Assembly: GCA_024277435.1 (NCBI GenBank)
Contig: JAJRVJ010000022.1
Span: 1-40,867 of the forward strand
Origin: Patescibacteria group bacterium
Lineage (GTDB): Bacteria; Patescibacteriota; Patescibacteriia; UBA9570
Direction of reading: 5' to 3'
DNA: 40,867 nucleotides
This document shows, one piece after another, positions 1 through 40,867 of the stretch (the stretch's first letter is position 1; every line of letters starts with the position of its first letter). Under the pieces are notes generated by a model. The model was not told the DNA's origin, ran no database searches, and worked only from the letters and a program-made list of their open reading frames with translations. Both the position numbers and the translations under genes were made by a program.

Positions 1-12
1 AGCGCACTTTGG

Positions 13-38
13 ACAATAAGGATTGTTTCGTTTTTTTT
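13..38 (+). terminator. Possible weak Rho-independent terminator of an upstream gene
   Basis: ACAAT(13-17)/ATTGT(22-26) short stem followed by TTCG and T8 (31-38). Confidence 0.35.
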
Positions 39-84
39 ATCATAATTAGCTTCTTAACAGGTTAAACAATGTATTTGAAGCTAA

Positions 85-453
85 TCATAGCAGAGAAAAC
101 GACTTTTTACGCGCCCAAAATGAAACGGTCTCCTTCGTGCTGCTGAAGCAGCCAGAGCGCCTGCTGCACTGGCTCCGCCGCAACTCCGGGGAACGCTGAT
201 GTGCACCATCCCTGATCACCCTCACGCCACTCACCAGAGCCCGCGCCTGGCAAACCATCTTCTGCACGGCCGCCCCAACGGCCTGCGGGCTGGCCTGCGC
301 CAGGCTCAGGTGCTGCTGGTAGATGTCAGCAAGGATCACCCTGAGGTGATCCTTGGCCTCCCCTTCATTGGAGCGGCCGGCGTAGTGATGATGATCAGCA
401 GGATCCCGGGTGCGAAAGCGCTGCACCGCCGCTTCGGCCTGGTGCACTGGCAT
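85..453 (-). CDS. Hypothetical protein in GC-rich island (122 aa, uncertain)
   Basis: Open frame with GC-rich third positions, in contrast to the AT-rich flanks. No recognised family; competing ORFs on the other strand. Confidence 0.3.
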   Translation of the reverse strand: MPVHQAEAAVQRFRTRDPADHHHYAGRSNEGEAKDHLRVILADIYQQHLSLAQASPQAVGAAVQKMVCQARALVSGVRVIRDGAHQRSPELRRSQCSRRSGCFSSTKETVSFWARKKSFSLL

Positions 454-578
454 CAGAACGCGGGTACGTGAGGACAGAATAGTATTCTACCCCTGTCTGG
501 AGGAACCGGTGTTCCAGGACGGTTGGCATCCCCACCACCGTCCTGGACACCACCGCACAAACAACATATACTATAGAC

Positions 579-599
579 AAGCGCCACAATGGCGCTTTT
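579..599 (+). terminator. Rho-independent terminator-like hairpin
   Basis: AAGCGCCA(579-586)-caa-TGGCGCTT(590-597) followed by T's, upstream of the NIF3 gene. Confidence 0.6.
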
Positions 600-624
600 A
601 ATACTCATAATTATTTTTGAACCT

Positions 625-1635
625 ATGATGACCGTACAAGAACTTTACGACTTAGCTATTAAACTTGGTATCGAATCCGATCCACGTGGCACTACCTTTG
701 TAAAACGCCAACTAAAGAAACAAGCAGAAGAGTACGATAAACTCTCCAAAGATAAGAAGCAATATTTCGATAAAGAATATCTTACTAACCCATATTCAGA
801 TACAAGAATTCTCTATGCACCAAATACAGATATAAAAGTTAAAAAAATATTTGCTGGTATCGATTGTAATGAATCCGAATTACTACTAGCCGATCGGCTT
901 GGAGATATCGATGCGGTAATTTCTCATCATCCAGAAGGTATCGCCTTGGCAGACCTACATACGGTAATGGATTTACAAATTGAAATGTTAGAACGTGCTG
1001 GGGTGCCTGTACATATTGCTGAAGGTTTATTAGAAGGTAGAATTGGTGAAGTTGGTCGTGGTTTACTTCCAGTAAATGATCAGAAGCCAGTTGATGTAGC
1101 TCGGTTATTAAATATTCCATTCCTTAATACACATACCGTTACTGATAACATGGTAACAATGTTTATCGAAGATCTTCTTACAAAAAATAAAAAGAATATT
1201 GATACCGTTGGTGATATTATGGACATATTAATGGAACAACCTGAATATCAAAAAGCTACGAAAATTAAATCCGGTCCACAAATTTTCCTAGGCTCACGCA
1301 AACGTCGTACTGGTCGAATCGCTGTCACAGAAATGACTGGTGGAACAAATGGATCTAAAGAAATGTTTGAACAACTATCACGCGCCGGCGTTGGCACAGT
1401 TATTGGAATGCATATGCGTGAAGATTACAAGAAGGAAGCAAGCAAGCACCATATTAATGTAGTAATTGCTGGCCATATGTCATCCGATTCTCTTGGTATG
1501 AACTTACTGCTCGATCAGTATGAAAAACGTGGTGTAGAAATTGTACCAGTTGGTGGACTTATCCGCGTAAGCCGGCTAAAAACTAAAAAAGCTCCTGTAA
1601 AAAAGAAAAAGTCCGCTTCAAAAAAACGTAAATAG
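625..1635 (+). CDS. NIF3-like (YbgI/YqfO family) dinuclear metal-centre protein with Lys-rich C-terminal tail
   Basis: Motifs ISHHPEG and IAGHMSSDSLGMN. ORF opens at 589, but the first MM (625/628) is the more likely start because 589 lies inside the terminator hairpin. C-terminus KTKKAPVKKKKSASKKRK. Confidence 0.85.
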   Translation: MMTVQELYDLAIKLGIESDPRGTTFVKRQLKKQAEEYDKLSKDKKQYFDKEYLTNPYSDTRILYAPNTDIKVKKIFAGIDCNESELLLADRLGDIDAVISHHPEGIALADLHTVMDLQIEMLERAGVPVHIAEGLLEGRIGEVGRGLLPVNDQKPVDVARLLNIPFLNTHTVTDNMVTMFIEDLLTKNKKNIDTVGDIMDILMEQPEYQKATKIKSGPQIFLGSRKRRTGRIAVTEMTGGTNGSKEMFEQLSRAGVGTVIGMHMREDYKKEASKHHINVVIAGHMSSDSLGMNLLLDQYEKRGVEIVPVGGLIRVSRLKTKKAPVKKKKSASKKRK

Positions 1636-1650
1636 TCACACGCAACGTAG

Positions 1651-2697
1651 ATGAGTATTGAGCCTACCACTAATAATCCTGATCGCATTATCAGCCCTGT
1701 TCAAAAAGATGAAGACGGTAGCCTTGATACAAGTTTACGGCCACAGGTACTAAAAGAATACATTGGCCAAGAACACATCAAAAATAATCTTGAAATATTG
1801 ATAGAAGCTGCCAAGCAACGCAATGAGGCGGTAGATCATGTGTTACTACATGGTGGCCCTGGTTTAGGTAAAACAACCCTAGCGCATATCATCTCCAAAG
1901 AAATGAATGTGCAAATTCGCGCTACCAGCGGCCCAGCTATAGAACGTGCTGGAGACCTTGCAGCCATTCTTACAAATCTTAATGAAGGTGATATCTTATT
2001 CATTGATGAAATTCACCGGCTTCATAAAACCATTGAAGAAATCCTGTATCCCGCAATGGAAGATTTTGCCTTAGATATGGTTGTAGGTAAAGGCCCTAGT
2101 GCCCGTACTGTGCGATTAGATTTACCGCGCTTTACTGTTATCGGTGCCACTACACGCATGAGCTTACTTTCATCTCCGCTGCGAGATCGCTTTGGAGCGC
2201 ATTATAAATTTGAATTCTACCAACCTGAAGAGATGACAGATATTGTAGAGCGTTCTGCTAAGATTTTAGATGTACAACTTAGCTCAGAGGCACATGGCCT
2301 TATTGCAAAACGTTCACGCAGCACACCACGAATTGCGAATCGCCTATTACGACGTGTACGTGATTACGCACAAGTAAAAAGTGAAGATACTGTTGTGGCT
2401 CAAGATATTGCTAGCCAAGCCCTCGATATGCTCAATGTTGATGAGCTAGGCTTAGATAACACCGACCGTAAATTACTGAGTACAATTATAAAAACCTTTA
2501 ACGGTGGGCCAGTTGGCATTCAAACGCTGGCAGCTAGCATTGGTGAAGACGTCGATACCTTAGAAACTGTGTATGAACCATTCTTAATGCAAATGGGATT
2601 CCTGGCTCGCACACCACGCGGGCGAGTAGCTACCGAAGCTGCGTACGCACATCTTGGTATTCAACCACCGGTTGATACCCAAAATAAGTTGATTTAA
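1651..2697 (+). CDS. ruvB: Holliday junction branch migration ATPase RuvB
   Basis: [28 protein letters not shown] (Walker A), FIDEIHRL (Walker B), IGATTR, C-terminal winged helix. Confidence 0.97.
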
Positions 2698-2718
2698 TGC
2701 CCTACCTACAGCTATACT
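2689..2718 (+). promoter_or_regulatory. Sigma70-like promoter for the 2728 gene
   Basis: TTGATT(2689-2694)-18 bp-TATACT(2713-2718); ATG 9 nt downstream. Confidence 0.55.
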
Positions 2719-2727
2719 GAATACTGT

Positions 2728-2982
2728 ATGGATATCCCATATTACATTTTTGCCATAATTTACATTATTATCCTTGTGCTCTATTTTGCATTTGTCTTTT
2801 TTAGTGTATATCATATGATTCGATTTGGATTTTATGATTTTGTTGCAAAGCTCCATACAGCACTACTCGCGAGCGTTGTTGCTGTAGTACTGATATTCAC
2901 TATGCTATTTTTGCGTGACATACAATGGGCTGAAACATTTTCGGTATTGGATAATCTAACAACTGTTGAATTACCCTTTTAA
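2728..2982 (+). CDS. Small membrane protein, hypothetical (84 aa)
   Basis: Two hydrophobic segments; tightly packed against the next ORF. Confidence 0.65.
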   Translation: MDIPYYIFAIIYIIILVLYFAFVFFSVYHMIRFGFYDFVAKLHTALLASVVAVVLIFTMLFLRDIQWAETFSVLDNLTTVELPF

Positions 2983-2984
2983 TT

Positions 2985-3614
2985 ATGGAAGAACACTACA
3001 CCGTACAACGATTATTTCCTGGCCAACGCCCTAATGAGCACGTGATAATTATTTTGCGGCGCCATTGGACTATTTGGTTTAATTATATAGCGCAACTTGT
3101 ATTATTTAATATATTACCAATTGCGGCGCTTATCTTCCTGTACTATGTTTTAGATTGGAGTCCATCACCAGAAGGGCCTATCTATATTGGTTTAGTATTG
3201 TTGTTATCGATGTATTATCTTGGAGCATGGTTAATGTACTTTCATTCATTTGTAGATTATCGATTGGATACCTGGATTCTTACTGATCAACGGATTATTA
3301 ATACAGAACAACAAGGCCTATTCGATCGCATTATCTCTGAACTGAATATTGAAAAAGTGCAGGATGTTACCTCAGAAATACATGGCCATGCGCAAACATT
3401 TTTAGATTTCGGTAATGTCTATATTCAAACAGCTGGCGAAAAACAACGTTTCATATTTCAACACGTTCCACATCCAGAAGAAGTTTCACGCTTAGTTATT
3501 CGTGCGCATGAATCAGCTATACGCAATCAACACATGGAACTTTATTTAGCTGCTAACAAAGCCGAGCGAGATCAACAAATAGAACAAAAACATAATGCCA
3601 CACCTAACGGTTAA
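2985..3614 (+). CDS. PH-domain (bPH2-like) membrane protein
   Basis: Two TM segments followed by YRLDTWILTDQRIINTEQQGLFDRIISELNIEKVQDVT, typical of bacterial PH-domain proteins. Confidence 0.75.
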   Translation: MEEHYTVQRLFPGQRPNEHVIIILRRHWTIWFNYIAQLVLFNILPIAALIFLYYVLDWSPSPEGPIYIGLVLLLSMYYLGAWLMYFHSFVDYRLDTWILTDQRIINTEQQGLFDRIISELNIEKVQDVTSEIHGHAQTFLDFGNVYIQTAGEKQRFIFQHVPHPEEVSRLVIRAHESAIRNQHMELYLAANKAERDQQIEQKHNATPNG

Positions 3615-4608
3615 CGATTTTGACTATCACCTGCCTGAGGGTTTAATCGCTCAGCATCCAGTGCGTCCACGTGACCACTCACGTTTAATGATGGTACTAC
3701 CAGATTCTGGTTTAATTTCGCATCGCCGATTTTATGATTGCGTGGATTGGTTAAATCCAGGAGATGTACTTGTACTGAATGATTCAAAAGTGATCCCCGC
3801 TCGATTAATTGGAAAAAAATCTACTGGAGGTAAAGCAGAAATTTTCTTACTGCGAGAACTACAAGCCAACGAATGGGAATGCCTGATTGGCGCCACTAGG
3901 GTGCAGCCTGGGATGGATGTATTATTAGATGCTGGATTTATAGGAAAAGTAATAATGCCCTTCTCGGATTCTACATGGCGCGTACAATTTAATAAGGATA
4001 ACATCACGTCCATTGGCGTGATTCCATTACCTCCGTATATTACGGAATCTAATGACATGATAGATTATCAAACTGTCTATGCTCGTGAAGAAGGATCCGT
4101 AGCTGCTCCAACTGCTGGATTACATTTTACAAAAGATTTATTACACAAAGTACAAAAACAAGGCGTGCATATTGCTAGTGTTACCCTTCATGTTGGTATG
4201 GGTACCTTTACCCCTGTAAAAACAGATGATTTATCCGATCATGTAATGCACAAAGAATACGCAACCATTCCACAAGCTACTGCAGAACTTATTGCTGAAG
4301 CTAAAGCTAATGGTAAGCGTGTTATTGCTGTAGGCACAACTTCGGCGCGTACCCTGGAAGCATTTCATGGAAAAGCTCATAGTGATTGGGTAGATTTATT
4401 TATTACGCCCGGCTATTCCTTTAATACAATTTCTGGAATGATTACGAATTTTCATTTACCAAAATCTACACTACTTATGCTCGTAGCAGCTTTTGCTGGC
4501 AAAGATTTAATGGACAAAGCCTATCAAACCGCCATTTCGGAAGGATATCGATTTTATAGCTTCGGCGACGCAATGATGATTTTGCACAATCAGCGCCAGA
4601 GCCGATGA
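3595..4608 (+). CDS. queA: tRNA preQ1(34) S-adenosylmethionine ribosyltransferase-isomerase QueA
   Basis: DFDYHLPEGLIAQHP, VLVLNDSKVIPARL, AAPTAGLHFT, VGMGTFTPVK, GTTSARTLE. Confidence 0.96.
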   Translation: MPHLTVNDFDYHLPEGLIAQHPVRPRDHSRLMMVLPDSGLISHRRFYDCVDWLNPGDVLVLNDSKVIPARLIGKKSTGGKAEIFLLRELQANEWECLIGATRVQPGMDVLLDAGFIGKVIMPFSDSTWRVQFNKDNITSIGVIPLPPYITESNDMIDYQTVYAREEGSVAAPTAGLHFTKDLLHKVQKQGVHIASVTLHVGMGTFTPVKTDDLSDHVMHKEYATIPQATAELIAEAKANGKRVIAVGTTSARTLEAFHGKAHSDWVDLFITPGYSFNTISGMITNFHLPKSTLLMLVAAFAGKDLMDKAYQTAISEGYRFYSFGDAMMILHNQRQSR

Positions 4609-5807
4609 ATAGTTACATCGGTATAATAATATTTCAAAATTTTCTTCCAACCCCAGTTTTCATTTTCTGCAAACCATCGTGCACCAAGTGCGCTCATACC
4701 AACTCCATGACCGGTTAGTGGTTCGCCTACACAGCAAGGATCTGCAACTGATACTAAATATGCTCGTTCACCAGCCCACACTTCCGACCACGCTCGTGTA
4801 CGGCCATCACTCTTAGAATAATAGGGTGTTACTACCGGCTCACCATTATAATGCACAATACGGCCACGCGTTTCTTTTACCGCCTGTACAATATTAGGAG
4901 CTCGTTTAGTAAAACCATATCCACGATATACTTGATCGTTGGCTGTACCACTTAATAGATATGGCTTATCCGGATATTTTGTTGGATATTGATAGTGATA
5001 ATATACATACGTTCGCGCGGCTGTCATAAGCGCTTTCAAATATGCCTTATCATTATCATCGCCAGCCTCAGCAATACCTTGTAAATAATTTTCAATTTTC
5101 AATTCATTCACAACATCCTCTCCATTCACTTCAATGGTTCCATAAAATTCATTGTCGTTCAGTGTTACATCCCAGCTTGGTCGATTTTCATAGTTCGTAA
5201 TAGTGGAAATTTTATTACCACGCACTGGCACTACACGCACAGCTTGATCGGTGATTAATTTCCACGATCCGCGCCGAACAATATATTGTTCTGTATCTGG
5301 GTTATATTTTATTTTAACAAGCCTGTTTTTCTTGATACGTTTACGCACTTCTCCATCTTCCGTAATAATATCTGCGCGACCATTTACCATTATTTTTACC
5401 GCTTCAGTAGTTTCGTATAATCCAATGCGAATGCTCGGACGTTTTACCCGCGCAGGCTGTGCTCCTGCAGGTGGAACTCCTGGTGTTCCAATAATACTAA
5501 TACGTGTTTCAACACGCGGCGCCGCTGCACCATAGCTAAGGGATGAATATGGTAAATGTGGTTGAATCTCATAATCAACTGCTTCGGGTAACGTTGGTAC
5601 ACTTCCAAAATCTCCAACATATCCAGAACGTAACATTGAATAGGATTGCGATACACTTACTTCACCAGCTTTCGCGGCCTCCACCCCTAATAATGCTCGC
5701 ATGAGCATTGATTTTGTGATACTAAAAAAACCGATTCCTACAACAATGCAGACACCGGCTAAAGCCAATGTAATCGCTAGATTCCATTTAGCGTTACGTA
5801 CGATCAT
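4590..5807 (-). CDS. SpoIID/LytB-domain protein with N-terminal TM anchor
   Basis: ENYLQGIAEAGDDND...LKALMTAARTYVYYH, SKSDGRTRAWSEVW, LTGHGVGMSALGA. ORF is open to 5897, but a promoter lies in that extension and ATG at 5807 is preferred. Confidence 0.85.
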   Translation of the reverse strand: MIVRNAKWNLAITLALAGVCIVVGIGFFSITKSMLMRALLGVEAAKAGEVSVSQSYSMLRSGYVGDFGSVPTLPEAVDYEIQPHLPYSSLSYGAAAPRVETRISIIGTPGVPPAGAQPARVKRPSIRIGLYETTEAVKIMVNGRADIITEDGEVRKRIKKNRLVKIKYNPDTEQYIVRRGSWKLITDQAVRVVPVRGNKISTITNYENRPSWDVTLNDNEFYGTIEVNGEDVVNELKIENYLQGIAEAGDDNDKAYLKALMTAARTYVYYHYQYPTKYPDKPYLLSGTANDQVYRGYGFTKRAPNIVQAVKETRGRIVHYNGEPVVTPYYSKSDGRTRAWSEVWAGERAYLVSVADPCCVGEPLTGHGVGMSALGARWFAENENWGWKKILKYYYTDVTIHRLWR

Positions 5808-5868
5808 GTGAGTTGGTTTTTGTTTATTTTTTACGTCCGCATAGGTTTTTATATGCGATTGTGGACTA

Positions 5869-5897
5869 ATTTTAGCAGAAAAATAGGCTTTCGTCAA
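5869..5897 (-). promoter_or_regulatory. Sigma70-like promoter for the SpoIID gene
   Basis: Minus strand TTGACG(5897-5892)-17 bp-TAAAAT(5874-5869). Confidence 0.6.
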
Positions 5898-5930
5898 GTC
5901 TGGTAGTATGGTATAGTTACGCTTGATTTT

Positions 5931-7376
5931 ATGTCGTTATTACGCAAAGTAGCGCAAAATACTGCTCTACAATTTATTGGAAAAATTCTTGGAACATTGC
6001 TCGGCTTAGGAGCAACTATTTTGTTATTACGATACTTAGGTGACGAACGGTATGGTAATTACACAACTGCCATAGTATACCTCCAGCTCTTTGGCATCTT
6101 AATGGATTTAGGTTTATACATTGTATTATTGAAACACATTTCCGGGCCGGAGAATAAAGATGGTAAACTACTCAATAATATTATTACGATGCGAGCGCTT
6201 ACCGCGGTTATATTCTTAGTAATAGCATGTAGCCTCATTTGGTTTATTCCAACCTATCCAACAATAGTGAAATGGGCCGTAATGGTTGTGGCCGTGAATT
6301 TCTTTTTTATCACCATGAACCAATTACTCATTGCTGTGTATCAAAAACATTTAGCCATGGGATTAGTTGCTATCGCAGAAGTTTCTGGAAAAACACTTTT
6401 ATTCCTAAGTACGCTGGTAGTTATCTATGTACTGAAAGGTGACTTATTATGGGTGATGCTTACTGTTGCACTTGGAGGCTTTGTAAACTTTTTAGTATTA
6501 TGGCTTGGTCTACGTAAATACACGCGCATTCATGCAGCATTTGATTTATCAATGTGGAAGCGGGTACTAAAAGAAAGTTGGCCAGTTGCATTATCAATTG
6601 GCTTAAATCTTATTTACTTCAAAGCCGATACAATTATTCTTAGTCACTGTCGTACACAAGCAGAGGTTGGCATTTATGGAGCGCCGTATAAAATGTTGGA
6701 AGTAATTATTACATTACCTGCCATGATAGTAGGTTTAGTAATGCCTATGCTAGGTAAAACATTCAACGAACAACGAGCGGATGATTTTAAGCAATTATAC
6801 CGGCGTTCATTCAATGCTCTTAGCATGATTGCTATTCCACTTATTATTGGAACTCAAATGGTAGCATTTCCTGTAATGAGATTAATTGCTGGGGAAGAGT
6901 TTACAAGTAACATTACAGACCTAGGGTACTTACTGCAAATTCTCATCTTTGCTGTTGGTGTAATATTTGTTGGCACCCTCACTGGATACCTTGTGGTAAT
7001 AGTGAATCGTCAAAAAGAAATGCTATGGGGTTATGGCACCGTGGCATTAACTGCACTATTTGCCTACCTCTATTTCATTCCAAAATATGGATATTACGGA
7101 GCTGCTAGCGTAACAGTGTATTCAGAATTCATGATTACGTTAATTGGAATATTCATTGTCTATCGTGCTACTAAAGTATTACCAGCTCTATGGATACCAG
7201 TGCGTGTACTTATGGCTAGTGCCATTATGGCTACCGCTCTCTTCCTATTAAAAGACATCAGCGTAATTCTCTCTATACCTATAGCTATAGTTGTATACGG
7301 CGTTGCGTTAATTCTCGTAAGAGCAGTTAGCCGTGAAGAAGTTCGATCAATCTTAACTATCCGTAAGAATGTCTAA
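5931..7376 (+). CDS. Polysaccharide flippase / oligosaccharide translocase (MATE/Wzx-like)
   Basis: Multi-TM protein with N-terminal KVAQNTALQFIGKILGTLLGLGATILLLRYLGDERYGNYTTA. Confidence 0.88.
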   Translation: MSLLRKVAQNTALQFIGKILGTLLGLGATILLLRYLGDERYGNYTTAIVYLQLFGILMDLGLYIVLLKHISGPENKDGKLLNNIITMRALTAVIFLVIACSLIWFIPTYPTIVKWAVMVVAVNFFFITMNQLLIAVYQKHLAMGLVAIAEVSGKTLLFLSTLVVIYVLKGDLLWVMLTVALGGFVNFLVLWLGLRKYTRIHAAFDLSMWKRVLKESWPVALSIGLNLIYFKADTIILSHCRTQAEVGIYGAPYKMLEVIITLPAMIVGLVMPMLGKTFNEQRADDFKQLYRRSFNALSMIAIPLIIGTQMVAFPVMRLIAGEEFTSNITDLGYLLQILIFAVGVIFVGTLTGYLVVIVNRQKEMLWGYGTVALTALFAYLYFIPKYGYYGAASVTVYSEFMITLIGIFIVYRATKVLPALWIPVRVLMASAIMATALFLLKDISVILSIPIAIVVYGVALILVRAVSREEVRSILTIRKNV

Positions 7377-8502
7377 GAATAATCGAAATGTTTTAATGTT
7401 TAAGTTTCCGTTCTCCTCTACATATGGTGGGGGTGAGAAGCATACTATTACCCTTGTTGAAAACTTGCGAGAGAAACATAATTTTTATCTTGTTTCAACA
7501 TGCTCTGTATTAGTCCCAGAGTTCAAAAAACGAAAATGGAATGTTGAAGAAATCTGGGCTGGCACAGAACCGGTTACTGCACGAGCGCTACTACTCTTCT
7601 TTTTTACAAGTCCGTATATATTACTAAGCTTGCTACACACACTACTCAAGTATCGTCGTAAACATAATGTAGACACCCTCTATTGTTTATCTCTCACAGA
7701 AAAAGTATTACTAACACCATGGGCGCGCTTATTGGGTATCCATGTTATTTGGGTTGAACATCTACAAATTGAACGGTGGCTACTAAAAAGCCCGCTGCGC
7801 TTTCTCTATATACTATGGTCTCGCTTTGCTACAATAGTTACTGTTGTGAATGCAGTAAAGGAACAACTCATGAACATCGGCGTTCCAGAATCATCAATAA
7901 CCGTAATATATAATTCAGTAAACGTGCAATCATTTACCCCACATCCAACAGATCCAGAACGTATTAGAAGTGCATTCAATATTGTATTTATCGGGCGCCT
8001 AGCCAAAGAAAAGGGTATTGATGATTTATTGCGAGCTATTGAACCGCTACGCTCTCGCATTCCACACCTACACCTAAATATTGTTGGGCAAGGTAAGTGG
8101 AAAGACGGCTTAACGCAAATGATACAAGACATGGATCTTACAAAACATGTAACATTGCGGGGTTTTCAAGATGATGTACATACATGGTTAGCAAATTCTG
8201 ATGTACTAGTGCTGCCATCTACCCGCAGAGAAACATTTGGCATTGTATTAGCAGAAGCCCTTGCCACACTTACTCCTGTTGTAGCAACTAAGGTAAGTGG
8301 CATTCCGGAAGTAGTTGGAAAATATGGCTGGCTAGTAGAACCAGAGCATCCCGAGCAAATAGCTGCGGCACTACAAGATGTATATGATAATTATATCCAC
8401 GCTATCGAACGCACAAAACAAGGACGCCTACGTGTGCTAGAATTATTTCGAGAAGACAGAATGATATCAGAATATGACTCACTCCTGGTCCAAAATTCAT
8501 AA
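7369..8502 (+). CDS. Glycosyltransferase family 4 (GT-B fold)
   Basis: YGGGEKHTITLVENL, VFIGRLAKEKGIDDLLRAI, VLPSTRRETFGIVLAEALATLTPVVATKVSGIPEVV. Confidence 0.93.
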   Translation: MSKNNRNVLMFKFPFSSTYGGGEKHTITLVENLREKHNFYLVSTCSVLVPEFKKRKWNVEEIWAGTEPVTARALLLFFFTSPYILLSLLHTLLKYRRKHNVDTLYCLSLTEKVLLTPWARLLGIHVIWVEHLQIERWLLKSPLRFLYILWSRFATIVTVVNAVKEQLMNIGVPESSITVIYNSVNVQSFTPHPTDPERIRSAFNIVFIGRLAKEKGIDDLLRAIEPLRSRIPHLHLNIVGQGKWKDGLTQMIQDMDLTKHVTLRGFQDDVHTWLANSDVLVLPSTRRETFGIVLAEALATLTPVVATKVSGIPEVVGKYGWLVEPEHPEQIAAALQDVYDNYIHAIERTKQGRLRVLELFREDRMISEYDSLLVQNS

Positions 8503-9907
8503 ACACCTACTCTTCGCTGCCCTTGCTGCACTATTAGCGATAGGTTTAGCGTATGCAGCAGCATATGTAAATATACGTATTATCGTGGCTGTTATTATCG
8601 GCATCCTGTTATTAGGCATTATTGCTAAGCAACCATTATTTGGAATGTATTTACTGTTATTCTTTCTACCGTTCGAGCGCCTTGGCTCCGTTGATATTGC
8701 AGGCACCACTATTCGCATTAGTCAGGTAATTGCGATTCTTACAATTTGCGTTTGGATACTACGCGGTTTATGGCTGCAAAAATTCAAATTGCGAACGAAT
8801 CCAATCATTTGGCCAGTACTTATCTTTTTAGCTGTGAACATATTAGGCCTGGTAAATACTCCAAATATTTCTCGCTCCCTCACGGTACTTGCATTTACAA
8901 TATTTACCATTGTTATTGCATTAGCAGTTCCTAATATACTACGTCATAAAAACCAACTTACTACAGGTATTAAAGTGCTACTTGCAAGCATGGTTGTAGT
9001 TGGACTATTTGGTATATTCCAGTTTGTAGGTGATTTAATCGGCCTACCAACATCAATTACAGGATTACGACCACAGTACACAAAAGAAATTCTCGGCTTT
9101 CCTCGTGTACAATCCACTGCGCTTGAACCATTATATTTTGCAAACTACTTACTCATTCCTCTATCTGTAGCGATAGCATTATTTTTAAGCAAAGCATCTC
9201 GCGTACGACCCATTCTATTATTAAGTATTATTGCACTTGGCGGATTAAATCTTGTACTTACTGTTTCTCGTGGTGGGTACATTGCTTTCGCGGTTGTTAT
9301 TGCATTGCTCGTAGTACGATACTGGCGTGAAGTACTTAAGCCAAGAGTAATAATAAGTACACTGGCTGTTTCAGTAATGATCGCATTCACTGCCTTTCGC
9401 TTTTTTGGCGCCGGTGAGCAACTTACGTCTTTTACACAACATGTTGGAAATATATTCGGTGGAGCCTCATACGTTGAGAGAGTTGAAACATTTGATATTG
9501 CTCATCGCATTTGGTTAGAACATCCGTTAATTGGAATAGGGCCTGGTGGCTTTGGTCCGTACGCGTCATTTCATCCACTCATCACACCTAATGATGGCTA
9601 TAAAATTGTTAACAATGTATATATTGAACTATTGGCGGAAACAGGAATTATTGGTCTTGCTACATATATACTGTTAGTGGTTATTATTCTCCTTCGTTCA
9701 ATTAAAGCACTGCGCAAGGGTAAAGATCCCTTAGTGCAAGCTATCTTATTTGGCTTATTTTCCGCATTCATTGGCGTGCTTGTGCAATATAATACTTTCT
9801 CGGTATTATACATTCTCCACATCTGGACATTAATAGGACTTATCGTTGCCACGCAAAATATTTTATTACAACCACCACAAGATGCTGAAACATCTACCAA
9901 AAAGTGA
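8474..9907 (+). CDS. O-antigen ligase/polymerase-like membrane protein (Wzy_C type)
   Basis: Multi-TM; LTVSRGGYIAF and HRIWLEHPLIGIGPGGFGPYA motif. Confidence 0.82.
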   Translation: MTHSWSKIHKHLLFAALAALLAIGLAYAAAYVNIRIIVAVIIGILLLGIIAKQPLFGMYLLLFFLPFERLGSVDIAGTTIRISQVIAILTICVWILRGLWLQKFKLRTNPIIWPVLIFLAVNILGLVNTPNISRSLTVLAFTIFTIVIALAVPNILRHKNQLTTGIKVLLASMVVVGLFGIFQFVGDLIGLPTSITGLRPQYTKEILGFPRVQSTALEPLYFANYLLIPLSVAIALFLSKASRVRPILLLSIIALGGLNLVLTVSRGGYIAFAVVIALLVVRYWREVLKPRVIISTLAVSVMIAFTAFRFFGAGEQLTSFTQHVGNIFGGASYVERVETFDIAHRIWLEHPLIGIGPGGFGPYASFHPLITPNDGYKIVNNVYIELLAETGIIGLATYILLVVIILLRSIKALRKGKDPLVQAILFGLFSAFIGVLVQYNTFSVLYILHIWTLIGLIVATQNILLQPPQDAETSTKK

Positions 9908-11036
9908 GTATCTTCTTTACGGCATCATAACGTTGTTACCAACGTATTTGATTCGATTTAGCATTGGTAGTTTTTCATTAAATTTTCTTGATGCTATTAT
10001 CTTGATTTCATTCGCCATCTTTTTAATGCATGATTATGCTCGTATTGAGTTAGGTGGCTGGAAATACATGATGGTGTTGTTCACAATCATTGGCGGAATC
10101 GCAACTATCATCTCAACAGACCCCACTAGTGCACTAGGCATATACAAGAGCTATATTATCCTACCAATGCTTGTGGCAATCATGCTACTCACTATAAAGC
10201 CACCTCTACACCGTGTACTGTATGCACTTAGCGCGATGATAGCCTACATTGCTGCAATCGCGGTATTTCAATATGTTACTGGCTATGGCATTCCTGCACC
10301 ATGGAATGAACCTGGAATGGAATATCGCATTACCAGTGTATATGATTATCCAAATGCCGTAGGCCTAATGTTTGCTCCAATACTTGCCATGATCATGGCC
10401 TGGTCGCTACATATTGGCAGACACCGATTAGCGTTTGTGCAATTATCATTTCTTGGCCTCCTTGTATTATTTATGGCAAAAACTGATGGAGCGATTATTG
10501 CCGTTTCTGCAGCCTTCGTTTTTAGTACGTTGTTTACAAAATATCGATGGTTGATTGTAGGTACCGGAGTTATCGCGATGATTGCAGCATTCGCGTGGCA
10601 ACCAACCCGGGACATTCTATTATTTCAAGATGCATCAGGGGAAGTGCGATTAGCATTATGGGAAGGTACATGGAATTTATTACAAGATCGCCCACTGTTT
10701 GGTGCTGGCTTAGCAAGTTTTTCCGAACTGTATGCAAACTATAAATTAGATCGCCACGTAGAGCTGTTATTGTACCCACACAATATATTCCTAGATTTTT
10801 GGGTAGAGCTGGGCTTAGCGGGGCTAATATGGCTTCTGATGGCCCTAATTGGGTTCTTTAAACGTCTGTTTACGGCACAATCACCAGAACGTATTGTACT
10901 TATGGCCGGAATGGTAGCAATTCTTGTGTATGGACTAGTTGATGTACCATATTTTAAAAATGATTTGGCCGTGATCTTTTGGATTATTCTTACATACAGT
11001 AGTGTAATTTCTTGGAAGAAAAAACGAACAGCGTAA
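9882..11036 (+). CDS. Second O-antigen ligase/polymerase-like membrane protein
   Basis: Multi-TM; LWEGTWNLLQDRPLFGAGLASFSELYANY. ORF opens at 9846; MLKHLPKSEY start near 9882 preferred. Confidence 0.8.
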   Translation: MLKHLPKSEYLLYGIITLLPTYLIRFSIGSFSLNFLDAIILISFAIFLMHDYARIELGGWKYMMVLFTIIGGIATIISTDPTSALGIYKSYIILPMLVAIMLLTIKPPLHRVLYALSAMIAYIAAIAVFQYVTGYGIPAPWNEPGMEYRITSVYDYPNAVGLMFAPILAMIMAWSLHIGRHRLAFVQLSFLGLLVLFMAKTDGAIIAVSAAFVFSTLFTKYRWLIVGTGVIAMIAAFAWQPTRDILLFQDASGEVRLALWEGTWNLLQDRPLFGAGLASFSELYANYKLDRHVELLLYPHNIFLDFWVELGLAGLIWLLMALIGFFKRLFTAQSPERIVLMAGMVAILVYGLVDVPYFKNDLAVIFWIILTYSSVISWKKKRTA

Positions 11037-11236
11037 TTGTTATTTATGATACACAACCAAACCAATGGCATTTACATACGTTCATTTTGCACATACTTAA
11101 ACCAGGAAAATCGATCCTTTATACAAATGGGTTGATTCTATCCGATATTTCTATTGGCGATGTTGATAATATGTTGCCATTAAAAAACGTTACCACTGTA
11201 ATTGTAACGCTCAATTTGACTGAAGGAGTTCACTAA
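11012..11236 (+). CDS. Short hypothetical ORF (TTG start), uncertain
   Basis: Overlaps the end of the previous gene; no recognised motif; co-directional. Confidence 0.3.
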   Translation: MEEKTNSVIVIYDTQPNQWHLHTFILHILKPGKSILYTNGLILSDISIGDVDNMLPLKNVTTVIVTLNLTEGVH

Positions 11237-11287
11237 AATTAGATCCTTTATTGAGGCTACCAACACTTTCTGTAACTTCATCCAGTC

Positions 11288-11316
11288 TTTACAAGGGCCC
11301 TATTTTCTGCTATAAT
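11288..11316 (+). promoter_or_regulatory. Sigma70-like promoter for the amidase gene
   Basis: TTTACA(11288-11293)-17 bp-TATAAT(11311-11316). Confidence 0.65.
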
Positions 11317-11370
11317 TTTTAACTACAGGCTAGCCATACGGCCAATCTGTAAAAAACAAAAACACATACT

Positions 11371-13164
11371 ATGCGATCACTTAAATTAAATCTACAATTC
11401 GTAGCTGCTTTTTCCTTCTTATTTGTATTGCTTACGGCTATAGCTGTAACAAATACAGTTACCGCAGATGAAGCAGGAACTGTAGCTGAAACCATTAGCC
11501 ATTCACCAACAGATGAAGAATTATCATCTGTTTTATTTTCAGCAGAAAATACTAGCGCAGAATACACCTCTCCAATCTTTGATGCGCAATTTGAATTTAA
11601 TGGTCTTGGCTTAACTTGGAACGGTCCTGAGAATGCTGATGTTACTTTTTATATTAAAACCGACGTAAGTGACTGGGAAACCCTTCCAATGATGGGTAAT
11701 GAATCGAAAGATAAGGTGGAGGCATTTGTATCGCACCCGTTATTTATTTCTGGGAAACAAGTTCGGTATCGTATTACAGGAGCAGATATAGCGCACGTAC
11801 GTAATGTACGCATTACCTATTTCGACTCCACTACAGCGCCAGAAGTTTCACTACTGCAAAATGTTACATCAAGTATGCAGCGCAATCTAACAGGTAAGAC
11901 ATCTGTTAATGTTATTTCTCGAGAAGAGTGGGGAGCTAATGAATCTTATCGTGTATGGGAACCGGAATATATGGAACCACAAAAATTTATTGTGCATCAT
12001 ACTGCTGGTAGTGATGGTGGTAGTGATCCTGCATCTACAGTGCGTGGAATCTATTATTGGCATGCCATAGTACTTGGCTGGGGTGATATTGGTTATAATT
12101 ATATTGTCGACCAACAAGGTAATGTATATGAAGGGCGCTATGATGGCGATGCTACACCAAAAGGCAAGCTAGTGGTTGGTGCACATACCTATGATTCTGA
12201 GAATGCTCTTAATTATAATTACTATGCCGGCGGCGTAGCCATTTTAGGATGCTTTGAGGAAGGAGCTTGTGGCTCAGGAGATGAATATAACGATGATATA
12301 CATAACTCCCTTACAAATTTACTAGCGGAGAAGTCTGTAGAGTTTGGCATTAAGCCAAATGGAAAGAGTGTGCTATTTGGTAACTCAACAAAAAATATTG
12401 TTGGTCATGGTGATGTAGATAGTACATCGTGTCCCGGCAACTTAGTACATGATAAATTAAAAAGTGTTCGCAAAAAAACTGCAAAAAAATATAAAGCACT
12501 TAAAGCTAGTAAAATTAAAAACTATCACGGCGCCTTCGTAAGTGATACATTTGTGAACTCGTATCCATCTGGTAGTATCCCTGCGGTAAGTATTGTATAT
12601 AAAAACATTGGTAAAAAGGATTGGGCTGCAGAAGATATTTCTATGCAGGTAAATCTTGTAGAACGCAAAAAACGACAACGCATCTTATTAACCAAACCCG
12701 TAATAATTAATGATACTGCCACGTTCAATTTTGATTGGAATAATCTACCAAAAAAATCTGGTGACTACATTGTATCTACTCGGTTATATAGAAACGGCAA
12801 ACCAATTGCTGGAACAAATACACAATACACTATTACCGTTACGCACCCATATCAAGTAACATTGAATTCTCATACAACACCCGCTGCCATCCTAAAAGGT
12901 TGGATACCGACAACCAAACTCAATCTTACCAATACTGGAACACGCACAATCCGTGGATCGGCTGAAGTTATCCTTAATGGTGAAGTTGAAGGCACTCTAG
13001 GTATTAAGTTACGGCCCGGTGATAGCAAAACAGCAACTATTGCACTACCATCATTATCTAGCTTAAAGCCCGGAACGCACGATATAAAGCTGTATTTACG
13101 CTATAAGGGAACAAATGTCTATGGCTCCAGAATAAGCCAGAGCATACGCGTAGATAAAAAATAA
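11371..13164 (+). CDS. Secreted PGRP/Amidase_2 N-acetylmuramoyl-L-alanine amidase with C-terminal beta-sandwich (CARDB-like) repeats
   Basis: Signal-like N-terminus; SREEWGANESYR, FIVHHTAGSDGG, GYNYIVDQQGNVYEGR, IVGHGDVDSTSCPG. Confidence 0.9.
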   Translation: MRSLKLNLQFVAAFSFLFVLLTAIAVTNTVTADEAGTVAETISHSPTDEELSSVLFSAENTSAEYTSPIFDAQFEFNGLGLTWNGPENADVTFYIKTDVSDWETLPMMGNESKDKVEAFVSHPLFISGKQVRYRITGADIAHVRNVRITYFDSTTAPEVSLLQNVTSSMQRNLTGKTSVNVISREEWGANESYRVWEPEYMEPQKFIVHHTAGSDGGSDPASTVRGIYYWHAIVLGWGDIGYNYIVDQQGNVYEGRYDGDATPKGKLVVGAHTYDSENALNYNYYAGGVAILGCFEEGACGSGDEYNDDIHNSLTNLLAEKSVEFGIKPNGKSVLFGNSTKNIVGHGDVDSTSCPGNLVHDKLKSVRKKTAKKYKALKASKIKNYHGAFVSDTFVNSYPSGSIPAVSIVYKNIGKKDWAAEDISMQVNLVERKKRQRILLTKPVIINDTATFNFDWNNLPKKSGDYIVSTRLYRNGKPIAGTNTQYTITVTHPYQVTLNSHTTPAAILKGWIPTTKLNLTNTGTRTIRGSAEVILNGEVEGTLGIKLRPGDSKTATIALPSLSSLKPGTHDIKLYLRYKGTNVYGSRISQSIRVDKK

Positions 13165-13171
13165 GAAAATA

Positions 13172-13202
13172 AAAAACACCCCGTAGAAACCGGGGTGTTT
13201 TT
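13172..13202. terminator. Bidirectional Rho-independent terminator
   Basis: AAAAACACCCCG-tagaaac-CGGGGTGTTTTT between convergent genes. Confidence 0.85.
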
Positions 13203-13213
13203 ATGAAAACTAG

Positions 13214-13429
13214 TTATCGTTTTTTACGACGTGTAGTTTTACGCTTTGCTGGCTTTCGCTTAGCCACCTTCTTTTTTGCAGGTTTACGCTTTACTGTTTT
13301 TTTCTTGGCAACTTTACGTTTGGCTGGTTTACGTTTAGCAACCTTACGTTTTGTTACTTTCTTTTTCTTCTTAGCTACCTTCTTTTTTGCAGGCTTTCGC
13401 TTGCGCGCAACTTTTTTCTTTGCTGCCAT
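13214..13429 (-). CDS. Histone H1-like Lys-rich DNA-binding protein (71 aa)
   Basis: MAAKKKVARKRKPAKKKVAKKKKKVTKRKVAKRKPAKRK repeats; strong AAGGAGGTG Shine-Dalgarno upstream. Confidence 0.85.
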   Translation of the reverse strand: MAAKKKVARKRKPAKKKVAKKKKKVTKRKVAKRKPAKRKVAKKKTVKRKPAKKKVAKRKPAKRKTTRRKKR

Positions 13430-13471
13430 ATTTTTACACCTCCTTAAAAATTAAATGGTGTTAATACTATA

Positions 13472-13501
13472 AGTATAAATTGTTTTATTTTTTTATGTCA
13501 A
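13472..13501 (-). promoter_or_regulatory. Strong sigma70 promoter for the H1-like gene
   Basis: Minus strand TTGACA(13501-13496)-18 bp-TATACT(13477-13472). Confidence 0.75.
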
Positions 13502-13612
13502 CACATTATGTAAGTTATAACAACAACAAAAAAATATTTGTAAGCTAATTTTTATTAAAAAAACTTTTTGTGTAGTGCTTTCAATGTTTTTTCACTACGG
13601 TTAGCAACAAAA

Positions 13613-13634
13613 AAACTTTTTTATAAAAAAGTTT
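13613..13634. repeat. Perfect 22-bp AT palindrome, possible terminator
   Basis: AAACTTTTTTATAAAAAAGTTT equals its own reverse complement. Confidence 0.6.
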
Positions 13635-13649
13635 CCTGTGTATAAATAT

Positions 13650-14242
13650 TTATTTTGTAAATAATGTAATAAATTTTTTTCGATACACTGCAAATAATAA
13701 AATTACATCAATAATTAATAAATATATTTGAAACGCAGAATTTTCAATATTCCAAAGTACAGTTGATGGAAGAATTAGTAATACACTAACGAAACTTGTA
13801 GGGTACGTAATTCCCGTTTCTGTTTCTGGATACCTCCATGCTTTACGAATTGTTGGGATAGCCGCAAATCCATCAGCAATGACTACTAATAATATTGCCT
13901 TACCGGTGCTTGCACAACTATCCATGCTACAACGGCGGTTAAAGAAAATGCTCCGCAGGCAAAATCAAATACCGTAAGCTTCCAATAACTTTTTTTGTTA
14001 AAAAAAGAAGCCGCAAGAACAATTAATGGCAAAAAACCTGCTAGAAAGATTCGTATAGTCACCCATATGTCTGCACCAGCTGAAATAGCGGCTCCGGTTC
14101 CAATTAATGGAGCTAGCGCCCACATTGACCAAGAAATACGGTTAGGTTTAGTTTTTCCCGAGACTGTATCACGTACATATACCGAGGCACCAGCAATAGT
14201 AATTAACGCACTTAGAATAACCAGTCAGTGTTCAAATGTCAT
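13650..14242 (-). pseudogene. Degraded multi-TM protein gene (in-frame TGA plus frameshift)
   Basis: MTFEH*LVILSALITIAGASVYVRDTVSGKTKPNRISWSMWALAPLIG...VVAWIVVQ continues in another frame as TGKAILLVVIADGFAAIPTIRKAWRYPETETGITYP. TGA at 14227-14225; frame change around 13886-13925. Confidence 0.7.
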
Positions 14243-14310
14243 AGATGTATAGTGTAGCAGAATAAAAAAAATAGAGGTGCAATTAATTGCACCTCTATTT
14301 TTTATGTGTG

Positions 14311-14383
14311 TGGACCCTAGGAGATTCGAACTCCTTACCTCCTCGGTGCAAACGAGGCGCTCTACCAAATGAGCTAAGGGCCC
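14311..14383 (-). tRNA. tRNA-Ala(UGC)
   Basis: Cloverleaf GGGCCCT.../AGGGTCC; anticodon loop TTTGCAC; T-arm GGAGTTCGAATCTCC. Confidence 0.95.
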
Positions 14384-14386
14384 AAG

Positions 14387-14629
14387 TTAATTACCAGTTC
14401 CTCTAACGAAGATCCACTCGAGAACCGAGAATAGTCTACCAGAGAAAAATGTAAACGACAAGATAATTAATGCAATGCCGATAAGTTTGTAAAAGATGCG
14501 TGTACCTCCTTCAGCTCCTAATTTTGCTTCAGCCCAAGCAATTCTACCAAAATTTTTCATCAGCCATTCTGTAAATATAATGACTAGTACTCCAATTGTT
14601 AATAAAATTATTGCTGCAACGTATCTCAT
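14387..14629 (-). CDS. Small membrane protein, hypothetical (80 aa)
   Basis: Two TM segments; between two tRNA genes on the same strand. Confidence 0.65.
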   Translation of the reverse strand: MRYVAAIILLTIGVLVIIFTEWLMKNFGRIAWAEAKLGAEGGTRIFYKLIGIALIILSFTFFSGRLFSVLEWIFVRGTGN

Positions 14630-14656
14630 AGGATGTATTGTACCATAGAAGGTATG

Positions 14657-14730
14657 TGGGCGCTGGGGGACTCGAACCCTCGGCCTCCTCGGTGTAAACG
14701 AGATGCTCTAGCCAACTGAGCTAAGCGCCC
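14657..14730 (-). tRNA. tRNA-Val(UAC)
   Basis: GGGCGCT/AGCGCCC acceptor; anticodon loop TTTACAC. Confidence 0.95.
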
Positions 14731-14810
14731 TTCTAATACGCTCTGATTCATCAGAGCTTCATAAGATGTTACCGTAGAGTACCATCCTCTGAAGCTTTAA
14801 TGAACTAGTG

Positions 14811-14897
14811 TGCCGGGAACAGGATTTGAACCTGCACACCTGTATATTAGGCACTACCCCCTCAAGGTAGCGTGTCTACCAATTCCACCATCCCGGC
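14811..14897 (-). tRNA. tRNA-Leu(GAG)
   Basis: GCCGGGA/TCCCGGC acceptor, long variable arm, anticodon loop TTGAGGG. Confidence 0.95.
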
Positions 14898-14955
14898 CTA
14901 TATCGTACGTATTATAAATACGTAGATCTGGCCGGAATAACCGGCCAATCAGCGA

Positions 14956-15411
14956 TTAGTTATTTTCAAGAACCAACTCCTCTTTAAGACGTTTATTATA
15001 GTTGCGCAAGTAGTACAGTTTACTTCGGCTTACTTTAGCTTTCTTTACATTTTCAATTTTTTCCAACGACGGCATTGCTAAAGGAATAATTTTTTCAACC
15101 CCATAACCTTTTGATACTTTACGTACAGTAATTGTTTTAGTTTCAGGAGTTTTTCCAGACATCGCAAGAATCATACCCTCAAATATTTGAATACGATCTT
15201 TCTTACCTTCACTTACACGAATATGTAAACGTACAGTGTATCCGGCTCGTAGTTCTGGCCATTCTTGTTTCTTCACTTTTTCTTCACTTTTTTCTTCAGC
15301 AACAACATCATCAGCTGATTTCTTTTCCGCTGATTCTTTCTTTGGTTGTTCAGTAGCTTCTGACCTCACCTCTTCAGCTGCCTTTTTGTTATCTTTAGCT
15401 TCGTCTGCCAT
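14956..15411 (-). CDS. rplS: 50S ribosomal protein L19 with charged N-terminal extension
   Basis: GYTVRLHIRVSEGKKDRIQIFEGMILAMSG...SPSLEKIENVKKAKVSRSKLYYLR-type L19 core (read here as MPSLEKIENVKKAKVSRSKLYYLR), preceded by ~50 aa of Lys/Glu-rich sequence. Confidence 0.92.
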   Translation of the reverse strand: MADEAKDNKKAAEEVRSEATEQPKKESAEKKSADDVVAEEKSEEKVKKQEWPELRAGYTVRLHIRVSEGKKDRIQIFEGMILAMSGKTPETKTITVRKVSKGYGVEKIIPLAMPSLEKIENVKKAKVSRSKLYYLRNYNKRLKEELVLENN

Positions 15412-15543
15412 ACGTAAAAATATAGTTAATACACAATAAAAATGCGTCCAAAATAGCTTGCTTATGATAGAACAGTCTCTTTAATACGTCAAGAGGTGCA
15501 TATCATGAGTGTGAGATCTTTGAATAATTGCTAATATTAGCTA

Positions 15544-16470
15544 TTATTTGTTCTTATATAGCTCATCTACCAACCCCTGAAGCTTGGATGGTAATGGAGA
15601 GTAAAATTCCTGCTCTACACCATCCAGGTCTTTGAATATAAGGCGTTCTGCATGTAAAAATAGACGCTGCAAATCTGATCGAGAATGGAACTTCTTTGGA
15701 CGATATACCTCATCACCAACCACATGATTATCAATAGCATTAAGATGTACCCGAATCTGATGGGTGCGACCAGTATAGATTTGTACACGAAGCAATGCGT
15801 AATGTTGAAATTGCTCTATCACCTCATATTCTGTGCGAGCAGGTTTTCCCGAACCATCCGGATGAGCGGCCATCCGTGTTCTGTCGCGCTGGGAACGTGA
15901 AATTGATAGATCAATCTCGCCAGCTGCCTGCGACATAACGCCATGCACCAATGTTATGTAATGCTTTATTACTGTACGCTGCTGAAACTGGGATTTTAAA
16001 TGCTCAAACATTTCGGGAGTTCTTGCAATTACCATTATTCCCGAAACATCTTTATCGAGACGATGTACAATTCCTGGACGCATAGAATCATCCCCAATTT
16101 CTACTATCTCTGGATAGCGTGCTAACAAACCACTTACGAGCGTGTCGTTTTCATAATGCGCACTACCGGGATGCACAATTAAACCAGCTGGCTTATTAAT
16201 AACAATATATGTATCCGATTCTTCTAGTACTTCAAATCGAACTTTTTTGTTAGCTTGCAAAATAAACGCCGCCGTCTCTTTTAAGACAGAATCATCCACG
16301 TTGATTACATCACCCTCCCTTAAAGCGTAATGCTTCGTTACTGCGGCATCATTCACAGTGATGAGACCTGCTTTAATATGCTTTTGCAGAGTTGATCGTG
16401 AAATATCTTTAAATTGCTTTGCAACAATTCGATCAAGCCGATCACCAATTGGAGGATTAGAGATAATCAC
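15544..16470 (-). CDS. RluD-family 23S rRNA pseudouridine synthase
   Basis: S4-like N-terminus; VINKPAGLIVHPG, GIVHRLDKDVSGIMVIART, GRTHQIRVHL. Confidence 0.95.
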   Translation of the reverse strand: MIISNPPIGDRLDRIVAKQFKDISRSTLQKHIKAGLITVNDAAVTKHYALREGDVINVDDSVLKETAAFILQANKKVRFEVLEESDTYIVINKPAGLIVHPGSAHYENDTLVSGLLARYPEIVEIGDDSMRPGIVHRLDKDVSGIMVIARTPEMFEHLKSQFQQRTVIKHYITLVHGVMSQAAGEIDLSISRSQRDRTRMAAHPDGSGKPARTEYEVIEQFQHYALLRVQIYTGRTHQIRVHLNAIDNHVVGDEVYRPKKFHSRSDLQRLFLHAERLIFKDLDGVEQEFYSPLPSKLQGLVDELYKNK

Positions 16471-17221
16471 TCGACTTGGTTTTACGAATAATCTTCATTG
16501 CATCTTCTGCTTTATCAAGAATAGTGTAGAGCTTACGATCTGCTGCATCAATAGCTTGATGATGTTCTAATATTTCATATTTAATAAATTTATCAAGCGC
16601 TCCCCAATACTCACTTCCCATTAATATTACCGGCACCTTTGGCATCTTCTTTGTTTGAATAAGTGTAAGTACCTCAAATACTTCATCGATTGTTCCGAAC
16701 CCGCCAGGGAATACTACAAAAGCTTGCGAAGGACTTGTAAGCATCACTTTGCGTGTAAAGAAGTAATGAAAACCAAGTCCACGTTTTACATGCGGGTTTA
16801 CTCGTTGCTCATGTGGTAATTCAATATTCAATCCAAGAGATTCTCCACCGTTGTCGCTAGCTCCCTTATTAGCAGCCTCCATTACTCCTGGTCCACCGCC
16901 TGTGATAACAGTGTATCCCGCTTTTGCCAGCAATCCACCAAGCTTTTCAGCCTCTTTATAATAGCGCGTACCTGGTTGTGTGCGAGCCGAGCCAAATATG
17001 GTAATCTCGTTCTTCTGACCAGAGAGAAACTCATACCCATCTACCAATTCTGCCATAATACGAAAAATGCGCCATGATGCCACCCCGCCTCGTTTATTTA
17101 CATCATGTGGATGAATAATTTCACCACGACTAATAGCAATTCGCTTTTGCTCTTTCTTTGTAAGCTTTTTTGCAGGATGATATTGTTTATGTTGAGGATG
17201 TGTACCGTACTTCTTGGCCAT
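16457..17221 (-). CDS. LOG-family protein (TIGR00730-like, putative nucleotide phosphoribohydrolase)
   Basis: TIFGSARTQPGTRYYKEA, VITGGGPGVMEAANKGA, FVVFPGGFGTIDEVFEVLTLIQT. Confidence 0.93.
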   Translation of the reverse strand: MAKKYGTHPQHKQYHPAKKLTKKEQKRIAISRGEIIHPHDVNKRGGVASWRIFRIMAELVDGYEFLSGQKNEITIFGSARTQPGTRYYKEAEKLGGLLAKAGYTVITGGGPGVMEAANKGASDNGGESLGLNIELPHEQRVNPHVKRGLGFHYFFTRKVMLTSPSQAFVVFPGGFGTIDEVFEVLTLIQTKKMPKVPVILMGSEYWGALDKFIKYEILEHHQAIDAADRKLYTILDKAEDAMKIIRKTKSSDYL

Positions 17222-17269
17222 ATGATAGAATGTATCAGATTATTAAAGACAGTTGTTATCATACCATAA

Positions 17270-18739
17270 ATGCTAAAAAATATGTCAGCAAAACTACTCA
17301 CCGATTATCATTTTCATCCCAATCTATCAAAATCTGACTATCGAGCATATCGAAAGGCCCGTATGCTATGGCAACGGTTCGCTGAAAAACAGGTTGATGT
17401 TGTTGTAATTACGGAACATGTATTTAAGAATCCGGAACGTGCTTATCGAATCATGGAGGAAACGCGGCCAGATGATGCCACTACGATTATCTTTCCAGGG
17501 ATTGAAGGGCTAACAGCTGAGGGAGTTGATTTCATCATCTTTACAAAAGACACATCAATCTATGAACATCAAAAATTAATGGTTCCTAAACAGCTTGATG
17601 TATTTGGAATGATTACCTATGTACAAAAGTATGACCATCTATTCGCCAGCATCGCCCACCCATTTAGCCCTGGGCACTCTGGATTAGTAAATCATATTGG
17701 TTTAGAAGCTGGCAAGCGAGCTGTTAATGAGCTTGGGGCAATGGAAATATCTAATCCGTGCTTCCGTGGCCTTATCCGAGTAATGGATGTAACGCGGTTT
17801 AGTCTAATCAAAAAACGGCAACGCAAATGGATGGATATGACACGTCAGGTTCCAGAAGATTTTTTTGATGCAAGCAAAATACAATTGTATACTGGTGGCT
17901 CCGACGCTCATGTCATTGTAGAAATTGGTAGCGGCCTACTTGTTCCACATGATGGGGAGCTCACGCACGATAATATATTCAATACCATTACACATAATAC
18001 ATCTACCGAGTTTCAAGAAACCGACGAGCCAATCTATTTTTGGTTGGGATTATATAAATCATATAGCGTTGCTATTGAATCACTTACTAAAGCCTTTCGC
18101 CTATATGAAGGTAGATTATATCAACAAGATGATAAGTTTACTAATTTTTATAGTGAGGCTGAAAAAGAAGCTGTATTAGCATTGCGAAAAAAACGCGTAG
18201 AAATTCTTAAGCCAATGCTTAATTTCCTAACGTACTTTCATGTAACGCCGCGCTTACTGAATATTATTGCGATGGCATCAGTTGTAAGCGGCTTTGTTCT
18301 ACTTTATAGCCACGTATTACTTGGTAGCGCACTATTTGTAATATACTTAAGCTGCACCAGCATTACAGGTGCCTTGGCTCGATATCAAGATACCGAATCA
18401 GAAGCTGGAGCCATTATGAAGATCGCTGTACATTACGTAGCGTTACTCACGCCAATTCTTACTACCATATGGAATGAATGGGGTGATCCATTTTGGGCTG
18501 CACTATACCTGGGCGTGTACACAATTATGCTGTGGCAAATTATTACCTTAAATCAAATCGGACAACCAATTCGTTTAGTTATCCGATCTAAATATTTTAT
18601 TATCGGAGCAATCTTTCTTTACGCAATAACCGATATAAACATCATTACCGAATTACTCATCGGGTTCTCTGTATACATGGTTATTATGAATGCTTGGATG
18701 CTCTTCCGGCTACGGGCAGCGCTACAACAGCAGTCCTAG
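17270..18739 (+). CDS. PHP-domain protein fused to C-terminal CDP-alcohol phosphatidyltransferase-like TM domain
   Basis: PHP motifs DYHFHPN, TEHV, IAHPF, GGSDAHV. C-terminal multi-TM region contains GALARx8Gx3Kx3H aligned to DGx2ARx8Gx3Dx3D. Confidence 0.75.
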
Positions 18740-19452
18740 TTGATTTCTAGCAACTCAACTTCAAATGTAAGTGTAGAATTTGCTGGAATAGTACCTACCG
18801 CTCTACTTCCATATCCAAGATCTGGAGGAATTACTAATGTGCGAGTACCGCCTACAGCCATACCGGCTACTCCCTCATCCCATCCTGCAATTACTTGTCC
18901 AGCTCCTAAATCAAATTCAAACGGCGTGCCTCTATCACGAGAACTATCAAATTGAGTTCCATCATCAAGTGTTCCTACATAATGTACCGATACTTCATCG
19001 CCAGCTTGAGCCACTTGACCGTCTCCCACAACATCATCGATGTAACGTAAGCCTGTTTCAGTTTCTATAGATACTTCATCTCGTTCAACACGAACCTCGG
19101 TAACGTCTGCCGGGTTATCTTCACACGTTCTTGCTACTTCATCCCAACATTGATCACCGCCACAATCACAGCCCTCTGTAAAAGCCTGTGTACATATCAC
19201 TCCCGAATCAGCAGCGGCTGCACAACTATCTACACATCCGTTAGAAAATGTTTTCCACGTTCCTCCAGATTCCTCACAATCAGTAATTTGGGTCTGTTCA
19301 GAATTTGTTGGTGCATTGACGTTACTATTCTCTGTTACGGTTGTTTCGTTTGTATTCTTATTTTCATTAACTGTACTGGTAGTCGAGGTACAGCCAGCTG
19401 TTACAGCGATAGCAGTAATAATTATTCCTAACGTAATAAGCGATTTGTTCAT
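18736..19452 (-). CDS. Lipoprotein with Cys-rich segment and C-terminal FKBP-type peptidyl-prolyl isomerase
   Basis: Lipobox [72 protein letters not shown]. Confidence 0.93.
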
Positions 19453-19468
19453 AGTGTGTGTAATTTAA

Positions 19469-20629
19469 TTATGCGACAAAATAATTTTGCGAATGGAATA
19501 GTATTCCAAGTAACTGTAGGATGCCAGAAAATACGATGATTGTCCAAAGTACATATCTGCTTTTTATCAACAGTGCGCCCATAATAAATATCGGGAATAC
19601 TAAAAGCACATAACGAGGATACGATACTAAATCTCCGGTGAGAGCGGGAACCAATCCAACGCTGAGTGCATATATAAAATGCGTAGAATCAAGTTTTTTC
19701 CAAATATAATATAGCGTTACTACAAATCCAATAAAGAATAGCCTGTTTACTATTGAGGTATTTACATTGTGCCAACTCCAATCTACATTTATCCAATTAA
19801 GTTTTATCCACTCAATAGGATGCACTAGGTATTGTAGAGAATTTTGAGAATCGAATTGACTGGCAGCATTTATAAATGCTAAGGCATCACCCGTGCGAAA
19901 ATACATAAATATCAGGTATCCACCAAAACTTACTGCGGCTACCAGTAGGGCCGTGGGGAAGGCTCGTAATAACCGTTGCGACTGTCCTGTGCACCGCTGC
20001 TGTAATAGTTGCCAGGCAATAGCGGGAATTACCAATATACCTTGCGGACGCACCCAAACCAGTGCCGCTGATAGCGTTATCAACCACAATCCTCGCACTC
20101 TATATGCTGCGTATAGTGCGCCAATAGCAAGTAATAGAAACAAACCCTCGTTATACGCAATGTGCATATATAATGCTGTAGGAAATGCAAGAAATAATCC
20201 TACGGTCTTCCAGGCAACGATGCGATTTTTCCACCAGCGCACAAAATGAAATAACAATACTACCGCACCCAGCGATGTAATTGCACTCACTATCCAAGCA
20301 GCAAGTACTACGCCACCCGGTAGCACTGCATCCGTAACTTTTATAAGTACCGGATACAGTGGGAAAAATGCGTTACTGATGTGTTTCGGCTGATATAGAT
20401 GCTCTGCAATATATACATAATGCTGCGTATCCCACGTGGCAAATGATGTCGCCAACGTAACGGCTTGCTCTGGCTGATATATAAAATTCGCATCATAGCA
20501 CTCTCCACAAAACGGTAATGTAGCATTTGCGGCTACAATAGTAATTATCACTACTACTTTAATTGCAATAACCAATGCTGCGAGTAATTGAATATCACGA
20601 TCGAGAGTAAGTGTGTGAATCCATTTCAT
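19469..20629 (-). CDS. Multi-TM GT-C glycosyltransferase (PIG-V/mannosyltransferase-like)
   Basis: FATWDTQHYVYIAEHLYQPKHISNAFFPLYP, AYNEGLFLLLAIGALYAAYR. Confidence 0.75.
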   Translation of the reverse strand: MKWIHTLTLDRDIQLLAALVIAIKVVVIITIVAANATLPFCGECYDANFIYQPEQAVTLATSFATWDTQHYVYIAEHLYQPKHISNAFFPLYPVLIKVTDAVLPGGVVLAAWIVSAITSLGAVVLLFHFVRWWKNRIVAWKTVGLFLAFPTALYMHIAYNEGLFLLLAIGALYAAYRVRGLWLITLSAALVWVRPQGILVIPAIAWQLLQQRCTGQSQRLLRAFPTALLVAAVSFGGYLIFMYFRTGDALAFINAASQFDSQNSLQYLVHPIEWIKLNWINVDWSWHNVNTSIVNRLFFIGFVVTLYYIWKKLDSTHFIYALSVGLVPALTGDLVSYPRYVLLVFPIFIMGALLIKSRYVLWTIIVFSGILQLLGILFHSQNYFVA

Positions 20630-20653
20630 GATGTATTGTAAGAATTACTATTG

Positions 20654-20726
20654 TACCCCTAGATGGAATTGAACCATCGACCCCAGTCTTATAAGGACTG
20701 TGCTCTAACCACTGAGCTATAGGGGC
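20654..20726 (-). tRNA. tRNA-Ile(UAU)
   Basis: Anticodon stem CAGTC/GACTG with loop CTTATAA (anticodon TAT); T-arm GATGG TTCAATT CCATC. Confidence 0.9.
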
Positions 20727-20767
20727 TTGTTATTAACCGGGCCTATCCAATTGTACTGGAGGCTATT

Positions 20768-21733
20768 TTATGTAGGCTTGGAAAATATACGAACAAGTTT
20801 ACTGTGGTGCTTTTCTGATTGTACTCGTTTAAATAATATTGTCCATGCGCTCCACTGCCAGGTTGAGAAAATTGCGCTAAACAGTATTAATTCCAATGCA
20901 TACACAACTGTGCCAACAAATATGCCATTAAATAATTGATCGCTCACACTATCCGCTGGCACCATTGTTACCGTTGCAAGATATGGTGCGGTTACTAGAG
21001 CTGCAACCAGTACTATAGCAATATTCACTGCTAACGCGATAACAAATACTATGATGGCCATTTCAACCGTGACTAGTATATTATTAAAAAATAATTTTCC
21101 GCCGGCTTGCAGTGCTTCCCAAAGGTGCTCATTCTGCAGCACAATATAATTCGCTGCATACCGTGCAATGAATGAAACTATCAACACCAAAGGAATAAGA
21201 AAAATTGATCCAACGAATAGCAATAATTTGTACTGTTCTGCGCCATTATCTGTTATACCTATATTCGCTACCACTGTAACCATTAACAACGTAAGGAGGG
21301 TAATTGATAAATACGTAATCATATTTAATACAAATAACTGTGCGGCATGAGTGTGTCCATGCTTAAATGCCTGCACAAACGTTACTTGCTTACGATCTGC
21401 CATATGAATCAATCCGCCCTCAGCAACCATTGCCATGTATACCACAACAGCCATCGAAGCTAATAGCAGAATAAAGAACGTCCACGCCTGTGCATTACCA
21501 GCTTGTAATGCAACCAAGACATTATTGAGAGCTATAAACCATCTTTGTTCGGCCCAAAAATTGAGACTTAAAAAACTACCATCACTCACTAATGAATTCA
21601 CATAGCGTAAGTAACGATCAATTTCTCCCCCAGTCCCTACAATTAATGTAGCGAATAAACCTAGGATCCAGAGATTAGCGTGCTTTACAGTAAACTGCCA
21701 AGCTTCGCTAATTACATCTTTATAGAGTTTCAT
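20768..21733 (-). CDS. Multi-TM membrane protein, hypothetical
   Basis: About six TM segments; N-terminus MKLYKDVISEAWQFTVKHANLWILGLFATL. Confidence 0.75.
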   Translation of the reverse strand: MKLYKDVISEAWQFTVKHANLWILGLFATLIVGTGGEIDRYLRYVNSLVSDGSFLSLNFWAEQRWFIALNNVLVALQAGNAQAWTFFILLLASMAVVVYMAMVAEGGLIHMADRKQVTFVQAFKHGHTHAAQLFVLNMITYLSITLLTLLMVTVVANIGITDNGAEQYKLLLFVGSIFLIPLVLIVSFIARYAANYIVLQNEHLWEALQAGGKLFFNNILVTVEMAIIVFVIALAVNIAIVLVAALVTAPYLATVTMVPADSVSDQLFNGIFVGTVVYALELILFSAIFSTWQWSAWTILFKRVQSEKHHSKLVRIFSKPT

Positions 21734-21758
21734 ACCTCTTATACTATCAGTTTTAGTA

Positions 21759-23621
21759 TTACTTTGTCATCAGAGCTTCAAATTGCTCTCGTTCCAACGT
21801 CTCTTTTTCTATTAGCACAGTAGCTACTTCATCCAGTTTATCACGATGTGTTTTAAGAATATCTCGAGCTACATCATGTGCTTCTTTAATCATTTTTTCT
21901 ACTGCTTCATCAATGCGTTGTGCTGTATTTTCTGAATAGTCACGTTTTTCTGAAAAATCCTTACCAAGAAATACCGCTTCACTAGGATGACCAAATGTGC
22001 GCAATCCCAGTTCTTCACTCATACCATATTGTGTTACTAGGCTGCGCGCTAATTTAGTAGCCTTTTGAAGATCACTGCTTGCGCCAGTAGTGATTTCACC
22101 AAATACCTCTTCTTCAGCCACTCTACCACCAAGCATCATGGCAATATCTGCTAGAAACTCAGATTTTGTATGTAAGCTCTTATCTTTTTCAGGAAGTTTC
22201 AATGTATACCCACCAGCTCTACCGCGAGAGATAATAGAAATCTTATGTACAGGATCGGCATGTTCTGAATAATACGCTACCAATGCGTGACCACCTTCGT
22301 GATAGGCAGTAACATTTTGTTCTTTTTTATCAATCACCGCAGATTTACGAGCCGGGCCAAGCATTACCCTTTCAATGGAATCAAGACAATCTTGCATGGA
22401 AATACTTTTCTTTTCTTGACGCGCTGCAAGAATGGCAGCTTCGTTCAATATATTTTCTAAGTCCGCTCCCGAAAATCCTGGAGTGCGTTGTGCGATATCT
22501 TTTAATTTCACGTCTTCATCAAGTGGCTTTTTCTTTGAATGCACTTTTAGAATAGCTTCACGATCTGCGATATTTGGAGAATCTAATGTAACGTGACGAT
22601 CAAAACGACCAGGTCGTAATAGCGCAGGATCTAATACGTCAGGCCGATTCGTAGCTGCAATAACTATAACTTTTGTTTCGTTATCAAAGCCATCCATTTC
22701 AACCAAAATTTGATTTAAGGTTTGTTCACGCTCATCATGCGATCCGCCTAAGCCAGTTCCACGTTGACGACCAACTGCATCAATTTCATCTACAAATACA
22801 ATTGCCGGTGCATGTTGCTTTGCTTTCTTAAAGAGATCACGTACACGTGACGCGCCAACTCCTACAAACATCTCTACGAATTCTGAACCAGAGATATGAT
22901 GAAATGGCACATTAGCTTCACCTGCAACAGCGCGCGCCATTAATGTTTTACCGGTACCAGGAGGACCAACTAGTAGAACTCCGCTAGGAACTTTAGCTCC
23001 TAATGCTGTGTATTTTTCTGGATTCTTTAAGAAATCTACAACTTCTTCAAGCTCCTCTTTGGCTTCATTATTGCCAGCCACATCAGCAAAGCGTACCTTT
23101 TTCTTATTCTTATCTTTATCCTTATCGTCATCTTTAGTCTTACCGAATGTCATCGCTTTACTATTCATACCCTGCACTTGGCGCATCATAAACCAGAGAA
23201 TTAAGCCAATCACTAAAATACTAATCAATCCAGGAGAGATAATTGATAGCCAATATGTCCAGCCTGTATTACTTTTTACAACAATATTAAGGTTGCTAAT
23301 ATCTTCTTCTGATAATCCATTCTGGGCTAACAACTCTGTAAGTGGTTGCTGTGCTTCCTTTCGAGCTGTTACCACACTATCATCTTGCAACGTCATCTCA
23401 AGCAACTGATCGCTCTTAATGGTGATCTCTTTTACTTCATCATTCGCAATTTTTGCTACAGCTTCACTAACAGTTATCTCATCAGTCTTGTTTGTTGGCT
23501 CATTCACCAAGCTAAAGATGGCACCAATAACAATAAGAACAACTACAATGGTAATAAATTGACGGAACAATTGAGGGCCTTTTGACTTAGGTATTTTGGG
23601 CATACGTGGAGTATTTGCCAT
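21759..23621 (-). CDS. ftsH: ATP-dependent zinc metalloprotease FtsH
   Basis: [60 protein letters not shown] zinc motif. Confidence 0.98.
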
Positions 23622-23636
23622 AGGATAGTATTATAT

Positions 23637-24857
23637 TTATTCGGCTGGTTTTTCTTCTGGAGCTTCTACCTTAGCTTCCTCGTTCACCGCAGGTGCTTCT
23701 TCTTTAGCTGGAGTTTCCTTCGCTACAACTTCTTCAGGTTTAGCTTCGGTAGGCTTTTCTTCCTTCTTTTCGTGCAATACTTTGTACGATAAACCAAGGC
23801 GATGTTTCTTTGGTTCAACAGAGATAATTTTAAACTCTGCCTCTTCACCTTCAGTAACAATTTCACCTGGGCTTGATAATTTACGATAGGATAACTCGGA
23901 GATATGACATAATCCATGAATATCTTCATCAAGCTCTACAAACACTCCAAATGGATTTATTTTCAATACTGTACCCTTCACAACATCTCCGATGTTATAT
24001 TTTTCTGCTACTACTTGCCACGGATCAATTTGCAAGTTACGGATACTTAATGAAATCTTTGAATCATCAATACTGATAATTTCTGCCTTCACTTCATCCC
24101 CAACATTTAGGAAATCATTAGGGTCGTCAATTCGTTGCCAAGCAATTTCTGAAATATGCACTAATCCCTCAAGACCTTCTCCGAATTCAACGAATGCACC
24201 AAAGTCTACAACGCCGGTAATTTGCCCTTCAATGTTATCGCCAACTTTATATTGAGCAATTTTTTCTTGTTGCTGTTCAGCGCGAGCAAGTTTTTCTGAA
24301 ACAATTAACTTTCCTTCAACTTCATCAACATCAATTACCTTCACTTTAAAATCATTTCCAACGTAATCGAGTAAGCGTTCAAGAATTTTATTCTTGTTAC
24401 CACCTTCTACACGTGGATAATGTTCTACAGATAATTGTGAAACTGGCAGAAATCCAGATACGTTTCCTACACGAATAATAAGACCACCCTTATTGGCGTC
24501 CATAATTCTTGCATCAACTACAGTGTTCGCAGATAATAATGCATCTAAATTATCCCAAGCCTTACGATGTCCGGCTAGACGAAATGATAATTCAATTTGT
24601 CCATTTTCATTTTCTAATTCAAGAACAGTTGCCGTTGCGGGGTCTCCAGCTTTTAGATTGGAAAACTCACCTGATTCATCAAATAATTCTGGGCCACGTA
24701 CCACACCGGTAAGATAGCCATCTATATCAATGTGTACTTCATTTTTGGAAGATGTAATAACAATACCTTCAATGATATCATTAACGCTTGGTAATGGTAG
24801 ATCGCTATGTTGCTCCAAGAGAGCAGCCATTGCGGATTGTTGTTTATTTGGGGTCAT
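23637..24857 (-). CDS. rpsA: 30S ribosomal protein S1 (four S1 domains) with low-complexity C-terminal tail
   Basis: Repeated S1 motifs, e.g. GQITGVVDFGAFVEFGEGLEGLVHISEIAW and GTVLKINPFGVFVELDEDIHGLCHISEL. Confidence 0.93.
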   Translation of the reverse strand: MTPNKQQSAMAALLEQHSDLPLPSVNDIIEGIVITSSKNEVHIDIDGYLTGVVRGPELFDESGEFSNLKAGDPATATVLELENENGQIELSFRLAGHRKAWDNLDALLSANTVVDARIMDANKGGLIIRVGNVSGFLPVSQLSVEHYPRVEGGNKNKILERLLDYVGNDFKVKVIDVDEVEGKLIVSEKLARAEQQQEKIAQYKVGDNIEGQITGVVDFGAFVEFGEGLEGLVHISEIAWQRIDDPNDFLNVGDEVKAEIISIDDSKISLSIRNLQIDPWQVVAEKYNIGDVVKGTVLKINPFGVFVELDEDIHGLCHISELSYRKLSSPGEIVTEGEEAEFKIISVEPKKHRLGLSYKVLHEKKEEKPTEAKPEEVVAKETPAKEEAPAVNEEAKVEAPEEKPAE

Positions 24858-25008
24858 AAATAATTATTAAAGATTTAGCCGGACCTGACCAGAAGTCGCG
24901 GTATCTTGGCACTACTTAAAGGTTATTTGGCCAAGAAATGTATAAATTTGAGCTTTCTGAGTATACTGGATGCCCTATTATATTGCAAGGCTGAATCATA
25001 ATTATAGC

Positions 25009-25037
25009 TTGAAAAAGTGTTGAAAATACGCTATAAT
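25009..25037 (+). promoter_or_regulatory. Sigma70-like promoter for the 25048 gene
   Basis: TTGAAA(25009-25014)-17 bp-TATAAT(25032-25037). Confidence 0.7.
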
Positions 25038-25047
25038 ACGTTAACAT

Positions 25048-25614
25048 ATGGCACTTAGTAGTGTATCGAGCAGTCGATTTAAGAAAATGGTGATGAAGGC
25101 AACTGGTACTAAAGGGTATCTATCTTCTTCTGTGCAAAATTCTCTTCGCGCATCTGGATCCCAAAAATATCTGAGGGGCAGCGGTAAAGTTACTCGAGCG
25201 CAAGCTACTAAAGTAATGAAGCAACTTAAAAAAGAGGGGTTAGCTTCGAAGATATCTAGTAATGCTACAAAACATGTTAAACGCGCTTTTGCGGCTGAGG
25301 AGCAACGCAAAGACATGATAAAAAAGCAAAATATTGAAGATCGTAAATCGGAAATTGCAGCTGAAAAGGCGGCTGAACAAGCAAAGGCAGGTGGTAAAAA
25401 ATCAGGAGCTAAGCAATCTGCTGGTGCAGGAGCGGTGCAAATGAGCCACTCATCAACAATAACTGCTGCAAATGCAGCATCTGGAGATAAGTTTGTAGGT
25501 AACAGTTTTGGATCAACCGATTTAAAGCCATTGGCCGACCTACCAACGCAAGTGCGGAAACCTCAAGAATGGATAGATGAGGAAGCAGATTTAATTGATA
25601 TGGCAATAGATTAA
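25048..25614 (+). CDS. Hypothetical Lys/Ala-rich cytoplasmic protein
   Basis: 188-aa ORF immediately downstream of a good promoter; low-complexity AAEKAAEQAKAGGKKSGAKQSAGAGA segment. Confidence 0.7.
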   Translation: MALSSVSSSRFKKMVMKATGTKGYLSSSVQNSLRASGSQKYLRGSGKVTRAQATKVMKQLKKEGLASKISSNATKHVKRAFAAEEQRKDMIKKQNIEDRKSEIAAEKAAEQAKAGGKKSGAKQSAGAGAVQMSHSSTITAANAASGDKFVGNSFGSTDLKPLADLPTQVRKPQEWIDEEADLIDMAID

Positions 25615-25654
25615 CCCTTGCATATACCTTATATAAGTGTTACTCTACTTGAGT

Positions 25655-26254
25655 ATGCAAATTCAGTGGTTAGGACTTGGAAGTTTCCGTATTCAAACAA
25701 AAAACTCCGTAATTGTCACAGATCCGTACTCCGATAACAGCGGTTTAAAAATGCCTAAAAACAAGGCCGATCTTGTGTTGGTTTCGGATGCAGAAAATGA
25801 GTTAGCAAATAATATCTCCCGTTTAAGTGGTGATAGCTTTGTTATTGATGGTCCTGGAGAGTATGAAGTTGGCGGTACATTCGTATATGGAATACCAGCT
25901 ACAAACACTGTATACCTTATTGAAGATGAGGGTTTGCGAGTAGTATTCTTAGGCGGTTTAACTACCAGCCTTACCGATAAACAACTTGAACTTATTGAAG
26001 GTAGTCATATTTTATTACTACCAGTTGGAACATTATCTAAAGAAGTACGCACAGTGCTTATTAGCCAGATTGAACCACGTGTAATTATTCCATACATGTA
26101 TAAACAGCCGAAGCTTAAAGTGCAGCTAGATGATCTTAGTGTATTCCTAAAGGAAATGGGTATTAAAAAAGCCACTCCAGAAAAAAAATATACAATTAAA
26201 GCTAATCAACTACCAGCTGAAGAGACTAACGTAGTTGTATTAGCCAGCGAGTAA
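25655..26254 (+). CDS. UlaG-like MBL-fold protein lacking canonical metal-binding motifs
   Basis: MQIQWLGLGSFRIQTKNSVIVTDPY, VIDGPGEYEVGGTFVYGI, HILLLPVG, EPRVIIPYMYK. HxHxDH position reads SDAEN. ORF opens at 25637. Confidence 0.75.
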   Translation: MQIQWLGLGSFRIQTKNSVIVTDPYSDNSGLKMPKNKADLVLVSDAENELANNISRLSGDSFVIDGPGEYEVGGTFVYGIPATNTVYLIEDEGLRVVFLGGLTTSLTDKQLELIEGSHILLLPVGTLSKEVRTVLISQIEPRVIIPYMYKQPKLKVQLDDLSVFLKEMGIKKATPEKKYTIKANQLPAEETNVVVLASE

Positions 26255-26264
26255 CTCTTCGCAT

Positions 26265-27071
26265 ATGGCCGAAAAGAAAAAAAAGACGACAGCTAAAAAG
26301 AAATCGGCTACGAAGAAAAAAACGGCTGTAAAGAAGGCAATAAAAAAACCTGTTGCGAAAAAAACGGCTGTAAAGAAGAGGTCTGTTGCTAAAAATCCGG
26401 CTACTAAGAAAAAAAAGGTAACAACAAAAAAGAAGTCTGCTGTAAAGAAGGTTTCTAGAAAAAAGAAAAAAGCAGCCGTTAAAAGAATAGTCAAAAAGAC
26501 AACGGCTAAGAAAAAAACTACTTCTCCAAAAAAGTCCGCCTCTAGCGGAAAAGTTAAGGCTAAAAAATCTACTGCTAAAAAGAAAGCTCCTCTAGAACCT
26601 GTTGTAGAACCAACCATTGCTACTGAACAGCCAGTTGCAGCCCCTTCACAACCAATTGCTACACCCGAGAGAACACCAGACGTTACCGTACACAGTCAAC
26701 CTATCGTTACAATCCATGATAAACCCCGTACAGATAAAAGTATGTTATGGATAGCGGTAATTACTGTTACGGTGGTGATTGGAGTGCTCTGGATTTATTC
26801 CTTGCAATTTACCCTACCGTTCAATGCGGATAGAGGTATTACGCTAAATGAATCTAATCCACGTGTTGAAGAATTTTTCACTTCCGTGCAAAACGATTGG
26901 AGTGATTTTGAGAACAGCGCGGATTCATTCGAGAACTTAATTGGTGATACTTTGATTGAAGATACCACCGTAAACTCGAATACTAATGCTTCAGAGGTAA
27001 TCACTTCCCAAGAGCCAATCGGAGCTCCATCAACCGATGAATTAAACGATTTATTTTCAGATAGTAACTAG
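26265..27071 (+). CDS. Membrane-anchored histone H1-like protein
   Basis: N-terminal ~110 aa AKKK-type repeats, Pro-rich linker, single TM ([21 protein letters not shown]), acidic C-terminal segment. Confidence 0.8.
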
Positions 27072-27079
27072 TTAATGAT

Positions 27080-29692
27080 ATGCCAGCAAAAAAATCTTCT
27101 AAGAAAAAATCTACTCCAAAAAAGAAGCCTTCTACAGAGGTAGATGCTGAGAAAAAGAAAGAACTAGCTAAAGAAGCTGGTGAAGCTATGGAAGCAGCTG
27201 TAGAAACAGCCGTATCAACAATGAAGAACAATGAAGGCACAATTGTGGAGCAACCTATTGTTCAGGAAATGGAAGAATCATACTTAAATTATGCGATGAG
27301 TGTAATTGTAATGCGTGCGCTACCAGATGTACGTGATGGCATGAAACCAGTGCATCGCAGAATAATGTATGCGATGTGGACATTAGGATTACGTTCCAAT
27401 GCGAAATTTAGAAAATCCGCTACGGTAGTTGGTGAAGTGCTTGGTAAATATCATCCACATGGTGACTCTGCTGTATACGATAGTATGGTGCGTTTAGCAC
27501 AAGATTTTTCAATGCGCTATCCATTAGTAAATGGACAAGGTAACTTTGGATCGATGGATGGTGATAGTGCGGCTGCGATGCGTTATACTGAAGCTAAGCT
27601 TGCAAAGATTGCTGATGAACTGATGCTGGATATTGATAAAGATACTGTAAGCTTCCGCCCGAACTACGATGGCACGCATCATGAACCATCAGTATTACCC
27701 GCTCGTCTTCCTAATACATTAATTGGTGGAACCGTTGGTATTGCTGTAGGTATGGCTACAAATATTCCACCACATAACCTTAGTGAAATTTGTAAAGCTA
27801 TCATACATCTAATTGGGCACCCTGAAGCTGATGTTGAAGAATTGATGCAATTTGTTACTGGTCCAGATTTTCCAACCGGTGGAACAATTTATGATACTGA
27901 GGCAATTAAAACTGCCTATGCAACTGGTAAGGGTGGAGTAAAGATCCGTGGTATTGCCACAATTGAAGAGCTTAAAAATGATTACTTTAGCATTATCATT
28001 ACCGAGATTCCTTACCAAGTAAATAAGTCTACTCTCATCGAGAAAATGGCGTTACTTGTTAAAGATAAAAAAATTGAAGGCATTAAAGATCTCCGTGATG
28101 AATCTGATAGAACCGGTGTACGTATTGTTGTTGATTTAAAAAAAGATGCTTTCCCAAAGAAGGTATTGAATCGTTTGTTTAAACTTACTCAATTACAAGA
28201 CACTATTCACTTTAATATGGTGGCGTTAATCGATGGCATTCAACCACGATTACTTACGCTAAAAATGATTCTTGAAGAATACATTAAGCATCGTGAGGTA
28301 GTTGTACAACGACGCACACAATTTGAACTTGATCGTGCAGCAGCCCGAGCGCATATCTTAGAAGGTTTAGTAAAGGCACTGGAGAACATTGATAAAATTA
28401 TCATAACGATTAAGAAATCAAAGAACCGTGCAGAAGCTAAAGTTAATTTGATGAAGAAGTACAAGTTTTCTGATCCACAAGCTGTTGCCATTCTTGAGAT
28501 GCGCTTACATCAATTAGCAAATCTTGAACGTGTGCAAGTTGAAAATGAATTAAAGGAGAAGCTAGCAATTATTAAAGATTTGAAAAAAATATTATCTACA
28601 CGCAAAAATATTCTTTCTGTAGTTAAAGATGAAGTGAATGACATTCTTGAAAAATATGGTGATGAGCGTAGAACTAATGTTGTAGCAGCACCAATTGGTC
28701 AATTCTCTCAAGAGGATTTAATTCCAAAAGAAAATACATTAATCATGATGACGCGCGATGGTTACATCAAGCGCTTAACACCAGATACCTTCAAACAACA
28801 ACGTCGTGGTGGTAAAGGCGTAATTGGATTAACCTCAAAAGAAGAAGACTCCATTCATCGGCTAGTCCTTGCAACTACACATGACGATTTAATGTTCTTT
28901 ACATCTCGTGGCCGTGTGTTCCAATTAAAATCATACGAAATTCCACAAGCCTCACGTACAGCTAAAGGACAAGCCATGGTGAACTTCTTGCAACTTGGGC
29001 CAGATGAAGAAGTAACCACAATCATGAATGTAGCCGACATGGCTAAGTACAAACACATTGTAATGCTTACCAGCGCAGGAGTTATTAAGCGTACTGCCAT
29101 TGATGCATTTAGCAATGTGCGCCGATCTGGATTAATTGCTATTAAGCTAAAGGGCGATGATCAACTACACTGGGTAAAACTATCCACAGGAAAAGATGAA
29201 ATTATGTTAGTAGCCGATAATGGCCAAGCAATTCGTTTTAAAGAAACCGACGTTCGAGAAATGGGACGAAACGCTTCTGGTGTACGAGGTATTCGCCTAA
29301 AAGATGAAGGCGCTAAAGTTGTTGGAATGAATATCGTTCCAAACGGTGATCCTAAACATAAACAACTTGTAGTAGTAATGGGTAATGGATACGGAAAGCG
29401 CAGTGCCTTAAAACATTATAAAGTACAAAATCGTGGTGGATCTGGGGTGAAGACAGCGAAGATCACTGATAAAACCGGTCCAATCGTTCGTGGTTTTATA
29501 ATGGATACCAAGCAAGATATTGATACTGATATATTAATTATCTCAAAGAAGGGCCAAGTAATTCGCCTTCCATTAAAGACGGTTTCAGAACTAGGTCGCG
29601 CTACGCAAGGTGTGCGTGTAATGAAATTCAAACAAGAAGGCGATGTTGTAGGTGGTGTAACCGCCTTAGGCAAGGTAGACGAGGAAGCCTAA
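27080..29692 (+). CDS. gyrA: DNA gyrase subunit A with Lys-rich N-terminal extension
   Basis: [39 protein letters not shown], GyrA-box QRRGGKG. Confidence 0.97.
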
Positions 29693-29713
29693 CGAATAGA
29701 TACACTTCAAAAC

Positions 29714-29743
29714 AAAAACAGCGCGATTAACCGCGCTGTTTTT
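29714..29743. terminator. Bidirectional terminator between gyrA and tpiA
   Basis: AAAAACAGCGCG-attaac-CGCGCTGTTTTT. Confidence 0.85.
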
Positions 29744-29748
29744 AGTTA

Positions 29749-30474
29749 TTATTTATAGTTTATAATTTCTGCAAATGTCTCAACTTCCAAACTCGCACCA
29801 CCTACAAGCGCCCCATCGATATCTGGCTGTTGCATAAGTTCGGAAATATTATCTGGCTTCACCGATCCACCATAAAGAATTCTTGTATCATCTCCAACAA
29901 TCTTCCGAATGGCAGCGTGCACCTCTTGCGCCTGCCCTGCCGTTGCTGTTTCACCAGTTCCAATGGCCCAAATGGGCTCGTAGGCAAATACTAGCTTTGT
30001 GTAATCATTTTTATCAACTCCAACTAGTGCTGCCTTTACCTGAGAAGTTACATGTTCAAGAGTTTTTTCATTCTTGCGTAACTCAAGTGTTTCACCTACA
30101 CATATAATAGGTGTAAGCATAGTCTCAAGAGCTGCTTTTACCTTTTTATTCACTGTATCATCCGTTTCGTTAAAATACTGACGCCGCTCTGAGTGCCCAA
30201 GTATTACAATTTGGCATCCCACCTCTAATAACATAGAGGTGGAAATCTCACCAGTATATGCCCCAGATTCTTCCCAGTGCATATTTTGAGACCCATAAAA
30301 TATATTTGAATCATCAAATTGCTGTTGCAGTATAGTTAAGGTAGTAAAAGGACCACATACTGCAATATCACGCTCTGAATTAAGGTCCTTAGAAAGCAAT
30401 GCTTGGATAAATTGTGCGGCTTCTACGGAAGTTTTATGCATCTTCCAGTTAGCCACTATCATAGGTGTTCGCAT
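29749..30474 (-). CDS. tpiA: Triosephosphate isomerase
   Basis: MIVANWKMHKT, ILGHSERRQYF, FAYEPIWAIGTG, ILYGGSVKPDN, DGALVGGASL. ORF opens at 30519. Confidence 0.97.
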   Translation of the reverse strand: MRTPMIVANWKMHKTSVEAAQFIQALLSKDLNSERDIAVCGPFTTLTILQQQFDDSNIFYGSQNMHWEESGAYTGEISTSMLLEVGCQIVILGHSERRQYFNETDDTVNKKVKAALETMLTPIICVGETLELRKNEKTLEHVTSQVKAALVGVDKNDYTKLVFAYEPIWAIGTGETATAGQAQEVHAAIRKIVGDDTRILYGGSVKPDNISELMQQPDIDGALVGGASLEVETFAEIINYK

Positions 30475-30577
30475 AGCATGTAGTATACGGTTGGATGAAC
30501 ATTCAGACAAGGGTTGCAAAAAACCGGATAATACGGTATAGTCCCTTGGCTTTTAATAACATGCTAATTTACAAGAT

Positions 30578-30856
30578 ATGAGTGTACCGAAGAAAAGATC
30601 TGCGAAACGGGCTATAAAAACACGTGCTGCGCACCATGGCCTGGATAAGGTTGCAACAATTGAATGTTCCCAATGTAAGCAAGCAATTCGACCACATGTA
30701 GTATGTCCAGATTGCGGCTACTATAAAGGACGCAATGTGTTTGCATCACAAAAAAAAGCTCCTGCTAAACCAACTGAAGAAAAAGTTGAAAAAGCAAAGC
30801 CAGTGGTAAAGAAAGCTGAGCCAAAGGCAGAAGCTAAAAAGGAGAAAAAACAATAA
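30578..30856 (+). CDS. rpmF: 50S ribosomal protein L32 with Lys/Glu/Ala-rich C-terminal extension
   Basis: [20 protein letters not shown] and [23 protein letters not shown], then [21 protein letters not shown] tail. Confidence 0.93.
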
Positions 30857-30858
30857 TT

Positions 30859-31302
30859 ATGGCTAATCGGCATCTGGCGAGAACAATGGCCCTTCAAAGT
30901 TTGTATGAATGGGACTTTACTGGCAAGAAAGCTGATATTACAAAATTACTAAAGCGTAATCAAAAAGAATTTGCGCCCGAGTTTGATGATCAGAAATTTA
31001 GTGAAAACTTGGTGAACAATATTGTTAAACACCTAGATGAACTGAATGCTGTTATCACAGAATATGCTCCAGAGTGGCCTCTAGACCAAATTACTACTGT
31101 CGATCGTAATGTATTGCGCATTGGTGTATATGAATTACGATTTGATAAAGACATTCCACCAAAGGTTGCTATTAATGAAGCTATCGAATTAGCAAAAACA
31201 TTTGGAGGCCCTTCCAGTGGAAAATTCGTTAACGGGGTACTTGGCAGCATCTTTAAGAAGTTAGAGAAGGAAGAAGAAGGGAAGAGCAAAAAAAATAAAT
31301 AA
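30859..31302 (+). CDS. nusB: Transcription antitermination factor NusB
   Basis: [66 protein letters not shown]. Confidence 0.96.
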
Positions 31303-31338
31303 TATATAATTATCTAACTACTAAAAATAATTACACAC

Positions 31339-32061
31339 ATGAGTACAACAACAATTGTAGGTACTCCGTACGAAAAAGACTTAAGTGAAGTAGAAGAAAA
31401 ATTGGGCTTTACATTTACGAACAAAGACATCCTTACTCAGGCACTAGTGCATCGTTCGTTCTTAAATGAAAATCGCGATTTCCCACTTGGTCATAACGAA
31501 CGGCTTGAATTCTTAGGTGACGCAGTTCTTGAACTCGTTGTTACAGCACACCTTTACAATAATTACGATAATCCTGAAGGAGACTTAACTAACTGGCGCG
31601 CCAGCTTGGTAAATTCTAATATGCTCGCAGCTCTTACAAGTGAGTTAGAGATAGAAGAGTTTATGTATCTCTCACGCGGGGAACAAAAGGATGCCCATAG
31701 TAAAGCGCGTATGAAAATCTTGGCTAATGCGTTTGAGTCACTTGTTGGTGCAATATACATGGAACACGGTTATGATGGAGCGAAGGATTTCATTTCTCGC
31801 CGCTTACTCGTAAAGCTTGAACATATTCTGGAAAATAAATTATACCTTGATCCTAAAACATACTTTCAAGAATCATCTCAGGAACGCATGTCTATTACGC
31901 CTACCTACAAAGTTCTTAAAGAAGAAGGCCCGGATCATGATAGGCACTTTACTGTTGGGGTATACTTACAGGACGAAAAAATAGCTGTTGGTGAAGGCTC
32001 CTCAAAACAAGAGGCGCAAGTTGCTGCCGCAAAAAATGCTATCGCGTTGAAGGGCTGGTAA
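31339..32061 (+). CDS. rnc: Ribonuclease III
   Basis: LGHNERLEFLGDAVLELV, ANAFESLVGAIYMEHGYDGA, C-terminal dsRBD. Confidence 0.97.
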   Translation: MSTTTIVGTPYEKDLSEVEEKLGFTFTNKDILTQALVHRSFLNENRDFPLGHNERLEFLGDAVLELVVTAHLYNNYDNPEGDLTNWRASLVNSNMLAALTSELEIEEFMYLSRGEQKDAHSKARMKILANAFESLVGAIYMEHGYDGAKDFISRRLLVKLEHILENKLYLDPKTYFQESSQERMSITPTYKVLKEEGPDHDRHFTVGVYLQDEKIAVGEGSSKQEAQVAAAKNAIALKGW

Positions 32062-32085
32062 GTACGGACCTCATCTTCAACCCTA

Positions 32086-32115
32086 AATCCCCTCCCGAAC
32101 AAGGAGGGGGATTTT
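32086..32115 (+). terminator. Rho-independent terminator after rnc
   Basis: AATCCCCTCC-cgaacaa-GGAGGGGGATTTT (one bulged G). Confidence 0.75.
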
Positions 32116-32152
32116 ATATCAACAGCGCATCATATAAGGATACTTCTACCCA

Positions 32153-32181
32153 TTGATTAGTTCTGCAAAAATCAGTATACT
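32153..32181 (+). promoter_or_regulatory. Sigma70-like promoter for smc
   Basis: TTGATT(32153-32158)-17 bp-TATACT(32176-32181), ATG at 32191. Confidence 0.7.
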
Positions 32182-32190
32182 AATCAAGAC

Positions 32191-34905
32191 ATGACTTTAG
32201 AAAAACTAGTTATTAACGGCTTTAAATCATTTGCCGAATCAACTGAATTCACCTTTGATCACGAATTTACTGCCATTGTAGGGCCAAATGGCTCAGGTAA
32301 AACTAATGTGGCGGATGCTTTGCGTTGGGTAATGGGCGAACAATCACTCAAGCTCATGCGCATGAAAAAGGCGACGGATTCTATTTTTGCTGGCTCCGAT
32401 AAGCGAGCTCGCTTAGGAATGGCCCAAGTTGATTTACATATTAATAATGAAGATGGGCGTTTAAACCTAGATTATGATCATGTAGTTATTTCCCGGCGCT
32501 TAACACGTAAAGGCGATACTGAATACATGATTAATAAAACTAAGGTACGCTTACAAGATATTATCCTACTACTAGCGCAAGCGAATTTTGGTCAAAAAAG
32601 TTACGGTGTCATTGGACAGGGTATGATTACCGATATTGTGAATGCTAGCCCGCAAGATCGTAAAGAATTTTTCGATGAAGCCACTGGAGTAAAAGAATTT
32701 CAGATTAAACGCGATCAAGCTATCAATAAATTAATTCGTACTGAAGATAATTTGGAGCGCGTAGAAGATTTACTGGTAGAAATTGAACCACGGCTCAACT
32801 CATTAAAGCGCCAAGTAAATAAATTGGAGAAGCGCAAAAAAGTAGAAGAAGAACTATCTGAAATTCAAGTACAATACTATGGCTCCGCTACAGTAGAGTT
32901 GAATAACAAATTAGAAAATCTTACAGGACGTGGAAGCCAGCTACGAGCTGAGCAATCCACCGTATCCGATACACTTGCGAGTATTGAAACTGAAATTGAT
33001 GGAATTGGCAAGCAAGAATCGCGCACAGATATTTATCATCGTTTACAAAAAGAGTTTGATGAGGTTCTTCAAAAAAAGAATGCTTTACTTAAAGACCAGG
33101 CCATCATTAAAGGACGCTTAGAAGTTGAGCATGAACGCAGTGGTGAAATTGATTTACTATGGATGCAACGGCGACTAGATGATGTATTACAACAAATTGA
33201 TTCATTGCAACGTGACTTAGAAAATTCCAAGCAATCTGTTGAGCACCAAAGCAAACAACTAAGCTCTATTCAGTCTACGCAAAAAGATGTTGGAAAGGAT
33301 TATGATCGAATTGAAAAACAACTAGAGCAAACAAAACAAGAACTTGTTAAGCTTACTGACGTTCTATCAGTTCCAGAAATTAAACATCGTCTAGAGATGT
33401 TATTTCAACAGCAAGAGCAGTTCTTACGTGAACTACTAGCCACCACATCACTTTCGCAATTTCAACAAATGCAAAAGAGCGCCCAAAGCGTTACTACTAA
33501 ATTAGCTGAACTACTTGATGAACTTCATGAAGAGCGTGATGAGGATATTGCCATTAAACGACAAGAAATTAAGGCCTTTGAGGAACAATGGAAAACTACC
33601 TTAGGGTTAAAAGAAAAGCTACTACATGACAGCGCCGAATTAAGCGCTGGTATTAAAGCTCGGCAAGAAACAATTGGTATCATTGAAAAAAACATTGAGG
33701 ACTTACAGAAAGAATCCAAGGGCATTATTGAAGAAATGAAAAGTAAGTCTGAAGCGTCTAAGGTAAAGAAAGATAAAGATACACAAATGGCCGCCCTGCA
33801 AGATGAGAGCGCGGGACTAGAAAAGCAACTACGAGATTTAGAAACACAGTTACTTACAAAGAAATCATCATTAGATGAATTCAATCAAGAAGAAGAGGGT
33901 AAAAAACAACGCTTACTAGAGCTACAAACTAAGGCACGCCAAACTCAATCCCAACTCAACCAATTGAATAATAAATTGCAGGTTATTGAAATTGAGATAG
34001 CAAAATTAGAAACGCGCCGTGAAGATGTAAAGGAAGAGATTAGCCGAGAAGTTACTGCAGAAACACAAGCCAAGATTGAACAATGGAAAGAAGAACGTGA
34101 CGATCAAGATGAACTACTTGTACAGATTGAAAAGTTAAAACATCAATTAGATTTAATTGGTGGAATTGATACAGAAATTATTCAAGAGTACGAACAAACC
34201 AAAGAGCGCTTTGAATTCTTACGTGATCAATCAAAAGATCTTCACGAAACCATTAAATCAATGGATGGTATTATTGACGATTTAGATAACACCATTAAGC
34301 GACAGTTCAACAAATCCTTTAAATCTATCGCCAAAAGTTTCGAGCGCTACTTCAAAGTGTTATTTGATGGCGGGGAAGCTAAATTAAGCATGCTTACCGA
34401 AGAAACTATTCAGAAAGATGAGGAAGAGGTTGGTGAAGCTGTAAAAAATCTTGAACTTGTTGATAAGAAGAAGCAAGTTATTGGTCACAATCCAATTGGT
34501 AAACTAAAGAAGAAGCAGCGCGTAGTTTCTGGTATTGATATTGTTGCTCAACCCCCAAAGAAAAAACTGCAATCTATTCAGGCGTTATCTGGTGGTGAAA
34601 AATCTATGACCGCTATCGCCCTTATTTGTGCGATCATTGATGCGAACGCACCTCCATTTGTAGTACTTGATGAAGTTGAAGCTGCGTTGGATGAAGCGAA
34701 CTCTGATAAATTCGCTGCGATTGTACGTCAACTATCTTCACAAACTCAATTTGTAATTATCACCCATAATCGCTCTACCATGCATCAGGCTGACGTATTG
34801 TATGGCGTAACCATGAGCAATGATGGAACAAGCCATATCCTTTCTGTAAAAATGACTGAGGCCGAAAAAATGCTTCAAGCCGATGAAGAAGCAGTAGTAG
34901 CGTAA
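32191..34905 (+). CDS. smc: SMC-family chromosome segregation ATPase, 904 aa, no recognisable hinge
   Basis: INGFKSFAE, IVGPNGSGKTNVADALRWVMGEQ (Walker A), LSGGEKSMTAIAL (signature), FVVLDEVEAALDEAN (Walker B); long coiled coil between. Confidence 0.93.
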   Translation: MTLEKLVINGFKSFAESTEFTFDHEFTAIVGPNGSGKTNVADALRWVMGEQSLKLMRMKKATDSIFAGSDKRARLGMAQVDLHINNEDGRLNLDYDHVVISRRLTRKGDTEYMINKTKVRLQDIILLLAQANFGQKSYGVIGQGMITDIVNASPQDRKEFFDEATGVKEFQIKRDQAINKLIRTEDNLERVEDLLVEIEPRLNSLKRQVNKLEKRKKVEEELSEIQVQYYGSATVELNNKLENLTGRGSQLRAEQSTVSDTLASIETEIDGIGKQESRTDIYHRLQKEFDEVLQKKNALLKDQAIIKGRLEVEHERSGEIDLLWMQRRLDDVLQQIDSLQRDLENSKQSVEHQSKQLSSIQSTQKDVGKDYDRIEKQLEQTKQELVKLTDVLSVPEIKHRLEMLFQQQEQFLRELLATTSLSQFQQMQKSAQSVTTKLAELLDELHEERDEDIAIKRQEIKAFEEQWKTTLGLKEKLLHDSAELSAGIKARQETIGIIEKNIEDLQKESKGIIEEMKSKSEASKVKKDKDTQMAALQDESAGLEKQLRDLETQLLTKKSSLDEFNQEEEGKKQRLLELQTKARQTQSQLNQLNNKLQVIEIEIAKLETRREDVKEEISREVTAETQAKIEQWKEERDDQDELLVQIEKLKHQLDLIGGIDTEIIQEYEQTKERFEFLRDQSKDLHETIKSMDGIIDDLDNTIKRQFNKSFKSIAKSFERYFKVLFDGGEAKLSMLTEETIQKDEEEVGEAVKNLELVDKKKQVIGHNPIGKLKKKQRVVSGIDIVAQPPKKKLQSIQALSGGEKSMTAIALICAIIDANAPPFVVLDEVEAALDEANSDKFAAIVRQLSSQTQFVIITHNRSTMHQADVLYGVTMSNDGTSHILSVKMTEAEKMLQADEEAVVA

Positions 34906-34920
34906 TCTATTTAGCAAAAT

Positions 34921-35727
34921 CTACTTATTGAGGCTGGCGATTCGCACAGCCTCTTTTTTTATATCAAGATCAAGGGCGGTGAAGAGCACCACTTCAAATA
35001 CCGTAATAAAGCTACTAAAGATAGAGATAATAGTTAACCCTGCTGTGGTAAATCCAAAAGTATCAGGTACAACCGTAATAATCATAAATAATACACTACT
35101 TACAATAAAGCTTGTGAGGATAAGATAACTTAGTGCGTACAACCAATTTCTACGAATTGTTTGGATACTATATTTTAATGCCTTAAGCGATGACATATCG
35201 TGCCACACCAACGCTGGTAGCGCCAAGCTAAATACTAATCCGATAATAATTCCTGGGACGATAAAAAAGAAAAACCCAATTGCCGTAAGCACCGAAATTA
35301 TCACACTCACCACTAGCGCTCTAGGGTATAGCTCAGCTGCCTGACGTAACACAATACTCACAGGCTGAGGTTTACGAAGATACATATTCTTCATGCTCAC
35401 AATAACGGCCACCACTACATATACCATGATAAAACTAGCCAGCAACTGAATAACGATATTTGCTAAATATGTGGGATCTAGAATTAAGTCTGTGAAGGCA
35501 TTAAGAAATGCAATAGGATCCTGGGTGGGGATTGGTAATTCACTATCATACAAATGTCGCGGGGTTGTGAGATCTAGCAATACATTTATTGGTAATGCTA
35601 CGAGGAGATTAACAATGAGAATTACATCAAACCGTTGAAGGTAATTTTTCCACGTGATACGAAGAAGCATTACGTATTGAGGCAGTGTTTTTCGTTCCAT
35701 AACCGTTGTAGTATAGCGTATTGACAT
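34921..35727 (-). CDS. Multi-TM membrane protein, hypothetical
   Basis: About six TM segments; start may be downstream, at MERKTLPQY. Confidence 0.72.
   Translation of the reverse strand: MSIRYTTTVMERKTLPQYVMLLRITWKNYLQRFDVILIVNLLVALPINVLLDLTTPRHLYDSELPIPTQDPIAFLNAFTDLILDPTYLANIVIQLLASFIMVYVVVAVIVSMKNMYLRKPQPVSIVLRQAAELYPRALVVSVIISVLTAIGFFFFIVPGIIIGLVFSLALPALVWHDMSSLKALKYSIQTIRRNWLYALSYLILTSFIVSSVLFMIITVVPDTFGFTTAGLTIISIFSSFITVFEVVLFTALDLDIKKEAVRIASLNK
34930..34960 (+). terminator. smc terminator, overlapping the convergent gene's 3' coding end
   Basis: GAGGCTG(34930-34936)...CAGCCTC(34947-34953)T7. Confidence 0.75.
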
Positions 35728-35749
35728 AAAATAGTATATTGGCTATGAT
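35721..35749 (+). promoter_or_regulatory. Promoter for rpsP
   Basis: TTGACA(35721-35726)-17 bp-TATGAT(35744-35749). Confidence 0.7.
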
Positions 35750-35815
35750 TTTCAGGCTTCTTCGCAAGAGAAGCTATGCTCGAATATTAAATTATTTAGT
35801 AATTCGTACAACACA

Positions 35816-36250
35816 ATGTTAGTAATTCGTTTATCACGAACAGGTCGCAAGAAACGCCCTATGTACCGTATCGTCCTACAAGAACGATCCTGGTCTCCTA
35901 AATCTAAAGCAATCGAAATTTTAGGAAATGTAAACCCACATACAGACCCAGCTACAATTAATCTGAAAGAAGATCGCATCCGTCACTGGATTAGTGAAGG
36001 TGCACAACCATCAAATACTGTTCATAATATGCTTGTTACCAAGGGTATTATCGAAGGTAAAAAGAAGCGTTCTGTAACTGGCAAGAAAAAGGGTGGGGAA
36101 GAGGAAGAAAGCGCTGATGCTGGCGGTGAAAAGCCAGCTGAAGAAAAGAAAGAAGAAGCTCCAGCTGAAGAGAAAAAAGAAGAACCAGCTGAAGAGAAAA
36201 AAGAAGAACCAGCAAAAGAGGCTAAAAAGCCAGCTGAAGACAAAGAATAA
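35816..36250 (+). CDS. rpsP: 30S ribosomal protein S16 with repetitive charged C-terminal tail
   Basis: MLVIRLSRTGRKKRPMYRIVLQERSWSPKSKAIEILGNVNPHT; tail of EEKKEEPA repeats. Confidence 0.96.
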   Translation: MLVIRLSRTGRKKRPMYRIVLQERSWSPKSKAIEILGNVNPHTDPATINLKEDRIRHWISEGAQPSNTVHNMLVTKGIIEGKKKRSVTGKKKGGEEEESADAGGEKPAEEKKEEAPAEEKKEEPAEEKKEEPAKEAKKPAEDKE

Positions 36251-36257
36251 TACTTTG

Positions 36258-36285
36258 TTGACAGTTAGAAATAGCCTAGTATACT
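36258..36285 (+). promoter_or_regulatory. Promoter upstream of the KH-domain gene
   Basis: TTGACA(36258-36263)-16 bp-TATACT(36280-36285). Confidence 0.65.
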
Positions 36286-36332
36286 AGAAAGCACGTCAGT
36301 TTTGACAATAAAATAATTAATACTATACCGAT

Positions 36333-36704
36333 ATGGAAAGAGACCAAGAGTTTGTTGAATACGTAGTGAGAGCCCTAGTGGACACTCCAGACGCCGTTTC
36401 AAGCGAACGCACAGTGGACGAAATGGGCGTACTTATCACTCTTACAGTAGATCCTAGCGATCTTGGACAAGTGATCGGGCGACAAGGTCAAACAGCTAAA
36501 TCTATTCGTACTCTATTGCGCGTAGTTGGTGCTAAAAATCATGCACGTGTAAACCTAAAGATCTACGAACCAGATAACATGCGCAATCATTCTGGTGGAC
36601 GTCGCGAAGATAAGCCACGAAATGATGCTCCTCGTGAAGAAGCTCCTAAACAGGAAACTCCACGTGAAGAAATTGACATTAGTGCTGTAGATTTGAACCT
36701 ATAA
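36333..36704 (+). CDS. KH-domain RNA-binding protein (KhpA-like)
   Basis: EYVVRALVDTPDAV, LGQVIGRQGQTAKSIRTLLRVVG; charged C-terminal tail. Confidence 0.9.
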   Translation: MERDQEFVEYVVRALVDTPDAVSSERTVDEMGVLITLTVDPSDLGQVIGRQGQTAKSIRTLLRVVGAKNHARVNLKIYEPDNMRNHSGGRREDKPRNDAPREEAPKQETPREEIDISAVDLNL

Positions 36705-36718
36705 TCTCAGAATAATTC

Positions 36719-36746
36719 AAAAGCCCTGCATTTGCAGGGCTTTTTT
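36719..36746 (+). terminator. Rho-independent terminator
   Basis: AAAAGCCCTGCA-tt-TGCAGGGCTTTTTT. Confidence 0.85.
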
Positions 36747-36836
36747 AGTATATCCACACTTTTTTTGGCTAATATTAGCAATTTCATATCAAATCTCATT
36801 GACGAAATAGTGCCTGTTTGATAGTGTACTTCGGTT

Positions 36837-37478
36837 ATGCTTAAAAACATACTATTACCCACCTATCGATTTTTTCTAAAAATGAAGCTGCGCCGTATTG
36901 CAGCCCCACGTATTGCGTTACATAAATTAGCCAGCCAGCTGTTGATTGGTGGTATTTTTATTGCTAGCGCTTCACAAACACTTGCCGCAACTCAACCTTC
37001 TGGTGTAGCACCAATGTCTATTGTAAATGCGGGAACACGGCACATTACTACTACTGGATATATTGATACTCGTACTGCGAACTTAGAAATATCTCAATTA
37101 GCATCAAATACGCCTGTGCACGTTACCGACACTAAACGGACTAGTCGTGGATTCTTTGCTGGCCATAATGGCATTGATTATGATGGAGAATTTGGTGATG
37201 GTATTTACGCCATGCTACCAGGTACAATTACCTTAGTATCTTCTTCGGGCCCACTTGGGAATCATATTGCTATTGAGCATGATAATGGCATTAAAACAGT
37301 GTACGCACATCTTCAAAGCATGCAGGTATCTCAGGGAGATGAAGTACGCGCTGGTGATGTACTTGGCACTATGGGAAGTACTGGACGTTCAACTGGATCA
37401 CATCTTCATATTGAATCTTATGTAAACGGTGTAGCCGTAGACCCTATGATATTCTTAGCTAACGCTGAGCTAAAATAG
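36837..37478 (+). CDS. Secreted M23-family (LytM) peptidase
   Basis: GHNGIDYDGEFGDGIYAMLPGTI, GNHIAIEHDNGIKTVYAHLQ, GSTGRSTGSHLHIESYVNG. Confidence 0.92.
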   Translation: MLKNILLPTYRFFLKMKLRRIAAPRIALHKLASQLLIGGIFIASASQTLAATQPSGVAPMSIVNAGTRHITTTGYIDTRTANLEISQLASNTPVHVTDTKRTSRGFFAGHNGIDYDGEFGDGIYAMLPGTITLVSSSGPLGNHIAIEHDNGIKTVYAHLQSMQVSQGDEVRAGDVLGTMGSTGRSTGSHLHIESYVNGVAVDPMIFLANAELK

Positions 37479-37501
37479 CATCATTTGCTATACTATAACT
37501 C

Positions 37502-38164
37502 ATGCGCTTTGATATTGTGACAATTTTTCCAGAGATCTTTGATTCCTATTTTGGAGAATCCATTATTAAGATTGCTCAGGAAAAAGAAAAGATTGATATC
37601 CACGTGCATGACGTGCGTGAGTTTGCAAAAAATAAACATAAGAAAGTAGATGACACACCTTATGGTGGTGGCCCCGGCATGATACTTATGGTGCAGCCAT
37701 TTTATGATTGCATGAAATCAATTCCACGCTTGAAACACTCCCGCGTATTGATGATGGATCCGGCTGGTACAGAATACTCACAACCAATGGCACAACAGTA
37801 TAGTAAAGAGTACGATCAAATTATCATGCTGTGCGGAAGATACGAAGGTTTTGACGAACGAATTTATAATCTTGTAGACGAGCGAATCTCAATTGGTAAA
37901 TATGTATTAAGTGGCGGCGAAATTCCTGCCATGATAATTACCGAAACTATTACCCGCCTACTACCAGGTGTACTTGGTGATATCGAATCCGTAAAAGAAG
38001 AAACTTATACAGGCGACTTAGAATACAAAGAGCATCCTCAATACACAAAACCCAGTACGTTTATTACGGACGAAGGCGAAGAATGGAATGCGCCTGATGT
38101 ATTACTATCTGGTAACCATGCAGAGATAAACAAGTGGCGAGAAGAAAATGAAAAAAGGGGCTAA
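37502..38164 (+). CDS. trmD: tRNA (guanine-N1)-methyltransferase TrmD
   Basis: MRFDIVTIFPEIF, DDTPYGGGPGMILMVQP, LCGRYEGFDERI, SIGKYVLSGGEIPAM. Confidence 0.97.
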   Translation: MRFDIVTIFPEIFDSYFGESIIKIAQEKEKIDIHVHDVREFAKNKHKKVDDTPYGGGPGMILMVQPFYDCMKSIPRLKHSRVLMMDPAGTEYSQPMAQQYSKEYDQIIMLCGRYEGFDERIYNLVDERISIGKYVLSGGEIPAMIITETITRLLPGVLGDIESVKEETYTGDLEYKEHPQYTKPSTFITDEGEEWNAPDVLLSGNHAEINKWREENEKRG

Positions 38165-38166
38165 TT

Positions 38167-38202
38167 TAAAGTAGAGCCGCATTGCAATGCGGCTCTACTT
38201 TA
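38167..38202. terminator. Perfect 36-bp palindrome, bidirectional terminator
   Basis: TAAAGTAGAGCCGCATTGCAATGCGGCTCTACTTTA between convergent trmD and the 38203 gene. Confidence 0.75.
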
Positions 38203-39336
38203 TTACACACCCAACTCTCGCTTCTTAGCTACCACCGCTTGCTCAAGAATGGCTAGAGAAATTTGATCACCCACATTGTGCACACGACGCACAGGATGAA
38301 AGAACTGTTGAATGTCTTCAGTAGTCATATTGTATTTATCTACAATACCTTGTTTTCTGATTCGTTTTACTAACTCTATTTGATATGGATGAATACCTTT
38401 TGGAACAATTACACTTTTGCCGTTAATAGATAATGACTTTCGTTTTTGAATACCTTTTCCAGCTCTACCAATCTTTTTTAATTCCGGATGATACTGAATA
38501 GCCCAACATGTTTCACCAATTCTGAATGCAATAATTTCCTTTGTCGCATGATCGCGTGCTAGAACATGTACATTCTTACTTGGCTTGTTAGATTGTATAT
38601 CCGCCCCATAAATTCTGAAATGATTATATGACTCTACACCAAAGCCTGGTGCAAGCTCTTTAAAAATAGTATCTTTTTTACCCTCATCGGTGATATCAAC
38701 AATTTGTGTACTAAAATGAAAACGTCCTTCGCGCGGTGGTGGTACATTTTGCCCTCGCTTAATTCCAATATGCATCACTTGGTCGGCTAGCACTTGGTAA
38801 CTCATGCAGACAGCCCATACAAACATTTCCCGATTGATTAGTTCACTCATGAATTTTGCGATGGGTCGATAAAATGGTTGATCGGAACGACCCTCTCCAC
38901 CACTCATCATCACAAGTACTTTATGGTCAAGATCAGAATATAATAATTTTCGGTCATCGGATGTCATCACACCGCGTTCGGAAATTGCAATGCGTGGCCA
39001 CGGATACTTGCTCCAATTTTGCTTTGTATCAGAAATACCAATCACCTCCACAAAATTATCTTTACGAATTTTTGGATGAATAGTTTTTAATAAAGCTTGA
39101 CTGGTATTTATCGAGCGACCGTAAATACGAATTTCTCCACCAGTACTATTTTGCGCTAAACGAATTTTTCTTAGGTCATCCAGAATTAATTCAATACGCT
39201 TTGGATCGGCATCTTTATATTTAGGACCAACCTTATTACTTAGTCGTTCATACGCTTTTGCAGGAATACGCAAATGCTGCGAAGCACTTTCCTCACTAAA
39301 TGCTACTGGGATTTTATCTTTGTAGTGTATTGGCAT
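38203..39336 (-). CDS. Class-I glutamine-amidotransferase-like protein with uncharacterised N-terminal region
   Basis: VLVMMSGGEGRSDQP, FVWAVCMSYQVLADQV (Cys in nucleophile-elbow-like segment), ETCWAIQYHPELKK (His/Glu). ORF opens at 39375; M at 39336 plausible. Confidence 0.65.
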   Translation of the reverse strand: MPIHYKDKIPVAFSEESASQHLRIPAKAYERLSNKVGPKYKDADPKRIELILDDLRKIRLAQNSTGGEIRIYGRSINTSQALLKTIHPKIRKDNFVEVIGISDTKQNWSKYPWPRIAISERGVMTSDDRKLLYSDLDHKVLVMMSGGEGRSDQPFYRPIAKFMSELINREMFVWAVCMSYQVLADQVMHIGIKRGQNVPPPREGRFHFSTQIVDITDEGKKDTIFKELAPGFGVESYNHFRIYGADIQSNKPSKNVHVLARDHATKEIIAFRIGETCWAIQYHPELKKIGRAGKGIQKRKSLSINGKSVIVPKGIHPYQIELVKRIRKQGIVDKYNMTTEDIQQFFHPVRRVHNVGDQISLAILEQAVVAKKRELGV

Positions 39337-39430
39337 ATCTTGGCGTATGTTATCAGCTACTAGACACAAAAGCAATAATTCGATAGGGTGTGGCCATTGA
39401 TCATTCCGATCGATGTTCCCAGGAGGAACA

Positions 39431-39859
39431 ATGTCCCTTAGTCAGATCCGCTTCATCGTCCTCGCTAACCTCCTCATCCTGCTGGCTGGCTGCAAGGCTG
39501 CCAAGCAGTACTCAGTGAGCTCCCTGCCGCAGGGAAGAGGCTACACCACCGTTGACGGCGAGATCCTGTTCAAGATCCACGAGTGGCCGTGTCTGTCCGG
39601 CGCATTACTGATGGACGACGAGCACCCCAGCGGTATCCCCGAGATCGAGATGGTGAGCTGCTACCACAACGGCGACTACTACACCGTGCTACTCAACGGC
39701 CCGAATCCCGACGGTGAGTACACCAGCGCCTTCGACGCCGGATTCGAGGACGAGGTTCAGCAGCTTCCGGGTGCCATCACCTGGCAGAACCTAGCCTTCA
39801 TCTCGGTGGAGTCGGTGTCCGGCGAACCGTCGGCCTGGTTCTACAACACTCGCGGCTAG
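39431..39859 (+). CDS. GC-rich lipoprotein ORF of probable foreign origin; frame continues beyond TAG to 39967
   Basis: AGGAGG Shine-Dalgarno, ATG at 39431, lipobox NLLILLAGC; GC-rich codons in an AT-rich genome. Confidence 0.65.
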   Translation: MSLSQIRFIVLANLLILLAGCKAAKQYSVSSLPQGRGYTTVDGEILFKIHEWPCLSGALLMDDEHPSGIPEIEMVSCYHNGDYYTVLLNGPNPDGEYTSAFDAGFEDEVQQLPGAITWQNLAFISVESVSGEPSAWFYNTRG

Positions 39860-39972
39860 CTGGAAGAAGTTCGCTACGAGCCGGTCTTGCGGCTGGTAGA
39901 GCCAGTGATGCTCCGTGGCGTCTGGGTGCACGAAGGCACCCTCTGGATATTGCCAGAAAATGGCTAGGGATA

Positions 39973-39998
39973 GGGGTGTTCGCTTCGGCGTCCACCCC
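39973..39998 (+). other. Stable hairpin with TTCG tetraloop downstream of the lipoprotein ORF
   Basis: GGGGTG-tt-CGC-TTCG-GCG-tc-CACCCC. Confidence 0.7.
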
Positions 39999-40091
39999 AC
40001 CTACCCAGTGACTACAGTGTCAATATGTTGCAGTTAGCGGGTAGAAACGTATAAAAACAAAAAAAAAGTTAATAAAATTAGCATAATTTAA

Positions 40092-40110
40092 CTGTGCACA
40101 AGCTGTGCAC
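40092..40110. repeat. Direct repeat CTGTGCAC x2 with 11-bp period upstream of rrn P1
   Basis: CTGTGCAC at 40092-40099 and 40103-40110, each containing palindrome GTGCAC. Confidence 0.65.
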
Positions 40111-40129
40111 CTAGTACCTTATGCGTTTC

Positions 40130-40158
40130 TTGACATAAAAACCAGGTTTATGTAGAAT
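40130..40158 (+). promoter_or_regulatory. rrn promoter P1 (consensus sigma70)
   Basis: TTGACA(40130-40135)-17 bp-TAGAAT(40153-40158). Confidence 0.85.
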
Positions 40159-40202
40159 ACTCTAGCTAACGAGATTAGCCAGATTGACAAGATTTATCCC
40201 CA

Positions 40203-40258
40203 AAAAACGCTGAAACTAGCACGTGTCTAGCAAGACGCCAGCTGGTTTCAGGGTTTTT
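40203..40258 (+). terminator. Terminator-like hairpin inside the rrn leader
   Basis: AAAAACGCTGAAACTAGC(40203-40220) with GCTGGTTTCAGGGTTTTT(40241-40258): 18 positions with one mismatch and one G:U, ending in a T tract. Confidence 0.75.
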
Positions 40259-40293
40259 ATTTCGCTAAAAACGGAATAGATCCTGAACGTACA

Positions 40294-40321
40294 TTGACAG
40301 TCGAATCGTGACAAGTATTAA
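40294..40321 (+). promoter_or_regulatory. Possible rrn promoter P2
   Basis: TTGACA(40294-40299)-16 bp-TATTAA(40316-40321). Confidence 0.55.
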
Positions 40322-40405
40322 ACCACAACTCGAGGTTGCTGAAGTAGGCTTCGAGTGTAGATAACCAATACTTCAATTCCGGATAGATGCAAATCTATCT
40401 AAAAA

Positions 40406-40867
40406 TATACTAAGAGTTTGATCCTGGCTCAGGATGAACGCTAGCGGTGTGTCTTAGGCATGCAAGTCGAACGCGTCTTCGGACGAGTGGCAGACGGGTG
40501 AGTACGACAGTGGTAACCTGCCCCAAAGTTTTGGACAACCTTGCGAAAGCGAGGCTAATACAAAATGGTCAGAGAATTACATTTGTTTTTCTTTGTAAAG
40601 CTTTTGCGCTTTGGGAGGGGCCTTTGGTCTATCAGCTTGTTGGTGAGGTAAAAGCTCACCAAGGCTCTGACGGATAGCGGGTGTGAGAGCATGGCCCGCC
40701 TCACTGGGACTGAAATACTGCCCAGACTCCTACGGGAGGCTGCAGTCGAGAATCTTCCGCAATGCACGAAAGTGTGACGGAGCGACACCGCGTGCCAGAT
40801 GAAGCCTTTAGGGGTGTAAATGGCTTTTATTAGGGAAAAACTTGCGATGGTACCTAATGAATAAGAG
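40406..40867 (+). rRNA. rrs: 16S ribosomal RNA, 5' part (runs off window)
   Basis: AGAGTTTGATCCTGGCTCAGGATGAACGCT at 40413; ACTCCTACGGGAGGC present. Confidence 0.98.

Follow-up and report, generated by a model that had tools for sequence, protein, structure and literature searches.

A lysine-rich membrane protein encoded between an MBL-fold gene and gyrA

The window, that is, the whole stretch of 40,867 nucleotides analyzed here, comes from a tiny, uncultured patescibacterium related to the Kerfeldbacteria. An ORF at 26265-27071 on its forward strand starts with ATG and encodes a protein of 268 aa (the window protein). The ORF is preceded, at a distance of 10 bp, by the gene of a Lactamase_B_3 (MBL-fold) protein (25637..26254, +), which was identified by Pfam PF13483 (E = 3e-24) and synteny and starts with either GTG at 25637 or ATG at 25655. 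It is followed after 8 bp by gyrA (27080..29692, +; NCBIfam GyrA equivalog, 1118 bits), the product of which bears an N-terminal extension. The ATG start of the ORF is supported by its orthologues, which likewise start with ATG at, or just beyond, the stop codon of the gene before. An antisense ORF (26240-26617, −) was rejected as a mere mirror of the Lys-rich frame. The MBL-fold protein seemingly lacks the HxHxDH metal motif (VSDAENELANN versus VSHDHYDHNN in relatives such as L031) and is perhaps a dead enzyme retained beside gyrA. A 188-aa protein encoded 5' of the MBL gene (25048-25614, +; ATGTKGYLSSSV region) is conserved in the genomes G002 and G003.

The N-terminal tail of the window protein (residues 1-110; 26265..26594, +) contains 47 Lys, 17 Ala, 13 Thr, 10 Val, and 3 Arg, with 1 Glu and no Asp. 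This corresponds to 43% Lys, 15% Ala, 12% Thr, and a net charge of +49, and confirms an earlier note in which this region was described as H1-like in composition. Only 9 of the 972 ORFs of at least 60 aa in 392 kb of the source genome contain at least 18 Lys within 50 residues. The Lys residues of the tail are encoded by both AAA (27) and AAG (20), and the tail is thus more than a simple homopolymer run. As to the Lys/Ala/Thr repeats that the note had also proposed, a repeat search found degenerate 44-nt copies with 61-77% identity in the tail, and TRF found no convincing tandem array there. The repeats are therefore compositional and diverged, and only in this sense can the term be kept.

By the curated cut-offs, the protein is not a member of the HC2/HctB family. 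The score against Pfam HC2 (PF07382) was 19 bits (E = 0.0016) versus a gathering cut-off of 40 bits; HC2 matches occurred in only 3 of 39 genomes, all below the cut-off, and no relative exceeded it. Likewise, the NCBIfam histone H1-like Burk model (NF038053) gave 24.5 bits versus a cut-off of 80 bits. A histone fold was not supported, as there was no Pfam histone match and the tail has no predicted structure, and no Pfam match was obtained for a winged-helix DNA-binding domain of the ToxR/CadC type in this disordered region. The translation contains no KPAA, the repeat unit of the AlgP/PhaF type, and a single KPVA. No DNA-binding fold was found in the 268-aa protein.

In the AlphaFold2 model, which was computed with 28 family members, residues 1-156 are without structure, and the tail has low pLDDT values of about 44-54 with no secondary structure. 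The linker (residues 111-158; 26595..26738, +) is rich in Pro, Thr, Val, and Glu, contains 9 Pro, and is also disordered in the model. The single transmembrane (TM) helix (residues ~159-180; 26739..26804, +) has a Kyte-Doolittle value of 2.42 over 19 residues, shows the Trp pattern of the family in the alignment, and was modeled as a helix at 157-183 in a block with a pLDDT of 92-93. The remaining segment (26805..27068, +) is acidic, with a net charge of −16 over the last 88 residues, and was modeled as an outer helix at 199-236 (pLDDT about 78-88) and a short C-terminal helix at 258-263 carrying an ELNDLFSD motif. According to the charge rule, the tail is predicted to lie in the cytoplasm and the acidic part to face the exterior (N-in/C-out). 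The Pro-rich linker, the one TM helix, and the acidic segment with its predicted extracytoplasmic location thus agree with the earlier description.

Conserved core and variable tail of the gyrA-linked family

The window protein is a member of an unnamed patescibacterial family, here termed MBL-TM-gyrA, that has been extended by an H1-like tail. Its gene is located directly between the MBL-fold gene and gyrA, it has a single TM helix predicted to be N-in, and it matches its counterparts in G003 (E = 4e-12), G002 (8e-11), and G021 (5e-6), values which cover the non-tail part of the sequence, the distant members being tied to the family mainly by position and TM pattern. The order of MBL-fold gene, TM protein, and gyrA is kept in the nearest relatives (G002 and G003). 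Moreover, 38 gyrA loci were recovered in a set of 39 genomes of the class, among them the source genome of the window, and each of these loci encodes a small single-TM protein immediately 5' of gyrA. A second set, partly overlapping with the first, consisted of 80 named loci retrieved via the MBL protein; gyrA was in range at 62 of them, and the TM protein was present at 53 of these 62 (one, L124, being doubtful), including loci from Kerfeldbacteria, Buchananbacteria, Falkowbacteria, Staskawiczbacteria, and Nealsonbacteria. No gyrA-linked TM gene was observed downstream of the MBL gene in Microgenomatia, where a DnaB-like gene comes next, or in Chloroflexota, where other genes do. In the TM-protein search, weak TM matches such as that at L009, an FtsX-like protein, were due to chance, and a match on contig C17 (L003) was another kind of small membrane protein, which lacks a basic tail. 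For the C-terminal part, no relatives were found in phages. The gyrA open frames of G004 (contig C5) and G028 (contig C3) comprise 1269 and 1308 codons, respectively, with the query match ending early, and likely contain inteins.

Among 84 distinct family proteins, the length of the segment N-terminal to the TM helix varies between 4 and 200 residues (median, 23), and its median net charge is +3. By K/R count, 68 of them are N-in, 5 are N-out, and 11 are ties, which is in line with the cytoplasmic location previously proposed for the Lys-rich N-terminus. The net charge of this segment is at least +15 in only six proteins, namely, the window protein, its counterparts in G003 (L088) and G002 (L089), Buchananbacteria L098, L033, and L037. 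Within the taxonomic family, it is +46 for the window protein, +27 in G003, and +16 in G002; the composition is kept, and the alignment revealed no sequence conservation in the tail. The H1-like tail of Buchananbacteria L098 (net +39) looks independent in origin. The architecture that the earlier note had asked to be sought in related genomes is therefore present in G003, G002, and a Buchananbacteria genome. The alignment showed that W176 in the TM helix is nearly invariant across the family and that a C-terminal motif (LxxxVFP/ELDxLFSD) is present in 12 of the 84 members, with the LxxxVFP form in the more distant ones. The family core is composed of the TM helix and a short outer helix. Given the variation in tail length, the H1-like part is an extension specific to this lineage rather than the core of the protein, and it is not needed for the shared role of the family, because most members have no basic tail.

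Other lysine-rich tails in the source genome

The source genome was sampled as stretches of ~392 kb in total, in which 365 genes were called crudely, and the genome-wide counts are thus estimates. In this sample, 43 proteins have their first TM helix after at least 35 residues, and the tail has a net charge of at least +25 in three of them: the window protein, the L064 protein, and a class A PBP (L085). The L064 protein (L064:1906-2856, +), encoded after a uvrD-type helicase gene, is a membrane protein with an H1-like tail and an outer domain predicted, from a model of moderate quality, to be PsbP/Mog1-like. Its family is unrelated to the window protein and, at 22-25% identity, has basic tails in all four genomes of the taxonomic family. 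The class A PBP (L085:1-1035 on contig C20, −; Transgly domain), whose gene is cut by the contig start, has an 88-residue Lys-rich cytoplasmic tail with a net charge of +25. The architecture is consequently not singular. Shorter Lys-rich N-terminal starts were found in a LytR-CpsA-Psr (LCP) protein and a PG_binding_4 protein, and a Lys-rich C-tail in a YtxH-like protein.

Non-membrane proteins carry similar stretches. The housekeeping sigma factor RpoD (L063:891-2288 on contig C9, −) has a Lys-rich N-tail of roughly 90 residues, as does RpoD of G013 (L170), and TopA (L082) contains a Lys-rich segment. GyrA has Lys-rich N-terminal extensions in the source genome and G005, shorter than the stretches of RpoD and TopA; the GyrA extensions range from 20 to 91 aa, mostly with little net charge. 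BLAST with the Lys-rich part of the window protein alone found only itself in the source genome. A free 71-aa protein in the window (13214-13429, −), consisting almost entirely of Lys/Arg/Ala/Pro/Val repeats (MAAKKKVARKRKPAKKKVAKKKKK...) and with no Pfam match, is a candidate stand-alone H1-like protein. HU is present in two copies, leaving no DNA-packaging gap for the tail to fill, and a role of the tails as a replacement for HU was therefore ruled out.

Discussion

The membrane part of the window protein belongs to an old conserved family, and its tail is a local addition common to several unrelated proteins of the genome. Considering its composition and the literature precedent, we tentatively suggest, as a possible rather than a probable function, that the tail is a membrane-bound binder of polyanions with nucleoid DNA as the likeliest ligand and that it might, as the earlier note had proposed, tether the chromosome to the membrane. 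A normally short cytoplasmic tail would have grown in this lineage into a disordered Lys-rich polycation of ~110 residues on a flexible linker. It would bind polyanions at the inner face of the membrane with no sequence specificity, chiefly nucleoid DNA, and many copies together could act as a weak, multivalent tether between chromosome and membrane, while the older role of the family would lie in its two conserved helices, the TM helix and the outer one. A disordered tail with a charge of +49 that is anchored in the membrane will necessarily encounter polyanions on the inner side, and DNA is the likeliest of these because RpoD, TopA, and GyrA are among the other proteins of this genome with Lys-rich stretches, a set resembling that of Streptomyces. 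However, the idea of a dedicated tether is weakened by the fact that cell-wall enzymes share such tails and that most family members have none.

The Lys-rich N-tails on cell-wall proteins (class A PBP, LCP protein, and PG_binding_4 protein) favor a generic topogenic, ribosome-facing, or lipid-facing role. The tail might thus be a generic basic cytoplasmic extension that sets the N-in topology, adheres to the anionic inner leaflet, and plays no part in the nucleoid, in which case its length and sequence would drift because only charge matters, as is observed in the variable and unconserved tails of the family. We consider this rather unlikely, since a 158-residue tail with a net charge of +46 far exceeds the needs of topology, for which most members manage with +3, and the similar stretches of the non-membrane proteins RpoD and TopA point to nucleic acid. 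Binding of ribosomes or RNA at the membrane, for cotranslational insertion or transertion, could be imagined by analogy with Oxa1, YidC, and Alb3, whose positively charged C-tails contribute to ribosome tethering (PMC8733628), and a polycation would bind rRNA as well as DNA. This seems improbable, because the constant link at the loci seen is with gyrA and not with genes for secretion or ribosomes, and the window protein with its one TM helix is no insertase.

The position of the gene directly 5' of gyrA across the class, together with the Lys-rich extensions of GyrA itself in the source genome and G005, might suggest that gyrase has a membrane partner in this family, the tail of which would bring DNA to a membrane-associated gyrase or keep it there. 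This is very improbable: it is based on gene order only, the GyrA extensions are variable and mostly carry little charge, and the conserved TM helix and extracytoplasmic helix cannot touch gyrase. That the tail is a neutral low-complexity expansion, produced by duplications of A-rich codons and with no function, would fit its degenerate repeats and highly variable length, but is extremely unlikely considering that the basic composition is kept within the taxonomic family by 3/3 of the members found, and by 4/4 for the L064 family, despite 22-34% identity, that AAA and AAG are mixed, and that acidic residues are nearly absent. A broader version of the tether to nucleoid DNA, in which a membrane-anchored H1-like set of this lineage (the window protein, the L064 protein, and possibly the class A PBP) jointly holds the nucleoid at the envelope through its distributed polycation tails, beside the free 71-aa protein, is unlikely.

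Little is understood of how bacteria that have no dedicated machinery fix their chromosome to the membrane, and a membrane-anchored polycation that acts regardless of sequence would be a simple solution to chromosome attachment. In Patescibacteria, the conserved gyrA-linked membrane protein clearly merits study, and the occurrence of H1-like tails on a range of unrelated proteins calls for caution against treating every such fusion as a special invention.

Comparison with known systems

Chlamydial HC2 and the Burkholderia H1-like proteins are free proteins. They (PF07382 and NF038053) resemble the window protein in their Lys/Ala-rich composition, whereas the window protein has a TM domain and scores far under both curated cut-offs. 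The 'transmembrane' prokaryotic histones (PMC11390915) likewise combine the histone label with a TM helix; however, they have a histone fold without DNA-binding residues, and the window protein has no fold and only charge. The KPAA tails of AlgP and PhaF have been proposed as tethers between granules and the nucleoid (PMC9239181), so that an H1-like tail would join another cell structure to the nucleoid in that case as well, but the structures linked are granules and not the membrane, and KPAA repeats are missing in the window protein.

The example of CadC shows that DNA can hold a single-pass membrane protein (PMC6320335). One-component receptors of the CadC/ToxR type share with the window protein one TM helix, a DNA-facing cytoplasmic N-terminal part, and a periplasmic C-terminal part, although they have a folded, sequence-specific DNA-binding domain instead of a disordered polycation. 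The plastid proteins PEND and MFP1 are membrane associated and have been proposed to be nucleoid anchors (PMC4154389), but they are unrelated in sequence to the window protein, and a domain of the bZIP type is present in PEND. Lys-rich tails are found in Streptomyces on TopA, HrdB, Ku, and HupS, and the repeats of TopA hold the enzyme on DNA (PMC7398561). The actinobacterial TopA, HrdB, Ku, HupS, and HupB have, as here, an H1-like Lys-rich add-on to unrelated proteins, several per genome; in contrast, they are soluble DNA-binding proteins (PMC7398561), whereas the tail considered here is carried by single-pass membrane proteins.
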